Below, in pieces: positions 1-64,000 of a DNA stretch of 64,000 bases (positions are counted from its first letter, which is position 1; every line of letters starts with the position of its first letter). Source of the DNA: Candidatus Rokuibacteriota bacterium (lineage in GTDB: Bacteria > Methylomirabilota > Methylomirabilia > Rokubacteriales > CSP1-6); NCBI GenBank assembly GCA_003221515.1, contig QHSI01000118.1:1-64000 (forward strand). Reading direction: 5' to 3'. The position numbers and the translations under genes are program-made. A model generated the notes under the pieces. The model was not told where the DNA came from. It ran no database searches and saw only the letters and a program-made list of their open reading frames with translations.

Positions 1-27
1 CACACCGCTGACAGCCACGGCAACTGA
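1..27 (+). CDS. possible C-terminal tail of a further array peptide (partial)
   Basis: The first eight codons run in frame into TGA at 25-27 and would end a protein in HTADSHGN. The short polar tail ending in GN resembles the end of the fourth array peptide (AGN), and the next gene's Shine-Dalgarno follows 15 nt later, as between the other array members. Only eight residues are visible, so this is a guess that the peptide array continues upstream of the window. Confidence 0.25.
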   Translation, partial: HTADSHGN

Positions 28-51
28 TCACGTCACATCAACGGAGGACGC

Positions 52-216
52 ATGAAGCTCCACATCGAAGAGCTCGAGCAGCGGATCGCCCCGAGCGTGC
101 AGGGGACCGGCGGCTACGAGGGCCAGCCGGGTCACCAGTGCAACGCTGGGCAGAATCCCTCCGGCAGCGCGAACCCCGAGGGGACCGCAAACCCCGAACG
201 CAGCGCCAATCCATAA
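52..216 (+). CDS. array peptide 1, IEELEQRIAP leader with Gly/Asn/Pro-rich tail
   Basis: This is a 54-residue peptide with GGAGG at 43-47, 4 nt before the ATG. Residues 1-14 (MKLHIEELEQRIAP) are the conserved block shared by the four adjacent small genes. Residues 15-54 are low complexity (Gly, Asn, Pro, Ser, Glu), with one Cys at residue 30 and repeated NP-type motifs near the end. It has no signal peptide or membrane segment. The constant N-terminus and variable tail suggest a leader/core layout recognised by a shared export or processing protein, most likely the PqqD-M50-HlyD fusion encoded downstream. The function is unknown; the LExR-type block only resembles N-terminal sorting motifs such as LEPR-XLL. 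Confidence 0.75.
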   Translation: MKLHIEELEQRIAPSVQGTGGYEGQPGHQCNAGQNPSGSANPEGTANPERSANP

Positions 217-255
217 CACTGTGCTAGCGAAACCCTAGACGGAGAGGAAGCCCAG

Positions 256-408
256 ATGAAAGCGTTCAAGATCGAAGAGCTCGAGCAGCGGATCGCGCCG
301 TCGAGCGCCGACTTCCCGCCGGGACAGTTCCCGTCGGGCAACCCGGCGCACGCCCCGGGCCTGAGTAACCCGAACGAGGTTCCCGCCACCAACCCGAGCA
401 ACGATTAA
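256..408 (+). CDS. array peptide 2, IEELEQRIAP leader with Pro/Asn-rich tail
   Basis: This is a 50-residue peptide starting at ATG 256, preceded by a purine-rich GGAGAGGAAG at 241-250. Residues 1-15 (MKAFKIEELEQRIAP) align with the leader block of its neighbours at both protein and DNA level. The tail (residues 16-50) is rich in Pro, Asn, Ser and Gly, has no Cys, and ends in NPSND. The gene lies 39 nt after peptide 1 and 27 nt before peptide 3, with a ribosome-binding site of its own. The near-identical leader and divergent tail point to gene duplication followed by diversification of the tail. Confidence 0.75.
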   Translation: MKAFKIEELEQRIAPSSADFPPGQFPSGNPAHAPGLSNPNEVPATNPSND

Positions 409-435
409 TTAGCCAGTAAAGGAGGGTGAAGAGAA

Positions 436-597
436 ATGAAAGAGCTCAAGATCGAGGAGCTCGAGCAGCGGATCGCGCCTTCTGAGGTGGGAAAGGGGCT
501 GGGGATCGGCAACCCCGGCAACAACAACCCCCCCTTGAACAACACGAACAACCCCGGCAACGAGGGCACCGGGGGCAAGGTGTCCACTGGTCCCTAA
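436..597 (+). CDS. array peptide 3, IEELEQRIAP leader with Asn/Gly/Pro-rich tail
   Basis: This is a 53-residue peptide with a strong SD (GGAGGG at 421-426). Residues 1-15 (MKELKIEELEQRIAP) carry the shared block. Residues 16-53 contain runs of Asn and NPG/NNP units and end in STGP. No Cys, signal peptide or hydrophobic segment is visible. The leader DNA (codons 6-15) is almost identical to that of peptides 2 and 4, while the tails are not alignable except in composition. Expected partners are the other array peptides and the PqqD-M50-HlyD protein at 917-3361. Confidence 0.75.
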   Translation: MKELKIEELEQRIAPSEVGKGLGIGNPGNNNPPLNNTNNPGNEGTGGKVSTGP

Positions 598-654
598 CGG
601 CGGCCGTCCAGCCTTGGCGTGACACGCCAGGGAAAGAAGAAAAAGGAGGAACAC

Positions 655-804
655 GTGAGAGAGCTAAAGGTCGAAGAGCTCGAGCAGCGGATTGCGCCGG
701 ACACCGTCGGGGCGCTGCACAACAACCCGGACAACCCCAACAACAACAACCACCACAACGCTGTTCCCAACGGTGCGATTCCGGAAGGGCCGGCAGGCAA
801 CTAG
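655..804 (+). CDS. array peptide 4, VEELEQRIAP leader with Asn/His/Pro-rich tail
   Basis: This is a 49-residue peptide. The start is placed at GTG 655 because GGAGG at 645-649 lies 5 nt upstream and the resulting N-terminus (REL-KVEELEQRIAP) aligns with the other three peptides. The longer frame from 619 would add 12 Lys/Glu-rich residues and has no ribosome-binding site. The tail has an Asn run followed by HH and ends in PAGN. It is the last peptide of the array, followed by a 14-bp perfect hairpin and then the exporter-like gene. Confidence 0.75.
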   Translation: MRELKVEELEQRIAPDTVGALHNNPDNPNNNNHHNAVPNGAIPEGPAGN

Positions 805-845
805 AGCCCGCAGCCCAATCGGCACCATGAGTCCGGGGTAGTCGA

Positions 846-877
846 AGGGCCGCTGCCGGCACTCCGGCAGCGGCCCT
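846..877 (+). terminator. perfect 14-bp hairpin between peptide array and M50/HlyD gene
   Basis: AGGGCCGCTGCCGG (846-859) pairs perfectly with 864-877 across a CACT loop. No T-run follows, so it may be a partial terminator, attenuator or RNA-stability element rather than a full Rho-independent terminator. Its position, after four short genes and before one large membrane-protein gene, would let the peptides be made in excess over the exporter, as is common between precursor-peptide and transporter genes. Confidence 0.65.
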
Positions 878-916
878 CACTGACCGCGCCCGGCAAGCGG
901 GGGTGAGCTCGTACTG

Positions 917-3361
917 ATGGGAGTCGCAGAGCCCAAGCTCCGGAGCGACCTCGTGATCAGCCGGCAGGATGACGCGGTCGTCCTGAAGGATCCGGTGACC
1001 GGGCGGTTCTTCCGCTTCGGCGACGCCGAGCATTTCATCACGAGCCAGCTCGACGGCGCCACGCCGCTCGACGTCGTCCGCCGGCGAGCCGGCGAGGCGT
1101 TCGGGTCCGTGCCGGAGCCGGGAATGCTCGAAGGGTTCGTCGCCTCGCTCCGGCGCATCGGCCTACTCGAGGCCGACGCAGCAGCGCTCGACCGTCCGAC
1201 CGCCCGGTACCGGCGGACCCGTGGGAGCCCTCTCTATCTGAGGCTCAGCGCCTTCGACCCCGATAGCCTCCTGGACCGGATGATCGGCAAGGTCGGCTTC
1301 TTTTTCACGCCGGCCTTCCTCGTTCTCTCCGCGGCCGTGATCGCGCTCGGGCTCGGCATCGCCCTCGCCGAGTGGAGCGACATTACCCGGGATCTCCAGC
1401 GCCTCTGGCGTTTCGAGATGATCCTCGCGGCGTGGCTGATCGTTTTTGCGGTCACCACGGCGCACGAGTTCGCGCACAGCCTGACCTGCAAGCGATTCGG
1501 GGGCCACGTCCACGAGATGGGGTTCCTCCTCATCTATTTCCAGCTCGCCTTCTACTGCAACGTGAGCGACGCCTGGCTCTTTCCCGAGAAGAGAAAGCGC
1601 CTCGGGGTGACCATGGCGGGCCCCTACTTCGAGATGTTCCTCTGGGCCCTGGCCGTCATCGCCTGGCGGATCACCGAGCCGGGCACGTGGCCCAGCGCGG
1701 TTGCGCTGGTGGTGGTCGCCACCTCCGCCTTCAAGCTCTTCATCAACCTCAACCCCCTGATCAAGCTCGACGGCTACTACCTGCTGAGCGACGCGCTGGG
1801 GATTCACAACCTCCGCGCGCGCGCGTTCGGCTATCTCAAGCGCCGGCTGTCGGCTCTGGTGGCGTCGCCGGGCCGGGCGACGGAGGAGCCCACGCCTCGG
1901 GAGCGACGGGTCTACCTGGCGTACGGCCTCCTGGCCGGCGGCTACTCCGCGTGGCTCCTCAGCTGGGTGGCGCTGGCGATGGGTGGCTGGCTCACCGAGC
2001 GCTACCAGGGCGCCGGGGCGATCGTCTACACGAGCTTGCTCGGGCTCGCGTTTCAGAACCCCTTGCGGCGCTGGAGCGCGAGAGCCGGGCTCAGCGCCTG
2101 GCGCGAGCGCGTGAACGCGCGCTGGAAGGCGCTCCACGGTCCGGTGCGAGCGCTTTTGCTGCTCGGCCTCTCCCTGGCCGTGCTCTTCCTCGCGCCGTGG
2201 CAGCTCACGGTCTCGGGTGACTTCTCGGTCGCTCCGCGCCACAACTCCGACGTGCGCGCGGAGGTCGACGGGATCATCGCCGAGGTCTACATCGACGAGG
2301 GCCAGCGGGTCGCGGCGGGCGAGCTGATCGTCCGGCTCGCCGATCGGGATTATCGGGCCGAGCTCAGGGCTGTCGGCGCACAGATCGACGAGACGTTGGC
2401 CCGGCTCAACATGCTGCGGGCGGGACCGCGAGCCGAGGAGCTTCGCCTGGCGCGGCAGAACGTCGAGACCGCCGAGACCCGGCGCGAGCACGCCCGCCGC
2501 CGGTACGAGGAGGCGGAGCAGATGCAGGCCGCCCGGCTGGCCAAAGCGACGGCCGACGTCGCGACGGGCGAAGAGCGGCTGCGGTACGCTCGCAAGGATC
2601 TGGAGCGCTTCCGGGCGCTCTTCGCGACCGAGCTGATCTCCCGGCGAACGCTCGAGGAGGCCCAGGAGCTGGCGGGGATCCGCGAGAAGGAGCTGGTGGC
2701 CGCTCGAGCAGAGCTGGGGACCGTGTCGGCCGGCGATCTGTCGTCCACCGGCGATCTGGCCGGGTTCCGCAAGGAGATGGCCGTGGCCCAGCAGGAAGCG
2801 GAAGAAGCCCGGGGCCGGCTCCGGCTGCTCGCGGCGGGAAGCCGGCCCGAGGAGATCGAGGGGGCCGAGGCGGTGCTGGCGCGACTGGTGGGCCAGCGGA
2901 GCCACCTCGAGGACCAGCTCCGGCTCGTCATGGTGCGGAGCGCGGTTGCGGGCGTCGTCACGACACCGAAGCCGCGCGAGAAGATCGGACAGTACCTGAA
3001 GAAGGGCGACCTCGTCGTCGAGGTGCACGAGTTCGAGACCGTGAGGGCGGAGATCGCCATCCCGGAGAGAGAGATCGGCGACGTGAAGGTCGGACAGGCG
3101 GTCGTCGTCAAGGCCCGGGCCTATCCTGAGCGCGCCTTTCAGGGCCGGGTGACCGCGATCGCGCCGGCCGCCATCAAGGAGGAGGAGGGCTGGCGGGGCA
3201 AGGTGTTCAGAGTGACGACCGCCCTCGAAAACCCCGACCTTCTCCTGCGGCCCGAGATGACGGGAACCGCCAAGATCTACTGCGGCGAGCGTCGGCTACT
3301 CAACGTCCTCACCAGAAGGCTCGCCCGCTACCTGCGGGTCGAGTTCTGGTCCTGGTGGTAA
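917..3361 (+). CDS. PqqD-like / M50 site-2 metalloprotease / HlyD adaptor fusion
   Basis: This 814-aa membrane protein has three parts. Residues ~8-86 look like a PqqD-type peptide-recognition domain. Residues ~120-410 are a multi-pass M50 (site-2 protease) core with zinc motif HEFAH (183-187) and the second metal motif NPLIKLDG (279-286). Residues ~430-814 are a periplasmic HlyD-type adaptor with a lipoyl-like segment (VDGIIAEVYIDEGQ), a long Glu/Arg/Ala-rich coiled coil (~480-660), the returning half-motif and a beta-barrel. PqqD-like domains bind leader peptides in RiPP systems, M50 proteases cleave in or near the membrane, and HlyD adaptors link inner-membrane exporters to the outer envelope. 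Directly downstream of the peptide array, it is the best candidate to bind, cleave and export those peptides. No ATPase or outer-membrane channel is visible. The start is ATG 917, with a weak purine stretch at ~899-906. Confidence 0.85.
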   Translation: MGVAEPKLRSDLVISRQDDAVVLKDPVTGRFFRFGDAEHFITSQLDGATPLDVVRRRAGEAFGSVPEPGMLEGFVASLRRIGLLEADAAALDRPTARYRRTRGSPLYLRLSAFDPDSLLDRMIGKVGFFFTPAFLVLSAAVIALGLGIALAEWSDITRDLQRLWRFEMILAAWLIVFAVTTAHEFAHSLTCKRFGGHVHEMGFLLIYFQLAFYCNVSDAWLFPEKRKRLGVTMAGPYFEMFLWALAVIAWRITEPGTWPSAVALVVVATSAFKLFINLNPLIKLDGYYLLSDALGIHNLRARAFGYLKRRLSALVASPGRATEEPTPRERRVYLAYGLLAGGYSAWLLSWVALAMGGWLTERYQGAGAIVYTSLLGLAFQNPLRRWSARAGLSAWRERVNARWKALHGPVRALLLLGLSLAVLFLAPWQLTVSGDFSVAPRHNSDVRAEVDGIIAEVYIDEGQRVAAGELIVRLADRDYRAELRAVGAQIDETLARLNMLRAGPRAEELRLARQNVETAETRREHARRRYEEAEQMQAARLAKATADVATGEERLRYARKDLERFRALFATELISRRTLEEAQELAGIREKELVAARAELGTVSAGDLSSTGDLAGFRKEMAVAQQEAEEARGRLRLLAAGSRPEEIEGAEAVLARLVGQRSHLEDQLRLVMVRSAVAGVVTTPKPREKIGQYLKKGDLVVEVHEFETVRAEIAIPEREIGDVKVGQAVVVKARAYPERAFQGRVTAIAPAAIKEEEGWRGKVFRVTTALENPDLLLRPEMTGTAKIYCGERRLLNVLTRRLARYLRVEFWSWW

Positions 3362-3601
3362 TGCCCGAAGCTCCCCCGGGCGGGACTGGAACTTCCTCGG
3401 CGTGATCTCGCTGCGCACGGAGCCGAGGCGCCCGCCGTTGCGCGCGTGATCGGCCTGCCGACGAAGATCGTGCGCCGGGGCTCGACCATCGGTCTTCACG
3501 GCGGCGTGGATGGCGGGGCGCGTCCGACGACGGGACCGCTGCCGCCGCCGTGGCGCTACGACGACCACTATGGCTTCAGCAGCGTGAGCTGCGCCGAGTA
3601 G
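3362..3601 (+). other. open stretch after the exporter gene, possible gene remnant
   Basis: After the stop of the M50/HlyD gene the same frame stays open for about 79 codons to TAG at 3599-3601, but it has no credible start or ribosome-binding site at its beginning. The last ~60 codons look protein-like (IGLPTKIVRRGSTIGLHGG, then a Pro-rich patch and an aromatic WRYDDHYGF patch). I do not recognise the family. It could be the 3' end of a decayed gene. Nothing else is seen in 3362-3611. Confidence 0.25.
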
Positions 3602-3611
3602 CACTAGGGTG

Positions 3612-4127
3612 TTATCCGGGCGACTCGAAAGCGAGGGTCGCGTAGCGCATGAAGATGCCGCCGCGGGGCTCGGCGAGCGGACCATTCCCGACCAGGCACG
3701 CGATGACATGCCGAGCCCCTGGCACGGCGCTGCCGCTCACCTCTACCCGATGCTGCGCGTTGAGGCCGACGATGACACCGGTGTTCCGGTCGATCTGGCC
3801 GTTGATCCAGATCTCGCCGTAGTTGTCGATGTTCGTCTCGAACCACACGCGCGAGCCCGCCAGTGGGACCGCGGCGATCCGTTCGGGTACGGTGATGGCG
3901 ATCCGGTACCACGCGAAGGTGAAGCCCTCGGATAGGCTCTCCCGGATATTGCCGCACACCTTCCAGCCCGAATCGTCGTAATCCGCCAGCCGTGCGGGGG
4001 TCGCGCGAAGCCGGGCCGTGAGCCCCTCGTTCGGCTCGCCCGGAACCAGCCCCGTCGCGACACGCCACTCGCTCTTGATCTCCCGCCGGTCCTCTGCCTT
4101 GTTCAGGTCCAGCGCTATCCTCGGCAT
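3612..4127 (-). CDS. carbohydrate-binding-like (GH2 N-terminal type) protein
   Basis: This is a 171-aa protein starting at the ATG whose complement is 4125-4127, preceded by an AACGGAGGGGG ribosome-binding site. The longer upstream frame lacks one. It has the pattern of a galactose-binding jelly roll as found at the N-terminus of family-2 glycosidases: YDDSGWK, a FAWYRIAITVPE strand, VWFETNIDNYGEIWINGQ, and C-terminal strands. No catalytic glycosidase domain follows, so it is a stand-alone binding module. There is no signal peptide, so it is probably cytoplasmic. A stand-alone lectin-like role or a helper of an unlinked enzyme is inferred. Confidence 0.6.
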   Translation of the reverse strand: MPRIALDLNKAEDRREIKSEWRVATGLVPGEPNEGLTARLRATPARLADYDDSGWKVCGNIRESLSEGFTFAWYRIAITVPERIAAVPLAGSRVWFETNIDNYGEIWINGQIDRNTGVIVGLNAQHRVEVSGSAVPGARHVIACLVGNGPLAEPRGGIFMRYATLAFESPG

Positions 4128-4172
4128 TGCCCCCTCCGTTAGCGACCCTCTCGCCGCTGAAGATGTCGCGAC

Positions 4173-4201
4173 TCGACCCGGGATCGGGCGGACAGTATAC
4201 T
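4173..4201 (+). promoter_or_regulatory. candidate sigma-70 promoter for the 14-codon ORF
   Basis: TCGACC (4173-4178) is separated by 17 nt from TATACT (4196-4201), a near-consensus -10. Transcription would begin around 4208 and reach the strong ribosome-binding site at 4229-4236. The match is four of six at -35 and five of six at -10. Confidence 0.5.
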
Positions 4202-4241
4202 GCCCGGCCGAAAACTTCAAATCCCCATGAGGAGGAACCGC

Positions 4242-4286
4242 ATGAGCATCGGACGCGTGGGTGCTGGACGAGGCCCTGTGAACTGA
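4242..4286 (+). CDS. 14-aa mini-ORF between a promoter and a terminator
   Basis: The ATG at 4242 has an ideal Shine-Dalgarno (GAGGAGGA, 4229-4236) at 5-nt spacing and encodes MSIGRVGAGRGPVN. An alternative in-frame ATG at 4227 would give 19 residues but overlaps the SD. The stop codon is the first base pair of a perfect hairpin. Promoter, SD, 14 codons and terminator make a complete tiny transcription unit. It could encode a small peptide or be the translated part of a small RNA. No family is recognised. Confidence 0.4.
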   Translation: MSIGRVGAGRGPVN

Positions 4287-4313
4287 GCGGCGCGCCCGAG
4301 CGGGCGCGCCGCT
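4286..4313 (+). terminator. 13-bp perfect GC hairpin
   Basis: 4286-4298 (AGCGGCGCGCCCG) pairs perfectly with 4301-4313 around a two-base AG gap, in practice closing on a GAGC tetraloop. It starts at the stop codon of the 14-codon ORF and lies about 50 bp before the end of the convergent gene at 4363, so it could end transcripts from either side. No T-run follows on the plus strand. Confidence 0.6.
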
Positions 4314-4362
4314 CGTACACACTCAGCCATCAGGCCTGGCTGATCGACGGTCAGTCTTCGGA

Positions 4363-5748
4363 CTAGTCGTCGTCGTCCTCCGACGAGGGCCTTCCGTACA
4401 CCGCGATACACCCTTTCAAACAGTCGGGGTAGGCGTTGTTCGCCGCCAAGGGGACGAATACGTGATTGTTCGCCGCATTGGCGGCGACCGAATGCGCGGT
4501 CCCTGCCGGATGCTGACCGGGGACGGCGGGAACGTTGAGCGTCGGCACGAGCTGGAGCAGCTTTTGTTTCTCCGCGTCGATCACGCCGAGCACGGCAGCC
4601 CCCTGGGACACGTTGACGGGCGCGGAGCTCGCGGTTCCGACTGGAGGCCGTGCCGGCGTAATCGCGTTGGGCGCGAACGGGCTGCCCGACGAGGCCGTGT
4701 AGTAGTTACCGTCACCCTTGTTGAACCAGACTTCGTCACCGGCCCCCACTCCCGGCAGGATCTTGTCGACGGCGCCCGTCTTTGCGTCGATGATCACGTA
4801 CCTCGGCGCGGCGGAATTCGGATTCCTGTCCGCATTCCCCGTCCAGACACCGCCCGCCGTGTCGAACACCACATTGCAGCCGACCAGCAGATCTTGCCTG
4901 GGCCCGCGGGCGAGGCCGGCCGGCGAGCAGAGCTCGACCGGATAGACCGCTTCGATCACGCCGGTCGTCGAGATGCGCACGACTCCTCCGTGCGAGGGCG
5001 TCGAGCCGATCTGCGGGATGGAGAGATAGAACTTGCCAGTGTCCGGATCCCACACCGGTTGTTCGGCGCCGTTGGTCGCATCAACCCCATGGGCCGCGTC
5101 GAAGTCGATGTTCGTCACGACGGTGAGAGCCCCGTTCGCCTTGTTGACCTTGATCACGGTGCCGAACGGCGGGTCTGAAGCGTTGTTGATCACCAGGAGC
5201 AGCCCATCCTTCGGATCGTACGCGAGCTCGTCGGCGCGTGTTTTCTCGCCCGCTCTCGTGAAGACCTCGCTGACGGTCGTCGGCGGGCTGGTCCTGAGGT
5301 CGACCGTGAGCACGCGGCTCGGTGCGTCGGTCACGAACAGGAAGGGGAACGCGCCAACGACGCCGTTGGGGCCGGCGCAATCGTTGGCGCCGGCAGCGGG
5401 CACGCACGGCACGAACCCGGCGAACGGGGCGTGTCCATTGTTGGGCGCGATCTGCGTGATGAACGTGTCGGTCCCGGCGTCCACGACATCGACGGCCTTG
5501 TTGGAACGGTCGGCGAGGTAGTACGTCTGCGTTGCCGGGTCGACGAAGCTGATATCGAACGAGTAGAGAGCGCCGGCCGTGGTGTTCGCGGAACTCACCG
5601 GCACCGGAATCGTCTTGAGAAGGCTGATGGGGCCTCGAGCTCGTCCGTAGTCCCGGTCGCCGGCGCGGCCGGGCGTCGTCCCGAAGAGCAGGAGGGAGAC
5701 GGTGACGAGCAGAAGCGGGATCAGCGCGAGCGTGCACTTTCGCGTCAT
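4363..5748 (-). CDS. secreted beta-propeller (YVTN/NHL-like) protein
   Basis: This is a 461-aa protein. The start is the ATG at complement 5746-5748 (MTRKCTLALIP), with GGAGG 7 nt upstream. The N-terminus is a classical signal peptide (basic residues, then ALIPLLLVTVSLLLF). The mature part is a series of beta-rich blades with recurring VDVVDAGTDTFITQIAPN, LTVDLRTSPP, VIKVNKANGAL and GVVRISTTGVI segments, typical of YVTN/SMP-30-like propellers. It has several Cys, which suit periplasmic disulfides, and ends in an acidic SEDDDD tail. It stands alone. The role is unknown; propellers of this kind bind ligands or partners outside the cell. Confidence 0.65.
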   Translation of the reverse strand: MTRKCTLALIPLLLVTVSLLLFGTTPGRAGDRDYGRARGPISLLKTIPVPVSSANTTAGALYSFDISFVDPATQTYYLADRSNKAVDVVDAGTDTFITQIAPNNGHAPFAGFVPCVPAAGANDCAGPNGVVGAFPFLFVTDAPSRVLTVDLRTSPPTTVSEVFTRAGEKTRADELAYDPKDGLLLVINNASDPPFGTVIKVNKANGALTVVTNIDFDAAHGVDATNGAEQPVWDPDTGKFYLSIPQIGSTPSHGGVVRISTTGVIEAVYPVELCSPAGLARGPRQDLLVGCNVVFDTAGGVWTGNADRNPNSAAPRYVIIDAKTGAVDKILPGVGAGDEVWFNKGDGNYYTASSGSPFAPNAITPARPPVGTASSAPVNVSQGAAVLGVIDAEKQKLLQLVPTLNVPAVPGQHPAGTAHSVAANAANNHVFVPLAANNAYPDCLKGCIAVYGRPSSEDDDD

Positions 5749-5868
5749 TGCGGACCTCCACTTGTGAGCCGCCAAAGGTCAAGCCGCACTCGTGAAGCAT
5801 GCGGACGTTTCGTCACCCGCGCGCCGCGCTCGTGTCGCGGAGCCGGGGCCGCGGAGGAGAAGACCGGG

Positions 5869-6168
5869 CTACGCGAACAGCTGCGGCGGAGCTCGGGCGG
5901 AGAGGGACTCGCGTGGACGCGCCGAGGGGACCTGCGGCCTGTGCGGGCGGATCACGCCCAGGCAGACGACGACAGGGCCTATGGGATCATCGACTCGGGC
6001 GTCGACGGCGCCGACGGCGCCGGTGATGAAGAGGATGACGTCGTCCCAGTCGTTGTCGTCGTAGAGACCGGGAATCCACACCGGGTCCGTGGGACAGGCA
6101 TGGGCAATGGAAGGCAGCGTGAGCAGGACGCCCAGGAGCAGGACAGCGAGCGACGCCCTGCGACTCAT
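5869..6168 (-). CDS. small secreted protein of unknown function
   Basis: This is a predicted 99-aa protein from the ATG at complement 6166-6168 (MSRRASLAVLLLGVLLTLPSI), a clear signal peptide with cleavage likely after AHA. The short mature part has an Asp/Trp-rich segment (YDDNDWDDVILFITGAVGAV) and a basic Pro/Arg-rich tail that may be read-through of non-coding sequence. No good ribosome-binding site precedes the ATG. The frame extends further upstream to 6300, but that part looks non-coding. No family is recognised. Confidence 0.4.
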   Translation of the reverse strand: MSRRASLAVLLLGVLLTLPSIAHACPTDPVWIPGLYDDNDWDDVILFITGAVGAVDARVDDPIGPVVVCLGVIRPHRPQVPSARPRESLSARAPPQLFA

Positions 6169-6299
6169 GGCCCGCGACCATACGCCGCTACGCCGACGGG
6201 CGCAAGGGCACGCGACCTGGGCCTCCCGACGTTCGCATTGACTCGCCGCCCTCGCGCGCTTAGGTTCACAGGAGATCACAGGAAGCCAAGGAGGATTCA

Positions 6300-6572
6300 A
6301 TGCCGAAGTTCGTGATCGAGCGTGAGATCCCGGGCGCGGGAAAGCTGTCCGGGCAGGAGCTCCACGCGATTTCTCAGAAATCGTGCGGAGTCCTCCAGAC
6401 CATGGGGCCGAAGATCCAGTGGCTCCAGAGCTACGTGACCGACGACAAGATCTACTGTGTCTACATCGCGCCGGACGAAGAGACCGTGCGACGGCACGCC
6501 CAGCAGGGAGGGTTCCCTGCCAACAAGGTCTCTCGTATCCGATCGGTGATCGATCCGACTACGGCCGAGTAG
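6300..6572 (+). CDS. DUF4242 family (SCO4226-like nickel-binding) protein
   Basis: This 90-aa soluble protein has an excellent AAGGAGG ribosome-binding site. The sequence (KFVIEREIPGAG, SYVTDDKIYCVYIAPDEE, HAQQGGFPANKVSRI, ending VIDPTTAE) follows DUF4242, whose Streptomyces member SCO4226 is a small nickel-binding ferredoxin-like fold. It is full length for the family. It is transcribed alone, convergent with the gene at 6576. The physiological role is unknown. Confidence 0.85.
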   Translation: MPKFVIEREIPGAGKLSGQELHAISQKSCGVLQTMGPKIQWLQSYVTDDKIYCVYIAPDEETVRRHAQQGGFPANKVSRIRSVIDPTTAE

Positions 6573-6575
6573 TCG

Positions 6576-7301
6576 CTACCGGCGGCGCGAGTTCCTCAGG
6601 AGCCAGTCGACCGCTTCGCTGCCGTCGCCGGCATCCGCGGCGACCGGACCCGCCGAGACCGTCTGACGAGGTGGCGCTGGCGCTTCGGCCACCGGCGTCA
6701 GCGGCGGAGCCGGCGCGATGGGCGGCACGAGCGGTGCCCCCGTCGATGCTGGTGCCCTCGCTGCGGCCGGTGCGGGCGCCGGGGCTGGCGCCGTTGCGAC
6801 GACAGGTGCCTGCGCCGGAGGCGGCGCCGGCCTGAACGTGGCGGATTGCTTAGTCGACGACACGGCCGGCGCTGGTGCGGCTGCGACGGGCGGCAGCGTC
6901 ATCGGCTTCGCCTCGGCCGGTCTGGCTTGCGTCTCGTCCGTGACGACTTGAATCTTGGTCAGGTAGGTGACGTCGTTGCGGACCTCGTAGAACGCCCTGA
7001 CCGGTAAGTCTTTCTTGAGGTCGCGGAGGCCGCGTTGCTCGCCGTGGACCGTGATCGCTGTGTCGTCGGTCACGGTCATCGTGATCGGGCGCAGGCCGAG
7101 CTTCTCGGCCACCTCGACGGTGCGCGCCTTCTGGTCCACCCGACCGACGAAGCCGGTCAGATCGCCCATCACCCGCCCCTCGGCAGGCTGAACGGAAGGC
7201 GCGCGAACCGGCTGGTTCATCCTGGACCACCCCACCATCATGACGACCAGGGCCGCCGCCGCGAGCCCGATACCGCCGGCGATTCTGGAAACTCTCTGCA
7301 T
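6576..7301 (-). CDS. membrane-anchored protein with Ala/Pro-rich linker (DUF5666-like region)
   Basis: This is a 241-aa protein starting at MQRVSRIAGG (complement 7299-7301), with GAGGT about 8 nt upstream. Residues ~7-26 form a single transmembrane or uncleaved signal helix (GGIGLAAAALVVMMVGW). Residues ~45-115 form a small beta domain (LTGFVGRVDQKARTVEV, MTVTDDTAITVHGE, VRAFYEVRNDVTYLTKIQV) resembling OB-like DUF5666 repeats. The rest is a long Ala/Pro/Thr-rich low-complexity segment ending in DWLLRNSRRR. It is probably anchored in the inner membrane and faces the periplasm. Function unknown. Confidence 0.55.
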   Translation of the reverse strand: MQRVSRIAGGIGLAAAALVVMMVGWSRMNQPVRAPSVQPAEGRVMGDLTGFVGRVDQKARTVEVAEKLGLRPITMTVTDDTAITVHGEQRGLRDLKKDLPVRAFYEVRNDVTYLTKIQVVTDETQARPAEAKPMTLPPVAAAPAPAVSSTKQSATFRPAPPPAQAPVVATAPAPAPAPAAARAPASTGAPLVPPIAPAPPLTPVAEAPAPPRQTVSAGPVAADAGDGSEAVDWLLRNSRRR

Positions 7302-7441
7302 ATTCACACCTCGCAGGCCACTCGTAGGCCCGCGGCCCATCAGTAGCGTCGCGGCCTCGACTTGTCAAGGCCGGCACCCGCGGGCCGGCACCCGCGAGAT
7401 TCGTGAGCTAGAATGCGAGCGCAAGCGAGGGAGGGCTGCCC

Positions 7442-8332
7442 ATGCCGACATTGACGCAGAACGAGATCGATCAGCGCATCTACGACCTCTACGACGAGTA
7501 CTGCCACGGCAACATCGACCGGCGTGAATTCCTCCAGCGGGCCAGCGTGCTGACGGTTGGTGGTCTGGCCATGGCGCAGGCGCTGCTGCCCCGATACGCG
7601 CTGGCCCAGACGATTTCTTTCACCGATCCGAGAATCAAAGCTCGCTACCTGACCTATCCGTCGCCCGGCGGCACCTCGGGCACGATGCGTGGCTACCTGG
7701 TGCAGCCGAACGCGACTGGACCGTTCCCTGCCGTGCTCGTGATCCACGAGAACCGCGGACTCAATCCGTACATCGAAGACGTCACGCGCCGCGCCGCGAC
7801 CGAGGGATTCCTGGCCTTCGCCCCCGACGGGCTCTCGCCGGTCGGCGGCTATCCGGGCAACGACGACGACGGCCGCGCGCTGCAAGCCAGCCTCGACCAG
7901 AGCAAGCTGCGCACGGACATGGTCAACGGCGCGCGCTTTCTGAAGGCGCACTCGCTCTCGACCGGCAAGCTCGGCGTCACCGGCTTCTGCTGGGGCGGCA
8001 GCACGACCAACTTCCTGGCGGTCGACCTCGGCGCGGATCTGAAGGCGGCTGTCCCGTTCTACGGCGCCGCGGCCGAGACGACGCGCGTGCCGGCGATCAA
8101 AGCGGCGCTGCTGATCCAGTACGCCGAGAACGACGAGCGCATCAACGCGCTGTGGCCGGCCTATGAAGGGGCGCTGAAGGCGAGCGGCGCACAATACGAG
8201 ATGCACATGTACCCGGGCACGCAGCACGGCTTCCACAACAATTCGACGCCGCGCTACCACGAAGCGTCGGCCAAGCTCGCCTGGGAACGAACGATCGCGT
8301 TCTTCAAGAAGCACCTGGGGGTCCCAGCATGA
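7442..8332 (+). CDS. dienelactone hydrolase family protein with Tat-type signal
   Basis: This 296-aa alpha/beta hydrolase has an N-terminal DRREFLQRAS twin-arginine signal at residues ~26-35 and a hydrophobic stretch to ~55, so it is likely exported. The catalytic triad is visible as Cys183 (GFCWGGS), Asp231 (AENDERI) and His262 (TQHGFHN), with the typical IHENRGLNPYIEDVTRR loop. Dienelactone hydrolases open lactone rings such as dienelactone to maleylacetate; the exported subfamily's substrate is unknown. Its stop overlaps the start of the LLM gene (ATGA), so the two are translationally coupled. Confidence 0.85.
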   Translation: MPTLTQNEIDQRIYDLYDEYCHGNIDRREFLQRASVLTVGGLAMAQALLPRYALAQTISFTDPRIKARYLTYPSPGGTSGTMRGYLVQPNATGPFPAVLVIHENRGLNPYIEDVTRRAATEGFLAFAPDGLSPVGGYPGNDDDGRALQASLDQSKLRTDMVNGARFLKAHSLSTGKLGVTGFCWGGSTTNFLAVDLGADLKAAVPFYGAAAETTRVPAIKAALLIQYAENDERINALWPAYEGALKASGAQYEMHMYPGTQHGFHNNSTPRYHEASAKLAWERTIAFFKKHLGVPA

Positions 8333-9489
8333 TCAAGCAATTCGGCAGCCTGTTCGCGGGGCACGTCGATCTGGAGCACGAGGGGCTGGACGGCACGGCG
8401 GCCAACGACCGCTGGCTTTCCGACGAGCGTCTGGCGGAGGTGTTTCCGAAAAGCGAGGCCATCGCGAAGCTGATGGACCGGACGGGCTACGACACCTTCT
8501 GGCTGGCCGAGCACCACTTCCAGCGCGAAGGGTACGAGTGCATCCCGAACATCCTGATGCTGGCCCTCCACCTCTGCCACATCACGAAGAACATCAAGAT
8601 CGGCTGCGGCTTCAACATCGCGCCGATGTGGCATCCCTTGCGGATGGCCGAGGACTACGCCACCGCCGACTGGCTGACCGGCGGCCGAGTCGTCTTCGGC
8701 GTCGGCCGCGGCTATCACACGCGCGAGGTCGAAGTGTTCGGCGCGCCGCTGCGCGACCAGGACGCCAATCGCGAGCTGTTCGAGGAGCAGGTCGACCTCA
8801 TTTTCAAATCGTTCAACGAGCGCGCGTTCTCGCACCAGGGCAAGTACTACACGATCCCGCCGCCTCAGATGCCCTACCGCGGGTACGAGCTCTCCGAGAT
8901 CACGCTGGTGCCGCGCCCGAAGACGCTGCCCGTCGAGTGCTGGCAGCCGGTCGTCAGCGCGAGCACACGGGCCCTCGACTTCATGGCCAAGCACAACATC
9001 AAGGGCATCATCGGTGGCGGCGCCGCGCAGGGCGGCGCCAACGACAAGGTCGTGCACGCGTTCCGCGAGGCGCGTGCCCGCGCCGGGCGGGAAACCAAGC
9101 TGGGCGGCGACCTCTGCATCGGCTTCTCGTTCCACATCGCCGACAGCGTCGAGCAAGGCATCAAGGAGGCGACGCCGTTCTTCGAGGAGAACATCAAGAT
9201 GTTCGCGCCGCTCGGTTTCGTGCCGGGCCTGACGCCGGCGCAGATCGACGCGGTCGCCGACCCCAAGCGCGCGCGGCAGGCCGGGCTGCCGACCCTGCGC
9301 AACGCGATCAAGGCCGGCACGTGGCTCATCGGCCCGCCAGAACAGATCACCGAGCAGCTGAAAGACATCGAGAAAAAGTATCCGGGCCTGGAGGTCGTCA
9401 ACGTCGGCCAGCCGGTCGGCACGCCCCAGGCGGTGATTCTCGAGCAGCTCGAGCGCTTCTCGGCGCAGGTCATGCCGGCGTTCAAGTGA
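8329..9489 (+). CDS. LLM-class flavin-dependent oxidoreductase
   Basis: This is a 386-aa luciferase-like monooxygenase fold protein. Diagnostic segments include DTFWLAEHHFQREGYE, IGCGFNIAPMWHPLRMAEDYATAD, GGRVVFGVGRGYHTRE and the C-terminal GPPEQITEQL. These enzymes use FMNH2 or F420 for oxygenation or hydride transfer on small molecules; the substrate is not predictable. It overlaps the upstream hydrolase by 4 nt. Directly after its stop lies the 71/72-bp direct repeat. Confidence 0.85.
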   Translation: MIKQFGSLFAGHVDLEHEGLDGTAANDRWLSDERLAEVFPKSEAIAKLMDRTGYDTFWLAEHHFQREGYECIPNILMLALHLCHITKNIKIGCGFNIAPMWHPLRMAEDYATADWLTGGRVVFGVGRGYHTREVEVFGAPLRDQDANRELFEEQVDLIFKSFNERAFSHQGKYYTIPPPQMPYRGYELSEITLVPRPKTLPVECWQPVVSASTRALDFMAKHNIKGIIGGGAAQGGANDKVVHAFREARARAGRETKLGGDLCIGFSFHIADSVEQGIKEATPFFEENIKMFAPLGFVPGLTPAQIDAVADPKRARQAGLPTLRNAIKAGTWLIGPPEQITEQLKDIEKKYPGLEVVNVGQPVGTPQAVILEQLERFSAQVMPAFK

Positions 9490-9493
9490 CATG

Positions 9494-9653
9494 GGGGGCC
9501 ACGAAATGGCCCCCCATACCCCCCAGCGTTCGTCGCGCCCCGGCGAAGCCGTGGCGCTCCTCGATTCCGCGTTGCGTCCTCGGGGGCCACGAAATGGCCC
9601 CCCATACCCCCCCAGCGTTCGTCGCGCCCCGGCGAAGCCGTGGCGCTCCTCGA
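9494..9653. repeat. tandem direct repeat, 71 bp (9494-9564) and 72 bp (9582-9653)
   Basis: Two copies of the same unit are separated by 17 bp and differ by one extra C in a C-run. Each unit begins with a hairpin (GGGGGCCA / TGGCCCCC around CGAAA), then a C-rich run, then GCGTTCGTCGCGCCCCGGCG and GAAGCCGTGGCGCTCCTCGA. A degenerate copy in reverse orientation is at 18243-18330. It fills the gap between convergent genes, so it may also act in transcription termination. It belongs to no repeat family I can name. Confidence 0.85.
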
Positions 9654-9655
9654 GT

Positions 9656-10117
9656 TTATGCCGGCAGCCTGAATCCCTGGCGCGCCAGCAGCTTCCAGGC
9701 GCCATCCTGCTTTTGCCAGACCTGAAGGGCGCCGATCTTGGTGGTGGTCTGCTTGCCCTCGAGCTCGGATTCGGCCAGGTAGATGTGGCGCGCGATCGCG
9801 GCAGTGCCGACCACCGCCACCTTGAGCTCCGGGAAGGCGAGCGACTTGACGGTCTGCTTGCGGGTCATCACCCCGTTGATGAATTGCTCCTTGGTCTCGA
9901 CCCTTCCGTCGGAATGGCCGTAGCTGATCTGAGCGGATGCGACCTGCTCTAACCTCGTCTTGTCGGCTTCGAACAACGCCTTTCGCAGGATCTCGACGCC
10001 CTCTTTCACCGCCGCCTCGTCGGCGGGTTCGGCGCCCGCGAAGCCGCTGAGCAAGAGGCCGGAAGTGCCGAGAGCAACTGCGCCTGCAACCGTGAAGTCA
10101 CGTCGCGATACGTCCAT
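9656..10117 (-). CDS. exported SnoaL/NTF2-like (DUF4440-type) protein
   Basis: This is a 153-aa protein. The N-terminus MDVSRRDFTVAGAVALG is a Tat-type signal with a hydrophobic core and a likely cleavage near AGA. The mature ~120 aa has the SnoaL/DUF4440 pattern (EILRKALFEADKTRLEQV, ISYGHSDGRVETKEQF, KVAVVGTAAIARH, GALQVWQKQDGAWKLLARQG). This cone fold binds small ligands or acts as an isomerase/hydrolase or accessory domain. Its start is divergent from the truncated MFS gene. Function not assignable. Confidence 0.75.
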   Translation of the reverse strand: MDVSRRDFTVAGAVALGTSGLLLSGFAGAEPADEAAVKEGVEILRKALFEADKTRLEQVASAQISYGHSDGRVETKEQFINGVMTRKQTVKSLAFPELKVAVVGTAAIARHIYLAESELEGKQTTTKIGALQVWQKQDGAWKLLARQGFRLPA

Positions 10118-10201
10118 GGGATCCTCCTCGACAGGGTTGGTTCAACGCTCGATTGCGTCGAAGGTACCCCATCGCGCATCTTTCGTATAGTACGGGCTGC
10201 C

Positions 10202-10636
10202 GTGCGCACGTTTCTCGTCGTCTGGACCGGCCAGCTCGTATCGCAGATCGGCACCGCGATGTCGACGTTCGCGCTGCTCATCTGGATCTACGAGCGCACC
10301 GGGCGCGCGACGACGGTGGCGCTGCTCGGCTTCTTCTGGTTCGTTCCGGTGATCGCGCTCGCACCGCTGGCCGGCGTGTGGATCGATCGACACGACCGCC
10401 GCCGCATCATGCTGCTCGCGGATGCGGGCGCGGCGGTGATGACGCTCGGCGTGCTGATCCTCTACACCGGCGGACGCCTCGAGGTCTGGCACCTCTACGT
10501 CGCCGAGGCGATCTCCGGCGCCTGCTGGGCGTTTCAGGGCCCCGCCTACACCGCCGCCATCACGACGTCTCCGGAGGCCCTTGACAAGGGCGCTCTGGCG
10601 GAGATAAGAGGACCAGGCGTGCACCCGATCGTGTGA
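10202..10636 (+). pseudogene. truncated MFS transporter (N-terminal third only)
   Basis: From GTG 10202 the frame encodes the first four to five transmembrane helices of a major-facilitator permease, including the cytoplasmic loop motif GVWIDRHDRRRIM. Homology stops at about AITT (around position 10566), and the remaining ~22 codons to TGA 10636 are unrelated. A functional MFS protein has about 400 residues; here about 120 remain. The break is followed at once by a consensus TTGACA element, which suggests deletion or insertion joined foreign DNA to the 5' end of this gene. Confidence 0.75.
10581..10608 (+). promoter_or_regulatory. candidate sigma-70 promoter for the PHYHY duplicated-domain gene
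   Basis: Perfect TTGACA (10581-10586) is followed after 16 nt by GATAAG (10603-10608). It lies just beyond the break of the MFS remnant and 42 nt before the ATG at 10650, which has its own GAGAGGAG ribosome-binding site (10635-10642). Confidence 0.5.
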
Positions 10637-10649
10637 GAGGAGAAGAACG

Positions 10650-11471
10650 ATGGACGCCGGCAAGGACATGATCCCCTGTGGCCCGATCTGCTTCTCACTG
10701 CAATATCGCGACATCGACGGGGGCGCGCCGCATGGCGGGGGCGGCGGCGGCAACCACGCCGACCAGGGTGTCGTCGTCCAAGTCCTGGGCGCCGTCGAAG
10801 GCGCCGAGCGGGAGCTGCTCCGGTTCGAGTGCTTCGACAATCACCCGCACTATCACTACGATCCGGCGAACAAGAACGTCCGCGTCATGCTCGACCCGAC
10901 GGTCACCGGCAATCCGCTCCGGTGGGCCATGACACAGCTGCGCCGGAAGCTCCCGGCGATGCTCGGGCACGCCGGGTACGAGCAGATCGCGCTGCAGATC
11001 GACCCCTCGCAGCTGATGCCCGTGCTTGACGAGGTGGAGACCAAGGCGTGCGAGATGGCGATCAGCAAGCGGCGCACGGTTCGCCACAATCGCGGGACCG
11101 ACGTGATCGAGGCGGGCAACATCCGCTTCGGGCTGGAGATGCGCGCCGCCGGCGGCGGGGACGGCGGCATCGCCATCCACGTGCTCGGCGACATCGCGGG
11201 CCAGGAGATCGAGCTGCTGGCCTTCGACTGCTTTCGCGTCTACCCGCACTACCACTACGGGCCGCGATACAAGAACGAGCGGATCTACCTGGACAAGACG
11301 CTGGTGCCGGAACCGTTCAAGTGGGCGATCGATCAGTTCAAGACCGGAAAGCTTCCGGCCATGCTGACGCGCGCCGGGTATCCGACCGTCGCGGCCGCGC
11401 TAGACGAAGGCCTCATCGCGCGCAAGCTCGTCGATGTGGAGACGCGCGGGCGCGAGATGCAGCAGGCGTGA
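10650..11471 (+). CDS. uncharacterised protein made of two tandem homologous domains (PHYHY motif)
   Basis: This is a 273-aa soluble protein with an internal duplication. Repeat 1 (residues ~10-108) and repeat 2 (~150-250) both contain a V-x-VLG strand, EL-L-F-[DE]-C-F, the aromatic-His motif PHYHY, [KR]-YKN/NKN, then W-A-x-x-Q and LPAMLxxAGY. A Gly-rich loop (HGGGGGGNH) occurs only in repeat 1. The conserved Cys and the HxYHY pattern, twice per chain, look like a metal or cofactor site. I do not recognise a characterised family. It is convergent with, and 8 nt from, the UGSC selenoprotein gene and has its own promoter candidate. Confidence 0.7.
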   Translation: MDAGKDMIPCGPICFSLQYRDIDGGAPHGGGGGGNHADQGVVVQVLGAVEGAERELLRFECFDNHPHYHYDPANKNVRVMLDPTVTGNPLRWAMTQLRRKLPAMLGHAGYEQIALQIDPSQLMPVLDEVETKACEMAISKRRTVRHNRGTDVIEAGNIRFGLEMRAAGGGDGGIAIHVLGDIAGQEIELLAFDCFRVYPHYHYGPRYKNERIYLDKTLVPEPFKWAIDQFKTGKLPAMLTRAGYPTVAAALDEGLIARKLVDVETRGREMQQA

Positions 11472-11479
11472 GGTAGCGC

Positions 11480-12013
11480 CTAGCTCGAGGCCCTGCGCAG
11501 GAGGTCGAGGACCTCCTCCACGAGCCGGTCGGCGCGCTCGTCGAGCTGCTTGTCGTCGAGGTTCGCGATCGGATGCGGCACCTCGAGGAACCGGTAGCCC
11601 GGCATGCCCCAGCTCGTGGCCATGGCCTCCCCCGTGGCTCGGAACGGCTCGGTCACGACGGCGATAGCGGGCACCCCCACCCGCTCGAAGAGGATCGCGT
11701 CGAGCACACTGCTCGACGAGCAAGACCCTCAGTCGCCGATGCCGGAGACGACGAAGTCGCTCTGCTTGCGTAGCGACGCGATCGCCGCCTCGTCCACCTC
11801 GTGACTGGGCGAGCGCTTGCGCACCATGCCGGCCACGGTCATGCGGTGGCGGCGGCCGAGGCGGTCGGCGAGCCGCAGGAGCAGCTTGTCGGAGTTGAAC
11901 TTCGTGTTCTCGACGAGCCCGATCCTGAGCCCGTCGAGCATCGAGGGTCGCGGCGCGATCGTGACGTCGCGACCGACGGGCGCCGCGGTGGGGTCGAAGA
12001 GGGGCGAGCTCAT
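11480..12013 (-). CDS. UGSC-family selenoprotein (Sec at codon 95)
   Basis: Read through an in-frame TGA (complement of 11729-11731), the frame gives one 177-aa protein whose centre is GIGD-U-GSCSSSSVLDAILFE, the signature of the UGSC (seleno)protein family. The flanks also fit: KFNSDKLLLRLADRLG before and RVGVPAIAVVTEPF after. Conventional ORF calling splits it into two halves. The start is the ATG at complement 12011-12013 with AGGAGAG upstream, overlapping the stop of the preceding gene (ATGA). A hairpin after the UGA fits the bacterial SECIS rule (separate entry). The family function is unknown; the U-x-x-C pair suggests redox or selenol chemistry. It is the last gene of an amidohydrolase/unknown/UGSC operon, divergent from the grd-like genes. 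Confidence 0.9.
11698..11731 (-). promoter_or_regulatory. candidate bacterial SECIS element after the UGSC UGA
   Basis: After UGA (11731-11729) come 10 nt, then CGTCGAGC pairing perfectly with GCTCGACG (8 bp; 11718-11711 with 11705-11698) around the loop AGTGT. The loop starts 18 nt after the UGA and has G within its first two positions, as required of bacterial SECIS hairpins that bind SelB. Confidence 0.75.
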
Positions 12014-13038
12014 GGAAACTCTCCTATCGCCGTCGTGACGGCGTTCGTCCATTTGTTGCCCCAGCCGGGCAGGCACGCGGACCAGCTCCCGGCGCGGCCG
12101 CCGGCGCAGACGATCAGAATGTCGTCCGGCTTCTCGAGGAAGTAGCGCCAGGTCGTCTCGTCGGCCGGCGTCGGCTCGCCGGGCAGGCGTGCGGCCCGCT
12201 TCAAATCGGCCACCCGACGGCGCGCGTGCTCGATCAAGAAAGCCTGGACCTGTCGTCGTGACCATCCGCTTTGCCGGACAACTTCCGCGTGCTCCCCCGC
12301 GATCACCAGCAAGACCTGGTTGAAGCCCTTCACGTTGGGAAGACCGAGGTTCGAGAGCGCGTCGGCGAAGCAGCGCAGGAGCGGCTCGGGCTCGGCGGCG
12401 AGCTGGTTGTAGACCTGGTAGAGGCTGTTCGAGGCATAGAGGGTCACCGCGCTCTGGTCGGGCCTGAGCCCGCGCGCGACGTGCAGCGGCTCCCACGGGT
12501 GGTCGTCCTCGTTTTCGGCAAAGCAGAAGGAGTATTTCCCGGGGTTGCCGAGGACGGCACGATCGAGGAACCCCGGACGCGTCTGCATGGCGTTCATCAT
12601 CGTCAGACGGACGGCCCGACCGATCGTGGCGTTGGGCCGCCATCCCTGGCCGAAGGCGTTGTTGCCCGAGTTGAGCCCCAGACGTCGCGCGATCGGCCCG
12701 TTGACGATCAGCACCATCGCCGAGCCCCCCGTGCTCGACGCCGGCCCGTGGTAGGCGAAGTCGGGGTGACAGAGGCTGCGTATCGCCGCGGCAACCACGG
12801 GCATGTACTCCGGCCGGCAGCCTGCGAGCACGGCATTGATCGCCACCTTCTCGGCGACGACCACGGTGTTCCGGCCGCGGATCTCGCCCAGAATCTCGTC
12901 GCGCCGCAGCCCGGCGCTCGCCAGCATCTCGGCGACGGACTTCTCGGTGGGCGGGACGACCGGGAGCCCGTCGGTCCAGCCGCGCTCGAAATACGCCTCG
13001 ATCAGGCTCGCGGGATCGGGCTCGGCTGTCACGGACAT
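12010..13038 (-). CDS. uncharacterised partner protein of the UGSC selenoprotein
   Basis: This is a 342-aa protein from the ATG at complement 13036-13038 (MSVTAEPDPASLIEAYFERG), 2 nt after the stop of the amidohydrolase gene. The stop overlaps the UGSC start. Conserved-looking segments are GWTDGLPVVPPTEKSV, AINAVLAGCRPEYMPVV, CHPDFAYHGPASSTGGSAM, NNAFGQGWRPNATIGRAVRL, KYSFCFAENEDDHPWEPLH and a C-terminal GWGNKWTNAV. No transmembrane segment is apparent. I do not know a characterised homologue, but the tight coupling on both sides implies it works with the UGSC protein, perhaps as the catalytic or substrate-binding subunit. Confidence 0.7.
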   Translation of the reverse strand: MSVTAEPDPASLIEAYFERGWTDGLPVVPPTEKSVAEMLASAGLRRDEILGEIRGRNTVVVAEKVAINAVLAGCRPEYMPVVAAAIRSLCHPDFAYHGPASSTGGSAMVLIVNGPIARRLGLNSGNNAFGQGWRPNATIGRAVRLTMMNAMQTRPGFLDRAVLGNPGKYSFCFAENEDDHPWEPLHVARGLRPDQSAVTLYASNSLYQVYNQLAAEPEPLLRCFADALSNLGLPNVKGFNQVLLVIAGEHAEVVRQSGWSRRQVQAFLIEHARRRVADLKRAARLPGEPTPADETTWRYFLEKPDDILIVCAGGRAGSWSACLPGWGNKWTNAVTTAIGEFP

Positions 13039-13040
13039 GC

Positions 13041-13874
13041 TCAGGCCGCGACCGGGCGCTTCCAGCCGAGCCAGTCGACCACGGCCCCGCCCATCACCCG
13101 CTCGAGGTCGCGGCCCTTCAGCCACGGCAGCTCCTCGGTGAACATCGTCACGCACTGCCGATACGAGCAGGGCATGCGGGTGATGTCGGTGCCCCAGAAC
13201 GAGCGCTCGGGCCCGAACGCCTCGAAGATCTGACGGAGATAGCCGTGGATGTTCTTGTACGGATAGGGCTGGCTCGAGTAGCTCGGGGCGCCCGACATCT
13301 TGATCGCGACGTTTGGATATTTGGCGAGCGCGAGCGTGTCCTTGAGATCGGCAAACGCCGCGTCGTCAGCCTGCCCGGTACCGCCGCCGTGGCGCCCGAG
13401 ATGATCGATGTGGAGCTTGAGCCGCGGATGCCGCTCGGCGATCTTCGCCAGCGCCGGCATGTTCCCGCCGGCCAGGAGCCCGACCGGCAGCCCCTCCCGC
13501 TCGCACGCCTTCCAGAACCAGTCGAGCGAGCCGTCGGTCCACCACGCCTTCTGCTGCGGCTGGTTGAGCGTGAACCGAAAGCCGAGCATGCCTGGCCGCT
13601 GGCGCCAGCTCGCGACGATCTTCTCGCGATCCGGGCTCTGCAGGTCGAAGTGGCCGAGGATGCAGAACTTGCTCGGGTGCCGTCGCACCGCATCGACGGC
13701 GAGCACGTTGACCGGCTCGCCGAGGGAGCTCGGCGGGTGGATCACCGCGCAATCGACCCCGGCCGAGGCCATCTCGGCCAGCGCGTCGTCGACCGAGTAC
13801 GTCGGGATCTGGCGGTGGTGCGCGCTCATCTTCCCGTTCTGCCAGAGATGGATCTGGGAATCGACGATCAGCAT
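13041..13874 (-). CDS. amidohydrolase (TIM-barrel, PDC-hydrolase/ACMSD superfamily)
   Basis: This is a 277-aa amidohydrolase_2-type protein. The N-terminus VDSQIHLW is the variant of the D-x-H-x-H metal motif. Other conserved parts are IHPPSSLG, GFRFTLNQP, LKLHIDHLGRHGG, AIKMSGAPSY and the C-terminal GPERSFWGTDITRMPCSY. Members hydrolyse lactones or decarboxylate small acids using one divalent metal. It is first in a three-gene operon with the unknown protein and the UGSC selenoprotein, 2 nt apart. A paralogue with the same GTDITRMPCS motif is at 37831-38634. Confidence 0.8.
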   Translation of the reverse strand: MLIVDSQIHLWQNGKMSAHHRQIPTYSVDDALAEMASAGVDCAVIHPPSSLGEPVNVLAVDAVRRHPSKFCILGHFDLQSPDREKIVASWRQRPGMLGFRFTLNQPQQKAWWTDGSLDWFWKACEREGLPVGLLAGGNMPALAKIAERHPRLKLHIDHLGRHGGGTGQADDAAFADLKDTLALAKYPNVAIKMSGAPSYSSQPYPYKNIHGYLRQIFEAFGPERSFWGTDITRMPCSYRQCVTMFTEELPWLKGRDLERVMGGAVVDWLGWKRPVAA

Positions 13875-13955
13875 GGCCGGCTACCTCCCGGGCCACAGCT
13901 TACCTCAACGCCGTATACTACTGGCGGCTCGGCACCTAACCTCCAGGAGGACATC

Positions 13956-14933
13956 GTGACCAAGATCATCACGCCGCCCCAGCCCGCCCCCGTCATGGAA
14001 ATCGCGCGCGATCTGCTCCCGCCCGGCATGGAGCTGGTCGTCGTCGACCCGGGGAAGCCCGAGTTCTACGACAAGGCCGCCGACGCCGAGTACTATCTGG
14101 GCTCGCCGCGCCAGGGCATCGGCAACGAGTTCTTCCGCGCCGCGCCCAAGCTGAAGCTCGTGCAGCTGACCAGCGCGGGCTACGATCGCGTCGACATCGA
14201 GGCCGCGCGCAAGGCCAAGGTGCCGGTGGCCAACAACGGCGGCGCCAACTCGGTCGCCGTCGCCGAGCACGCCGTCATGCTCATGCTCGCCGTGCTCAAG
14301 AAGCTCGTGTACCACCACAACAACGTCGTCGCCGGCAAGTGGCGCACCAGCGATTTCGCCGACAACCGCACCTACGAGGTCGAGGGCAAACGGCTCGGCA
14401 TCGTCGGCCTCGGCAACATCGGCAAGAAGGTCGCGCGCCGCGTCCAGGGCTTCGACATGGACGTGCGCTACTTCGACATCCTGCGGCTCACCGAGGATCA
14501 GGAGGACGCGCTCGGCGTGCGCTTCGCCCTCTTCACCGAGCTCCTCCGCACCTCCGACATCGTGACCCTGCACGTGCCGCTGAACGACGTCACCCGCAAG
14601 ATGATCTCCACGCGCGAGCTCGCGATGATGAAGAAGGGCGCCATCCTCATCAACACGTGTCGGGGCCCGGTCGTCGACGAGGACGCGCTGCACAAGGCGC
14701 TCACCTCGGGCACGATCGCCGCCGCCGGCCTCGACGTGATGGTGGAAGAGCCGCCGAAGCAGAACCATCCGCTGTTCTCGCTGCCGAACATCACGCTGAC
14801 GCCGCACAGCGCCGGGCCGACATGGGACAACTGGACGAAGGCGTACCGCAACGGCTTCGACAACATCCAGCGCATCGAGGCCGGGCGCGCGCCGCTCTGG
14901 GTGGTCCCGGAGCTGCGTAGCCTGGTCGGATAA
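13956..14933 (+). CDS. D-isomer-specific 2-hydroxyacid dehydrogenase
   Basis: This is a 325-aa NAD(P)-dependent dehydrogenase. It starts at GTG 13956 with AGGAGG at 13945-13950; the long upstream frame is non-coding. The Rossmann motif is GIVGLGNIGKKVARR, the catalytic Arg lies in NTCRGPVVDEDAL, the Glu in the VEEPPKQNHPLF region, and the His in TPHSAGPTW. The family reduces 2-ketoacids to D-2-hydroxyacids or the reverse. It ends 7 nt before the grdE-like gene and heads that operon, so it may act on the keto or hydroxy acid entering or leaving the reductase. A -10-like TATACT lies at 13914-13919. Confidence 0.85.
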   Translation: MTKIITPPQPAPVMEIARDLLPPGMELVVVDPGKPEFYDKAADAEYYLGSPRQGIGNEFFRAAPKLKLVQLTSAGYDRVDIEAARKAKVPVANNGGANSVAVAEHAVMLMLAVLKKLVYHHNNVVAGKWRTSDFADNRTYEVEGKRLGIVGLGNIGKKVARRVQGFDMDVRYFDILRLTEDQEDALGVRFALFTELLRTSDIVTLHVPLNDVTRKMISTRELAMMKKGAILINTCRGPVVDEDALHKALTSGTIAAAGLDVMVEEPPKQNHPLFSLPNITLTPHSAGPTWDNWTKAYRNGFDNIQRIEAGRAPLWVVPELRSLVG

Positions 14934-14940
14934 CTCGCGC

Positions 14941-16203
14941 GTGCGACTCGAGCTGCGCTGGACCGACGTCGACGACCTGGCGGCCGCCTCCGCCACGCGG
15001 CTCGTGGGCAAGCGGCTCGAGGTCGATCTCCAGGCGCTGGGTACGCTCCTGGCCACCGACGCCCGGCTCACCGGCATCCGGCTCGATCTCGTGCACCCGG
15101 GCGAGCGCTGCCGCATCGGGCGCGTGTTCGACGTCATCGCGCCGCGCGCGAAGCTCGACGGCGGCGAGGACTTCCCGGGCGTGCTCGGCGGCGTGGCGAG
15201 GGCGGGCGACGGGCGCACGCTGGCGCTGGCCGGCGTGGCGGTGGTGGCCACCGATCAGCAGACCGACAGCGTGGGCACGCTCGCGGTGATCGACATGGCC
15301 GGGCCCAACGCCGCGCTCTCGGCGTTCGGGCGCACACACAACCTCGTGATCTCCGCGTGGCCGTCGGCCGGCACCGCGCGGTCGGACTATCTGGCCGCCG
15401 TCCGTCTCGCGGCGTTGAGAACGGCCGTCGATCTGGCGCGGACGGCGCGCGACACCGAGCCCGACCGCGTGGAGGTGTTCGCGCTCCCGCCCTCGCCTCG
15501 CGTGCCGCCGGAGCAGGCTCACCTGCCGCGCGTGGCGTACGTGTTCCAGATCCACTCGCACCAGCGGCCGACCGGTCTGGACGAGGGGATCCTCTACGGC
15601 GATCCCGTACGGCGCATGCTGCCGACGGTCGTGCACCCGAACGAGGTCCTCGACGGCGCGGTGCTCCGCGGTTTCATGGGGCGGAGCGTCACCACCTGGG
15701 CCACGCAGAACCATCCGATGATCCGCGCCCTCTACGCGCAGCACGGCCGCACGCTCTGGTTCGCGGGCGTGGTGGTCACCGTCGCCCAGGCGACCGAGCC
15801 CGAGCGCGTGCGTTCGGCGTTCCTCACCGCCGGGCTCGTGGCGCAGACGCTCGGCGCCGACGGCGCGGTGTTCACCAAGATCGGCGGCGGCGCGCCCCAC
15901 GTGGACATGGCCCAGTCCGCGTCGCAGTGCGAGGCGCTCGGCGTCAAGACCACGGTGGTGGTCGAGGACATGTCGACCGACGGCAGCGCCGAAGGGATGC
16001 TGCTCTTCGATTTTCCCGGCGTCGACGCGATGGTGAACGTCGGCAGCAGCCAGGAGCCGATCACGCTTCCCGCGATGGATCGCGTGGTCGGCGCCGACGA
16101 CCTGGCGCCGAAGCTCCTCGGTGAGACGCGCGCGACGTACGGCGGGCTGTGCGGCGCGATCGAGCAAGTCGGCGCGACCCGGGTGATGGCGGAGGTGCGG
16201 TGA
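14941..16203 (+). CDS. grdE: glycine/sarcosine/betaine reductase component B alpha/beta proprotein (GrdE/GrdG-like)
   Basis: This is a 420-aa protein from GTG 14941. The signature region LPRVAYVFQIHSHQRP (195-210), LDEGILYGDPVRRMLPTVVH and PNEVLDG (234-239) matches component B proproteins. In clostridia GrdE is cleaved to alpha and beta chains with a pyruvoyl group and binds the amine substrate as a Schiff base. Here the expected mid-protein cleavage region reads GRSVTTW before QNHPMI (256-261) and has no obvious Cys, so processing may differ or use Ser/Thr. C-terminal features include IGGGAPHVDMAQ and VVVEDMSTDGSAEG. Its stop overlaps the grdB ATG by one base. The substrate is unknown. Confidence 0.85.
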   Translation: MRLELRWTDVDDLAAASATRLVGKRLEVDLQALGTLLATDARLTGIRLDLVHPGERCRIGRVFDVIAPRAKLDGGEDFPGVLGGVARAGDGRTLALAGVAVVATDQQTDSVGTLAVIDMAGPNAALSAFGRTHNLVISAWPSAGTARSDYLAAVRLAALRTAVDLARTARDTEPDRVEVFALPPSPRVPPEQAHLPRVAYVFQIHSHQRPTGLDEGILYGDPVRRMLPTVVHPNEVLDGAVLRGFMGRSVTTWATQNHPMIRALYAQHGRTLWFAGVVVTVAQATEPERVRSAFLTAGLVAQTLGADGAVFTKIGGGAPHVDMAQSASQCEALGVKTTVVVEDMSTDGSAEGMLLFDFPGVDAMVNVGSSQEPITLPAMDRVVGADDLAPKLLGETRATYGGLCGAIEQVGATRVMAEVR

Positions 16204-17513
16204 TGGCCCTGCGGGTGGTCTGCTACCTCAACCAGTTTTTCGGCCAGCTCGGGGGTGAGGAGAAGGCCGGCGTCGGGCCGCAGGTCGTCGACGGCGCCGT
16301 CGGCGCGGCGCGCGCCGTCCAGCAGGCGCTCGGCGACGCGGGCACGGTCGTGGCCACGGTGATCTGCGGTGACAACTACGCGGCCGAGCAGGCCGAGCGT
16401 GCCGTCGCCGAGATGGTGCCTCTGGTCGCCGCCGCGCGGCCCGACCTCGTCGTCGCCGGTCCCGCGTTCCTGGCCGGCCGCTACGGCGTCGCGTGCGGGG
16501 CGCTCTGCGCTGCCGTGCAGGCGCAGCTCGAGGTGCCGGTCGTGACCGGCATGCACGCGGAGAACCCCGGCGTCGAGCTCTACCGCCGGCAAGTCCACGT
16601 CGTGCAGACCGGCGCCGAGGCGACGCGGATGCTGGACGACGTGAAGCGGCTCGTCGCCCTCGGCCTGAAGCTCGCGCGCCGCGAGGCGATCGGCGCACCC
16701 GTCGCGGAGGGCTACTTCGCGCGCGGCCTCACGCGCAACGTCGTGGCCGGCGCCGTCGCCGCCGATCGCGCCGTCGCCATGCTGCTCGACAAGCTCGCGG
16801 CGCGCCCGTTCGCCAGCGAGGTGCCGCGACCGGCCTTCCCCCACGTGCCCGCGCCGCGCCTGATCAAGACGCTCGAGGGCGCCACCATCGCCCTCGTCAC
16901 CGACGGGGGCCTGGTGCCGCGCGGCAACCCCGACGGTATCGAGGCACTGAACGCGACGCGCTACGGCGCCTACAGCATCGAGGGCAAGACGGGGCTCGAC
17001 GCGGCCCAGTACGACAACCCGCATCGCGGCTACGACACGACCTGGGTGAAGCAGGACCCGCATCGCCTGGTGCCCGTCGACGTCGCGCGCGAGCTGGAGC
17101 GGAGCGGCGCGATCGGCAAGCTCCACGAGACGGTCTATTCGACGGTCGGTGTCGCGACCACCCTCGCCCACAGCGCGCGCATGGGTGCGGAGATCGCCGA
17201 GAAGCTCCGCGCCGCCGGCGTCGACGCCGTCATCCTCACCTCGACCTGAGGGACCAGCACTCGCTGCGGCGCAGCGATCGCCCGAGAGCTCGAGCGCGCG
17301 GGGCTACCGACCGTGCAGGTCTCGACGATGACGCCGGTGGCCGTGATGGTGGGCGCCAACCGCATCGTGCCCGCCGCGGGCATCATCCACCCGCTCGGCA
17401 GCGCCGACCTTTCCCCCGACGACGAGAAGGCGTTGCGGCGCCGCATCGTCGAGCAGGCGCTGCAGGCGCTTCGCACCGAGGTGGCTCGGCCCACGGTGTT
17501 CACGCGGGAATGA
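16203..17513 (+). CDS. grdB: selenoprotein component B gamma subunit (GrdB-like), Sec at codon 349
   Basis: Read through TGA 17247-17249, the gene gives 436 aa. The N-terminal part has CYLNQFFGQLGGEEKAG, VATVICGDNYAAE, GPAFLAGRYGVACGALC and GMHAENPGVELY. After LTST-U-GTSTRCG the frame continues 87 codons with STMTPVAVMVGANRIVP and IIHPLG to TGA 17511, exactly as in GrdB/GrdF/GrdH. The Sec attacks the substrate alpha carbon to form a selenoether passed to GrdA. Family members usually read UGTCTRC; here the first Cys is Ser and the second is kept. ATG 16203 overlaps the grdE stop (TGATG), and the end overlaps the DsbA-like start (ATGA). A SECIS-like hairpin follows the UGA. Confidence 0.92.
17247..17277 (+). 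promoter_or_regulatory. candidate bacterial SECIS element after the grdB UGA
   Basis: After UGA 17247-17249 come 11 nt, then TCGCTGC (17261-17267) pairing perfectly with GCAGCGA (17271-17277) around the loop GGC. The loop begins 18 nt after the UGA and starts with G, the same geometry as the UGSC hairpin. Confidence 0.75.
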
Positions 17514-18205
17514 CCGTGCGGGTCCAGCTGGACGTCTTTTCCGATTATCTCTGACCCTGGTGCTATAACGCCGCGGTGCGGCTCCGGGAGATCGAGCGGG
17601 ACTACGGCGACCGAGTGCGCGTCCACTGGCGGACGTTCCCGCTCATCCCCGGCGAGCAGCCGGGCCGGCGCGTGACCGAGAGGACGCGCGAGGGACGGCA
17701 GCGCGTCGGCGCCGAGGAGCCGCGCGCGGCCTTCGTGCCGCCGGCGCTCGACGCGCCGCTGCCGTCGTCGTCCATCCCTGCCCTGACCGCCGCGAAGTGT
17801 GCCGAGCGTCAGGGCGAGGACGCCTTCGCGCGATTTCACGAGCGGCTCTTCACCGCGCACTTCCGCGACAACCTCGACATCGGCCGCCACGACGTGCTGC
17901 GCAGCCTCGCCCGCGAGACCGCGCTGGACCTCGCGCGTTTCGAGACCGACTACGCGCGGGAGGCCTACGAGGCCGTGCTGCACGACTGCGCCGAGGGCGC
18001 GGCGTGGTTCGGCGTCTCGGGGCTGCCGACGGTGATCCTCAACGAGAAGCTGTCGCTCGTCGGCGCCGTGCCGACGGAGCGCTATCGCCTGCTGATCGAC
18101 TGGATCCTGGCCGGCGAGCCGGGCGGGGTGATTCCGCTGCCGCCGCCCACGGAGCGAGCCGCCGCCGGCCAGAGTCCGGTGGGCCCTGGCGAAGCCGGCC
18201 GCTAA
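17510..18205 (+). CDS. DsbA/FrnE-like selenoprotein with U-P-W-C active site (Sec at codon 15)
   Basis: From ATG 17510 (overlapping the grdB stop) the frame reads VQLDVFSDYL, then TGA (17552-17554), then PWCYNAAVRLREIERDYGD and on to 18205: 231 aa. DsbA/FrnE-type oxidoreductases carry D-x-x-CPWC at exactly this place, so the TGA replaces the nucleophilic Cys and gives a Sec15/Cys18 redox pair. The rest fits the family: helical insert, CAERQGEDAFARFHERLF, and the cis-Pro loop GVSGLPTVILN. A GTG at 17576 would give a truncated protein without the active site. It lacks a signal peptide, so it is cytoplasmic. It may reduce the Grd-like selenoproteins in place of thioredoxin (inference). Confidence 0.85.
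17552..17582 (+). promoter_or_regulatory. candidate bacterial SECIS element after the DsbA-like UGA
   Basis: After UGA 17552-17554 come 15 nt, then GCCGC (17570-17574) pairing with GCGGC (17578-17582) around the loop GGT. The loop begins 20 nt after the UGA and starts with G. It is shorter than the grdB and UGSC hairpins but within the bacterial range. Confidence 0.6.
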
Positions 18206-18242
18206 CGAGGCGGCCCGGCGTAGCCGGACCGTGTCCGAGAGC

Positions 18243-18330
18243 CGGGGGGCATGGGGAGCCCTTCGCGGCCCCCGGGCACGCGAAGCACTCTCGAGGCGCG
18301 TCACGGCTTCGCCGGGGTCACGCAGGGGGG
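18243..18330 (-). repeat. degenerate inverted copy of the 9494-9653 repeat
   Basis: Read on the minus strand this stretch follows the order of the 71-bp repeat and its spacer. Read on the plus strand, GGGGGGCATGGGGAGCC, TTCGCGGCCCCC and TCGAGGCGCGTCACGGCTTC match the reverse complement of the 9.5-kb copies with scattered substitutions. It lies 37 nt after the DsbA-like selenoprotein gene. A 9-bp imperfect hairpin (18211-18231) just before it could be that operon's terminator. Confidence 0.7.
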
Positions 18331-18361
18331 CGCGCCGGCCTGTAGAGGCGAGGTCGGCTAG

Positions 18362-18691
18362 TTAGCGCTCGGCTAGTTGTCCTTGGCAGTAAAGCCGCAG
18401 ACCGGACCAAAGCCCCTGAGCTTCGTTTTTGGTGAGTATCTCCATTGTTGGATTGCCACTCCATAGAGCGATTCGTTTCGATAGTACTGAGTGCCCGACG
18501 AAGAGGCGTTGTGAACAGCAACAGCGTAGCTGAATGATCGGAATTCCGTCGAAGAATTGGGGGTCAGACGTTTCCCGCAAGTAGCGCTCAAAAGACTTGA
18601 GGAACAGCGCCGGAGTCATCGTTGCAGAGCTATCGTGCGGCCCGCCCAACGCGGGGTTAGGCTTCGCGCCCGGGCCAGCCGCCAAGATCAA
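18362..18691. other. AT-richer island with broken reading frames, probable foreign remnant
   Basis: The 505-bp gap 18206-18710 has no intact gene. From about 18362 to 18600 the base composition drops visibly toward 50% GC against the surrounding high GC. Two overlapping minus-strand frames look locally protein-like: one with SFERYLRETSDPQFFDGI, the other with SYAVAVHNASSSG and ESLYGVAIQQWRYS. This would fit one gene with a frameshift near 18530. No family is recognised; it may be the residue of a transferred element between the repeat copy and the LysE gene. Confidence 0.4.
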
Positions 18692-18710
18692 CCTTCGAGG
18701 CCCCCTCCAT

Positions 18711-19304
18711 CTAAACGATCAGAACGATCGACATGCCCAGCAGCAGCCCCATCGCGATATTGAACACCCGCAGCCGCCGTGGGTCGTGGAGGAAACGCTG
18801 GACGGTGGCGCCGAACGCGAGCCAGAGGAAGCAGCTCGGTAAGGCCGCCGCGACGAAGAGCCCGCCGAGGTACGCCGACTGCACGATCGGGCTCCCGCCC
18901 TCGGCACTGAGAAACGTGCCGCCCGCGCTCGCGCTCACGAGCCACGACTTCGGGTTGATCCACTGAAAGACCGCCGCGCCCACGAAGCCGACCGGATTCC
19001 CTCCGGGGGTCGATTCGATGCGGCGCGACGTCGCGATCTTCCACGAGAGCCAGAGCAGCACGGCCGCGCCGCCCCAGTGGAGCGCCTTGAGCACGAGAGG
19101 GTTCTGGAGGACGACGCTGCCAAGCCCGAGCGGCACCAGGAACATCATGAGCCCCATGCCCGCCATGACGCCGAGCAGGCACGGAAGCCCTCGGAGCACG
19201 CCCGCGTTCGCGCCGGCGGCCGTCAGCATGATGTTGCTGGGCCCTGGGGTGACCGCGGCCACGACAGTGAAGAGAAGAAACGCAAGGACGCGCTCGGTAG
19301 TCGT
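18711..19304 (-). CDS. LysE/RhtB-family amino-acid exporter (start codon appears to be ACG)
   Basis: This is a ~197-aa inner-membrane exporter with about six hydrophobic helices. The family signature AAVTPGPSNIMLTAAG is near the N-terminus, and LVLKALHWGGAAVLLWL and QWINPKSW follow. In-frame coding resemblance extends upstream of the GTG at 19262 through TTERVLAFLLFTVV, the usual first helix, to a stop at 19308-19310, with no ATG, GTG or TTG. GGAGG at complement 19312-19316 lies 7 nt before ACG (19304-19302), so the gene probably starts at this ACG or has lost its ATG. It is divergent from an AraC regulator 17 bp away, a common exporter/regulator pair. Confidence 0.8.
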   Translation of the reverse strand, partial: TTTERVLAFLLFTVVAAVTPGPSNIMLTAAGANAGVLRGLPCLLGVMAGMGLMMFLVPLGLGSVVLQNPLVLKALHWGGAAVLLWLSWKIATSRRIESTPGGNPVGFVGAAVFQWINPKSWLVSASAGGTFLSAEGGSPIVQSAYLGGLFVAAALPSCFLWLAFGATVQRFLHDPRRLRVFNIAMGLLLGMSIVLIV

Positions 19305-19321
19305 ACTCTACCTCCAGGCGT

Positions 19322-20188
19322 ATGGGCTTCCAGAAAACCAGGTCGGGCGGCGCGGGTCTTGAACGATCGTGCAAGCGGGCGGTCACTGGCTGGCTCGCCA
19401 GCACCACACCGGTCGAAGGCGTCGAGCTGTTTCGCGCCTCGCTGACCGGTGAGGTCTACAGCAAGCACCGCCACGACACGTACGCGGTCGGGGTGACCGA
19501 CCGCGGCGTCCAGGTCTTCGACTACCGCGGGGCGGCGCGGGTCCGCACGCGCGGGCAGGTCGTCGTGCTCTATCCGGACGAGGTCCACAACGGACGCGCC
19601 GGCACCGACGAGGGCTTCGGCTACCGCATCATCTATGTGGAGCCCGTTCACCTGGCCGAAGCGCTCCGCGCCATCCGCGGGAGGCCCGGTCCGCTGCCGT
19701 TCGTGAGCGAGGCGGTCTCCATGAACGCGAGGCTGCGGCGAGCCGTCGACGAGGCCTTTCGTGCCCCGCTGGAATCGCTGTCGGCCGACAGCCTCATCGT
19801 CGAGCTCGCGGAGGGATTGCTGGCCGCGGAGGATGGCGGGCGTCCGGCGACGTCACCCCGAGTCGACGTCGCCGCGGTCGAGTGCGCCCGTGAGTTCCTC
19901 GACGCGCAACGAACGCGCGTCGTGCATTCGTCGGAGCTCGAGTCGATCACGGGACTGACGCGCTACGACCTCGCCCGCCAGTTCAGAACCATGCTCGGCA
20001 CGAGCCCGTACCGCTACTTGCTCATGCGCCGGCTCGGCGTCGCGCGCGAGCGAATCCACGCACAGCGACCACTCGCCGACGTGGCGTGCGAGGCCGGGTT
20101 CGCCGACCAGGCGCACTTCACCCGCGTGTTCAAGGCGGCGTTCGGCCTCACGCCCGGGCGCTACCGCGCGCTGCGGGTCGGGCCGTGA
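19322..20188 (+). CDS. AraC-family transcriptional regulator
   Basis: This 288-aa regulator has an N-terminal cupin-like sensor (FRASLTGEVYSKHRHDTYAVGV, LYPDEVHNG) and a C-terminal double helix-turn-helix ending in the AraC signature (ADVACEAGFADQAHFTRVFK, FGLTPGRYR). The start at ATG 19322 is used for want of a better one; a true start a few codons later is possible. It is divergent from the LysE-type exporter and 11 nt upstream of grdC, so it may control export and the reductase genes together. The inducer is unknown. Confidence 0.85.
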   Translation: MGFQKTRSGGAGLERSCKRAVTGWLASTTPVEGVELFRASLTGEVYSKHRHDTYAVGVTDRGVQVFDYRGAARVRTRGQVVVLYPDEVHNGRAGTDEGFGYRIIYVEPVHLAEALRAIRGRPGPLPFVSEAVSMNARLRRAVDEAFRAPLESLSADSLIVELAEGLLAAEDGGRPATSPRVDVAAVECAREFLDAQRTRVVHSSELESITGLTRYDLARQFRTMLGTSPYRYLLMRRLGVARERIHAQRPLADVACEAGFADQAHFTRVFKAAFGLTPGRYRALRVGP

Positions 20189-20199
20189 CGCCGAACGGG

Positions 20200-21654
20200 A
20201 TGCCCGTCATTCGTGCCGTGTCTCTCGTGCTCGCCCACGTCCCCAGCCTTGTCCGGCTCGGCTCCAAGCCGCTCCGCGTCCTTCGCGAGGTGGAGCAACC
20301 GATCGAGTACTTGCGCCCGCACCTGCGCGACTGGGACGCCGCCCGCGCCTACGCGCCGAACCAGGTGTTCATCGGCAACCTCGGCGTGGACGATCTCGCG
20401 GCGCGACCCACGCCGTGGCATCGCCATCCCCTCGTCGACGCCGGGCGCTTCGGGCCGGACGGCGAGATCATGCCGGAGCACGAGTTCCTCGGCCTGCTTG
20501 CGACCTGCGACGGCTTCGATCTGTTCGCGCTCGACGGCGAGGTGGCCGAGGGCGCGCGAGGCGCGCTCGACGCGCACCCCCTCGTCGGCCGGGAGTCCGG
20601 TCGCCCGCCCGTCCCGGCCGGCGTCACCGCCGCCTTGCTCCGCGAACGCATCGAGCGACACCGCGCGGTGCCACTGGTCGGCGCCGACGGCCGACTGCTC
20701 GGCGCCATGCTGCCCGGCCACGACGAGGACGACACGCTCACCGGGCAGGTGCTCCTGGAGAACCTCGCCTGCAAGGCGACGGCGGCGCTCGCGTTGCGCC
20801 ATCTGCTCGCGCAGCCCGGCGCCATCGCCGCCAGCAACGTGCGGTACGTCATCAACTGCGGCGAGGAGGCGGTGGGCGATCGCTATCAGCGCGGCGGCGG
20901 CAACGTCGCCAAGGCCGTCGCCGAGTGGGCGGGGTGTGGGCGGGCAACCGGCAGCGACGTCAAGGCGTTCTGCAGCGGGCCGATGCACGCGCTGATGATC
21001 GCGGGCGCCCTGGTGAGAAGCGGCCTGTACGACGACGTGATGGTGCTGGCGGGCGGCTCGCTCGCGAAGCTCGGGATGAAGTTCCAGGGCCACGTGAAGC
21101 ACGCGATGCCGATCGTGGAGGACGTCCTCGCCGGCTTCGCCGCGCAGGTCTCGCGCGATGACGGCGTCTCGCCCGTGCTGCGGCTCGACGCGATCGGTCG
21201 CCACGAGGTCGCCTCCGGGTCGGCACCTCTCGCGATCATGAAGGCGCTCTACAGCGAGCCGCTCGGGCGCGTCGGGCTCACGCTGCTCGACGTGGACCGC
21301 TTCTCGCTCGAGCTCCACAATCCAGAGGCGACCGAGCCGGCGGGCAGCGGCAACGTGCCGCTCAACAACTATCGGACGCTGGCGAGCCTGGCCGTCGTCG
21401 AGAAGCTGATCGCCCGCGAAGGGATCGAGGAGTTCGTTCGCACACGGGGGATGCCCGGGTTCTCGCCGACCCAGGGGCACATCGCCTCCGCGATCCCCTA
21501 TCTCGGCCACGCGCGCCGCGGGCTCACCGACGGCGACCTGACCCGTACGATGTTCGCGGGCAAGGGTAGCCTGTTCCTTGGGCGGATGACGCAGCTCCCT
21601 GACGGGCTCTCGCTCGTTCTGGAACGCAACGAGTCGCGCGCCGGAGCGGACTGA
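20200..21654 (+). CDS. grdC: glycine/sarcosine/betaine reductase component C subunit (GrdC-like, KAS III fold)
   Basis: This is a 484-aa protein from ATG 20200 (MPVIRAVSLVLAHVPSLV), which aligns with GrdC N-termini; an in-frame GTG at 20185 overlapping the AraC stop is an alternative. Matches to GrdC run along the whole chain: APNQVFIGNLGVDDLA, GEIMPEHEFLGLL, YVINCGEEAVGDRYQRGGGN, AEWAGCGRATGSDVKAFCSG, GGSLAKLGMKFQGHVKH, GFSPTQGHIASAIPYLGHAR and GKGSLFLGRMTQL. GrdC forms an acetyl-thioester from the carboxymethyl-Sec of GrdA, and with GrdD releases acetyl phosphate. No grdD lies next to it, so product release may differ. Confidence 0.88.
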   Translation: MPVIRAVSLVLAHVPSLVRLGSKPLRVLREVEQPIEYLRPHLRDWDAARAYAPNQVFIGNLGVDDLAARPTPWHRHPLVDAGRFGPDGEIMPEHEFLGLLATCDGFDLFALDGEVAEGARGALDAHPLVGRESGRPPVPAGVTAALLRERIERHRAVPLVGADGRLLGAMLPGHDEDDTLTGQVLLENLACKATAALALRHLLAQPGAIAASNVRYVINCGEEAVGDRYQRGGGNVAKAVAEWAGCGRATGSDVKAFCSGPMHALMIAGALVRSGLYDDVMVLAGGSLAKLGMKFQGHVKHAMPIVEDVLAGFAAQVSRDDGVSPVLRLDAIGRHEVASGSAPLAIMKALYSEPLGRVGLTLLDVDRFSLELHNPEATEPAGSGNVPLNNYRTLASLAVVEKLIAREGIEEFVRTRGMPGFSPTQGHIASAIPYLGHARRGLTDGDLTRTMFAGKGSLFLGRMTQLPDGLSLVLERNESRAGAD

Positions 21655-21655
21655 G

Positions 21656-22150
21656 ATCGAGCGGACCACGGCTCCCGGGCGCCCGCTGGCTCTCCTCCTC
21701 GGCGTCGCCATCGTCCTGGCCGCGTGCTCGACCGTTTCGCAGCGGCCGTCGGTGAGCGAGCGTCCAGCCGACTCGGATCACGGCCAGCGGGTCGTCGCCA
21801 TCGCCAGGAAGCACGTCGGCGCGCCCTACCGGTGGGGCGGGTCGAGCCCGTCCGGCTTCGATTGTTCCGGGCTGGTCCGGTACGTGTACGCGCAAGTCGG
21901 TGTCGCGCTCCCGCACAACGCCGCGAAGCAGTACCAGCTCGGCACGCCGGTCGCCCGCGACCGCCTCGAGCCGGGCGATCTGGTCTTCTTCGATCACCTC
22001 CGCCACAACGGGATCTACGTCGGCGGCGGCCGCTTCATCCATTCCAGACAAACGGGGAAGCGCGTGGCCGTGGCCGGTCTCGACGAAGAGTGGTACGCCA
22101 CGCACTGGGCCGGCGCGCGCCGGCTCAACCCGCAAGCGGCGCCCGAGTGA
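21656..22150 (+). CDS. NlpC/P60 family lipoprotein peptidase
   Basis: This NlpC/P60 endopeptidase has catalytic Cys in FDCSGLVRYVY and His in HNGIYVGGGRFIHS. The domain is complete and usually cuts gamma-D-Glu-diamino acid bonds of peptidoglycan. In-frame sequence upstream of GTG 21752 encodes a basic start and a lipoprotein signal ending in the lipobox VLAAC-STV, so the real start is upstream, yet no ATG/GTG/TTG exists back to the stop at 21587. ATC 21656, with GGAG 9 nt before it, is a tentative choice. It lies between grdC and grdA and immediately follows grdC; no functional link is evident. Confidence 0.7.
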   Translation: MERTTAPGRPLALLLGVAIVLAACSTVSQRPSVSERPADSDHGQRVVAIARKHVGAPYRWGGSSPSGFDCSGLVRYVYAQVGVALPHNAAKQYQLGTPVARDRLEPGDLVFFDHLRHNGIYVGGGRFIHSRQTGKRVAVAGLDEEWYATHWAGARRLNPQAAPE

Positions 22151-22246
22151 GGCTGATGGTGAGAACGACCGCGAGTGCACCGGGGCGTTGTGGCGAGGGG
22201 GGCGGTAAGCTAGGCTCGGTGCTCGAACCAGAAAAGGAGCCAAAGC

Positions 22247-22711
22247 ATGGAGCTTCGAGGCAAGAAAGTGATCGCGCTCGGCGAGCGCGACGGCGTGCCG
22301 GGCCCGGCGGTGGCGGAATGCGCCAGGCGGGCCGGCGCCGAAGTCGTGCTGACGCTGACCGCCTGCTACGTCTGAACGGCGGCGGGCGCCATGGGCTTGG
22401 AGGATCAGGCGGCGGTGAAGCGAGTCGCGGACGAGCACGGCAGCGGTGTGGTGGTCCTGCTCGGGACCCCCGATGCCGAGAGCACGCAGACGCTCGCTCA
22501 GACCGTCGTTGCCGGCGATCCGTCCTACGCGGGCCCATTGGCCGGAGTCCCGTTGGGGCTCCCCGTGTTCCATGTCTTCGAGCCGGAGGTTCGTGACCAG
22601 GTGCCGGCCGACGTCTACGAGGCCCAGGTCGCGCTGATGGAGATGAGCCTCGATCGCGACGCCATCCTGGCCGGGCTTCGCGAGGCGCGTCGCGCCGGGG
22701 CGACGCCCTGA
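22247..22711 (+). CDS. grdA: glycine/betaine reductase selenoprotein A (GrdA), Sec at codon 43
   Basis: Read through TGA 22373-22375, the gene gives 154 aa, the normal GrdA length. It reads [44 protein letters not shown], then [34 protein letters not shown] and [12 protein letters not shown], colinear with clostridial GrdA. The redox motif C-Y-V-U corresponds to C-F-V-U. GrdA accepts the carboxymethyl group from component B on its Sec and passes it to component C. The start is ATG 22247 with AAGGAG upstream. Conventional calling would find only the 106-aa C-terminal part from 22391. Confidence 0.93.
22373..22399 (+). promoter_or_regulatory. weak candidate SECIS element after the grdA UGA
   Basis: After UGA 22373-22375, CGGGC (22383-22387) can pair with GCTTG (22395-22399) using two G-U pairs around a seven-base loop that starts with G. 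It is much weaker than the other three hairpins, and its loop starts only 12 nt after the UGA. The Sec call for this gene rests on homology, not on this hairpin. Confidence 0.35.
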
Positions 22712-22717
22712 GACCTG

Positions 22718-23401
22718 ATGGCGATCCGCGCTGACCGGATCCGCCGGTCGCCGGCGCTCGTGCGTATCGTGCGAGCGCGGCCCCGGCTGTTCGCGTGCGG
22801 CGCCATCGGCGTCCTGGCCGCGCTGGTCGCCTGGCTGAGGCACTGGGCGCCCGCGACCCGCATGCTCACCGGCTGGGACATCGGGGTGGCGCTCTACCTG
22901 GTGCTCGTCTTCCACATGATGTGGGCCTCGGAGATCCACACGATTCGCCAGCGAGCCGCGGCGCAGGACGAGGGGCGATTGACGCTCCTGGTGCTGCCGG
23001 TGATCGCGGCGCTGGCGAGCCTGGTCGCGATCTTCGCCCAGCTCGGGGCCTCTGCGCCCACCCACGACAGCAAGCCGATGAAGCTGCTGCTCCCCGCGCT
23101 CACGATCTTGCTGTCCTGGGCGCTGATCCACACGCTGTTCGCGCTCCACTACGCCCACGAGTTCTACGACGAGACCGACAGCGGTGGGCTGGCCTTTCCC
23201 GGCGACGACCGGGAGCCCGACTACTGGGACTTCGTCTACTTCTCGTTCGTGATCGGCATGACGTCGCAAGTATCGGACGTGACCATCAGCAGCAAGCAGA
23301 TCCGTCGCACCGTCACCGCGCACGGCGTCGTCTCGTTCGTGTTCAACGCCGCGCTCCTCGCGCTGACGGTCAACCTCGCCGCGAGCGTGTTCAGCGGTTA
23401 G
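22718..23401 (+). CDS. DUF1345 family membrane protein
   Basis: This is a 227-aa inner-membrane protein with about five to six hydrophobic helices. It ends in the DUF1345 signature: LHYAHEFYDE, GGLAFPGDDREPDYWDF, YFSFVIGMTSQVSDVTISS and SFVFNAALLALTVN. Members are small multi-pass proteins of unknown function with a channel-like appearance. It starts at ATG 22718, 6 nt after grdA, so it may be co-transcribed, although no role for it in Grd chemistry is known. Confidence 0.85.
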   Translation: MAIRADRIRRSPALVRIVRARPRLFACGAIGVLAALVAWLRHWAPATRMLTGWDIGVALYLVLVFHMMWASEIHTIRQRAAAQDEGRLTLLVLPVIAALASLVAIFAQLGASAPTHDSKPMKLLLPALTILLSWALIHTLFALHYAHEFYDETDSGGLAFPGDDREPDYWDFVYFSFVIGMTSQVSDVTISSKQIRRTVTAHGVVSFVFNAALLALTVNLAASVFSG

Positions 23402-23432
23402 CAGTGCGCGCGGTTATAAAGGAGGCGATGCC

Positions 23433-24125
23433 ATGACGAAACCACTCGGCTCGGTGGTCGGGCTCGTCACGATCGGCCAGTCCCCTCGCGGTGACGTCGT
23501 CCCCGAGATGGCGGCGCTGATCGGCCCGGGCGTCGACGTCCGCGAAGCCGGCGCGCTCGACGGCCTCACGCGGGGGGAGATCGATAAGCTCGCGCCCACC
23601 GGCAGCGACGAGATCTTGGTGACGCGACTGCAAGACGGCTCGGCGGTCTTCGTCGGCAAGGAGAAGATCGTCGGGCTGGTCGAGCAGCGCATCGCCGCGC
23701 TCGAGCAAGGCGGCGCCACGATGACGGCGCTGCTGTGCACCGGCGCGTTTCCGCGACTGCGCTCGAGCCGCACGCTGATCCAGCCTCATCCCGTGCTGCT
23801 GGGCACCCTGCGCGGGCTCTCCTGGCCCGGCCGGCTCGGCGTCCTGACCCCGTCGGTGCCGCACGTGCCGCAGACCGAGGCGCGCTGGCGGCGCGACGGC
23901 TTCGATCCGGTCGTGGCGCCGCTGTCGCCCTATGAGGAAGAAGATGCGGCTGCGCTGCGCCGCGCCGCCGAGGCGATGCGCGCCGGCGGCGCCGGCCTGG
24001 TCGTGATGGACTGCATGGGGTTCCGCCGCAAGACGCGCGACGAGCTTCGTGGGCTGACCGGAATGCCCGTGCTGCTCGCCAACTTCCTGGTGGCCCGGGT
24101 CATCGCCGAGGCGTGCGGTGGCTAG
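23433..24125 (+). CDS. aroM: AroM family protein
   Basis: This is a 230-aa soluble protein with AGGAGG upstream. The N-terminal VGLVTIGQSPRGDVVPEM and the later DGLTRGEI, LVTRLQDGSAVFVGKEKI, LCTGAFP and VVMDCMGFRRKTRDEL are typical of AroM, an Asp/Glu-racemase-like fold protein named from its position in an E. coli aro operon and without a proven reaction. The fold and the conserved Cys residues (LLCTGAF, MDCMGF) are compatible with racemase- or isomerase-type chemistry on small acids. Confidence 0.8.
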   Translation: MTKPLGSVVGLVTIGQSPRGDVVPEMAALIGPGVDVREAGALDGLTRGEIDKLAPTGSDEILVTRLQDGSAVFVGKEKIVGLVEQRIAALEQGGATMTALLCTGAFPRLRSSRTLIQPHPVLLGTLRGLSWPGRLGVLTPSVPHVPQTEARWRRDGFDPVVAPLSPYEEEDAAALRRAAEAMRAGGAGLVVMDCMGFRRKTRDELRGLTGMPVLLANFLVARVIAEACGG

Positions 24126-24173
24126 TGGTATCCTCACGGCCAGCGGCGCCCCCGCGACCTGAAAGGACGGGAC

Positions 24174-25190
24174 ATGCGCTTCGGACTGTTCGGCAGCGCC
24201 CAGGCCAGACGCGGAGTGCCCGACGTCGACAGTGGCGCCGGCTTCCGGGAGTTCGTCGAGAACAACGTCGAGGCCGAGGCGCTCGGCTATCACAGCACGT
24301 TCATCGTCGAGCACCACTTCACGGGCTTCGGCCAGATCTCGGCGACCCTGAACTTGCTGACGTGGGTCGGCGCCCGCACCACCACGCTGCGCCTCGGCAC
24401 GGCGGTGATCGTGCTGGCCTGGCACAACCCCGTCCTGCTGGCCGAGCAGGTCGCGACGCTCGATCTGCTCTCGGGCGGCCGCGTCGACTTCGGAATCGGC
24501 AAGGGCTACCGGTACAACGAGTTCGCCGGCTTCGCGACGCCCATGGAAGACGCCGACGCGCGCTTCGACGAATCGCTCGAGGTGATGCGCACGGCGTGGA
24601 CGTCGGACGTGCCGTGGAGCCATCGCGGCACGTACTGGCAGTTCGACAACGTCGTGGTGGAGCCGCCGACGGCGCAGAAGCCGCACCCGCCGCTCTGGAT
24701 GGGCGCGGGCAGCCCCGCCTCGATCCGGAAGGTCGCGGCGCTCGGCTTCAACTTGCTGCTGGATCAGTACGCGTCGATCCAGCAGATCGGCGAGCGCATC
24801 GCGATCTTCAAGACCGAGGTCGAAGCACGGGGACGCGTGTTCGATCCGATGAACGTCGGCGTGACGCGCTCGATCAACATCGTCACGACCCCGGCCGACC
24901 TCGAGCGCGCGATGGCGAATCGGGTGGCCGGCCGCCGGCGCATCGATCGCCTGGCCACGCGCCCGGACGGCCCCGGCTCGAACCGCGCCCAGCTATCCGA
25001 CGCGGAGATCTGCGCCTCCGCCCTCTACGGCACGCCGGACGAGGTCGGTCGCATGATGCAGTCGCTGCGCGCGGCCGGAGCGGAATACGTGCTGCTCAAC
25101 AGCGCGGGCGGACGCCCGACGCTGCGGCGATTCGCGCAGGAGCTGATGCCGGCCTTCTCCGACGTCGCCCCCGTCGCCGCCGACGGCTGA
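24174..25190 (+). CDS. LLM-class flavin-dependent oxidoreductase
   Basis: This 338-aa bacterial-luciferase-like protein has an AAGGACGGG ribosome-binding site 5 nt before the ATG. Key segments are YHSTFIVEHHFTGFGQIS, LRLGTAVIVLAWHNPVLLAEQVAT, GGRVDFGIGKGYRYNEF and the PHPPLWMGAGSPAS region. It is likely FMN-dependent. It follows AroM by 48 nt and may belong to the same transcription unit. Substrate unknown. Confidence 0.85.
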   Translation: MRFGLFGSAQARRGVPDVDSGAGFREFVENNVEAEALGYHSTFIVEHHFTGFGQISATLNLLTWVGARTTTLRLGTAVIVLAWHNPVLLAEQVATLDLLSGGRVDFGIGKGYRYNEFAGFATPMEDADARFDESLEVMRTAWTSDVPWSHRGTYWQFDNVVVEPPTAQKPHPPLWMGAGSPASIRKVAALGFNLLLDQYASIQQIGERIAIFKTEVEARGRVFDPMNVGVTRSINIVTTPADLERAMANRVAGRRRIDRLATRPDGPGSNRAQLSDAEICASALYGTPDEVGRMMQSLRAAGAEYVLLNSAGGRPTLRRFAQELMPAFSDVAPVAADG

Positions 25191-25211
25191 GGCTCCGGGC
25201 CGGGCGGCTCG

Positions 25212-26111
25212 CTACCCCCTGCTCTTGGGATCGAGCAGGTCGCGCAGGCCGTCGCCCACGAGGTTGAGGCCGAGCACGGTGAAGTAGATCGCCAGCCCCG
25301 GGAACGCCGAGTACCACCACCACGTCGGCAGGTAGTTCCGGCCGTGGCTGATCATGGCGCCCCACTCGGGATAGGGCGGCTGGGCGCCGAGGCCGATGAA
25401 GCCCAGGCTCGCCGCCGCGAGGATCGCGGCGCCCATGTCCATGCTCGCCTTGACGACGATCGGCGACACGCAGTTGGGCAAGAGGTGCACCAGCACGATG
25501 CGCAGGCGCCCGCTGCCGCTGGCCCGCGCCGCCTCCACGAACGTCTCCTGGCCGAGCGCAAGCGTCTTGGCCTGCACGAGCCGCACGTACCCCGGCCACC
25601 ACACCAGCGACAGCGCGATCATCGCGTTGAGAATGCCCGGCCCCAGCGCGCCCACTACCGCGAGGGCCAGCACCAGGGCCGGCACCGACAGGAACACGTC
25701 GGTCACGCGCATGATCGTCTCGCCGAGGCGCCCACCCACGTGGCCGGCGACGATGCCGAGCGGCACGCCGAGCACGGCGGCGACGACCGTGATGATCAGG
25801 CCGATCTGCAGCGACACCCGCGCGCCCAGGATGACGCGAGTGTAGACGTCGTTGCCGACCTCGTCGGTGCCGAACCAGTGGGTCGTGCTCGGCGGCTGTA
25901 GCTTGCGGTCGAGGTGGACGGCACCCCGAGCGTCTTCCGGATACGGCACGATCCACGGGCCGATCGCGGACACCAGCACGAAGACCGCGACGATGACGAG
26001 CCCGGCCATCGACGCGGCGCTCCGCGCATACGCCCGGGCGTAGCGACGGATCTCGCGCGTCGCGCCGGTGCGCTCGGCGGGCTGCTCCAGCGAGAGGACG
26101 CGCGCGCTCAC
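25212..26111 (-). CDS. peptide/nickel-type ABC transporter permease (DppC-like)
   Basis: This is a 299-aa inner-membrane permease. The start is a GTG at complement 26109-26111, overlapping the DppB-like stop (GTGA); the longer frame upstream is non-coding. It has the DppC N-terminal domain (VPYPEDARGAVHLDRKLQPP, HWFGTDEVGNDVYTRVILGA) and the EAA coupling loop (EAARASGSGRLRIVLVHLLP). It ends in DGLRDLLDPKSRG. It would pair with the DppB-like permease and the binding protein upstream. The ATPase genes are not in the window, so they must be encoded elsewhere or shared. Confidence 0.88.
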   Translation of the reverse strand: MSARVLSLEQPAERTGATREIRRYARAYARSAASMAGLVIVAVFVLVSAIGPWIVPYPEDARGAVHLDRKLQPPSTTHWFGTDEVGNDVYTRVILGARVSLQIGLIITVVAAVLGVPLGIVAGHVGGRLGETIMRVTDVFLSVPALVLALAVVGALGPGILNAMIALSLVWWPGYVRLVQAKTLALGQETFVEAARASGSGRLRIVLVHLLPNCVSPIVVKASMDMGAAILAAASLGFIGLGAQPPYPEWGAMISHGRNYLPTWWWYSAFPGLAIYFTVLGLNLVGDGLRDLLDPKSRG

Positions 26112-27124
26112 GCCACGCTCGCCCGGCGGACGCGCGGGTCGAGCCAGCCGTAGGCGAGGTCGACCAGCAAATTGGCCAGCATGAAGTTGAGGCCGATCAC
26201 CAGCGTCACGCCCATGATCGGCTGGAAGTCCGAGGACACCGCGGCGTTGACCGCGTAGAGGCCGATGCCGGGCCAGTCGAAGACGGTCTCGATCAGCACG
26301 GTGCCGCCGAGCATCCAGCCGTAGCGCAGACCGATCATCGTGAACGTGGGGATCATCGCGTTGCGAAGCGCGTAGCGCGTCACCACGCGGAAACCGGAAA
26401 ACCCCTGGGCCCGTGCGGTGACGATGTAGTCCTGGCGCAGCGTCTCCAGCATCTCCGCGCGGTTCACGCGCATGATCGACGCCAGCGCTGGGAAGCACAG
26501 CGTGACGACGGGCAGCACCGCGTGGGCGACGGCGTCGGCGAACGTGCGCCACTCCCCGCGCAGCAGCGCGTCGACGAACAGAAGGTGCGTGATGGGAGCC
26601 GGCGGTGTCGCCGTGAGCCCGAGCCGCCCGCCCAGCGGCAGCCATCCGAGATAGAGCCCCACCAGGAGCTGAAGCATCAGCCCGAGCCAGAAGGCCGGCA
26701 GCGCCACGCCGGAGACCGACACCACGCGCGTCACGTGGTCGATCCACGTGTTCTGGTAGACGGCCGAGAGCATGCCCAGCGGCACGCCGACGACGACCGC
26801 CAGCAGGAGCGCCAGCGTGACCAGCTCGAACGTGTTGGGGAAATAACGGACGAGGTCGTCGAGGACGGCGTTGCGGCTGCGTAGCGATTGGCCGAGATCG
26901 CCCGTGACCACGCCGCCCAGATAGCGCACGAACTGCACGCCCAGCGGACGGTCGAGGCCGTACTTGGCCCGCAGCGTCTCGACCATCGACTCGTTGGCGT
27001 CGGGGCCGGCGGCGAGCCGCGCGGGGTCGCCGGGCATCACGTGCGAGATCGCAAACGTCAGGCACAGGAGCCCGAACAGCATCAGGCCCAGGAAGGCCAG
27101 GCGCTGTACGAGATAGCGCGTCAG
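26108..27124 (-). CDS. peptide/nickel-type ABC transporter permease (DppB-like), probable CTG start
   Basis: This is a 324-aa permease from the first ATG (complement 27080-27082), but the usual N-terminus TRYLVQRLAFLGL lies in frame just upstream, preceded by CTG (complement 27122-27124) and no ATG/GTG/TTG. I therefore place the start at this CTG, 13 nt after the binding-protein stop. Family features include PGDPARLAAGPDANES, YGLDRPLGVQFVRYL, GDLGQSLRSRNAV and the EAA loop (YIVTARAQGFSGFRVVTRYA). The C-terminus overlaps the DppC-like gene. It is an inner-membrane component of a dipeptide/oligopeptide-type importer. Confidence 0.85.
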   Translation of the reverse strand: MTRYLVQRLAFLGLMLFGLLCLTFAISHVMPGDPARLAAGPDANESMVETLRAKYGLDRPLGVQFVRYLGGVVTGDLGQSLRSRNAVLDDLVRYFPNTFELVTLALLLAVVVGVPLGMLSAVYQNTWIDHVTRVVSVSGVALPAFWLGLMLQLLVGLYLGWLPLGGRLGLTATPPAPITHLLFVDALLRGEWRTFADAVAHAVLPVVTLCFPALASIMRVNRAEMLETLRQDYIVTARAQGFSGFRVVTRYALRNAMIPTFTMIGLRYGWMLGGTVLIETVFDWPGIGLYAVNAAVSSDFQPIMGVTLVIGLNFMLANLLVDLAYGWLDPRVRRASVA

Positions 27125-27137
27125 CGGAGGTGGGTCC

Positions 27138-28727
27138 TCACTTGGCGACGATCGTCAGCGGGTAGACGTCGACCTCGCCGGTGAAGCGCACCGGGCTGAA
27201 GACGAACCCCTTCACGTGGTCGCGCATCCCCCACCGCCGGTTGGCCAGCATGCCGAACAGCTCGGGCGCGTCGGCGGCGATGCGCTTCTGGATGTCGGCA
27301 TAGAGCGGCGCGCGGTCCTCCCACTTCGCCAGCGTGCGTGCGCGCTCGATCAGTCCCCAGACGTCGGCGTTCTGATAGAACGACGAGGCGTAGTACTTGC
27401 CGTACGAGTTCCTGTGGTACTGGTACGCGACCGCGTCGGGATCGGTGGACAGCGGCGTGGTGAAGACCGCCATCAGATCCGGCGACGACTCCACCTTGGC
27501 GCCCCGCGCGACCATGTTGGGCCAGGTCAGCGGCACCATCTTCACCTTGAGGTTCAGCTTGCCGAGGTTGTCGATGAGGACGAGCCCCATCTTGCGCTCT
27601 TCCTCGAGGCCTTGAACGTAGACGTACTCGAGCTCGATGCCGCCGTTGGGATAGGCGCTCTTGGCCAGGAACTCTTTGGCCTTGGCCAGGTCCTGGCGCG
27701 GGAAACCGGGCACCGCGACGTGGCCGCGCGTGGCGTTGGGGAATGGGCTCGTCTGGAGGATGGCGTTGCCGTTGTAGATCTTGATCAGCGAGTCGTAGTC
27801 GAAGGCGTGCGCGACCGCCTTCCTCAGATTTGCGTCGTTGGTCGGCGCCTTCTGCGTGTTCATCTTGAGGCCGAACGTCGTCATCCCCGGAAAGTTCGGC
27901 ACGACGATGCCGGGCGTCCTCGCGACCTGGTCGTAGTCGTCCGCCGACAGCCCCTCGACGATGTCGGCCTCGCCGCGCAGCAGCGCCGCCCGCTGGGCCG
28001 CCGACTCGCGCACCAGCTTGAGGATGACGCCGCCGACGTGGTCCTTCGAGGGCCAGCCCTTCCAGTAGCCGTCGACCGCCTCGATCTCGTAGAGCACGCC
28101 CTGCTGCCAGCGCTTGATCTTGAACGGCCCGCTGCCGGCCGCGTTGTCGGTCAGCCACTTCTGGCCGAGGTCGCCCGCCTGCTCGTTGGCCATCACCTGC
28201 TTGGGGTTCATCACGTACCACCACGGCACCCACGACAGGAACGGCGCGTACGGCTGGGTGAGCGTGAACTGGATCGTGTGGTCGTTCAGGACCTTGATGC
28301 CGTCGTCCTTCAGGAAGTCCGACAGCGTCCACGCCGGCCCCTGGTTGAGCTTGAGCGTGCGTGCGAACGACCAGCGCACGGCCTCGGCCGTCACCGGATC
28401 GCCGCTGTGGAAGCGCGCGTTCTTCACCAGGTGGAACGTCCACGTCTTGGCGTCCGGCGAGACTTCCCACCGCTCGGCCAGCCACGGGACGATCTCGGGC
28501 GGGTTGCCGACGTACTTCACCAGCGCGTCGTACAGCGCCTGCTGCATCATGCGGATCGACCAGTCGTACTTCACGCTGGGGTCGATTGTCGGCACCTCCT
28601 GGCGGCCCGCGAACACCAGGATCTTCCGGTCACCGGCGCGCTCGAAGGCGGGCACCGGCGCCACCGCCGGCGTCGCGAGCAGCGTGAGCGTGAGCAGACC
28701 CAGCAGCAGGATTCGCACCGTCTTCAT
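27138..28727 (-). CDS. ABC transporter substrate-binding protein, family 5
   Basis: This is a 529-aa periplasmic binding protein. Its signal peptide is ILLLGLLTLTLLATPAVA. The mature part has hallmark stretches of family 5: YDALVKYVGNPPEIVPWLAE, WEVSPDAKTWTFHLVKNARF, GDPVTAEAVRWSFART, AAGSGPFKIKRWQQG and RKAVAHAFDYDSLIKIYNG. It is first in a three-gene importer operon with DppB- and DppC-like permeases 13 nt and 4 nt apart. Ligands of the family include peptides, nickel, opines and glutathione; nothing in the sequence picks one. Confidence 0.88.
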   Translation of the reverse strand: MKTVRILLLGLLTLTLLATPAVAPVPAFERAGDRKILVFAGRQEVPTIDPSVKYDWSIRMMQQALYDALVKYVGNPPEIVPWLAERWEVSPDAKTWTFHLVKNARFHSGDPVTAEAVRWSFARTLKLNQGPAWTLSDFLKDDGIKVLNDHTIQFTLTQPYAPFLSWVPWWYVMNPKQVMANEQAGDLGQKWLTDNAAGSGPFKIKRWQQGVLYEIEAVDGYWKGWPSKDHVGGVILKLVRESAAQRAALLRGEADIVEGLSADDYDQVARTPGIVVPNFPGMTTFGLKMNTQKAPTNDANLRKAVAHAFDYDSLIKIYNGNAILQTSPFPNATRGHVAVPGFPRQDLAKAKEFLAKSAYPNGGIELEYVYVQGLEEERKMGLVLIDNLGKLNLKVKMVPLTWPNMVARGAKVESSPDLMAVFTTPLSTDPDAVAYQYHRNSYGKYYASSFYQNADVWGLIERARTLAKWEDRAPLYADIQKRIAADAPELFGMLANRRWGMRDHVKGFVFSPVRFTGEVDVYPLTIVAK

Positions 28728-28834
28728 GGCAGCCTCCGAAGTGGAAGCGCGGCATTCTTACGCGACGACGGCGGCAGGATAGCACACGCCGCGCGAGGCC
28801 CTGGGTGGGGCCGGGCGACGTTCGAGCGTGAAGC

Positions 28835-30358
28835 TTACGGCGTCGGGACGGACACCGGTGGCCGACGGCGGCCGCGCGCCAGCGCACGCAGGCTCGTCGG
28901 CTGGAAGGCCGCCCACGGCTTCGGGATCGGCAGCCGTAGCGTGCGCAGCAGCTCGGGGACGCCCCGCGCGTCGCGCTCCTTGATACGAACGGCCAGCAGC
29001 GCGGCGGCGACGCGGCCGAGCGCGGAGACCAGCAGAAGGACGTGGATGGCCGTCCAGCCGAGCCCGAACAGTTGAAACTGAGCCGGCAGCGACGAAGCCA
29101 GCAGACCAGCCAGGACGGATGCGAGGGCGAAGCCAAGCCCGCCGGCGGTGGCGAAGGCCGCCAGGAAAAATGGCCGGCCGGCGCGCGGCGCCAGCGCGAC
29201 GGACAGATCGACCGAGGCGATGCCGTGGCCGCCCCACAGCACGCCGGAGACCAGCGCTTCCAGCGCGATTGGCCAGAGGCGGTCTGGAGTCGTCAGCATC
29301 CAGATCGCGGGAACGGCAGCGACGCCGAACGAGCACAGCACCAGGACGGGGCGCGCCCCGAGCCGGTCGACCGCTCGTCCCCACAGCGGCGCCGCGACGA
29401 TCCGCACCACGGCCACGGCCACGCCGTGGGCCGCGACCAGGGCGAATCCCATGCGGAGGTTCACCAGCATGTGAAAGGAGATGAAGCCGGCGACGGAACC
29501 CACCGCCACGTGCCACCAGAACTGGTACCAGAGGAACGGCCGCCCGGCCCGGTCGCGCACGCAGGCGGCGAGGGCGGCCCAGCCATCGTGCCCGGCATTC
29601 GTGCTGGCCGCTACCGGCTCGTGCTGACGCCGGAGAAGCCAGATACTCGCCAGCCCCGCGAGACAGGCCATCGCCGCCAGACCCGCGAGGGTTTCGCCCT
29701 TCCACCCGCGCGGGCTCAGCGTGTCGAGCGCCACGCCGGCGGCAAGCGAGGAGGTGGCGCCCGCCAGCGTCAGGAACACCGTGCGCCGACCGAAGAACCG
29801 GCCCCGAATCTGAGCGGGCACGACATCGCCCATCCAGGCGATCCACGCGTTGTTGCCGATGACGGCGAGGACGGACGTGACCGCGACGAGCGCAATGAAG
29901 AGCCGAAGACGGGTCGCATCGGGCAATGAAAGAAACGGGAAGGCGATGAGCGGCAAATACACGAGCCGCGACGCCCCGACGGCGGCGATGGCCAGCCGCT
30001 TGCGGCCGACGATGTGGGTGAGCCAGGCCGCCGGCAGGTTGAGGACGTTGCAGGCGACGGGAAGCGCCCCGAGTAGCCCGATGACGAGAGGGCTGGCGCC
30101 GAGATAGAGCGCCCACGCGGTGAGGATTCCGCCGCCGGCGCAGGCGGCGAAGACCTCGGCGCTCGCGCCCTCGAAGAGCGCGGCCCGGAGCGTCGGTCGG
30201 AGATGCGTCCAGGGCTTGCCGGCTGCCGCGTCGGTTCCGGTCAGTGGCCCGGCCGACAACGCTGGCGTCGAGCCCGGCAGCGATTCGCCGGGCTGCGGCA
30301 CGGCTGGCGCCAGGGCGACGCGGGCAAAGCCGTCGAGAAGCTGCTGATCGCCTGCCAT
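28835..30358 (-). CDS. MFS transporter (~12 TM)
   Basis: This is a 507-aa major-facilitator permease from the ATG at complement 30356-30358; a second ATG five codons upstream (30373) is possible and neither has a good ribosome-binding site. A ~60-residue hydrophilic N-terminal extension precedes about 12 hydrophobic helices. Loop motifs HIVGRKRLAI and WGRAVDRLGARPVLV and the long GWAALAACVRDRAGRPFLW central loop fit MFS. The C-terminal tail is Arg/Pro-rich. Substrate unknown. The gap 28728-28834 shows no feature. In 30374-30625, between the divergent starts, I see only a -10-like TATCAT at 30572-30577. Confidence 0.75.
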   Translation of the reverse strand: MAGDQQLLDGFARVALAPAVPQPGESLPGSTPALSAGPLTGTDAAAGKPWTHLRPTLRAALFEGASAEVFAACAGGGILTAWALYLGASPLVIGLLGALPVACNVLNLPAAWLTHIVGRKRLAIAAVGASRLVYLPLIAFPFLSLPDATRLRLFIALVAVTSVLAVIGNNAWIAWMGDVVPAQIRGRFFGRRTVFLTLAGATSSLAAGVALDTLSPRGWKGETLAGLAAMACLAGLASIWLLRRQHEPVAASTNAGHDGWAALAACVRDRAGRPFLWYQFWWHVAVGSVAGFISFHMLVNLRMGFALVAAHGVAVAVVRIVAAPLWGRAVDRLGARPVLVLCSFGVAAVPAIWMLTTPDRLWPIALEALVSGVLWGGHGIASVDLSVALAPRAGRPFFLAAFATAGGLGFALASVLAGLLASSLPAQFQLFGLGWTAIHVLLLVSALGRVAAALLAVRIKERDARGVPELLRTLRLPIPKPWAAFQPTSLRALARGRRRPPVSVPTP

Positions 30359-30625
30359 GATCCAGCCCCGCATGGTGCAGGGACCGCGCCAGGGACTCTG
30401 AACAGACCACGGGGTTGAGGCCAGGACGATCGGGTCAGCCTCACGCGCACTTAGGCGACGAGCGATCGGCGCCAACGCGTGGAAGGGGCGCATCGAGGCC
30501 ACGTCGTGACGAAATACGGCACCGAAGCGTGCGGGAAGGCACGACCAGGTCCAGCGACGTTGAAAATGCAATATCATAGGCGCCGCGTCGCGATGCCGTA
30601 GAAAGGCCGCGCTCAGGAGATCACG

Positions 30626-31774
30626 ATGACCAGTCGCGAAGTGCTCGAGAGAGACCCGATCGGCACGGTGGCCAGCATCACCTTCACCGGATGCGATCTG
30701 CTCGCTGCGACCGCTTCGAGGGCGCGAACCCCGGCGCGGCCGGCGGCGCGCGGGAAGGCGCGCGCGAAGCCGGTCGCGGCGCGCCGCGACGTGACGGCGA
30801 CCGGCCGGCGCCGCGAAGTGGTCGTCGGCGGTCGCCGCGTGAAGGTGATCGACGTGCACGCCCACTGCGTGATCCCGGAGGCGCAGGCGCTGCTCGGGTT
30901 GAAAACCGACGTCACGCGCGGTCCGGGGATCGACCAGGTCGGGCCCCGTCGGATCGGCGAGATGGACGCCCAGGGCATCGACATGGAGGCGATCAGCATC
31001 AACCCCGCGTGGTACCGGGCCGAGCGCGACGTCGCCACTCAGGTGATCAAGATCCAGAACGAGCGGCTCGCCCAGTTCTGCGCGACCTACCCGGACCGCT
31101 TCGTCGCCTTCGCCTCGGTCGCGCTCCAGTTCCCGGACCTGGCGGTGCAGCAGCTCGTGGAAGGCGTCAAGAAGCTCGGGCTCCGCGGCGCCGCCGTCGG
31201 CGCGAGCGTCGCCGGCGACGAGTTCTCCGACCCGAAGTTCCACCCGTTCTGGGCCAAGGCCGAAGAGCTCGGCGTGTTGATCTTCATCCATCCGCAGAGC
31301 ACGCCAGACCTCGCCCGGCGCCTCAAGGGCAACGGCTGGCTGGCGAACACGATCGGCAACCCGCTGGACACCACCATCGCGCTCTCGCATTTGATCTTCG
31401 AGGGCACGCTCGATCGCTTCCCCGGACTCAAGATCTGCTCGGCACACGGCGGCGGCTACCTGCCGTCCTATGCGCCGCGCTCCGACAACAGCCTGCGCGT
31501 CGCGCCCGACATGGACACCGGCGTCAAGCTGAAGAAGAAGCCGACCGAATATCTACGGACGATGTACTACGACACGCTGGTCTTCACGTCGGAGGCGCTC
31601 CGGCACCTGGCGGCGGAAGTCGGCACGAGCCAGCTCGTCGTCGGCACCGACCACCCCATCCCCTGGCAGGACAAGTCGGTCGATCACATCCTCAAGGCGC
31701 CGGGCTTCTCCAACGCGGAGCGCCGGGCGATGCTCGGTGAGACGGCCGCGAGGTTGCTCGGCGTCAAGCTCTAG
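30626..31774 (+). CDS. metal-dependent amidohydrolase (ACMSD-like)
   Basis: This is a 382-aa amidohydrolase_2 protein. The first ~75 residues (MTSREVLERDPIGTVASITF followed by an Arg/Ala-rich stretch) resemble a degenerate Tat-type leader, with the REVL box and a short hydrophobic TFTGCDLLAATA. The catalytic barrel begins at VIDVHAHCVIPEA with the HxH metal pair. It continues with ISINPAWYRAERD, IFIHPQSTPD, SAHGGGYLPSYAPR and VVGTDHPIPW. Relatives decarboxylate aminocarboxymuconate or hydroxyarylates. It is followed by DUF917 and HyuA genes 12 and 31 nt apart, implying one catabolic operon. Confidence 0.82.
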   Translation: MTSREVLERDPIGTVASITFTGCDLLAATASRARTPARPAARGKARAKPVAARRDVTATGRRREVVVGGRRVKVIDVHAHCVIPEAQALLGLKTDVTRGPGIDQVGPRRIGEMDAQGIDMEAISINPAWYRAERDVATQVIKIQNERLAQFCATYPDRFVAFASVALQFPDLAVQQLVEGVKKLGLRGAAVGASVAGDEFSDPKFHPFWAKAEELGVLIFIHPQSTPDLARRLKGNGWLANTIGNPLDTTIALSHLIFEGTLDRFPGLKICSAHGGGYLPSYAPRSDNSLRVAPDMDTGVKLKKKPTEYLRTMYYDTLVFTSEALRHLAAEVGTSQLVVGTDHPIPWQDKSVDHILKAPGFSNAERRAMLGETAARLLGVKL

Positions 31775-31786
31775 CCGGCTCGCCCG

Positions 31787-32869
31787 ATGGCTCCGCTCCG
31801 GCCGGTAACCGCCGAGGAGATCGAGTCGCTCGCGATCGGCGCCTGGATCCTCGGCACCGGCGGCGGCGGCAGCCCCTATCTGGCGCTGCTGAACATGCGC
31901 GCGCTCTATCGCCAGGGCGCGGTCGTCTCGCTCATGGATCCGATGGATCTGGCCGACGACGACCTCGTCGCGGTGGTCTCCAACATGGGCGCGCCACTGG
32001 TCGGACAGGAACGGCTCACCGACCCGCGCACGATCGCCCGCGCGGTCACGATGATGGAGGAGTATCTCGGCCGCCGCTTTCGCGCGATCATGTCGCTGGA
32101 GATCGGCGGCGGCAACGCCGTCCAGCCGTTCATGGCCGCCGCCCTCCTCGATCGGCCAGTCGTCGACGCCGACGGCATGGGCCGGGCGTTCCCCGAAGCG
32201 CAGATGACGTCGTTCGCGATCCACGACCTCCGCATGTACCCGCTCATGCTCGTCGACGTGCGCGACAACGCGGTGATCGTGGCCCAGGCGGCGTCGTGGA
32301 AATGGATGGAGCGCCTCTCGCGCACGGCCTGCGTGGCGGTCGGGTCGATCGCGGCCACGTGCAAGGCCCCGCGCACGGGCAAAGAAGTGAAGGACTGCGG
32401 GATCCTCTACTCCACGAGCAAGGCGATCTGCCTGGGGCAGACCGTGCAGGCGGCCCGGCGCGCCCATCGCGATCCGATCGAGGCGATCGTCGAGGCCGAG
32501 CGCGGCCAGCTCTTGTTCGCCGGCAAGATCGCCGACGTCGCCCGGCGAGCCACCGAGGGCTTCCTGCGAGGAACGGCGCGGATCGACGGCCTCGGTGACT
32601 GTCGTGGCCAGCGCTTCGAGCTGGCGTTCCAGAACGAGTTCGCGGTGGGCTGGCTCGACGGCACGCCCCGGGTCATGACGCCTGATCTGATCTGCGTCAT
32701 AGACACCGTCTCCGGCGAGGCGATCGGCACCGAGACGCTCCGCTACGGCCAGCGCGTGAGCGTGGTGGCGCTGCCGGCCCCGCCGGTGCTGCTGACGCCC
32801 AAGGGCCTGGAGCACGTGGGACCGCGGGCCTTCGGCTACGACCTGGAGTTCACGTCGGTGTTCGCGTGA
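31787..32869 (+). CDS. DUF917 family protein
   Basis: This is a 360-aa soluble protein. The N-terminal motif AIGAWILGTGGGGSPYLAL, then VVSNMGAPLVGQERL, SLEIGGGNAVQPFMAA and VVDADGMGRAFPEAQM are the standard DUF917 blocks; the C-terminus has MTPDLICVIDTVSGEAIGTE. DUF917 proteins are found with HyuA-type hydantoinase/oxoprolinase ATPases, as here, and probably form a complex with them. No reaction is proven for the isolated domain. It sits between the amidohydrolase and hyuA genes. Confidence 0.85.
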   Translation: MAPLRPVTAEEIESLAIGAWILGTGGGGSPYLALLNMRALYRQGAVVSLMDPMDLADDDLVAVVSNMGAPLVGQERLTDPRTIARAVTMMEEYLGRRFRAIMSLEIGGGNAVQPFMAAALLDRPVVDADGMGRAFPEAQMTSFAIHDLRMYPLMLVDVRDNAVIVAQAASWKWMERLSRTACVAVGSIAATCKAPRTGKEVKDCGILYSTSKAICLGQTVQAARRAHRDPIEAIVEAERGQLLFAGKIADVARRATEGFLRGTARIDGLGDCRGQRFELAFQNEFAVGWLDGTPRVMTPDLICVIDTVSGEAIGTETLRYGQRVSVVALPAPPVLLTPKGLEHVGPRAFGYDLEFTSVFA

Positions 32870-32900
32870 GACTGGCCCCCCTCGTCAGGCGCTTCCTCTC

Positions 32901-34475
32901 GTGAGGCGCGTCGGCCTCGACGTCGGCGGCACCAATACCGACGCGGTTCTGCTCGACGGCGACGCCGTCGTCCACGCCGTCAAGACCCCGACGACCGCCG
33001 ACGTCACCGGCGGCATCACGACGGCGCTTCGCGAGCTCCTGGCCGCGGTGGGGGCGAGCGGTCCGATCGATGCCGTCATGATCGGCACCACGCACTTCAC
33101 GAACGCCGTCGTCCAGCGGCGCGACCTCACCCGCGTGGCCGCGGTCCGGATCGGCCTGCCGGCCAGCGCGTCGCTGCCGCCCTTCGTCGACTGGCCCGAC
33201 GACCTCGCAGCCCTCGTGCGCGGCGAGGTCGTCATGCTCGAGGGCGGCCACGAATACGACGGCCGGCCCATCGTGCCGCTCGACGAGAGAGGCATGCGCG
33301 ATGCCGCGCGCCGGATCCGGGCGGCCGGGATCACCTCGGTGGCGATCGCCGCGGTGTTCTCGCCTCTCAACGCCGAGTGCGAGGCGCGGGCCGCGGCGAT
33401 CCTCCGCGAAGAGTGTCCCGACGCCGCGGTGACGCTCTCGCACGAGCTCGGCCGCATCGGCCTGCTGGAGCGCGAGAACGCGACGCTGCTCAACGCCGCG
33501 CTGATCGGCCTCGCCCGGCGCACGACCCGCGCCTTCACCGAGGCGCTGTCCGCCAGCGGCCTGGCCGCGCCGCTCTATCTCACCCAGAACGACGGCACCG
33601 TGATGCTGGCCGCCACGGCCGAGGCGTTCCCCGTCTACAGCTTCGCTTCCGGGCCCACCAACAGCATGCGCGGCGCCGCGTTTCTCTCGGGCCTCAGCGA
33701 CGCGATCGTCATCGACGTCGGCGGCACCACGACCGACATCGGCAGCCTGCGTCACGGCTTCCCCCGCGAGGCCAACAACGTCGTGGAAATCGGCGGCGTG
33801 CGCACGCTGTTTCGCATGCCGGATCTGCTGTCGGTCGGCCTCGGCGGCGGCTCACTGGTGGCCGACGACGGGCGCCGCGTGGGGCCGCGCAGCGTCGGCT
33901 ATCGCCTCGTGAACGAGAGCCGCGTGTTCGGCGGTACCGCGCTGACCGCGACCGATGTGGCCGTCGCCGCCAGCCTGATCGACCTGGGCGACCGCCGGCG
34001 TGTGGCCGACTTGCCGGCCGATCTCGTGAAGACCGCGCTGGCTCGCATGCACGCGACGATCGAGGAAAGCGTGGACCGCATGAAGACCGACGCGCGTGAT
34101 GAACCGCTCATCGCGGTCGGTGGCGGCTGCTTCCTGGTGCCCGAGCGTCTCCCCGGAGTCTCGGCGGTCGTACACGTTCGCCACCAGGCGGTGGCCAACG
34201 CCGTGGGCGCGGCGATCGCGCAGGTCAGCGGCGAGGTCGATCAGATCTTCCAGAACCTGACGCGTGACGCGGCCATCACCGAGGCGCGCCGCATCGCCGA
34301 GCAGCGCGCGATCAGCGGCGGCGCCGACGCCGGCACGCTCCAGGTCGTCGAGGTCGAGGACCTGCCGCTCGCCTATCTGCCGGGCAATTCGCTCAGGGTG
34401 CGAGTGCGCGTGGTCGGGGACATCGCCGACGGGGCGACCGCCCGGCGACGTCAGCCTACGGCAGCAGATCGGTGA
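32901..34475 (+). CDS. hydantoinase/oxoprolinase family ATPase subunit (HyuA-like)
   Basis: This is a 524-aa protein from GTG 32901. The actin-like ATP-binding start VGLDVGGTNTDAVLLDGD is followed by IGTTHFTNAVVQRRDL, SHELGRIGLLERENATLLNA, YSFASGPTNSMRGAAF and VIDVGGTTTDIGSLRHG, the hallmark phosphate loops of HyuA. HyuA-like proteins hydrolyse cyclic amides or carboxylate ketones with ATP. No HyuB partner is present; DUF917 is the neighbour instead. The last ~15 residues (after GDIADG) look like read-through into the convergent Uma2 gene, which overlaps by 20 bp. Confidence 0.85.
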   Translation: MRRVGLDVGGTNTDAVLLDGDAVVHAVKTPTTADVTGGITTALRELLAAVGASGPIDAVMIGTTHFTNAVVQRRDLTRVAAVRIGLPASASLPPFVDWPDDLAALVRGEVVMLEGGHEYDGRPIVPLDERGMRDAARRIRAAGITSVAIAAVFSPLNAECEARAAAILREECPDAAVTLSHELGRIGLLERENATLLNAALIGLARRTTRAFTEALSASGLAAPLYLTQNDGTVMLAATAEAFPVYSFASGPTNSMRGAAFLSGLSDAIVIDVGGTTTDIGSLRHGFPREANNVVEIGGVRTLFRMPDLLSVGLGGGSLVADDGRRVGPRSVGYRLVNESRVFGGTALTATDVAVAASLIDLGDRRRVADLPADLVKTALARMHATIEESVDRMKTDARDEPLIAVGGGCFLVPERLPGVSAVVHVRHQAVANAVGAAIAQVSGEVDQIFQNLTRDAAITEARRIAEQRAISGGADAGTLQVVEVEDLPLAYLPGNSLRVRVRVVGDIADGATARRRQPTAADR

Positions 34476-35037
34476 CGGGGATTCGCGTCGACGGCGCGGC
34501 AAGCGGCGCAATCGCGGCGTCGGCGCCGTGCGTCGCGGTCGCCGCGTAGCCCCAGTGGCGGCGGGCCGGGCCCGGGCGCGCCGGCTCGCGGTGAGTTTCG
34601 AGCACGCGATCGATCAGGTTGACGATCCAGTAGTCCGCGATCCTGGCGCGGGCATACGCCGCGGCTTTCCGTCCTCGAGCCAGGCGTAGGCTCGAATCCG
34701 CGATCTCGACGACCAGCGCCGGCCGTGTCGGATGCGCGTCGACGTAGTCGCGCGGTACGCCCTGAACGACGCAGACGTCCGGCTCAGGCTCCGAGCGGTC
34801 ATCGAGGATGAGCGGGCTCTGCGTCTGGACGAACCAGCCTTCGCCGAACGCCCGCTCCAGCGCCTTCGCCACGAGGAGCACCGCGGTCCGGTGCCGGCTG
34901 TGCTGCGGCTCCTTCACGAGCAGCAACCCGTCGAGGAGCTCGATCGGGTCGTCCTCGCGCAAGAAATCGTGGTCGATCAACCGCTCGTACTCGAGACGGG
35001 TCCAGCGATGCAGGCCAGGCCGCACCGCGTGCTTCAT
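34456..35037 (-). CDS. Uma2 family (DUF820, PD-(D/E)XK nuclease-like) protein 1
   Basis: This is a 193-aa protein with the DUF820/Uma2 pattern: YERLIDHDFLREDDPIELLD, HRTAVLLVAKALERAFGEG, SPLILDDRSEPEPDVCVV, HPTRPALVVEIADSSL and YARARIADYWIVNLIDRVLE. The nuclease-like core residues EPDV, VEIADSS and DYWIVNL are intact. Uma2 proteins are restriction-endonuclease-fold proteins, abundant in cyanobacteria and spread by transfer, with unproven function. It overlaps the hyuA end by 20 bp and is followed upstream by a paralogue 4 nt away. Confidence 0.82.
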   Translation of the reverse strand: MKHAVRPGLHRWTRLEYERLIDHDFLREDDPIELLDGLLLVKEPQHSRHRTAVLLVAKALERAFGEGWFVQTQSPLILDDRSEPEPDVCVVQGVPRDYVDAHPTRPALVVEIADSSLRLARGRKAAAYARARIADYWIVNLIDRVLETHREPARPGPARRHWGYAATATHGADAAIAPLAAPSTRIPVTDLLP

Positions 35038-35041
35038 GGAG

Positions 35042-35620
35042 TCAAGGCAGGAGAAGCGAGACGGCGATGCTCGATCCGGGTGCGGCCAGCGGCGTCACAC
35101 GCGCGGCCCCGTCGAACACGTCCAGCCGCGCGTAACGCCAGCCGAACACCGCCTCGGAGTCGGGCGCCGGCTCGCGGTACACCTCGAGGACACGGTCGAC
35201 CAGGTTGAGCACCCAGTAGTCCGCCAGACCGGCTCGGGCGTACAGACTGCCCTTGTGTTGCCGGTCGATGGCCAGGCTCGACTCGGCGACTTCGACCGTG
35301 AGCGCCGGGTGAGAGGGATGGGCGCGCGCGTAGTCGTCCGGGTTTCCCGGGACGACCGCGATGTCGGGCTCGGGCTCAGAATCGTCGTCGAGCCCGATGG
35401 GCCCTTCCGTCCGCACCTCCCACCCCGGCCCGAACGCCGCCTCGAGCGCCTTCGCAGTCTTGCGGATCGCCGTGTAGTGCGGAGCGCCCTGTGGCTCGGC
35501 GACCACGAGCTCGCCGCCAATGAGCTCGATGTCTTCGCCCGGCTGGAACACGCCGAGCTCGATCAGCCGGTCGTACTCGGCTCGGCTCAAGCGTCGCGTC
35601 CGCGGCTCGTAGCTCGCCAT
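35042..35620 (-). CDS. Uma2 family (DUF820, PD-(D/E)XK nuclease-like) protein 2
   Basis: This is a 192-aa protein from the ATG at complement 35618-35620 (MASYEPRTRRLSRAEYDRLI); an extra 24 codons to 35692 are not needed. It has the same core as its neighbours: PGEDIELIGGELVVAEPQG, HYTAIRKTAKALEAAFGPG, EPEPDIAVVPGNPDDY, HPALTVEVAESSLAIDR and YARAGLADYWVLNLVDRVLE. It is cotranscribed with Uma2 protein 1 and divergent from Uma2 protein 3, whose promoter-like module lies in the gap. Confidence 0.82.
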   Translation of the reverse strand: MASYEPRTRRLSRAEYDRLIELGVFQPGEDIELIGGELVVAEPQGAPHYTAIRKTAKALEAAFGPGWEVRTEGPIGLDDDSEPEPDIAVVPGNPDDYARAHPSHPALTVEVAESSLAIDRQHKGSLYARAGLADYWVLNLVDRVLEVYREPAPDSEAVFGWRYARLDVFDGAARVTPLAAPGSSIAVSLLLP

Positions 35621-35693
35621 CGCGCGCATCGTATCGGCAGGCTCCGGCTGCGTCAATGTCCGCAGACAGATACGCGCTTCGTCGCCCCGCATA

Positions 35694-35740
35694 GACGTTG
35701 AGCGCTGGTCGCGGTTGCCGTATCGTGGCGACAGTCATGA
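35694..35740 (+). promoter_or_regulatory. 47-bp promoter-like module, copy 1
   Basis: TTGAGC (35698-35703), a 17-nt spacer and TATCGT (35721-35726) look like -35/-10 boxes. Transcription would start around 35733, only a few nucleotides before ATG 35737, so the mRNA would be nearly leaderless. About 42 of 47 bases are identical to 54570-54616 in front of an unrelated gene, which points to a mobile or conserved promoter module. Confidence 0.55.
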
Positions 35741-36312
35741 AGTCGCCCCCGCTTCCGCTATGGCGGATGCCACGCTCGCGCTATGAGCGGCTCGTCGACA
35801 CGGGCGTTTTCGGTCCCGAGGACCGGATCGAGCTGCTCGATGGCTTGCTCGTCGTGCGGGAGCCGCAGGGAGCGCGTCACGCCACCGTGGTCGGTCTCGT
35901 GCGCGCGGCCCTCCAGAAGGCATTCGGCAGCGGATACCACATCCGTGAGGAGAAGCCGATCGCTCTCGACAGGCTGTCGGAACCCGAGCCCGACGTCGCC
36001 GTCGTTCCCGGCAAGCTTCGCGACTATCTGACGGCCCATCCAGCTCGACCGGTGCTGGTCGTTGAAGTCGCCGATTCGTCCCTCGCGCTCGATCGGCGGC
36101 GCAAGGGTGGCCTGTATGCGCGTGCGGGGATCGCAGACTACTGGGTGGTGAATCTCATCGATGAAGCGCTGGAGGTGTACCGGGAGCCGTTGCATCGCTC
36201 ACCGGGGCGCGGCTGGAACTACGATTCGGTGCGCGTGCTCCGGCGCAACGCCGTCGTCACACCGCTGGCAGCGCCCCGAGCCCGCATCCGCGTCGCGGCT
36301 CTGTTGCCGTAG
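35737..36312 (+). CDS. Uma2 family (DUF820, PD-(D/E)XK nuclease-like) protein 3
   Basis: This is a 191-aa protein placed at ATG 35737 (MKSPPLPLWRMPRSRYERLV); the 13 codons further upstream overlap the promoter-like module. The core includes PEDRIELLDGLLVVREPQG, RHATVVGLVRAALQKAFGSG, LSEPEPDVAVVPGKLRDY, RPVLVVEVADSSLALDRR and YARAGIADYWVVNLIDEALE. It is closest to protein 2 in this window. No ribosome-binding site is visible, consistent with leaderless translation. Confidence 0.82.
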   Translation: MKSPPLPLWRMPRSRYERLVDTGVFGPEDRIELLDGLLVVREPQGARHATVVGLVRAALQKAFGSGYHIREEKPIALDRLSEPEPDVAVVPGKLRDYLTAHPARPVLVVEVADSSLALDRRRKGGLYARAGIADYWVVNLIDEALEVYREPLHRSPGRGWNYDSVRVLRRNAVVTPLAAPRARIRVAALLP

Positions 36313-36326
36313 TTTCCCGGCGCATC

Positions 36327-37529
36327 GTGAACGACCCCGAGGTCAGGCCGAGCCCCTGGCGCGCCATCGTGGCGGCCACCGTGCTCAACCTTCCGTTCGG
36401 CTCGCTCTACGCGTTCAGTGTTTTCCTGAAGCCGCTCGAGGCGCTGCTCGGGGTGAGCCGAGCCGACCTCGCGCTCGTCTTCGCGCTGGCGTCGGCCGGA
36501 TTCGGCTCGGGCATGCTCCTGGTGCCGCATCTCTTCGGCGTCGCGTCCATTTCGTCGCTGGTCCTGGGCTGCGCCACCGCGGGGACGCTGGGCGCCGCGG
36601 TGGCCGCGACGGCCGGCGGCCTCGTCCAGCTCGCGGTCGGGTACGGTGTACTCTTCGGCGCCGGCGGGGGCGCGGCGTACATCCTGGCGCAGCAGACGGT
36701 GAACCTGGCCGTGACACGACGCCAGGGGCTCGTGAACGGCTACCTCGTCGGCCTGTACCCGGCCGGCGCGGTGGTCGCCGCGCCGCTCTTCGGGTGGGCG
36801 ATCCAGGCATCCGGTGTGCGCGCGACGCTCGGGGGCTTCGCCCTGGTGCTGGCCGTGACCGGCGCGATCGCCGCGTGGCTGATCGCGCACTCGGGCGTCA
36901 CGCTGGCCGCGGCGGCCGGGACGATCGCGCCCGACGAAGCCGAACGACGCCCGGCGGTGTTCTGGCGACTGTCGATCGTTTTCTTCCTCGCGGCGTCCGC
37001 CGGGCTCATGGTGCTCAGTCAGGCCGCGGGCATCATCACGGCGTACGGCGGCGCGAGCGCGCTCGCCGTCTACGGCACCACGTTCATCGCCGGCGCCATC
37101 GCCGTCGCGCGGGTGGGGGGCGGCTGGACGGTCGACTGGCTGACCATTCCGGCGGTCGCGGCCGGCGCCCACGCCGTCGCGCTCTCCGGCAACGTGGCGC
37201 TGACGTTGTGGCCCGGCCCCGGCGTGTCGGTCGTCGCGCTGGCGCTCGTGGGGTTAGGCTATGGCGTGATCTCGGGGGTCACGGCGGCCGCGGTGGCCGT
37301 TTACTGGCGACGCGCCCTGTATGGCCGGATGGCGAGCCGGATCAATATGGCGTGGTGCGCCGCCGCGATCGTCCTGCCGATCACGGCGGGCTACCTGTTC
37401 GATCTGACGGGCGGCTACAGACCCGCGATCCTGATCGCCGCCGGAGGCAACGCCCTGGGCATTCTCGTGGCGCTCGGACTTCCCCGCCAGCGGGCAGCGC
37501 AGGCCGAAACCGAGCTCGCTCATGGATGA
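36327..37529 (+). CDS. MFS transporter (oxalate/formate antiporter-like)
   Basis: This is a 400-aa permease from GTG 36327 with about 12 hydrophobic helices. The start (LPFGSLYAFSVFLKPLEALLG), the AYILAQQTVNLAVTRRQGLV loop and VYWRRALYGRMASRINMAWC resemble OxlT/monocarboxylate-type MFS members. Those exchange organic acids; the substrate here is unknown. It begins 14 nt after the Uma2 gene. Confidence 0.78.
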   Translation: MNDPEVRPSPWRAIVAATVLNLPFGSLYAFSVFLKPLEALLGVSRADLALVFALASAGFGSGMLLVPHLFGVASISSLVLGCATAGTLGAAVAATAGGLVQLAVGYGVLFGAGGGAAYILAQQTVNLAVTRRQGLVNGYLVGLYPAGAVVAAPLFGWAIQASGVRATLGGFALVLAVTGAIAAWLIAHSGVTLAAAAGTIAPDEAERRPAVFWRLSIVFFLAASAGLMVLSQAAGIITAYGGASALAVYGTTFIAGAIAVARVGGGWTVDWLTIPAVAAGAHAVALSGNVALTLWPGPGVSVVALALVGLGYGVISGVTAAAVAVYWRRALYGRMASRINMAWCAAAIVLPITAGYLFDLTGGYRPAILIAAGGNALGILVALGLPRQRAAQAETELAHG

Positions 37530-37576
37530 GCTGACGCGCGCGGTGCTGCGGCACGTCGACTCCCGCGAGCTGGTGG

Positions 37577-37825
37577 TCAGCGCGGTTCCTTGGCCTTCAG
37601 CTCGCCGTCGTGCTCCCGGATGAACGCGCGGATGTCGTCGGCGATGTCGAGCAGCTTGACCCACTGCTCCTTGTAGAGCGTGACCGGAAAGCGGCCCAGG
37701 CCGTAGACCGAGACGCCGCGCTTCTCGCTGACCTTCATCGAGACGCCGCGCGTCGTCTTGGCTTTCAGCGAGGCGTTCTCGGCCTTGAGCCGCTCGACCT
37801 CCGCTCGGAGCTCGTCGTCCGCCAT
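37577..37825 (-). CDS. small protein with coiled-coil N-terminus
   Basis: This is an 82-aa protein from the ATG at complement 37823-37825. Residues 2-22 (DDELRAEVERLKAENASLKA) form a leucine-zipper-like coiled coil. The rest (KVSEKRGVSVYGLGRFPVTLY, then EQWVKLLDIADDIRAFIREH) is conserved-looking and soluble. It lies 5 nt after the amidohydrolase gene, so it is probably its operon partner or a subunit. No named family is recognised. Confidence 0.7.
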   Translation of the reverse strand: MADDELRAEVERLKAENASLKAKTTRGVSMKVSEKRGVSVYGLGRFPVTLYKEQWVKLLDIADDIRAFIREHDGELKAKEPR

Positions 37826-37830
37826 CGTGG

Positions 37831-38634
37831 CTATCCCGGCAGGTTCCAGCCGATCCAGTTGCAGACGGCGCGGCCCATGATCAGCTCCTTGTCCTTCGCG
37901 GAGAGCCAGGGCAGCTCCTCGGTGAACATGGTCACGCACTGCTTCCACGAGCACGGCATCCGCGTGATGTCGGTCCCCCAGAACATGCGCTCCGGCCCGT
38001 ACGCGTCGTAGAGCTTGCGGATGTGGCCGTGGATGTCGCGATACGGATAGGCCTCGGCCGAGTAGCTCGGCGCGCCCGTCGCCTTCAGCGCCACGTTGCG
38101 ATGCTTCGCCGCCGCGACCAGCGCCGGCAGGTTCGACCACGCGGCGTCCGGGCGCCCGAAGTGATCGATGATCAGCTTGAGCCCGGGATGGCGCTCCGCG
38201 ATCTTGCCGATGGTCTCCAGCAGACCCGGCCCGAGCAGCGCGACCGCCAGCCCCGCGCGCTCGGCCGCCGGCCAGAGCCAGTCGAGCGTGCCGTCGGTGA
38301 GCCACGTCTTCTGATGCGGCTGGAGCAGCGCGAAGCGCAGCCCCCGCATCCCCGGCCGGCTCTTGATCGCGTCGACCTGCGTGCGGCTGTCGGGCTTGTC
38401 GAGCGGAAAGTTGCCGAGGATCGCCAGGCGGTTGGGATGCTGCTTCGCCGCCTCGACCGCCAGCGCGTTGGAATTGGGATCCCAGCCGGGCGGATGGATC
38501 AGGGCCGCGTTCACGCCGCCCGCGTCCATCTCCTTCAGCACGTCGCTCGCGGTGAAGTCGGTGACCTGACGATGATTCGCGTTCGTCGGCTTGTTGCCCG
38601 TCCAGATGTGGATTTGCGCATCGACGACCAGCAT
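37831..38634 (-). CDS. amidohydrolase (TIM-barrel, paralogue of 13041-13874)
   Basis: This is a 267-aa amidohydrolase_2 protein from the ATG at complement 38632-38634, with GAGGAGG 8 nt upstream. Motifs are VVDAQIHIW (metal-site variant), LIHPPGWDPNS, GLRFALLQPHQK, LKLIIDHFGRPDA, ALKATGAPSYS and GPERMFWGTDITRMPCSWKQ. It is plainly homologous over its whole length to the amidohydrolase in the UGSC operon but has a different partner, the 82-aa coiled-coil protein. It probably hydrolyses or decarboxylates a small carboxylic acid. Confidence 0.8.
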   Translation of the reverse strand: MLVVDAQIHIWTGNKPTNANHRQVTDFTASDVLKEMDAGGVNAALIHPPGWDPNSNALAVEAAKQHPNRLAILGNFPLDKPDSRTQVDAIKSRPGMRGLRFALLQPHQKTWLTDGTLDWLWPAAERAGLAVALLGPGLLETIGKIAERHPGLKLIIDHFGRPDAAWSNLPALVAAAKHRNVALKATGAPSYSAEAYPYRDIHGHIRKLYDAYGPERMFWGTDITRMPCSWKQCVTMFTEELPWLSAKDKELIMGRAVCNWIGWNLPG

Positions 38635-38723
38635 GGCGTGCACCTCCTCGATATCGTCTCTTTAGCCGAGAACGTCGACCTCTTCAAGTGTCCATGATCG
38701 GAGCCGCGCTCGTCCCGGAATAG

Positions 38724-39476
38724 TCAGGCGCCCACGCCCCAGCCGATGGCGTTGCGCAGCAGCGTGAGGAACGCGTCGCTCTCCCACGAGCCGCGAAACG
38801 TGAGCGGCGTCGTGTCAGTCGGATCGCCCGCGCGCGTCGCCCGGATCGCGGGGGTGTGGCAGTGGCCGAGCGCGAAATATGTCACACCGCCCTGGCCGAT
38901 CTGCCGGGTGTAGCCGAGCACGCGCGTCTTGCCGTCGGGTCTCAGCGACGTGTCCGTGGGGTAGAGGGTGCCGATGGTCGGCGACGTCGCCTGTGGGCCG
39001 TAGTCCGCGGTCAGTAAGATTCGCGTCGAGCCGGGATGCTGCAGCTCGATGAAATATGGCTCGTCCTCGACGACGAACGAGGGGCCCAGCCCTCGCGTCA
39101 GGCTCGTGGCACCGTCGGCCACGTCGACGCGGATCTTGCAGATCGGCGGATGTGTCAGGAAGTAGCTCCCGAGGAGCGCGTGATGCTCGGTCTTCACGGT
39201 GCGGCGCTGCCGCGCGCCTTCGACGCGCTCGGCGCGGCCGCCGCTGGTGCCGTGCAAGGCCAGCCAGTGTCCGCCGGCCTCGAGCCACTGCTGCATCGCC
39301 CGGCACTGCGCGGCGTCGGGATACGGCCCGGCGACGTAGGTGACGAGCAGCCGACTCGTGGGCAGCCATTTCTCGACGTCGGCGAAGTCGTTGGCGACCG
39401 AGGCGGCGACGTCCTGCTCGGCCAGGAGCCCGAGCAGCCGCAAGCGGGCGTAGTCGTGGTCGTCGGCCGACCGCAT
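38724..39476 (-). CDS. ThuA-like family protein
   Basis: This is a 250-aa protein of the ThuA/trehalose-utilisation glutamine-amidotransferase-like fold: DYARLRLLGLLAEQDVAASV, YVAGPYPDAAQCRAMQQWLE, WLALHGTSGG, SYFLTHPPICKIRV, FVVEDEPYFIEL, YFALGHCHTPA and an ending near RNAIGWG. The domain lacks the amidotransferase Cys, and its role in sugar metabolism is poorly defined. The N-terminus (MRSADDHDYARL) is short for the family, so the first strand may be missing or start upstream without a normal codon. Confidence 0.72.
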   Translation of the reverse strand: MRSADDHDYARLRLLGLLAEQDVAASVANDFADVEKWLPTSRLLVTYVAGPYPDAAQCRAMQQWLEAGGHWLALHGTSGGRAERVEGARQRRTVKTEHHALLGSYFLTHPPICKIRVDVADGATSLTRGLGPSFVVEDEPYFIELQHPGSTRILLTADYGPQATSPTIGTLYPTDTSLRPDGKTRVLGYTRQIGQGGVTYFALGHCHTPAIRATRAGDPTDTTPLTFRGSWESDAFLTLLRNAIGWGVGA

Positions 39477-40062
39477 CGATGCTTCGCGCGCCGCCCTGAT
39501 CGTCTACGACGCTTGCCGCCGCGCCCTGACCCCGGCCGATCCCGGGCGACGCGCGGCGATGCGGCCCGTCCTCGACGCCTGGGTCGCTCTGATCGGCGCC
39601 TGCCGGGCGCGCGCCATGCCCATCATCTATACCACTCCGGTCAGCCGTGCGGACGGCGCCGACGTCGTGCTGCTGCCCACGGATCTCAGCGTCGAGACGG
39701 GGACGCCATCCCTCACCAACTGCGTCGAGGGCACGCCCGACGCCGGCTTCCCCGACGAGATCGCGCCCCGGTCCACGGACTACGTCTACCTCAAGCGCCG
39801 CCCCAGCGCCTTCTACGGCACCGGCGTGGCCGAGCTCCTGCGCACGCTGCGGCGTAGCGGGCTCGTGATCGCGGGCGGCGCGACGAATCGCGGCGTGGAG
39901 ACCAGCGTGCGCGAGGCCTTCAGCATGGACCTCGACACCGTGGTCGTGCGCGAGTGCTGCTGGGGCGGCGACGCCGCGGCCCACGCCTACAGCCTCGACA
40001 AGTCGATGAAGATGTACGCGCGCGTCAGGACCCTGCGACAGACGCTTGCCATGCTGGCGTAA
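39475..40062 (+). CDS. isochorismatase-like hydrolase lacking the catalytic Cys; start unclear
   Basis: The first ATG (39559) would remove the beta-strand and catalytic Asp of the family. In-frame codons upstream encode RAALIVYDACRRAL, matching the usual ALLVIDMQ region, with no ATG/GTG/TTG back to the stop at 39451, so the start is uncertain (ATC 39475 used). The active-site Lys (YLKRRPSAFYGT) is present, but the nucleophile position in GGATNRGVETSVREAF is Gly where Cys is expected (TNxCVE). It may be inactive, or use another residue such as the CC pair in VVRECCWGGD. It is divergent from the ThuA gene and precedes PhyH. Confidence 0.65.
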   Translation: MDASRAALIVYDACRRALTPADPGRRAAMRPVLDAWVALIGACRARAMPIIYTTPVSRADGADVVLLPTDLSVETGTPSLTNCVEGTPDAGFPDEIAPRSTDYVYLKRRPSAFYGTGVAELLRTLRRSGLVIAGGATNRGVETSVREAFSMDLDTVVVRECCWGGDAAAHAYSLDKSMKMYARVRTLRQTLAMLA

Positions 40063-40083
40063 CCGGGACATCCTGAGGCCGGC

Positions 40084-40932
40084 ATGCCCACGACGCTGAC
40101 GTCGACCCAGGTGGAGCGCTACACGCGCGACGGGTTCCTGTCGCCCAACACGGCGCTCACGCGCGAAGAGGCGCGGAGCTGCGTCGCAAAGCTCGAGGCG
40201 TTCGAAGAAGCGGTCGGCGGACGGCTCACCGCTGACGGCACAGATCCGCGCTACCGGTCCCGCACGCACGTGCTCCTGACCTGGGTGCATGCGCTCGCGC
40301 GACACCCCGCGATCCTGGGCGCGGTCGAGGACCTCATCGGCCCGGACATCCTCGTGTACACGTCCACCTGGTTCATCAAGGAGCCGGAGAGCGCGGCGAT
40401 CGCCGCCTGGCATCAGGACGCGACGTACTTCGGACTGCGGCCGTACGTCCACGTCACGGCGTGGCTCGCGCTGACCGACGCGACGGCGGGGAACGGCTGC
40501 ATGGAGTTTCTGCCCGGCAGTCACCGCCTCGGGCAGCTGCCCCACCGGGCTGGCGTCGTCGCCAGCAGCGTGAACCGCGCCGGTCAGGCCGTCGTCGGCC
40601 AGGTGGACGACGCGCCGGCCGTGCACGCGCCGTTGCGCGCCGGCGAGTTCTCGCTGCACCACACGCTCCTCCTGCATCGCTCGCAGCCGAATCGATCGTC
40701 CGGGCGGCGGATCGGCCTGGCCATCAGCTATGTCCCGACGCACGTGCGGCACCTGGGCGTGGTGCACAAGACGCCGGCGATGCTGGTTCGTGGCGTTGAT
40801 ACGTTCGGCCACTTCGCGCTCGAGCCCGCGCCGGCCGCCGACCTCGACGCGTCGGCCCGTGCCGCGTACGACCGCTCCTACGACGGCTACCGGGCCGCGT
40901 ACGCCGAGCAGGTCGCGCTCGAGAAGACTTGA
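40084..40932 (+). CDS. phytanoyl-CoA dioxygenase (PhyH) family protein
   Basis: This is a 282-aa Fe(II)/2-oxoglutarate-dependent oxygenase. The facial triad is visible as AAWHQDATYFG (H-x-D) and HHTLLLHRSQPNRSSGRR (distal His and 2OG-binding Arg). MEFLPGSHRLGQLPH is the typical PhyH turn. Members hydroxylate lipids, ectoine, phosphonates and natural products. It begins 21 nt after the isochorismatase-like gene and is probably cotranscribed with it. The palindromic repeat starts at its stop. Confidence 0.85.
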   Translation: MPTTLTSTQVERYTRDGFLSPNTALTREEARSCVAKLEAFEEAVGGRLTADGTDPRYRSRTHVLLTWVHALARHPAILGAVEDLIGPDILVYTSTWFIKEPESAAIAAWHQDATYFGLRPYVHVTAWLALTDATAGNGCMEFLPGSHRLGQLPHRAGVVASSVNRAGQAVVGQVDDAPAVHAPLRAGEFSLHHTLLLHRSQPNRSSGRRIGLAISYVPTHVRHLGVVHKTPAMLVRGVDTFGHFALEPAPAADLDASARAAYDRSYDGYRAAYAEQVALEKT

Positions 40933-40990
40933 AGTGCGCGCCGCACGCCGGCGCGGGGCCGGGGCCCCGCCGGCCGAGGCGCGGCGATAA
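40933..40990 (+). repeat. 58-bp palindromic intergenic element, copy 1
   Basis: This GC-only element contains the internal hairpin GCGGGGCC-GG-GGCCCCGC. It matches the reverse complement of 57680-57737 at all but about six positions. It sits directly after the PhyH stop and before a convergent gene, so it may also serve as a terminator. Confidence 0.75.
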
Positions 40991-41001
40991 ACTGAGCCCG
41001 A

Positions 41002-41211
41002 CTACCCCCGCCGCTGAGCGGCGAGCCACTCGGCGGCCGGTGGCACGTTGGGATCGCGCAGGCGCAGGTTGTAATACGCGACCAGCGGGAAATACGCGTC
41101 AGCCAGCCCGCGCAGCTCGGCGACGGGCTCGGGGTGCAGATCGACGCGTATGCCGGTGCGCTCGCCCCGGCCGATCAGCGAGAACGTCGAGAACTCGATG
41201 CCGGCGGTCAA
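41002..41211 (-). CDS. small protein coupled to the alpha/beta hydrolase
   Basis: This is a 69-aa protein whose ATG (complement 41209-41211) overlaps the stop of the hydrolase gene (ATGA), which supports a real gene. The central part (GIRVDLHPEPVAELRGLADA) resembles the C-terminal DLRVDDHPDPVAELRRL-type segment of DUF1028 proteins. The rest (YYNLRLRDPNVPPAAEWLAA) is unassigned. It could be a trimmed remnant of a larger protein or a genuine small accessory protein. Confidence 0.5.
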   Translation of the reverse strand: MTAGIEFSTFSLIGRGERTGIRVDLHPEPVAELRGLADAYFPLVAYYNLRLRDPNVPPAAEWLAAQRRG

Positions 41212-42230
41212 GCCAGGCGCGTCCGTAGGTATTCCGCGATCTCCAGCGTGGCGGCCATCCCCTGGGGAATCGCCTTGGTCAGCGATACGAACGCGTGGAT
41301 CTGTCCTGGGTATTCGCGGTGGACGACGTTCACGCCGTCCTTGCGCAGCCGGTCGCCGTAGGCCTTACCCTCGTCGCGCAGCGGATCGAACCCGGCGGTG
41401 ACGATCAGGGCCGGCGGCTGGCCGGCGAGTGTCGGCGCTCGCAGCGGGGCAGCGCGCAGGTCCGTCTTGTCCGCCTCGCTTCGGAGGTATTGCTGGGTGT
41501 ACCAGGCGATGCGATCGCGCGCGATCACGTATCCGTCCGCCAGCTCGCGATGCGAGTCCGTGTCGAGCGAGAAGTCGACCGCGGGATAGATGAGAACCTG
41601 GCACGTCGGCGCCGGCGTACCGCTGGAGGCCGCGAGCTGTGACACCACCGCCGACAGGTTGCCGCCGGCGGAGTCGCCCGCCACCGCCACGCGCGCGGTG
41701 TCGGCGTCGATGTCGCGGCCGTGGGTCCGGAGCCAGCGATACGCCGCGAAGCAGTCGTCGACCGCGGCCGGGAACTTGTGCTCCGGCGCCAGCCGATAGT
41801 CGATGGCCACGATGAGCGCGCCCGCGTGCTGGGCCAGCCGCGCGCAGAGCCCGTGATGGGTCTCGAGATCGCCCTGCACCCAGCCGCCGCCGTGGAAGAA
41901 CACCACGGCCGGCAGCGTTTCCCCGACGGAGGCGGCGTAGACGCGCGCGGGGATCTCACCAGCCGGCCCGGGGATGCGGATGTCCTCGGCACGCGCCAGG
42001 GCCGGCGCCGGCTCGTCCATCAGCGCCACCATCGTGCGCAGCTGCTGGCGCAGCTCGGGCAGCGGCGGATAGACGCCGGGCACGCGGATGGATTTGACGA
42101 ACTCGCCCACCACCTGGGCCTTGGGGTCCATCGTGCGGTTCCCGAGGCTGATGCGGTGACCTTCGAGGAGGCGCAGCGCCTCCTCTTCACTGATCAACGT
42201 GTGCGCGAGCTCCAGCTTGGGCTGACTCAT
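41208..42230 (-). CDS. alpha/beta hydrolase (HSL/carboxylesterase type)
   Basis: This is a 340-aa esterase of the hormone-sensitive-lipase family from the ATG at complement 42228-42230, with AAGGAG 6 nt upstream. The oxyanion motif is VVFFHGGGWVQGD, the nucleophile GDSAGGNLSA, the acid GFDPLRDEG and the His PGQIHAF. A ~90-residue N-terminal helical cap precedes the core. It is cytoplasmic and probably hydrolyses short-chain acyl esters or lactones. It overlaps the 69-aa downstream gene. Confidence 0.88.
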   Translation of the reverse strand: MSQPKLELAHTLISEEEALRLLEGHRISLGNRTMDPKAQVVGEFVKSIRVPGVYPPLPELRQQLRTMVALMDEPAPALARAEDIRIPGPAGEIPARVYAASVGETLPAVVFFHGGGWVQGDLETHHGLCARLAQHAGALIVAIDYRLAPEHKFPAAVDDCFAAYRWLRTHGRDIDADTARVAVAGDSAGGNLSAVVSQLAASSGTPAPTCQVLIYPAVDFSLDTDSHRELADGYVIARDRIAWYTQQYLRSEADKTDLRAAPLRAPTLAGQPPALIVTAGFDPLRDEGKAYGDRLRKDGVNVVHREYPGQIHAFVSLTKAIPQGMAATLEIAEYLRTRLA

Positions 42231-42265
42231 CATGGGCTCCTTCGCGAGCGGGTGTTCATCGCGGG

Positions 42266-42379
42266 TCAGAACCAGAGATCGGGCAGCGTGAAGCCAGCAC
42301 GGAACGGATCGGACGGGTCGACACCGTGCGGGAGCACGCCGGTGATCCACGCCTGGCCGGCGATCGTGGGCACGATGGC
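42266..42379 (-). pseudogene. C-terminal remnant of a proline racemase-family gene
   Basis: The minus-strand frame ending at the TGA of 42266-42268 reads IVPTIAGQAWITG, a linker, then DPSDPF-x-x-GFTLPDLW. This is the C-terminal end of proline racemase/hydroxyproline epimerase proteins (SGRAWITG...DPxDPF). Only about 38 residues of ~330 remain, and upstream sequence goes out of frame before the neighbouring LLM gene. It has no start or ribosome-binding site. Confidence 0.55.
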
Positions 42380-42455
42380 CGACCGCCCTCCGGCCATGCA
42401 CTCGCGAGCGCCGGGCGCGAGCTGTCGGCGATCACGGTCACCGTGCGCCCCCACC

Positions 42456-43373
42456 TCACCGCAGCGTCTCCTTGGCGAGGTCCAGGACCCGGTCGGCGAG
42501 CAGGGCCAGCATGCGCCACGCGCTCTCGTGGTGGCGCGTGGCTTCCACGTCGTCCGTGTAGGTGTCGAGGAGCACGTAGCGCGCTCCGAGCTTCGCCAGC
42601 GCCTCGAGATCGGCGCGGATCTGGCCGAGGCTCCCCTCGCCGGCGATCCGCTGATCGTCAGCGAGGTCGGTGTCGGTGACGCGGAGCCGGATCCTCGGGC
42701 ACAGCGCCGGCAGTGGCCGGCCTTCCTTCTCGGCGATCTCGCGCAGCTTCGGCAGCCCCGTGTCGCGAAGCCAGGGGACGCGCACGCGAATCGGATGCCA
42801 GGCGTCGCCGAGCCGCACCGCGCGGCGCATGGCCGCGTCGCTGGCGCCGCCGACCCAGATGGGCGGATGCGGCGATCGGAGCGGGCGCGGCCCCGTGCTC
42901 ACGTCGCGGAACGAGACGAACGGGCCGGTGTAGGACGCCGGGTCGCTGGTCCATGCGGTCTTGATCGCGGCCAGATAGTCGTTCGACATCGCGCCGCGTC
43001 GCTCGAACGGGACGCCGAGCGTGGCGAACTCCTGCTTGGCCCAGCCGACGCCCACGCCGAAGATGAACCGCCCGCCGGAGAGCTGGTCGAGGTTCGCGGT
43101 CAGCCGCGCGGTGTGGAGCGGGTGGCGATAGGGCAGGATCACGACGGTCGTGCCGAGCTCCACGCGCGTGGTCGCGCGCGCCAGCCACCCGAGCGTGACG
43201 AACGGATCGTAGTACGGCGCCGGGTAGCGCGCCACGACGTCCGGGGTGATGGCGACGTGGTCGGAGATCATCACCAGGTGGTACCCGAGCGTCTCGGCGA
43301 GCTGGGTCCAGCCGGCGAGCGAGTCCGGGCTCGCACCCGGCCCGAAGTTGAGGAGGTTCACCCCGATTCGCAT
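42456..43373 (-). CDS. LLM-class F420-dependent oxidoreductase
   Basis: This is a 305-aa luciferase-like protein, MRIGVNLLNFGPGASPDS at the start. Key segments are LGYHLVMISDHVAITPDV, LGTTVVILPYRHPLHTARLT, LSGGRFIFGVGVGWAKQEF and SPHPPIWVGGASDAAM. The composition fits the F420-dependent TIGR03619-like group more than FMN monooxygenases. Its start lies 3 nt downstream of a truncated amidohydrolase reading frame, so it may now use that gene's promoter. Substrate unknown. Confidence 0.83.
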   Translation of the reverse strand: MRIGVNLLNFGPGASPDSLAGWTQLAETLGYHLVMISDHVAITPDVVARYPAPYYDPFVTLGWLARATTRVELGTTVVILPYRHPLHTARLTANLDQLSGGRFIFGVGVGWAKQEFATLGVPFERRGAMSNDYLAAIKTAWTSDPASYTGPFVSFRDVSTGPRPLRSPHPPIWVGGASDAAMRRAVRLGDAWHPIRVRVPWLRDTGLPKLREIAEKEGRPLPALCPRIRLRVTDTDLADDQRIAGEGSLGQIRADLEALAKLGARYVLLDTYTDDVEATRHHESAWRMLALLADRVLDLAKETLR

Positions 43374-43376
43374 CGC

Positions 43377-43469
43377 CTACCACGGCTGTCGGTGTGGAAG
43401 CAGAACTGGGTCGACGACGTGGCTGTCGCAGTCGAACACCGGAAAGTCCTTGCGCGCGATGGTGGCCAC
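43377..43469 (-). pseudogene. N-terminal remnant of an amidohydrolase gene
   Basis: A GTG (complement 43467-43469) with a strong GAGGAGGGAAA ribosome-binding site opens a frame reading VATIARKDFPVFDCDSHVVD, the exact start of ACMSD-like amidohydrolases with their metal motif. It stops after 30 residues, 3 nt before the LLM start. The remaining ~300 residues are gone, consistent with a deletion that fused this 5' end to the LLM gene. Confidence 0.6.
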
Positions 43470-43557
43470 TTTCCCTCCTCGACGAACTCGCCTATTGTGT
43501 GGAATCGACGAGACGCCGTCAATCACGCATCTATGGAATCGGCGGCTGGAGGAATCG

Positions 43558-44087
43558 ATGCGGCCACTCACGTCGACCGCCATCGTCGTGTTCGCGGCAC
43601 TGCTCTCGAGCTTCGGTCCAGCCGCAGCGGCGCCGGAGGGCACGCTGACCTGGGGCGTCCACGTCACCCTGCCGCCCCGCTGGCTGGACCCAGCCGAGGT
43701 CGAGGGCATCAACACGCCGTTCATGGTGATCTACGCGCTGCACGACGCGCTGGTGAAGCCGATGCCTGGCGGGCTCTACACGCCGAGCCTGGCGGAGTCG
43801 TTCACCCAGTCGAAGGACGGGCTCACCTACGAGTTCGTCCTGCGCAAGGGCGCCAGATTCCACAACGGCGAGCCGGTGACCGCCGCCGACGTCAAGTTCT
43901 CGTTCGACCGCTACAAGGGGTGCACCAGATCCAGCAGATCATCCACGATCGGATGACGCACATTCCGATTTACGAGCTCGGGTTCATCTGGGGCGTCGGG
44001 CCGCGCGTGGAGGAGCCGGGGATCAACCTCATCCGTGGCTTCGCGTACTCCGCGCCGCTGGAAGACGTGAAGCTGAAGCGGCCGTAG
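43558..44087 (+). pseudogene. ABC substrate-binding protein (family 5) with large internal deletion
   Basis: From ATG 43558 (GGAGG 5 nt upstream) the frame encodes a signal peptide and the first ~120 residues of a family 5 binding protein (LDPAEVEGINTPFMVIYALH, then FVLRKGARFHNGEP and ADVKFSFDRYKG). At about 43918 the homology jumps, in another frame, to the family C-terminus (HQIQQIIHDRMTHIPIYELG, GPRVEEPGINLIRGFAYSA) ending at TAG 44087. About 350 central residues are missing and the frames differ, so no functional protein can be made. Confidence 0.8.
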
Positions 44088-44216
44088 GCACACCGTTGGC
44101 AGCACACCGTTGCGCGCATTGACAACCGCGTTGCTCCGGCCATACTGTCCGCTTCGACAGGGCGCCGGGCGGGCCGGCGGGCCACCGAATCCCGTCTCGA
44201 CCAGAGGAGCGTTGCC

Positions 44217-45926
44217 ATGCGCACCAGCGGACGACTGTTGCCGGTTCTGTTCGCGATAGGACTGATGACGCTCGGCGGGACGACGGCGACCGCGCCGGCG
44301 CGGGCCCAGGACGCGGCGCAGATTGCGGGGACCGCCGCCGTGTCCGGGACGGTCGAGGCGCCCAAGCCGTTCCAGGCAGCCCAGGTGCACCTCCTGAACG
44401 TGGACAAGAACGTCCTGTTCATGGTCTATACGAGCGGCGGCCGGTACCGCGCCGTGAATCTGTTCCCCGGCCGATACGAAGTCACCGTTCGCAAGCCCGG
44501 CTTCTCCGCGGAGACGAAGAGCCTCACGCTCGCGGCCGACGCCCGGGAGGCGCTCAACTTCTCACTGCGGGAGGAAGGGGCCCAGCCCGTCCAGCAGGGC
44601 GTGTTCGGCTTCACCTCGCGCATCGCCGACGCCACGCTCGTGTCTTACGACGAGCTCTACCCGGCCGGTCCCGGCCGCGACCTCGTCGCGAAGACCTGCG
44701 TGTACTGCCATGGCAAGAATTTCCTCCCGGGCCGGCCGTACCACGAGACGCAGTGGACCCACTTCGTGGATCTGATGCTGAACCCCTCGTCCCCCCGCGG
44801 CGCGATGATTCCCGCGGGAACTCTCAGCTCGACCGACCGCGAGACGGTGATCGCGTACCTCGCCAAGCACTACGGCCCCACCAGCGTGAAGCGCGCGCTG
44901 AAGGTCGACGCCGACTTTCCCCTGGACGAGACCGTGCTCGGAAGGGCCATGTACGTCGAGTACTACCTGCCGCTCGACAAGCAGCTCGACGCGGCCAACA
45001 AGCAGCGGCGCACCCAGGAGCCGCACTTCGATCCCGCTGGCAACGTCTGGTACACGGACCGCAGCATCCCCAACCGCATCGGACGCGTGGATCCGCGCAC
45101 CGGTGAGTTCCGGGACTTCATGATGCCGGATCCGAAGGGGGACCCGCACGGTCTGACCGTCGACAAGGCGGGCCACGTGTTCTGGGCCGAGACCGTGGGC
45201 TTCCATCTGGGCCGCCTCGATCCCAGGACGGGTTCGATGCTCCGGTATCCGATGGACTCCACCGGCCAGAGCAAGGGCGCCCGGGGCCACACGCCGGTCA
45301 TCGACTCGAAGGAAAACGTCTGGTTCACCGTCATCGGCGGCGACATGCTCGGCAAGTGGGACCGCAAGACCGAGAAGGCCCGGGTGTGGAAAGTGCCGAC
45401 GTCGGGCGCGGCGCCCTACGGCATCAGCCTGGACAGGGACGAAAACGTCTGGTTCGCCGAGTTTCGGCGCGGCAAGATCGCGAAGTTCGATCCCAAGACG
45501 GAGAAGTTCACCGAGTATTCGGCGCTCACGCAGCCGACGACGATCCGCCGGCTGGGCGTCGACTCCGCCGGGATCGTCTGGTACGGCGGCTTCAGCACCG
45601 GCAAGCTCGGCAAGCTCGATCCGAAGACCGGCCGGATCGTCGAGTACGACATCCCCATGCCCTTCTCCGAGCCCTACGACGTCTGGCCCGATCGAAACGA
45701 TCAGATCTGGATCAGCGACGGTGGCCAAGGCGGCAGCCTGATCCGTTTCGACCCGAAGACCGAGACGTTCACGTACTACCCGACACCGCAGACCACCGAT
45801 CAACCAAAGCTCGCCATCACGCGCGACGGTGCGGTCTGGTACACGCCGCGCTCGTCATCGAAAGCGGCGGCCGGGGTGTTGTATCCGGACGTGGGGAAGA
45901 TGACGACGTTCGGCGCCTATTACTAA
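44217..45926 (+). CDS. exported haem-binding protein with Vgb/SMP-30-like beta-propeller
   Basis: This is a 569-aa protein. Residues 1-30 are a signal peptide. Residues ~40-120 form a carboxypeptidase-regulatory-like beta domain (GGRYRAVNLFPGRYEVTVRK). Around residue 160 is one c-type haem site (TCVYCHGKNF). Residues ~270-569 form a propeller with repeats of the virginiamycin-B-lyase type (NVWYTDRSIPNRIGRVDPRT, NVWFAEFRRGKIAKFDPKT, IVWYGGFSTGKLGKLDPKT). It is probably periplasmic. The role is not established; the architecture suggests a redox or alcohol/ester-processing protein. A paralogue with the same domain order is at 50145-52313. Confidence 0.78.
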   Translation: MRTSGRLLPVLFAIGLMTLGGTTATAPARAQDAAQIAGTAAVSGTVEAPKPFQAAQVHLLNVDKNVLFMVYTSGGRYRAVNLFPGRYEVTVRKPGFSAETKSLTLAADAREALNFSLREEGAQPVQQGVFGFTSRIADATLVSYDELYPAGPGRDLVAKTCVYCHGKNFLPGRPYHETQWTHFVDLMLNPSSPRGAMIPAGTLSSTDRETVIAYLAKHYGPTSVKRALKVDADFPLDETVLGRAMYVEYYLPLDKQLDAANKQRRTQEPHFDPAGNVWYTDRSIPNRIGRVDPRTGEFRDFMMPDPKGDPHGLTVDKAGHVFWAETVGFHLGRLDPRTGSMLRYPMDSTGQSKGARGHTPVIDSKENVWFTVIGGDMLGKWDRKTEKARVWKVPTSGAAPYGISLDRDENVWFAEFRRGKIAKFDPKTEKFTEYSALTQPTTIRRLGVDSAGIVWYGGFSTGKLGKLDPKTGRIVEYDIPMPFSEPYDVWPDRNDQIWISDGGQGGSLIRFDPKTETFTYYPTPQTTDQPKLAITRDGAVWYTPRSSSKAAAGVLYPDVGKMTTFGAYY

Positions 45927-45937
45927 CGGCCAGCACG

Positions 45938-46459
45938 ATGGACGAGATGAAGGCGGTCGATCTCGGTCAGGTCATGACCAGCATTCGAACCTCGGGCCGG
46001 CCCAACACGGTCCTGTGGCAAGCGCCCGACAGCATCGCCTTCGTCGCGCGCGGCCGCGAGTTCCGCAGCGAGTTCCACAACGACCCGAGCGACGAAGTGA
46101 TGTACATGATCAAGGGCGACATGAACCTCCACTACCGGACGCGCGAGGGCGACGAGAAGGTCGCCGTCGTCCGCGAGGGCGAGATCATCTATTGCCCGGC
46201 GGGCACACCGCACTCCCCGCGCTTCTCGCCCGATTCGTTCGTGCTCGTCCTCGAACGCAAGCGGCGGGCGGACGAGGACGACTGCTTCACGTGGTTCTGC
46301 GGCAAGTGCGGCGCCGAGCTCCACCAGAGCGTCAAGCACGTCGCCGACTATCGCGAGGATCCGGTGTCGCGCGCCTACGAGGAGTTCTACGGCTCCGAGG
46401 CCAAGCGGACGTGTGGCCGCTGTGGCCACGTCACGCCGCGGCCGCCGGCAAAGGGCTAG
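45938..46459 (+). CDS. 3-hydroxyanthranilate 3,4-dioxygenase-like cupin
   Basis: This is a 173-aa cupin from ATG 45938; ATG 45947 is an alternative. The Fe-binding cupin residues lie in FHNDPSDEVMYMIKGDMNLH (H, E) and CPAGTPHSPRF (H). A C-terminal rubredoxin-like site (WFCGKCGAEL and RTCGRCGHVT) is typical of bacterial HAAO. HAAO opens the ring of 3-hydroxyanthranilate to ACMS in kynurenine-type degradation. An ACMSD-like amidohydrolase is at 30626-31774, but the two are not linked in an operon. The exact substrate is not proven. Confidence 0.8.
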   Translation: MDEMKAVDLGQVMTSIRTSGRPNTVLWQAPDSIAFVARGREFRSEFHNDPSDEVMYMIKGDMNLHYRTREGDEKVAVVREGEIIYCPAGTPHSPRFSPDSFVLVLERKRRADEDDCFTWFCGKCGAELHQSVKHVADYREDPVSRAYEEFYGSEAKRTCGRCGHVTPRPPAKG

Positions 46460-46466
46460 TCGCGCT

Positions 46467-47864
46467 TCAGGGCTCGGGCGGCCGGCGCGATGACCAGCCG
46501 GTCGCCTGCTCGTAGGCCCACCCGATGCGCAGGGCCATCGCTTCGTCGCCGGCGTGGCAGAGGACCTGGAGCGACGTCGGCATGCCCTCCGCGGTGAATC
46601 CGCTCGGGACGGCGAGACCGCAGAGCCCGAGGTAGTTGCCCGGACGGGTGAAGTGCGCCGCGGTCCCCGACTGATCCACGCGCTCGATCGGAATCGCCGC
46701 GGTCTGGGCCGTCGGCGTCAGCAGCGCGTCGACATCGTCCAGCGCCGCGGCGAACGCGCGCTTGTGCTCTTCGCGCGCCGCGAGGGTCAGCAAATAGTCG
46801 CGGGCCGAGATCGCCCGGCCGAGCTGGATTCGCGGACGCACGTGTGGGTCGGTGGGAAGGCTCTCGTCGTCGACCAGGTGCCCGACGAAGCGATAGCCCT
46901 CGGCGCCGATGATGCGCCCGGTGGCGGCGGCGCAGTCGCTCAGGCGCTGAGGAAGCTCGACCCTGACGATGCGCGCGCCGAGGTTGGCGAGCGCGTCGAC
47001 GGCGGCGTCGTAGGCGCCCAGCACTGCCTTGTCGACGCCGACGCGCTCGACGTCGGGCAGCACGGCCAGACGCAGCCCCGCGACGCCGCGGCGCAGGACG
47101 GGAAGTGGATCGCTGGGTGTCCACGCCAGCGTCTGGGGATCACGAGGATCGGGCCCGCTCAGCGCACGATAGATCAGCGCGGCGTCCTCGACGGAGCGCG
47201 CCAGCGGCCCGGGCGTGTCGAGCGTCGAGCTGAGCGGCAGGACGCCGTAGGTGCTGATTCGTCCCGCCGTCACCTTGAGGCCCACGATGCCGTTCCAGGC
47301 CGCCGGAATGCGCACGGAGCCTCCGGTGTCGGTGCCGATGGCGACCGGCGCCAGACCCGCCGCGACGGCCACGCCCGAGCCGCTGGACGAGCCGCCGGGC
47401 GTGCGGTGCACTTTCAGATCCCACGGGTTTCGCGGCGTGCCCATGTGGGTGTTCGTGCCCCAGCTTCCCATCGCGAACTCGACCGTGTGGGTCTTGCCGA
47501 GGACGATCATCCCCGCCGCGATCAGCCGCTCGGCGAGGGCCGCGGTGACCGGCGACACGCGCTCGGCCCAGACCTTCGACCCGCCGGTGGTCACGCGCCC
47601 TTCGAGGTCGACGAGATCCTTGAGCGCGATCGGCACGCCGTGAAGCGGTCCGCTGCGATGGCCGCCGCGGATCGCCCGGTCGGCGGCTTCCGCGGCCAGT
47701 CGCGCGTCCGTCTCGTAGACGGCGATGTACGCGCGCAGCGTCCCGTTCCGCCGGCGGATGCGCTCGAGCAGCGCCTCGACGGCGTCGACCGGCGACAGCG
47801 TGCGCGCGCCGAACGCGCGGGACAGCTCAGCGACCGTGGCCCACACGGGATCGATCGTCGTCAT
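46467..47864 (-). CDS. amidase signature (AS) family enzyme
   Basis: This is a 465-aa amidase starting at the ATG of complement 47862-47864, overlapping the MFS stop by one base. The Ser-cisSer-Lys triad is visible: Lys in IALKDLVDLEG, the Gly/Ser-rich PGGSSSGSGVAVAAG, and the nucleophile in GTDTGGSVRIPAAW. The length is normal. It is cytoplasmic and hydrolyses an amide (GatA-like enzymes, aryl or aliphatic amidases, urea-type compounds). It is last in an operon with an MFS permease and a hydroxyacid dehydrogenase, suggesting uptake and breakdown of an amide substrate. Confidence 0.87.
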   Translation of the reverse strand: MTTIDPVWATVAELSRAFGARTLSPVDAVEALLERIRRRNGTLRAYIAVYETDARLAAEAADRAIRGGHRSGPLHGVPIALKDLVDLEGRVTTGGSKVWAERVSPVTAALAERLIAAGMIVLGKTHTVEFAMGSWGTNTHMGTPRNPWDLKVHRTPGGSSSGSGVAVAAGLAPVAIGTDTGGSVRIPAAWNGIVGLKVTAGRISTYGVLPLSSTLDTPGPLARSVEDAALIYRALSGPDPRDPQTLAWTPSDPLPVLRRGVAGLRLAVLPDVERVGVDKAVLGAYDAAVDALANLGARIVRVELPQRLSDCAAATGRIIGAEGYRFVGHLVDDESLPTDPHVRPRIQLGRAISARDYLLTLAAREEHKRAFAAALDDVDALLTPTAQTAAIPIERVDQSGTAAHFTRPGNYLGLCGLAVPSGFTAEGMPTSLQVLCHAGDEAMALRIGWAYEQATGWSSRRPPEP

Positions 47865-49177
47865 CACGCGGCCTCTCCTCCGGGCGCGGTGCGAGGCGAG
47901 ACGGCGAGCCGCGCGCCTCGCCGAGGCGGCGGCAGGCGCCACATGATCAGCCCGGCGATGGTATAGGAGACGGCGAATGGAATCAGCGCGAACGTGTAGC
48001 TCTGGGTCTGATCGTAGATCCAGCCGGTGAACACCGCACCCGGGACGGACGCGATGCTCTGCAGCATGGCGATCCAGCCGCGGATCGTGGCGAAGCTCCG
48101 GCGGCCGAAGAAGTCCCCGACCAGCGCCCACGTGACTGAGTTGATGCCTTCGCCGCACGCAAACAGCGCGGCGAACAGCACCATGTGCGCAAGCGAGCCG
48201 TCGCTGTACATGAGCACGAGGAGCCCGAGAGCCCCCAGCAGCACCCCCGCGGCGCCGATCCGCGGCTTCGATCGCCAGTCGCCCAGCCAGCCCATCAGCG
48301 GCCGCGTCACAACGGTGAAGAGCGCCGTCAGCCCCACGAAGAACGCCGCCGTCGGCTGGTCCAGCCCCTTCCACACCAGGAGCGGCACGAGGTGTACCGA
48401 GACGCCGCTGTAGGGAATGTTGCGCAGGCCATGAAACGCGGCCAGCCCCCAGAAGGCCGGCATCCGCAGCGCTTGGCCCGCGGAGAAGTCTGCTTCGTCG
48501 CCGGATCGATGCGTCACTCGGGCCGCGCCGGATATCGGCGGGGGACCGTCGACGGGATCGCCGTCGGGCAGCAGCCCCATGCTCTCCGGAGAGTGACGGA
48601 TGAGCAGCACGAGCGGAAGCAATGCGAGCACGACAAACCCAGACAGGAACGCCGCGACTCGCCAGCCGAGATTCAGGACGGCGAGCGCCACCAGCGGAAA
48701 GATCACCACGCCGCCGATCGCCTGGCCGGTCTGGACGATCGACATCGCGAGACCCCGCTGTCGACGGAACCAGTGGTTGACCGTGGCCATCGTGGCCTGA
48801 TTGAAGCCGGCTTGAAACCCCATCGTCAAGGGTCCCATGAACACCAGGACGAACGCGACGTAGCTGTGGACGACGGACAGCATCAGGAACCCGAGGCCGG
48901 CGAGCGTGGTCCCCACGACCAGCATCACCCTGACGTCGAACCGGTCGATGAGATAGCCGACGAGCGGTCCCTCCAGCGCCGCCTCGACCCTGGCGAGGGA
49001 GAACGGGAGCGACGTCGCGGCACGACTGAGGTTCAGCTCGGTGAGGACGGGGAGGAAGTAGAGGGTGAACCCGGTATTGAACGTCCCACCCTTCACGGCG
49101 TCCTGGATGCAACCGATGATGACGATCCACCAGCCGTAGAACAGGCGACCCGGGCCCTGCGAAAGGAGTCGCCTCAC
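47864..49177 (-). CDS. MFS transporter (monocarboxylate/oxalate-type)
   Basis: This is a 437-aa permease. It starts at the GTG of complement 49175-49177, overlapping the dehydrogenase stop (GTGA); the much longer frame upstream is a shadow. N-terminal LFYGWWIVIIGCIQDAVKGG, FSLARVEAALEGPLVGYLID and GFNQATMATVNHWFRRQRGLA are typical of MFS members with GWWIV starts, often carboxylate transporters. It has about 12 helices. It is coupled to the amidase downstream and the dehydrogenase upstream. Confidence 0.83.
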   Translation of the reverse strand: MRRLLSQGPGRLFYGWWIVIIGCIQDAVKGGTFNTGFTLYFLPVLTELNLSRAATSLPFSLARVEAALEGPLVGYLIDRFDVRVMLVVGTTLAGLGFLMLSVVHSYVAFVLVFMGPLTMGFQAGFNQATMATVNHWFRRQRGLAMSIVQTGQAIGGVVIFPLVALAVLNLGWRVAAFLSGFVVLALLPLVLLIRHSPESMGLLPDGDPVDGPPPISGAARVTHRSGDEADFSAGQALRMPAFWGLAAFHGLRNIPYSGVSVHLVPLLVWKGLDQPTAAFFVGLTALFTVVTRPLMGWLGDWRSKPRIGAAGVLLGALGLLVLMYSDGSLAHMVLFAALFACGEGINSVTWALVGDFFGRRSFATIRGWIAMLQSIASVPGAVFTGWIYDQTQSYTFALIPFAVSYTIAGLIMWRLPPPRRGARLAVSPRTAPGGEAA

Positions 49178-50133
49178 TTCGGGTTGAGAATCCTGAGCGG
49201 CGCTCCTTTGAGGTAGGCGGCGACGTCTTCGACGGTGTCGCGGTAGCGAACGCGGTACTGCTCCTCCGTCACGTAGCCGGCGTGCGGCATGAGCAGCGTG
49301 CTGTCGAGCCGCGTGAACGGATGATCCGCCGGCAGGGGCTCCTCGTCGAAGACGTCGAGCCCTGCGCCCGCGATGGCTCGTGTCTCGAGCGCCTTCACGA
49401 GCGCCGCCTCGTCCACGATGGGGCCGCGCGCGGTGTTGACGAGATAGGCCGTCCGCTTCATCAAGCCGAGCTCGCGCGCGCCGACCAGCCCACGCGTGCG
49501 CTCGCTCAGCTGGACGTGGACGCTCACGATGTCCGACCGCGAGAACAGCTCGTCCTTCGTCACGAGCCGGGCGCCGCACTGCGCGGCCTTCTCGGCGGTC
49601 AGGTTCTGGCTCCAGGCGATCACCGACATTCCGAAGGCGCCGCCGACCTTCGCGACGGCCGCGCCGAGCCGGCCCAGGCCCAGCACGCCCAGCACGCGAT
49701 TCCCGAGGCTCATGCCGACGGTCGTTCCCCAGTGGCCCGCGCGCGTCGCGGCGTCCTCGCGCGGGATGTGGCGGACAAGGGCCAGGATCAGACCCCAGGT
49801 GAGCTCGGCCGGCGGACTCTCGGGCCCGCTGGCCGTGCCGCACACGAGAACCCCGAAGTCCCGGGCCGCCTCGAGATCGATGGCCGCGTTGCGCATGCCG
49901 GTCGTCACCAGCAGACGAAGGTGCGGCAAGCGCGCCAGGAGATCGCGGCGGAACGGCGTGCGCTCCCGCATGCACGTCACGATCTCGAACTCGCGCAAGC
50001 GCTCGGCGAGCGCCGTGAGGTCGCTCAGATGATCCCGGAAGACCTCGACGCGGCAGTCCGAGGCGAGCACGCTCCAGTCGGCCATCTGGAGCGCGACGCC
50101 CTGGTAGTCGTCGAGGACCGCGACTCTCCGCAT
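49174..50133 (-). CDS. D-isomer-specific 2-hydroxyacid dehydrogenase
   Basis: This is a 319-aa dehydrogenase from the ATG at complement 50131-50133. NAD motif LGVLGLGRLGAAVAKVG, catalytic Arg NTARGPIVDEAAL, Glu in DVFDEEPLPADHP and His in LLMPHAGYVTEEQ are all present. It interconverts a D-2-hydroxyacid and a ketoacid. It is first in the dehydrogenase/MFS/amidase operon and starts 12 nt after the haem/propeller gene, so all four may share a transcript. It is a distant paralogue of the dehydrogenase at 13956. Confidence 0.87.
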   Translation of the reverse strand: MRRVAVLDDYQGVALQMADWSVLASDCRVEVFRDHLSDLTALAERLREFEIVTCMRERTPFRRDLLARLPHLRLLVTTGMRNAAIDLEAARDFGVLVCGTASGPESPPAELTWGLILALVRHIPREDAATRAGHWGTTVGMSLGNRVLGVLGLGRLGAAVAKVGGAFGMSVIAWSQNLTAEKAAQCGARLVTKDELFSRSDIVSVHVQLSERTRGLVGARELGLMKRTAYLVNTARGPIVDEAALVKALETRAIAGAGLDVFDEEPLPADHPFTRLDSTLLMPHAGYVTEEQYRVRYRDTVEDVAAYLKGAPLRILNPK

Positions 50134-50144
50134 CCGTGCCCCGG

Positions 50145-52313
50145 TCAGTGCGCGAGCGGATCGGGGCGGATCTGGAAGTGCACGACGATCGGCTTCTTCC
50201 CCTTGCCGCCTTCCATGAGCCACGGCGCCCGATCGCCGCTGGCCGTCCAGAGGCCCCGGCCCTTCCAGCCGGCGTTCGGGTCGTCGATGCGCCCGTCGAA
50301 TCCCTTGGCGTAGAAGCCCAGCGGATACGGGACGCGCAGCACGACCATCTTGCCATCCTTGAGCGCGATCAGCCCGTCGTTGAGGTTACCGGTCGACATC
50401 GGCACGTCCGCGCCGAGCCCGAACGTGTTGTGCTGATCGACCCACGTGTAGTAGCTCGACTCGGCGCTGTTCTCGCCGATCCCCTGAAAGCCCGGGCCCG
50501 GATACTGATAGAACGCCCAGCCCTCCGGGCAATGGTCGCCGGTGGCCTTCGGCCCGTTGAGCGGCCCTTTGCACTTGCGCCGGTCGAAGCTGCCGATGTG
50601 GCCGCTGCCCATCGAGGCCCACACGACGCCCTGCGTGTCGATGTCGGCGCCGCGGATGCCGAAGTAGGGCTTCGGCACGTTGTAGATCTCCGCCAGCGCG
50701 GTGGCGGGTGGGTTCGATCCCGGCGCGATACGCACGACCGCGGCGGTGCCGCCGAAGACGCCGACGGAGCCCCAGATCGAGCCGTCGACGGGGCTCGGCA
50801 TCACGGCGTAGAACCCACCGGCGATGCGCTTGTCCTTGGTCGGATCGAGGGGTTGATCGGGCTCGACGTAGTCATCGCGCTTGCCGTTGCCGTTGGTATC
50901 GAGGACGAACGCCGTCCAGCCCTGCGACTTGGCCGCGTCGCCCGTCTCGTCGAACATCTTGGTGTTGACCCAGCCGACCACCGGGCCGCCGCCGCTGGTC
51001 CACACGGTCTCGTTCGCGTCGTAGGCGAACTGCAGGTGGTGCGTCTGGAAGCACGTGTCGACGAACGTGTACTTCATCGTCTTCGGATCGAGGAAGGTGA
51101 GCGCGCGGTTCGTCCGCTCGAGCGGGAAGAGCTTGGCCGAGGGATGGTCCGAGCCCTTCTGGCAGAAGCTCGGGTTCTTCGGTCCGCGCACGGTCGCCGC
51201 GAACCATACCCGGCCCTTCCGGTCGAACATCCCGTTGTGGTTGTTGGCCTTGGTGTCCCAGAGCTTCTCCTCGCCCCAGTACGCCGACGGCGCCATCGGC
51301 TTCTCGAGCGCGGCGTGCCCGGGCCCGAGCGCCTCCGGCGTGTCGGCGTCGCGCACGGGCGCCCGGAACGTCGTCACGGTGTGCGTCTTGGGATCGAGGA
51401 TCGGGTACTCGTCCGTCGCGTATTCCGGCGAGCCATAGAGCTTGCCGTAGGCGTTGACCGTCGGATAGCGGCGGTCCGACGCGATCAGATCGTGCAGGTA
51501 CTTCTTGGGATCGCCCCACTCCCACGTCGTGACGACGATGTTGCGCTCGACACCCTGCGGCCGCGGCGGCTTGCTGTGCGGCAGCTCGCCCTTGGCGACG
51601 CGATCGGTCCAGTCCCCGAAGTACTTGAACGGCACGCCGCCCAGCACCTGCGTGAGCGGGTTCAGCATGAACGTCGCGGCCTGCCCCGACTGCACGCGGC
51701 GGATCCACGCCTTCTCCCCGGTTTCGAATTGCCCGAGCGAGGCCGGGATCGTCCGCGTCGAGAGCTGGCCCAGCTGGTGGCAGCCGACGCAGGAGCGGTT
51801 CTTCACGACGACGAGCCAGTCGCTCTGCGAGATGTTCGCGGGAATGTTGCTCTTGCCGCCGAACTGCTCCGCGTCGGGGATCTTCAGCATCGAGTACCAG
51901 TAGATCGCCGGATAGTATTGCGCCGCGGCGGCCGCGTTCGGCGCCGGCACCGCGCGGAGGTTCAGCGGCTTGCCCGGCTCAGCGTCCACCTTCGGTGAAT
52001 CGATCATGCCGTACCCGCGCACCCACACCTGGTACTTGGCCTTCGGCAGGTCGGGCACCACGTAGCGCCCTTGATCGTCGGTGACCACGGTCCGGGCGAA
52101 GCGCGTGGGAAGGTCGATCGTCTCGGCGATCACCCAGACGCCGGCCTCGGGCCCGCTCGGCCCCGTCACCACCCCGCCGATGTCGTCGGCGTCGATGCTC
52201 ACCGCCCCGCCGCCCGGCTGCTGGGCGTCGAGCCTCGCCATCGAACCGGCGTACAGCGCGGCGATCGCGACCGCGGCCACACCGAACCACAACGCCCTCT
52301 TCGTCGTCGTCAT
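50145..52313 (-). CDS. exported haem-binding protein with beta-propeller, large form
   Basis: This is a 722-aa protein from the ATG at complement 52311-52313 (MTTTKRALWFGVAAVAIAAL), with AAGGAG about 9 nt upstream. It has a signal peptide, then a carboxypeptidase-regulatory-like domain (GVWVIAETIDLPTRFARTVV, GYGMIDSPKVDAEPGKPLNL), one c-type haem site (SCVGCHQLGQ), and a ~450-residue propeller with blades such as KGRVWFAATVRGP, TVWTSGGGPVVGWVNTKMFD and DIDTQGVVWASMGSGHIG. It is probably periplasmic. It shares domain order with 44217-45926 but is longer. Function unproven. Confidence 0.78.
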   Translation of the reverse strand: MTTTKRALWFGVAAVAIAALYAGSMARLDAQQPGGGAVSIDADDIGGVVTGPSGPEAGVWVIAETIDLPTRFARTVVTDDQGRYVVPDLPKAKYQVWVRGYGMIDSPKVDAEPGKPLNLRAVPAPNAAAAAQYYPAIYWYSMLKIPDAEQFGGKSNIPANISQSDWLVVVKNRSCVGCHQLGQLSTRTIPASLGQFETGEKAWIRRVQSGQAATFMLNPLTQVLGGVPFKYFGDWTDRVAKGELPHSKPPRPQGVERNIVVTTWEWGDPKKYLHDLIASDRRYPTVNAYGKLYGSPEYATDEYPILDPKTHTVTTFRAPVRDADTPEALGPGHAALEKPMAPSAYWGEEKLWDTKANNHNGMFDRKGRVWFAATVRGPKNPSFCQKGSDHPSAKLFPLERTNRALTFLDPKTMKYTFVDTCFQTHHLQFAYDANETVWTSGGGPVVGWVNTKMFDETGDAAKSQGWTAFVLDTNGNGKRDDYVEPDQPLDPTKDKRIAGGFYAVMPSPVDGSIWGSVGVFGGTAAVVRIAPGSNPPATALAEIYNVPKPYFGIRGADIDTQGVVWASMGSGHIGSFDRRKCKGPLNGPKATGDHCPEGWAFYQYPGPGFQGIGENSAESSYYTWVDQHNTFGLGADVPMSTGNLNDGLIALKDGKMVVLRVPYPLGFYAKGFDGRIDDPNAGWKGRGLWTASGDRAPWLMEGGKGKKPIVVHFQIRPDPLAH

Positions 52314-52472
52314 TGGCGCTACTCCTTTCATCGCGTCCCACCTCTCGCCACGCGGCGACGGGATCATACCGCGAAGCCCGCGTTTGCGTCGGCGCGCATT
52401 TCCACCACCTGCCCGTCTGGCGGATGTTCCCGCGCGGCATCTTCTCTATCCTTATCGGAAGGGAGGCGAACA

Positions 52473-53363
52473 ATGACCACCGTGATGGATCTCTCCAACG
52501 CGCTGGCCGGCGCGGTCGAGCGCGCCGCCGGATCCGTGTTCGCGGTGCACGGCCGACCACGTCTGCCGTCGACCGGAGTGCACTGGCGCGCCGGGCTGAT
52601 CGTGACCGCGAATCACACGGTCGAGCTGGACCGTGAGATCGAGCTCACGGGTCCGGATGGACGCACGCGGTCGGCTCACGTGGCCGGGCGCGATCCCAGC
52701 CTCGACATCGCCGTGCTCCGCGCCGAGATCGATGGCGTGCCCGTCGCCGACATCGCCGACGATGGCGACCTCCGCATCGGCCACCTGGTGCTGGCGCTCG
52801 GCGTGGGACCGCGGGCCAGTGCCGGCATCATCAGCGCACTGGACGTTCGCGCCGGACGGCGACCGGCGGCCGGCGAAATGCTGGCGGTCGATCTGACCAT
52901 GTATCCCGGCTTCTCCGGTGGACCGCTGATCGACGTGCGTGGCCGCGTCATCGGCATCACGACATCCGGCGCAAGGCAGCACCTGCAATGGGCGGTCCGC
53001 GCCAGCAGCGTCACCCGGTCGGTGGAGCACGTGGTCCGCGGCGGCAGAATTCCACGCGCCTACATCGGCGTCGGCACGCAGTCGGTCGAGCTCCCCGAGG
53101 CTCTCCGCCAGCGGTTGGGCCTGGCCCAAGCGACGGCCGTCATTGCCGTGAACGTCAGGCCCGACAGCCCGGCCGCGGCGGCGGGTCTCACGATCGGCGA
53201 CGTCATCGTCTCCATCGCCGGGCATACGATCGCCGAGCCAGAAGATCTGGTCGCCGTGCTTCGCCCCGAGCGAGTCGGAAGCGTCGTCACGGTCAGCATC
53301 CTGCGCGGCGGCGACCCTCGAGACGTTCAGGTGACCGTCGGTGAGCGCCCTCGCCGCGCTTGA
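52473..53363 (+). CDS. trypsin-like (S1C/HtrA-type) protease with PDZ domain
   Basis: This is a 296-aa protein from ATG 52473, GGGAGG upstream. Triad: His in VTANHTVEL, Asp in DPSLDIAVL, Ser in YPGFSGGPL. Residues ~200-295 form a PDZ domain (AYIGVGTQSVELPEALRQRL, DSPAAAAGLTIGDVIVSIAG). There is no signal peptide or membrane helix, unlike periplasmic HtrA/Deg proteins, so it may act in the cytoplasm. It is followed by a second protease gene that overlaps by 23 bp and a LuxR-type regulator overlapping by 4 bp. A stress-response or regulator-proteolysis module is inferred. Confidence 0.8.
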   Translation: MTTVMDLSNALAGAVERAAGSVFAVHGRPRLPSTGVHWRAGLIVTANHTVELDREIELTGPDGRTRSAHVAGRDPSLDIAVLRAEIDGVPVADIADDGDLRIGHLVLALGVGPRASAGIISALDVRAGRRPAAGEMLAVDLTMYPGFSGGPLIDVRGRVIGITTSGARQHLQWAVRASSVTRSVEHVVRGGRIPRAYIGVGTQSVELPEALRQRLGLAQATAVIAVNVRPDSPAAAAGLTIGDVIVSIAGHTIAEPEDLVAVLRPERVGSVVTVSILRGGDPRDVQVTVGERPRRA

Positions 53364-53922
53364 GGCTTCGCCCCCGCACCTGGCCCAGATCGCCGAGCGG
53401 CTCCGGCGGGTGACGGTCGAGGTATACGGTACGAGCGGGGGCGGCGCCGGTATCTTGTGGTCGCCCGACCTCATCGTGACGAACGCGCACGTCGCTCGGG
53501 CTCCGAGGGTTGACGTCGGGCTCGCCGACGACCGGCACGTCGAGGCACGCCTCGTCACCGCCGATCGCCGCGCGGATCTGGCACTCCTCCGCATCGCGCG
53601 GTGTGGCATCGCGCCTGCCGCCCTCGCCGACTCCGACGCGTTACGCGTCGGCGCGGTCGTCGTCGCCTTCGGCCACCCGCTGGGCCTGCGACGGACGCTC
53701 ACCGCCGGTGTCGTGCACGCGCTGCCGCCGGCGCTCCCGGGTGGGCGACGCTGGATCCAGGCCGACCTGCGCCTGGCGCCTGGCAACTCCGGCGGTCCTC
53801 TCGCCGATACGGCCGGTCAGGTCGTCGGCATCAACACGATGATCGTGGGCGGGTTGGGGCTGGCCATCCCCATCAACGAGGTTCGCCGCTTCGTCGCCTC
53901 GGCGACGGCGAGCCCGGCATGA
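53341..53922 (+). CDS. trypsin-like (S1C-type) protease without PDZ
   Basis: This is a 193-aa protein from GTG 53341, inside the end of the preceding protease gene. Triad: His in IVTNAHVARA, Asp in DRRADLALLRI, Ser in APGNSGGPLADT. It is a bare protease domain, with no signal peptide, membrane anchor or PDZ. Such minimal forms may act as partners of the PDZ-bearing copy or as a sensor. Its stop overlaps the LuxR gene start (ATGA), so the three are translationally coupled. Confidence 0.8.
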   Translation: MSALAALEASPPHLAQIAERLRRVTVEVYGTSGGGAGILWSPDLIVTNAHVARAPRVDVGLADDRHVEARLVTADRRADLALLRIARCGIAPAALADSDALRVGAVVVAFGHPLGLRRTLTAGVVHALPPALPGGRRWIQADLRLAPGNSGGPLADTAGQVVGINTMIVGGLGLAIPINEVRRFVASATASPA

Positions 53923-54551
53923 GCCACGACACGCGGAGGGGGACGGTGATCGTCCTCGCCCAGGACTCGATGTGGGCGGCACAGGTAGAAGCCGCGCTTC
54001 ACGCGCTCGCGGGCTGGCGTGTCGATGTGGGCAAGCCGCGGCAGCTCCGCGGCTATGTGGACGAGCACCCGGAGGCGGTCGTCGTCATCGCGCTCCCCGA
54101 CGTCGACACGCGGCGGATGCTGCGGACCATTCGCGCCTGGCCGCGACGCTCGACGATCATCACGCTGTCCGATGATCCCGCGCATTTCTGGACGTCCGCC
54201 GCGCGCACCCTCGGGGTGCGCGCGGCCCTGCCGCATCGCCCAACGGCGGAGCAGCTGGTCGGCGCCGTGCGCGCCGTGCACGCCGGTCTCTTCGTCCTCC
54301 ATCCGGAGGCGTTGATGCAGTCGGCCGTCGGGAACGCCGCGGTGGCCTCCGGGGCGCCCTTGACGTCGCGAGAGCGCGAAATTCTCGAGATGATCGCCGA
54401 GGGGGCCAACAATCGGATCATCGCGTCCCGTCTCGGTATCTCGCGCCACACGGTGAAGTTTCACGTGGCGTCCATCCTGGTCAAGCTCGACGCTGAGAGC
54501 CGCACCGAGGCGGTGGCGGTGGCACTCCGCGGCGGACTCCTCGCGGTGTAG
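53919..54551 (+). CDS. LuxR-type regulator with atypical receiver lacking the phospho-Asp
   Basis: This is a 210-aa protein from ATG 53919. The N-terminal ~120 aa fold like a receiver (TVIVLAQDSMWAAQVEAALH, RSTIITLSDDPAHFW, PTAEQLVGAVRAVHAGLFVL), but the strand that should carry the phosphorylated Asp reads VVVIALPDVDT, with Ala at the expected place. The C-terminal LuxR HTH is standard (LTSREREILEMIAEGANNRI, LGISRHTVKFHVASILVKLD). An aspartate-less receiver suggests control by partner binding or proteolysis, possibly by the two coupled proteases. No histidine kinase is nearby. Confidence 0.8.
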   Translation: MSHDTRRGTVIVLAQDSMWAAQVEAALHALAGWRVDVGKPRQLRGYVDEHPEAVVVIALPDVDTRRMLRTIRAWPRRSTIITLSDDPAHFWTSAARTLGVRAALPHRPTAEQLVGAVRAVHAGLFVLHPEALMQSAVGNAAVASGAPLTSREREILEMIAEGANNRIIASRLGISRHTVKFHVASILVKLDAESRTEAVAVALRGGLLAV

Positions 54552-54569
54552 CCCGCGCTCCCGAACACG

Positions 54570-54616
54570 GACGTTGAGCCCCGCTCGCGGTTGCCGTATC
54601 GTGGCGAGGGTCATGA
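54570..54616 (+). promoter_or_regulatory. 47-bp promoter-like module, copy 2
   Basis: TTGAGC (54574-54579), a 17-nt spacer and TATCGT (54597-54602) repeat the module of 35694-35740 almost exactly, including GGCGA and TCATGA at the end. Here the ATG in TCATGA opens a four-codon ORF (MRLP) whose TGA overlaps the GTG start of the oxidoreductase at 54624. Confidence 0.55.
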
Positions 54617-54623
54617 GGCTTCC

Positions 54624-55781
54624 GTGACGCAGACCGCCGAGATCGTGATCGTCGGCGCCGGGATCATGGGCGTGAGCACCGCCTATCACCTGGCGCGGCT
54701 CGGCGCGCGGCGCGTGGTCGTGCTCGAGCGCGACACCGTCTGCTCCGGCTCGACCGCGCTGGCCAGCGGCGGCATCCGCCACCAGTACGGCAATCGCCTG
54801 GGCATCGAGCTCACGACCCACAGCATCGTCACCTACGAGCGCTTCCGCGACGAGTTCGGCGTCGATCCGAACTTCCGGCAGCACGGCTACCTCATCCTGA
54901 TCGCGACGGACGACGAGCTGGCGACCGCGCGGCGCAGCGTCGCGCTCCAGCGGAGCCTCGGCGTCGACGTCCAGCTGCTCGACGCGGCGGCGACACGGTC
55001 GCTGTGCCCCTACCTGAACACCGACGACCTGCTCGGCGCCACCTACACGCCGCGCGACGGCTACGCCGACCCGTACCTCTGCGCGACCGCGATCGCCGCC
55101 CGCGCGCGCGACCTCGGCGTAGTGATCAAGCAGCAGCACGAGGTTCACGGGTTCCTGCGCGACGGCGATCGTGTGCGGGGCGTCACCACCGCCGCCGGCA
55201 TGCTCGAGGCGCCGACCGTCGTGATCGCGACGGGCGCCTGGTCGGGGGTCGTGGGCAAGCTGGCGGGTGTCGACATCCCCGTGCGCCCGCACCGACGACA
55301 CAAATTCATGACCGCGCCCTTTCCGGCCGAGCGAATCCCGGCGGTCACGCCGTTCGTCATCGATCCGCACCGGAACTTCTCGCTGCGCCGCGAGGGGCCG
55401 GGGCTGTTGCTCGGTCACGGACGCCGTGACGAGCCCGACGGCTTCAGCACCGAGGTCGACCGGAGCCTCGAGTCTCGTGTGGTCGAGCGCGCGATCCACC
55501 GAGCACCGGTGCTGGCGGACGCCAAGCTCATGCGCGCGTGGGCCGGGCTCTACGAGATGACGCCGGATCAGACGGGAATCGTCAGCGCGGTCCCGGGCGC
55601 CGCGGGGCTGCACGTCATCGCCGGCTTCAGCGGCCACGGCTTCATGCACGGCCCGATCGCCGGCCAGCTCATGGCCGAGATGCTCGTGCACGGCCGCGCC
55701 GTCACCATGGACGCCAGCGCGCTCGACATCGCCCGATTCGCGCGCGGCGAGGCGCACGTCGAGCCGCTGACGTTCGTGTGA
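54624..55781 (+). CDS. FAD-dependent oxidoreductase (sarcosine/amino-acid oxidase DAO fold)
   Basis: This is a 385-aa protein from GTG 54624. N-terminal dinucleotide motif IVIVGAGIMGVSTAYHLARL, then DTVCSGSTALASGGIRHQYG, TPRDGYADPYLCATAIAARA and the C-terminal GFSGHGFMHGPIAGQLMAEM are typical of sarcosine oxidase beta/dimethylglycine-dehydrogenase-type DAO proteins. These oxidise N-methyl or amino compounds. It is a single-subunit length. The substrate is uncertain. The gene has the repeated promoter module immediately upstream. Confidence 0.85.
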   Translation: MTQTAEIVIVGAGIMGVSTAYHLARLGARRVVVLERDTVCSGSTALASGGIRHQYGNRLGIELTTHSIVTYERFRDEFGVDPNFRQHGYLILIATDDELATARRSVALQRSLGVDVQLLDAAATRSLCPYLNTDDLLGATYTPRDGYADPYLCATAIAARARDLGVVIKQQHEVHGFLRDGDRVRGVTTAAGMLEAPTVVIATGAWSGVVGKLAGVDIPVRPHRRHKFMTAPFPAERIPAVTPFVIDPHRNFSLRREGPGLLLGHGRRDEPDGFSTEVDRSLESRVVERAIHRAPVLADAKLMRAWAGLYEMTPDQTGIVSAVPGAAGLHVIAGFSGHGFMHGPIAGQLMAEMLVHGRAVTMDASALDIARFARGEAHVEPLTFV

Positions 55782-55802
55782 CGACGGTGAAGATCCTCTG
55801 GC

Positions 55803-55907
55803 ATGCGCCTCATCGACGTCCCACGGAAGACGTCGCGGAAGGTCACGTCGGGGGGAAGGGCGTACCATACGGTGGCGTACGACGTCGAGATCTGGAAGAT
55901 CGAGTGA
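55803..55907 (+). CDS. 34-codon ORF between oxidoreductase genes, hypothetical
   Basis: ATG 55803 to TGA 55907 encodes a basic 34-residue peptide starting MRLIDVPRKTSRKV and ending YDVEIWKIE, without a good ribosome-binding site. The second half looks protein-like rather than random. It may be the remnant of a larger gene or a chance frame in the 133-bp gap. No family is recognised. Confidence 0.25.
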   Translation: MRLIDVPRKTSRKVTSGGRAYHTVAYDVEIWKIE

Positions 55908-55914
55908 GGATGCC

Positions 55915-56796
55915 ATGAAGATCCGCATCGGAGTTGGAGCCGGCGCCACGACCTCCACGCCCGACACGCTCGCCGAGCTCGTCGCGGGGCTCGATCAGCT
56001 GAACTTCGACTCGCTGTGGGTCTCCGAGGTGCTGACCGGGCCCGTGCTCGATCCGGTCGTGAGCCTGGCCTGGGCGGCCGCGCGCAGTCCGCGTCTGAAG
56101 CTCGGGACCACGATGCTGCTGCCGGGACGCCACGTCCTCCGGCTCGCCAAGCAGCTCGCGAGCCTCGACGTGCTGTGCCAGGGTCGGCTGCTGGTGACGC
56201 TGGTGCCGGGGCTCACGTACGCGCCGGAGCGGGACGCGATCGGCGTCGAGCCCAAGCAGCGCGGCGCGTTCATCGACGAGGCGCTGCCGCTGCTGCGGCG
56301 GCTCTGGGCGGGCGAGACGGTCACCCACGAGGGCGCGACCGGACGCTTCCGCGACGTCAAGCTCTCGCCGCGTCCGATCCAGCAGCCGCTCGAGGTGTGG
56401 CTCGGCGGCATGGTCCCGGCTGCGCTCGAGCGCTGCGGTCGTTTGTCCGACGGCTGGTTGCCGTCACTGTGCACACCCGAAGAGGCGGCCGCGGGCCGCG
56501 CGGTGATCGAGGACGCGGCGACGCGCGCCGGGCGCTCGATCAGCACGGAGCACTTCGGCGTGAGCATCGGCTACGCGACCGCGCCGATCGATCCGGCCAC
56601 CGCGCGCGTGATGGCCGCCCGCCGTCCCCGCTCGGTCGAGCTCACGCCGGTCGGGCTGCCGGCGCTGCGCAAGCTCATCGAGAGCTATCTGGCCGTCGGC
56701 TTCTCGAAGTTCGTGGTGCGACCGATCGTCGCCCCGGCGTCGTGGCGCGCGGAGCTCGAGGCGCTGTCGGGCGCCGTCGGCGATTTACAAACCTAG
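55915..56796 (+). CDS. LLM-class F420-dependent oxidoreductase
   Basis: This is a 293-aa luciferase-like protein starting at ATG 55915 with GAGTGAGGA upstream. Segments MKIRIGVGAGATTS, LGTTMLLPGRHVLRLAKQLA, VLCQGRLLVTLVPGLTYAPE and PLEVWLGGMVPAALERCG fit F420-dependent members. It may be cotranscribed with the FAD oxidoreductase. The 3' end overlaps the convergent exonuclease gene by 4 bp. Substrate unknown. Confidence 0.82.
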   Translation: MKIRIGVGAGATTSTPDTLAELVAGLDQLNFDSLWVSEVLTGPVLDPVVSLAWAAARSPRLKLGTTMLLPGRHVLRLAKQLASLDVLCQGRLLVTLVPGLTYAPERDAIGVEPKQRGAFIDEALPLLRRLWAGETVTHEGATGRFRDVKLSPRPIQQPLEVWLGGMVPAALERCGRLSDGWLPSLCTPEEAAAGRAVIEDAATRAGRSISTEHFGVSIGYATAPIDPATARVMAARRPRSVELTPVGLPALRKLIESYLAVGFSKFVVRPIVAPASWRAELEALSGAVGDLQT

Positions 56797-57677
56797 CCCA
56801 GCCGCGCGGCGGCGAGCTTGTCGGCGCGCTCGCGGAGCGGCGGCGTGCCGAGTCGCTCCGACCAGGCGGCGAAGTCGGCGCGTGGCCCGCGCCACCGCAG
56901 CCCGCTCACGTCGACGCCGATCGGCGCGTCCGTCCGCAGCGTGGCCAGCACCCGGAACTGGAGCGCGCGCTCCCGTTGCTCGACGAGCGTCTCGGCCAGT
57001 CGCGCCGCTCCGCGAAGCGCCACGTCCCACTGCGCGGCCCGCGGGGGAATTTCCTCGAGGTGCGAATAGCGCGCGAGCACCGTCGCCGCGGACGTGGCGC
57101 CCCAGCCCGGGAGCCCCGGAAAGCCGTCGGCGCTGTCGCCGACCAGCGCCAGCCAGTCGGGAATCGACGCGGGCGAGACGCCGAACTTCGCCCGCACGCC
57201 CGACTCGTCGCGCACCTCGCGGGTGCGCCGATCGAGCTGGACGACCCGATCGCCGCGCACGCACTGCGCCAGATCCTTGTCCGGTGTGCACACGACGACC
57301 TGCGCGACGCTCGGGTCGGCGGACGCCATCGCGGCCGCCGCCGCCAGGGCGTCGTCGGCCTCGAACTCGACCATGGGCCAGACGACCACGCCGAGCGCGC
57401 TCAGCGCGTCTTCCAGCGGCTGGAACTGGGCGTAGAGCAGCGGATCGATCCCCTCGCCCGTCTTGTACCCCGGCCAGAGCGCGTTGCGGAACGACTCGAT
57501 GACGTGATCGGTCGCGACGCCCACGTGCGTGACGCCGCCCTCGAGCATCCCCAGGACGGACCCGACGACGCCGCGCACCGCGCGCAGCTCCACCGGCGCG
57601 CTGCGATCGAAGGCCGCCGACGGCGACATGAAGTACCTGAACAGCTCGAACGTGCCGTCGATCAGATGGACGACCAT
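56793..57677 (-). CDS. 5'-3' exonuclease (FEN/ExoIX-like, H3TH domain)
   Basis: This is a 294-aa protein with the flap-endonuclease/Pol I 5'-nuclease fold. Acidic metal-binding residues are in the N-terminal LIDGTFELFRYF, in EFEADDALAAAAAM and CTPDKDLAQCV, and in GDSADGFPGLPGWG, the helix-hairpin (H3TH) entry. It lacks a polymerase domain, so it is a stand-alone 5' nuclease for flap or RNA-primer removal or repair. The start is the ATG at complement 57675-57677, next to the palindromic repeat. Confidence 0.87.
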   Translation of the reverse strand: MVVHLIDGTFELFRYFMSPSAAFDRSAPVELRAVRGVVGSVLGMLEGGVTHVGVATDHVIESFRNALWPGYKTGEGIDPLLYAQFQPLEDALSALGVVVWPMVEFEADDALAAAAAMASADPSVAQVVVCTPDKDLAQCVRGDRVVQLDRRTREVRDESGVRAKFGVSPASIPDWLALVGDSADGFPGLPGWGATSAATVLARYSHLEEIPPRAAQWDVALRGAARLAETLVEQRERALQFRVLATLRTDAPIGVDVSGLRWRGPRADFAAWSERLGTPPLRERADKLAAARLG

Positions 57678-57679
57678 TG

Positions 57680-57737
57680 TTATCGCCGCGCCTCGGCCGG
57701 CGGGTCCCCAGCCCCGCGACGGCCTGCGGCGCGCATT
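57680..57737 (-). repeat. 58-bp palindromic intergenic element, copy 2
   Basis: This is the inverted copy of 40933-40990 with about six differences. It fills the gap between the soxA stop and the exonuclease start, overlapping the last two bases of soxA. Its stem-forming core could end the sox transcript. Confidence 0.75.
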
Positions 57738-58521
57738 ACGGCCGCACGCCAGGTGTCTCGATCGCCATCCCGCGCGCGCGCCACATCAGGAACAGCTCGA
57801 GCTCGACGAGCTCGGGCGCGCCGTACTCGTACGACTCCGCGCGGATCCCGACGAGACAGTTGCGCAGCCGACGCTGGAGCGAGCCGAGGCCCTGCCACTC
57901 GAGCCGGTAGACCGGGTAGCCGGTCGGATGTGCCTGCGGGATGACGTTACCGGCGAGCCGGCGTCCCCAGTTGTCGTCGTGACACTGGCTGCAGGCGAGG
58001 TTGAGCTGGCCCTGTCGCCGGTAGAACGCGGCGCGGCCGTTGTCGAGGAACGGCTGCGTGCGCCCGCCGAAGGCGACGTCGATCGGCAGGCCACGCGACT
58101 GGCGCGCCACGTACGCCGTCAACGCGAGGAGCTCGCGGCTCTCGTAGGCGAGCGGCGGCGCCTGCTGCCGGTCGGCGCGGCACCGGTTGATCCGCTGCTC
58201 GAGGTTCACCGGTCGCTTCAGCGTCGCGTCGAACGCCGGATAGCGCGCCGCCACGCCCTTCATGCTGGCGCCCGCGTCGCCGTGGCAGTCGGCGCAGGCG
58301 CGGCCGGCGGCGCCGGTCTTGCGCGCCCAGAGCGCGCCGCCCTCGAGCACCGCCAGCATCCCGGGATTGGCGGTGTCATCGTCCTGCATCGCGCGCGTTT
58401 CGCGGCTCAGGAAGTCGTAGCCGGACCGGCGCTCGGTCATGGGAATTTCGCCGGCGAACGTCGCCCCGGCGAGCGCGATCACCGAGAGCGCGGCGAGAAG
58501 GTGGGGGGCTCTCCCGCTCAC
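57736..58521 (-). CDS. soxA: SoxA-like dihaem cytochrome c, thiosulfate-oxidising Sox complex
   Basis: This is a 261-aa protein from a GTG (complement 58519-58521) overlapping the soxZ stop. It has a signal peptide (HLLAALSVIALAGATFAG) and two haem sites, ACADCHG and ACSQCHDD. A later Cys in RRLRNCLVGIRAESYEYG matches the SoxA active-site Cys that ligates the second haem. It ends in a LELFLMWRARGM helix typical of SoxA. SoxAX couples thiosulfate to the SoxY carrier cysteine in the periplasm. It is the last gene of the cluster. The cluster lacks soxB and soxCD in this window. Confidence 0.88.
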   Translation of the reverse strand: MSGRAPHLLAALSVIALAGATFAGEIPMTERRSGYDFLSRETRAMQDDDTANPGMLAVLEGGALWARKTGAAGRACADCHGDAGASMKGVAARYPAFDATLKRPVNLEQRINRCRADRQQAPPLAYESRELLALTAYVARQSRGLPIDVAFGGRTQPFLDNGRAAFYRRQGQLNLACSQCHDDNWGRRLAGNVIPQAHPTGYPVYRLEWQGLGSLQRRLRNCLVGIRAESYEYGAPELVELELFLMWRARGMAIETPGVRP

Positions 58522-58838
58522 TCGACCGTGATGGTGGCGGACTCGGTCGCCGAGAAGCCGTTGTCGCCGGTCCACTGGAACGCGAGGGTCCCGCTCTCGG
58601 TGGCGACCGTCGAGAAGACGACGAACGGATTGGCGGCGATCGCCGGATGGAGCTCGGCCCGGAAGACCTCCGTGCCGTTGTAGGTGCACACGAACAGCCG
58701 GATGATGTCGCGCGGGATCCGCGCGCCGAGCTGGGTGCGACGATACCCGGTCTCCATCGGGTGCGAGATCAGCGTCTTGACCTCGATGATCTCGCCGCGT
58801 CGAGCCCGGGCCGGTACGTTGACGAGGGCGTTGGCCAC
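58518..58838 (-). CDS. soxZ: SoxZ sulfur-carrier partner protein
   Basis: This is a 106-aa protein from a GTG (complement 58836-58838). VPARARRGEIIEVKTLISHP, then METGYRRTQLGARIPRDI, FRAELHPAIAANPFV and TGTLAFQWTGDNG-type C-terminal strands (here SGTLAFQWTGDNGFSATES) are the standard SoxZ immunoglobulin-like fold. It binds SoxY in the periplasm as the SoxYZ carrier; like other SoxZ it has no signal peptide and travels with SoxY's Tat signal. It lies 2 nt after the soxY stop. Confidence 0.9.
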   Translation of the reverse strand: MANALVNVPARARRGEIIEVKTLISHPMETGYRRTQLGARIPRDIIRLFVCTYNGTEVFRAELHPAIAANPFVVFSTVATESGTLAFQWTGDNGFSATESATITVE

Positions 58839-58840
58839 GG

Positions 58841-59305
58841 CTACGCGTCCTCGAGACAGGCGGCCAGCGTCACCACGACCGCGGCGGTGGCGGACCAGAA
58901 CGAGCCGTCGCTCAGCTCGCCGATCGCGGTCACCGTCTGGGTGTTGGCGAGCCGGATGCGGGTCGACACTCGCGCGTGCCCGGCGCGCGGCCCGAAGCGG
59001 AAGCTCACGACGTCGGGCTGCGGGTTCAGCTCGGTGAAAACGTGAATGGCCCGCACGTGGTCGGCCGCCGTCATCGGGCTCTCGATGCTGACCGTGAGCG
59101 GCACGGTGTTGCCGTTCTCGGAGAGCGGCGGCAGCTCGAGCTTCACGCGTCCCTTCGTGACAGGCGCCGAGCCCACCACCTTGCGGACGGCGTCCTCCAT
59201 CTCCTTGGGGGTGGCGTGCACGGGCACGACCGTGATGACCGCGCCGAGTCCCAGCCCGGCCGCGGCGCCCATGAGGAATGCTCGGCGCGACGTCTCGCGT
59301 TCCAT
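58841..59305 (-). CDS. soxY: SoxY sulfur-carrier protein with altered C-terminus
   Basis: This is a 154-aa protein with a Tat signal (TSRRAFLMGAAAGLGLG) and the SoxY core: PKEMEDAVRKVVGSAPVTKG, LTVSIESPMTAADHVRAIHV and RLANTQTVTAIGELSDG. The carrier Cys normally sits in a flexible GGCGG tail. Here the chain ends VTLAACLEDA, so the Cys is kept but the flanking glycines are lost and four residues follow it. This should change how the swinging arm reaches SoxAX and other partners. The gene lies between soxX and soxZ. Confidence 0.88.
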   Translation of the reverse strand: MERETSRRAFLMGAAAGLGLGAVITVVPVHATPKEMEDAVRKVVGSAPVTKGRVKLELPPLSENGNTVPLTVSIESPMTAADHVRAIHVFTELNPQPDVVSFRFGPRAGHARVSTRIRLANTQTVTAIGELSDGSFWSATAAVVVTLAACLEDA

Positions 59306-59311
59306 CCGTCT

Positions 59312-59740
59312 TCAGTCTTTCAGCGTCGTCAAGAAGGCCACCACGTCCTCGATCTGCTCGGCGTTCAGGACGGGCTTGCCGCGCCACGCCGGCGCCACTC
59401 GCACGAGCCCATCGGTTCGATGATACGCCGGCATGATCGTGGTCGGGGTGATTCGGCTGGAATCGACGATCCGGAGCCGCAGCTGCCCCTCGGACCAGCG
59501 CTTCCCGGCGCCCGCGAGATCCGGCGCGAGATTGCCCTGGAACCGCTCCTCCGGAAACGGTCCGCTGTGGCAGAGCAGGCAGAGTCCGAGTTGGCGGTTG
59601 GTGACGATCGCGCGGCCGCGCACCGGGTCGCCCTTGGCGCCGGTGAGGGAGCTCGGGATCGAGTCTTGCGCCCTCACCGCACCGCCGCTCGCCGCGCCCA
59701 CCACGCAGCAGGCGGCGACGAAACCCGCGGCGAATCTCAC
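59312..59740 (-). CDS. soxX: SoxX-like monohaem cytochrome c
   Basis: This is a 142-aa protein from a GTG (complement 59738-59740) overlapping the flavocytochrome gene stop. It has a signal peptide (FAAGFVAACCVVGAASGG), haem site CLLCHSGPFPEERFQG, and an axial Met in TPTTIMPAYHRTDGL, as in SoxX. The C-terminal helix is LNAEQIEDVVAFLTTL. It pairs with SoxA to form the SoxAX cytochrome that starts thiosulfate oxidation. Confidence 0.88.
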   Translation of the reverse strand: MRFAAGFVAACCVVGAASGGAVRAQDSIPSSLTGAKGDPVRGRAIVTNRQLGLCLLCHSGPFPEERFQGNLAPDLAGAGKRWSEGQLRLRIVDSSRITPTTIMPAYHRTDGLVRVAPAWRGKPVLNAEQIEDVVAFLTTLKD

Positions 59741-61011
59741 CCGAACGCCTCGGTGGTGATCGTGCGGAACCAGGCCTCGGCGAGCACCGCCTCGGCCTTG
59801 CGCGTTTCGCGCGGCGCGTCCGATGGGCTCACGCCGCCGGCGCCGGGAACGTCGGCGAGCTGCCCGCCCGTCGGCTGATAGACGCCGGCGACGGTGATGC
59901 CGTAGTCGGGCGCAACCAGGCTGTAGCAGGTGTTGATCAGCTTGGGAACGGACGGCGTACCGCCGGCCAGGAGCGTGGCCACCGCGGCCGCGCACACCTT
60001 GGCCTGCGAGTTCGCGGCGAACGCCGACTTCGGCATCGCGCCGGCGATCGCCGCGTCGCCGATGACGTGGATGCCGGCCTGCAGCTTCGATTCGAACGTG
60101 GCCGGATCGATCGGGCACCAGCCGCTGCGGTCGGCGACGCCGGCGACCTCGGCGATGCGGCCGGCCTTCTGCGGCGGAATGACGTTCGCCACCTTCGCCT
60201 GGTGCTTGCCGAAATCCGTCATCAGCGTCCGCGTCGCGGCATCGACCGAGGTGACGTTGCCGCCCTTGGAGAGCGGCACCCACTCGAGCAGCCCCGGATA
60301 GAGCTCGGCCCACGCGGCCTGGAACAGCCGCTGCTTCGAGAACGCGTCCTTGGCGTCGAGCACGATCAGCTTGGACTTCGGCTTCTTGGTCTTCAGAAAG
60401 TGGGCGATCAGGCTCGCCCGCTCGTAGGGCCCGGGCGGGCACCGGAACGGATTCGCCGGCGCCGAGATCACCACGAGCCCGCCGTCGTCCATGGCCTCGA
60501 GCTGGCGGCGCAGGAGCAGCGTCTGCTCGCCCGCGCGCCACGCGTGCGGCATCTGGCCGGCCGCCGCCTCGTCATAGCCCTGGAGCGCGCCCCAGCGGAT
60601 GTCGATGCCCGGCGCCAGCACGAGCCGGTCGTACGACAGCTTCGCGCCGTCGGCGAGCGTGACCGATTTCGCCGGCGCGTCGACCGCGGTCGCACTGGTC
60701 CGGGCGAGCGTGATGCCGTCGGCGGCGATGCGCTCGTAGGTGAACTGCTGGGCGGACAGCTCGCGCAGGCCGCCGATCACCGCGTTGCTGAACGGGCACG
60801 CGGTGAAGGTCGCGTTTGGCTCGACCAGGGTCACCGCGATGCGCGCGTCGGCCTGGCGCAGCGCGCGGGCACAGCTTGCCCCCGCGAAGCCACCGCCGAC
60901 GACCACGACGCGGGGCCCGGCCGCCTGGGCGCGGGCTCGACGGGGAGTGAGAGCGGCCGCGGCGGTTGCCGCGACGCCGAGCTCGAGAAAGTGTCGGCGG
61001 GTCGGCTTCAC
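59737..61011 (-). CDS. flavocytochrome c sulfide dehydrogenase flavoprotein (FccB/SoxF-like)
   Basis: This is a 424-aa protein from a GTG (complement 61009-61011) overlapping the cytochrome gene stop. It has a Tat signal (TRRHFLELGVAATAAAAL), FAD motif VVVVGGGFAGASCARALR, and Cys in TACPFSNAVIGG at the place where FccB attaches FAD covalently. Further marks are ISAPANPFRCPPGPYERASL, VIGDAAIAGAMPKSAFAANS and NTCYSLVAPDYGITVAGVY. It oxidises sulfide or polysulfide in the periplasm and passes electrons to the partner cytochrome encoded just upstream. Confidence 0.9.
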   Translation of the reverse strand: MKPTRRHFLELGVAATAAAALTPRRARAQAAGPRVVVVGGGFAGASCARALRQADARIAVTLVEPNATFTACPFSNAVIGGLRELSAQQFTYERIAADGITLARTSATAVDAPAKSVTLADGAKLSYDRLVLAPGIDIRWGALQGYDEAAAGQMPHAWRAGEQTLLLRRQLEAMDDGGLVVISAPANPFRCPPGPYERASLIAHFLKTKKPKSKLIVLDAKDAFSKQRLFQAAWAELYPGLLEWVPLSKGGNVTSVDAATRTLMTDFGKHQAKVANVIPPQKAGRIAEVAGVADRSGWCPIDPATFESKLQAGIHVIGDAAIAGAMPKSAFAANSQAKVCAAAVATLLAGGTPSVPKLINTCYSLVAPDYGITVAGVYQPTGGQLADVPGAGGVSPSDAPRETRKAEAVLAEAWFRTITTEAFG

Positions 61012-61298
61012 CGCTGCGCGGCGTACCAGGCGGCGATCGCCTGGATCTCGGCGTCGGTGAATCCCTTGGCGATGCGATCCATCACCGTGCCGGCTCGTGC
61101 GCCCGAACGGAAGTCCTGCATGGCCTTGATGATCTCGGCGCGATCGCGCCCCGCGAGCCGCGTGACGGGCGACGGCCCGCGCGCCGCCGAAGGGTGACAA
61201 CCCGAGCACGCCGCGGCGCCGGCCGGCGGTTCGGCCGATGCGACGGTGGCCGCCGCGATCGAGGCAAGCCCGATCGCGGCGGCCACGACACTCCGCAT
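61008..61298 (-). CDS. class I c-type cytochrome, flavocytochrome c subunit
   Basis: This is a 96-aa exported cytochrome: signal peptide VVAAAIGLASIAAATVASA, haem motif ACSGCHPS, and a C-terminal FTDAEIQAIAAWYA helix. An axial Met is in AGTVMDRIAKG. Its length and its overlap with the flavoprotein gene suit the FccA/SoxE cytochrome subunit of sulfide dehydrogenase. It is the first gene of the six-gene sulfur operon and starts 3 nt after the molybdenum hydroxylase stop. Confidence 0.85.
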   Translation of the reverse strand: MRSVVAAAIGLASIAAATVASAEPPAGAAACSGCHPSAARGPSPVTRLAGRDRAEIIKAMQDFRSGARAGTVMDRIAKGFTDAEIQAIAAWYAAQR

Positions 61299-61301
61299 CG
61301 C

Positions 61302-63485
61302 TTACACCATCTGGAGCCCGTGGTTCTTGAGCGGGAACGTGCGGATGCGCTTCCCGGTCGCCCGGGCCAAGGCGTTCAGGACCGCCGGTGCCGCCACGCA
61401 GATCGTGGGCTCACCGACGCCGCCCCAGAAGCCACCCGAGGGCATGATGATCGACTCGACTTTCGGCATCTGCGCGATCTTCATCGAGTCGTACGTGGTG
61501 AAGTTCGTCTGCTCGATGGCGCCGTTCTTCACGGTGCACTCTTCCATGAACACCGCCGACAGCCCGTAGACGAACGAGCCGGCGATCTGCCGCTCGATCT
61601 GGGCCGGGTTCACGGCATGGCCGGGATCGGTCGCGCAGACGATGCGCCGCACCTTCACCTTGTCGCCGCCGGTGACGGAGACCTCGGCGCACGCCGCCAC
61701 GTAGCTGCCGAACGCCATCATGTGCGCCAGGCCGCGGTGCACGCCCTGCGGCGCCGGCTTGCCCCAGCCCGCGCGGTCGGCGACTGCGTTGAGCACCGCG
61801 AGGTGCTTGGGATGCTTGCTCATCAGCTTGCGCCGGAACTCGAGCGCGTCCTGACCGGCGGCCAGCGCGAGCTCATCCATGAAGCATTCCAGGAAGATCG
61901 CGTTCTGGTTGATGTTCACGCCGCGCCAGAAGCCGGGCGGGACGTGCGTGTTGCGCATGGCGTGGTCGATCAGGAGATTGGGCACGGTGTAGCCGAGCGT
62001 GAAATCGCCGCTCGGATCGAGGCCCTGGAACGTGGCGTTGTCCCGCCCGTCCTGGAGATTTTGCGGGAACACCGCGGCCAGGATCGATTGGCCCGATAGC
62101 CGCATGTGCAGCCCGACCAGGTTGCCGCCCGCGTCCAGCCCACCGCTCATCTTCGCCTGCATGACCGGGTGATACCGGCCCTGCTGCATGTCTTCCTCGC
62201 GCGACCACAGGAGCTTCACCGGCGTGCCCGGGACCTGCTTGGCGATCCGCACGGCTTGGGTGACGTAGTCGTGGAACGCGCCTCGGCGACCGAAGCCGCC
62301 GCCGATGACCATGATCTTGTAGACCTCGCACTTGTCGGCCGGCAGACCGGACGCCGCCAGCGTCGCCGCGAACGCGGCTTCGCCGTTCTGCGTCGGCACC
62401 CAGACCTCGCACTTGTCGGCCGTGTACTTGGCGGTCGCGTTCATCGGCTCCATCGGCGCGTGGTTCAGGAACGGGTACGCGTACACCGCCTCGACCTTCT
62501 TGGCGGCGCCGGCGATCGCGCCCTTCACGTCGCCGATCTGGGTCCGTACGAACGCCTGATCGGCGTCGAGACCGGCCTTGAGCGTGGCGGCGATGGTGTC
62601 GCTCGACACGCTCGCGTTCGGGCCTTCGTCCCAGGTGATGGCCACCGCATCGAGCGCCTTCTTGGCCTCCCACCACGTCTCCGCCACGACCGCGACGGCG
62701 GAGTCGCCGACCTGGACGACGTGCTTCACGCCCGGCATGCCCTTCACCTTGTCGGCCTCGAAGCTCTTTACTTTGCCGCCGAACACGGGACACTCCTTGA
62801 TCGCGGCGTTGAGCATCCCCGGCAGCTTGAGGTCGAAGCCATAGACCTGCGCCCCGGTGACCTTCGTCATCGTGTCGAGGCGCTTCACCGGCTTGCCGAT
62901 GATCTTCCACTCCTTCGGATCCTTGAGCGTCACCTCGGCGGGCGGGGTCAGCTTCGCCGCGGCTTCCGCCACCTTGCCGTACGTGGTCGTCCGACCGGAG
63001 GGCTTGTGCGTGACGACGCTGTTGGCCGCGCTGCACTCGGCGGCCGGCACGCTCCAGGCGTTGGCCGCGGCCTGCACCAGCATCATGCGAGCGGTCGCGC
63101 CGCCCTTGCGCACGTACTCGTTCGACTCGCGGATGCCACGGCTCCCGCCGGTGGAGAAGTTGCCCCACACGCGCTTGCGCGCGACGGACTGGCCGGGCGT
63201 CGGGTACTCGGTGGTCACCTTCGTCCAGTCGGCCTCGAGCTCCTCGGCCACCATCTGCGCCAGGCCGGTGAGCGTGCCCTGCCCCATCTCGGAGCGCGCG
63301 ACCCGCACCACGACCGTGTCGTCCGGGCGGATGACGACCCACGCGGTGATCTCGGGCGAGCCGTCCTGCGCGCGCACGACGCTGGCGCCGAACGGGATCT
63401 TCAAGCCGAGGGTGAGCCCGGCGCCGACGGCGGCGGTGCCGATGACGAACGCGCGCCGATCGATCTTCGGGGTCTTGATGATCAT
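61302..63485 (-). CDS. molybdopterin-binding subunit of xanthine-oxidase-type hydroxylase (IorB-like)
   Basis: This is a 727-aa protein from the ATG at complement 63483-63485. N-terminal Tat signal (KIDRRAFVIGTAAVGAGL), then SEMGQGTLTGLAQMVAEELE, VTGAQVYGFDLKLPGMLNAA, VIGGGFGRRGAFHDYVTQAV and the catalytic Glu in GFWGGVGEPTICVAAPAVLN. This is the isoquinoline-1-oxidoreductase beta type, exported to the periplasm, which hydroxylates N-heterocycles or oxidises aldehydes with water as oxygen donor. It pairs with the 2Fe-2S subunit 10 nt upstream. A separate membrane cytochrome acceptor is not visible. Confidence 0.9.
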   Translation of the reverse strand: MIIKTPKIDRRAFVIGTAAVGAGLTLGLKIPFGASVVRAQDGSPEITAWVVIRPDDTVVVRVARSEMGQGTLTGLAQMVAEELEADWTKVTTEYPTPGQSVARKRVWGNFSTGGSRGIRESNEYVRKGGATARMMLVQAAANAWSVPAAECSAANSVVTHKPSGRTTTYGKVAEAAAKLTPPAEVTLKDPKEWKIIGKPVKRLDTMTKVTGAQVYGFDLKLPGMLNAAIKECPVFGGKVKSFEADKVKGMPGVKHVVQVGDSAVAVVAETWWEAKKALDAVAITWDEGPNASVSSDTIAATLKAGLDADQAFVRTQIGDVKGAIAGAAKKVEAVYAYPFLNHAPMEPMNATAKYTADKCEVWVPTQNGEAAFAATLAASGLPADKCEVYKIMVIGGGFGRRGAFHDYVTQAVRIAKQVPGTPVKLLWSREEDMQQGRYHPVMQAKMSGGLDAGGNLVGLHMRLSGQSILAAVFPQNLQDGRDNATFQGLDPSGDFTLGYTVPNLLIDHAMRNTHVPPGFWRGVNINQNAIFLECFMDELALAAGQDALEFRRKLMSKHPKHLAVLNAVADRAGWGKPAPQGVHRGLAHMMAFGSYVAACAEVSVTGGDKVKVRRIVCATDPGHAVNPAQIERQIAGSFVYGLSAVFMEECTVKNGAIEQTNFTTYDSMKIAQMPKVESIIMPSGGFWGGVGEPTICVAAPAVLNALARATGKRIRTFPLKNHGLQMV

Positions 63486-63495
63486 GGCTTCCCCC

Positions 63496-63945
<450 letters not shown>

Positions 63946-64000
63946 AGCTTCTTCCCTCCCTGGATTGCTGTGCGGTGCTGCGAATATCCGCGATCACGCC

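Follow-up and report, generated by a model that had tools for sequence, protein, structure and literature searches.

Daptide-like leader peptides in tandem array beside an RRE-M50-HlyD fusion gene: a probable RiPP-like system of Rokubacteria and other phyla

Introduction

Daptide precursors (MpaA) carry the leader motif ELExMEAP and are cleaved after the ELExxxxx motif; MpaP, an intramembrane peptidase that depends on an RRE, has been credited with removing the leader (PMC10036551; PMC12338566). Several precursors are encoded at each daptide locus, the cores are hydrophobic and helical, and an invariant C-terminal Thr is converted to Dmp (PMC10036551, NF041824). An M50 protease also acts in another peptide system, that of the epipeptides, where YydH/LiaK (NF058609) is the maturation protease. 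Periplasmic adaptors of the HlyD/EmrA/MacA type partner an ABC or RND pump, and LEPR-XLL sequences, with a short Leu-Glu-x-Arg motif near the N terminus, are found on large proteins.

The window, that is, the whole stretch of 64,000 nucleotides of rokubacterial DNA analyzed here, opens with an array of four small genes directly 5' of one gene for an RRE-M50-HlyD fusion on the same strand, in an operon arrangement (Table 1). The locus is similar to daptide loci in having several precursors, in the leader, which reads ELExRIAP at the same spacing as ELExMEAP and has the same upstream LxL pattern, and in an M50 intramembrane protease that bears an RRE at its N terminus, both parts being homologous. 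It differs in that a HlyD adaptor is fused to the protease, unlike in MpaP, that the hosts belong to Gram-negative-type phyla, and that the cores are hydrophilic, conserved across phyla and, over the whole family, without an invariant C-terminal Thr. None of MpaB, MpaC, MpaD, and MpaM was conserved at the loci by ORF clustering or adjoins the array, and no ABC transporter was found next to the array. The enzyme matches the YydH/LiaK model weakly over the M50 part (E of 2e-6) and far below the family cutoff (27.6 of 225 bits), and to our knowledge no RRE-HlyD fusion exists in that family. Its C-terminal half resembles the HlyD/EmrA/MacA adaptors, but here the adaptor is fused to the RRE and protease. 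A search of the open-access literature, with subscription journals outside its reach, found no paper on the motif or on the RRE-M50-HlyD fusion, which suggests that this widespread peptide system is undescribed.

Table 1. Positions of the peptide genes, the hairpin, and the enzyme domains in the window
Feature	Positions	Strand	Basis
C-terminal end of a fifth leader peptide, core type C (HTADSHGN-stop), cut by contig end	1..27	+	translation
Leader peptide 1: MKLHIEELEQRIAP + core type D (SVQGTGGYEGQPGHQCNAGQNPSGSANPEGTANPERSANP), 54 aa	52..216	+	ORF calls
Leader peptide 2: MKAFKIEELEQRIAP + core type E (SSADFPPGQFPSGNPAHAPGLSNPNEVPATNPSND), 50 aa	256..408	+	ORF calls
Leader peptide 3: MKELKIEELEQRIAP + core type A (SEVGKGLGIGNPGNNNPPLNNTNNPGNEGTGGKVSTGP), 53 aa	436..597	+	ORF calls
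Leader peptide 4 (GTG start): VRELKVEELEQRIAP + core type B (DTVGALHNNPDNPNNNNHHNAVPNGAIPEGPAGN), 49 aa	655..804	+	ORF calls
Perfect 14-bp hairpin in the interval between last peptide gene and enzyme gene	846..877	+	inverted repeat I9
RRE - M50 site-2 protease - HlyD adaptor fusion, 814 aa	917..3361	+	Pfam, NCBIfam
RRE (PqqD-like) domain, residues about 1-90, predicted leader binder	917..1186	+	PDB profile search, AlphaFold2, Foldseek
HEFAH zinc motif (HExxH, residues 183-187) of the M50 domain	1463..1477	+	alignment
LDG motif of the M50 domain, 3' of HEFAH	1766-1774	+	alignment
Membrane anchor and HlyD-type periplasmic adaptor, about residues 426-814	2192..3361	+	PF16576, PF13437, TIGR01843, PDB profiles

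The peptide array

The four short ORFs have in common the leader [IV]EELEQRIAP, which closes their first 14 to 15 residues, and each is preceded by a Shine-Dalgarno-like stretch (GGAGG/AGGAGG type). The repeat search recovered four copies in register (56 nt at 64 to 80% and a 30-nt core at 90 to 97% to the reference), and the leader DNA pattern matched four times in the 64-kb window compared to 0.14 expected, a count reached in 0 of 100 shuffles. These results agree with the first-pass annotation of this DNA, made from the sequence alone, which had described four consecutive small genes with a near-identical leader and their own ribosome-binding sites. Its suggestion that the array continues upstream of the window is also upheld. 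Window position 1 is base 1 of its contig (G000:C107, 69,766 b), and frame 1 of bases 1 to 27 encodes HTADSHGN-stop, the same 8 residues that close a type-C leader peptide from an acidobacterial array (L232; ...SSPQPSSHTADSHGN). The array therefore comprises at least five genes.

The fold of the hairpin ahead of the enzyme gene has a z value of -2.88 (200 shuffles), or -3.2 in the multi-locus comparison, and at 37 of 43 comparable loci the peptide-enzyme intergenic region is more stably folded than its dinucleotide shuffles (z < -2). The hairpin does not follow the poly-T rule of the terminator scan and is probably a partial terminator or a processing hairpin. As a partial terminator, it would allow peptide to be produced in large excess over enzyme.

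No known RNA element was found in window positions 1 to 4000, no TolC-type gene is adjacent to the array locus, and by inspection the genes 3' of the enzyme are unrelated. A 470-aa protein encoded convergent to the array, on the minus strand at 4363 to 5775, probably carries an export signal and has propeller-like repeats; nothing about it indicates membership of the peptide system. A viral origin was considered and rejected, as there was no phage match, the enzyme scan of the viral contigs was empty, and the leader pattern gave only five short, unconvincing matches there. A plasmid origin was rejected as well, with plasmid matches of <60% identity and a coverage of at most about 74%.

The leader motif

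Three leader positions, L(-7), E(-6), and A(-2), do not vary among the 96 distinct leader peptides, and three more, R(-4), I(-3), and P(-1), hardly vary; the full pattern is L-x-L-x-[IV]-E-E-L-E-x-R-I-A-P, and planctomycete leaders read LEDRI[AV]P. All 96 are genetically encoded precursors in which this conserved N-terminal leader is joined to a separate core, of which there are many types, so that the leader/core layout first read from the window alone stands.

The daptide precursors of an annotated mpaP cluster have LELGLQELEVMEAP at the position where the leader peptides have, for example, LKLHIEELEQRIAP-like sequences. The E, L, E, A, and P positions are common to both, with M changed to R and E to I. 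The closest relative of the leader appears to be the daptide RiPP leader and not LEPR-XLL. The likeness to LEPR-XLL proposed earlier was therefore not retained, since profile searches against NCBIfam and Pfam gave no match for the peptides (for the four in the window, no Pfam match and no NCBIfam family at E up to 1) and the daptide motif fits instead. Because cleavage after ELExxxxx and leader removal by MpaP are reported for daptides, cleavage of the present peptides is predicted after RIAP.

Four acidobacterial proteins (L234, L235, L236, and L237) have an identical leader followed by longer tails (~80 residues) that are not low-complexity in appearance; a more distant enzyme gene was seen beside two of the four.

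The RRE-M50-HlyD protein

The protein encoded at 917 to 3361 matched HlyD families in Pfam at 1e-18 to 2e-21 and M50 weakly. With the NCBIfam model daptide_HExxH it gave an E value of 2.1e-59 and 201.6 bits, below the cutoff of 300, and it shares 28% identity with an annotated mpaP product over 392 aligned columns. Judged by sequence, it is a homologue of MpaP but not an equivalog by the NF041824 model.

The N-terminal ~90 residues are predicted to form a RiPP recognition element. The top three matches of this region in the PDB profile search were PqqD and the lasso RREs TbiB1 and TfuB1 (E of 0.008 to 0.08), and its AlphaFold2 model (pLDDT of 79.6) was matched best by RRE-leader complexes in Foldseek (E of 1e-3, probability of 1.0). 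H183, E184, H187, and D285 are invariant in the enzyme alignment, and the adaptor half gave PDB profile matches to MacA and EmrA. In two loci, L050 (G066) and L052 (G039), the enzyme is without the middle of the HlyD part (about residues 463 to 690), with both ends in frame.

Distribution and gene linkage

A scan of 84,980 species genomes yielded 80 RRE-M50-HlyD loci from Acidobacteria, Verrucomicrobia, Gemmatimonadetes, Nitrospirae, Nitrospinae, Eisenbacteria, Planctomycetes, Zixibacteria, and others; these phylum names stem from metagenome bins and single cells, and some contigs may be misassigned, while the divergence of the enzymes is independent of the naming. Leader peptides are encoded at 54 of the 80 loci, singly or in arrays of up to four. 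Nineteen of the 80 have no leader peptide, X gene (see below), or ParB-like partner in view, some of them with ample flank.

Genuine leader peptides occur in 11 of 95 genomes of the rokubacterial phylum. In all 11 they occur with an RRE-M50-HlyD gene, lie at the edge of a contig (G036), or belong to a locus from which that gene appears to have been deleted (G054), and no free-standing leader peptide was found among the 95 genomes. The G054 locus retains the start of the enzyme gene and its downstream neighbor. There, at about 6350 to 7130 (G054:C7, L082), the first enzyme residues run into a gene X fragment and the leader peptide is intact. At a second locus in the source genome of the window (G000:C86), a single leader peptide is encoded together with an enzyme of 84% identity. 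The gene for a metallo-beta-lactamase-fold protein (L016:3785-5332, + strand) is convergent to this second enzyme gene, and the protein recurs near the leader-peptide loci L087 (89%) and L103 (78%). The more distant PqqD-M50-HlyD proteins of Rokubacteria (~31% identity) have no leader peptide upstream; most of their genes are preceded by another HlyD-type gene.

In 297 acidobacterial genomes, the leader pattern gave 43 matches versus 3 for the reversed control. Genuine peptides, counted by reading the translations, are present in 14 of these genomes, and all 14 carry the enzyme, compared to 54 of the 297 overall (hypergeometric P of about 9e-12). At L197, L201, and L233 the leader peptide has no enzyme in view, and the enzyme is encoded elsewhere in their genomes. 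Coupling of the peptides to the PqqD-like/M50/HlyD fusion, which had been set beforehand as a check on the first-pass annotation, was thus found in Rokubacteria, across the enzyme loci (54/80), and in Acidobacteria (14/14). Given the leader/core layout and this coupling, RiPP-like, as had been proposed, is a good description.

Branches and neighboring genes

The loci fall into two branches, one with Asn/Pro/Gly-rich cores, the kind found in the window, and one with Ser/Gly/His/Lys-rich cores. By ORF clustering, the Asn/Pro/Gly-type loci have no conserved partner gene or modifying enzyme, and with no such enzyme conserved there, the peptides of these loci are at most putative RiPPs in the strict sense. 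At Ser/Gly/His/Lys-rich loci, the next gene downstream is often one that we call X (21 loci, without exception on the same strand); at 8 planctomycete loci there is instead an upstream short ORF that bears a comparable GHHRA-type motif. One locus with a Ser/Gly-Lys tail and the ParB-like gene, L165, belongs to the complete genome of a cultured relative, Adhaeretor mobilis. Gene X is absent from the window locus and was never found together with Asn/Pro-rich cores. Its association with tail class (Fisher P of 3e-5) is a pattern only, because both traits track the phylogeny of the enzyme, with too small a number of independent pairs to set the association apart from shared descent.

Protein X, the partner in the Ser/Gly/His-tail branch, has a likeness to the ParB/sulfiredoxin superfamily (ParB, Srx, SerK, and SbnI). 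The best PDB fold matches of its model (pLDDT of 80.8) were nearly all ParB, sulfiredoxin, SerK, or SbnI, with E values of 0.08 or worse over 40 to 90 residues, and NCBIfam gave a weak SerK match. Full-length FemAB-family genes were present at 8 loci.

Conservation of the cores

The four tails in the window are unlike each other, and they had been described at first as hypervariable. This description was abandoned because each tail recurs nearly unchanged in other phyla, with few amino acid changes and strongly diverged synonymous sites. Core type A (peptide 3; consensus NPGNNNPPLNNTNNPGNEGTGGxVSTG) recurs in L090, L099, L121, L141, and L232, and type B (peptide 4) recurs in L099, where it again follows type A, so that the A-B gene order is kept. 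Type E (peptide 2) recurs in L104 (26/28 residues) and L200, and type D (peptide 1) has less strict relatives in L113, L099, and L232. Relative to the window, pS and pN were 0.61 to 0.92 and 0.02 to 0.06 for type A, 0.57 and 0.03 for type E, 0.30 and 0.04 for type B, and 0.76 to 0.89 and 0.10 to 0.16 for type D, all of these being short comparisons of 18 to 23 synonymous sites each. The enzymes of the matching genome pairs have pN values of 0.29 to 0.40. Set against enzyme pN, core pN indicates a roughly five- to fifteenfold tighter constraint on the amino acids of types A, B, and E than on those of the enzyme. These values mark each core as a conserved type under strong purifying selection.

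Horizontal transfer of core cassettes was considered, since the tails match while the enzymes are only 42 to 57% identical; it is not claimed, because the synonymous divergence of tails and enzymes is similar in size. The possibility that core type A is borne by other proteins was also rejected, as its pattern in the 297 acidobacterial genomes matched only the two known arrays.

The window cores are 34 to 40 aa long and acidic, have no hydrophobic stretch, and end in P, D, P, and N, respectively. Core GRAVY values are -0.9 to -1.3, and the cores are largely without Cys. The predicted mature cores, for example, NPGNNNPPLNNTNNPGNEGTGG fragments, would be the part left after leader removal.

Proposed function and alternatives

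We consider it probable that the locus encodes an array of RiPP-like precursors together with a dedicated protein for their processing and export. Each array gene would yield a peptide of leader plus core, and the RRE of the 917-3361 protein would capture the leader on the cytoplasmic side. The M50 intramembrane protease domain would then cut the leader off, with the cut most likely falling right behind ...RIAP by analogy with its homologue MpaP, and the fused HlyD adaptor, together with a TolC-type outer-membrane channel, would pass the hydrophilic core out of the cell. The mature cores would be the functional product, each type with its own conserved activity, and a role as a recognized signal or a turn-rich extracellular component seems likelier than one as a membrane-active toxin.

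The analysis ties leader, recognition domain, intramembrane protease, and export adaptor together in soil phyla that are abundant and for the most part uncultured (Rokubacteria, Acidobacteria, Verrucomicrobia, Gemmatimonadetes, Nitrospirae, Planctomycetes, and others), and it provides a cleavage site that can be tested, together with a list of the mature peptides. In the RRE-M50-HlyD fusion, export would be coupled to removal of the leader in a way that is new. Because rapid diversification is the rule among known leader-peptide products, the cross-phylum conservation would be unusual should the cores act as extracellular signals or as components of a matrix. More tentatively, the peptides may form a separate exported class in many Gram-negative-type phyla, distinguished by the daptide-like leader and the fusion and by a few near-unchanged cores recombined in arrays. 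If so, they would represent a shared extracellular peptide language or building kit and not diversifying antibiotics.

The peptides could instead be substrates of the protease only, as in a regulated-proteolysis sensor, with HlyD serving as a structural part and the cores being degraded or remaining intracellular. The tails are small and look disordered, and the Asn/Pro/Gly-type loci have neither a transporter nor a conserved modifying enzyme, as would suit such a role; at the enzyme loci generally, no ABC or other energized transporter was found to be conserved. However, the cores are far more conserved than the enzyme, which would not be needed for by-products. HlyD is an export adaptor family, and OEP/TolC-type genes were found near 9 loci, five of them checked by Pfam. 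We therefore regard a purely proteolytic role as unlikely.

A role as bacteriocins or toxins, like that of other leader-peptide products with dedicated export, would be in keeping with the leader/RRE/peptidase layout, which is as in daptides, whose products were tested for haemolysis (PMC10036551). This is improbable for the hydrophilic, largely Cys-free cores described here, as no immunity-like gene was found to be conserved at the enzyme loci, and the cores are unchanged over phyla, whereas toxins would be expected to diversify. Least likely is that the motif is a sorting tag akin to the LEPR-XLL/LEDR-type N termini of large planctomycete surface proteins, with the peptides as small clients of a general surface-export route, since, although planctomycete leaders are of the LEDR kind and a Gemmata-type genome with short leader peptides (L199) also encodes a 1614-aa frame with RLSVERLEDRIAP, the peptides match no NCBIfam or Pfam profile, the genuine motif occurs in the sampled genomes almost exclusively in short ORFs next to RRE-M50-HlyD genes, and the daptide leader fits better.

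The L199 frame (G111:C186) has its motif near the start and may link the peptide leader to the N termini of large surface proteins. Aminicenantes-type loci (L119, L120, L228, and L229) encode, convergent to the enzyme gene, sets of three or four peptides of 31 aa that are nearly identical and have the tail TRAAIAMG.
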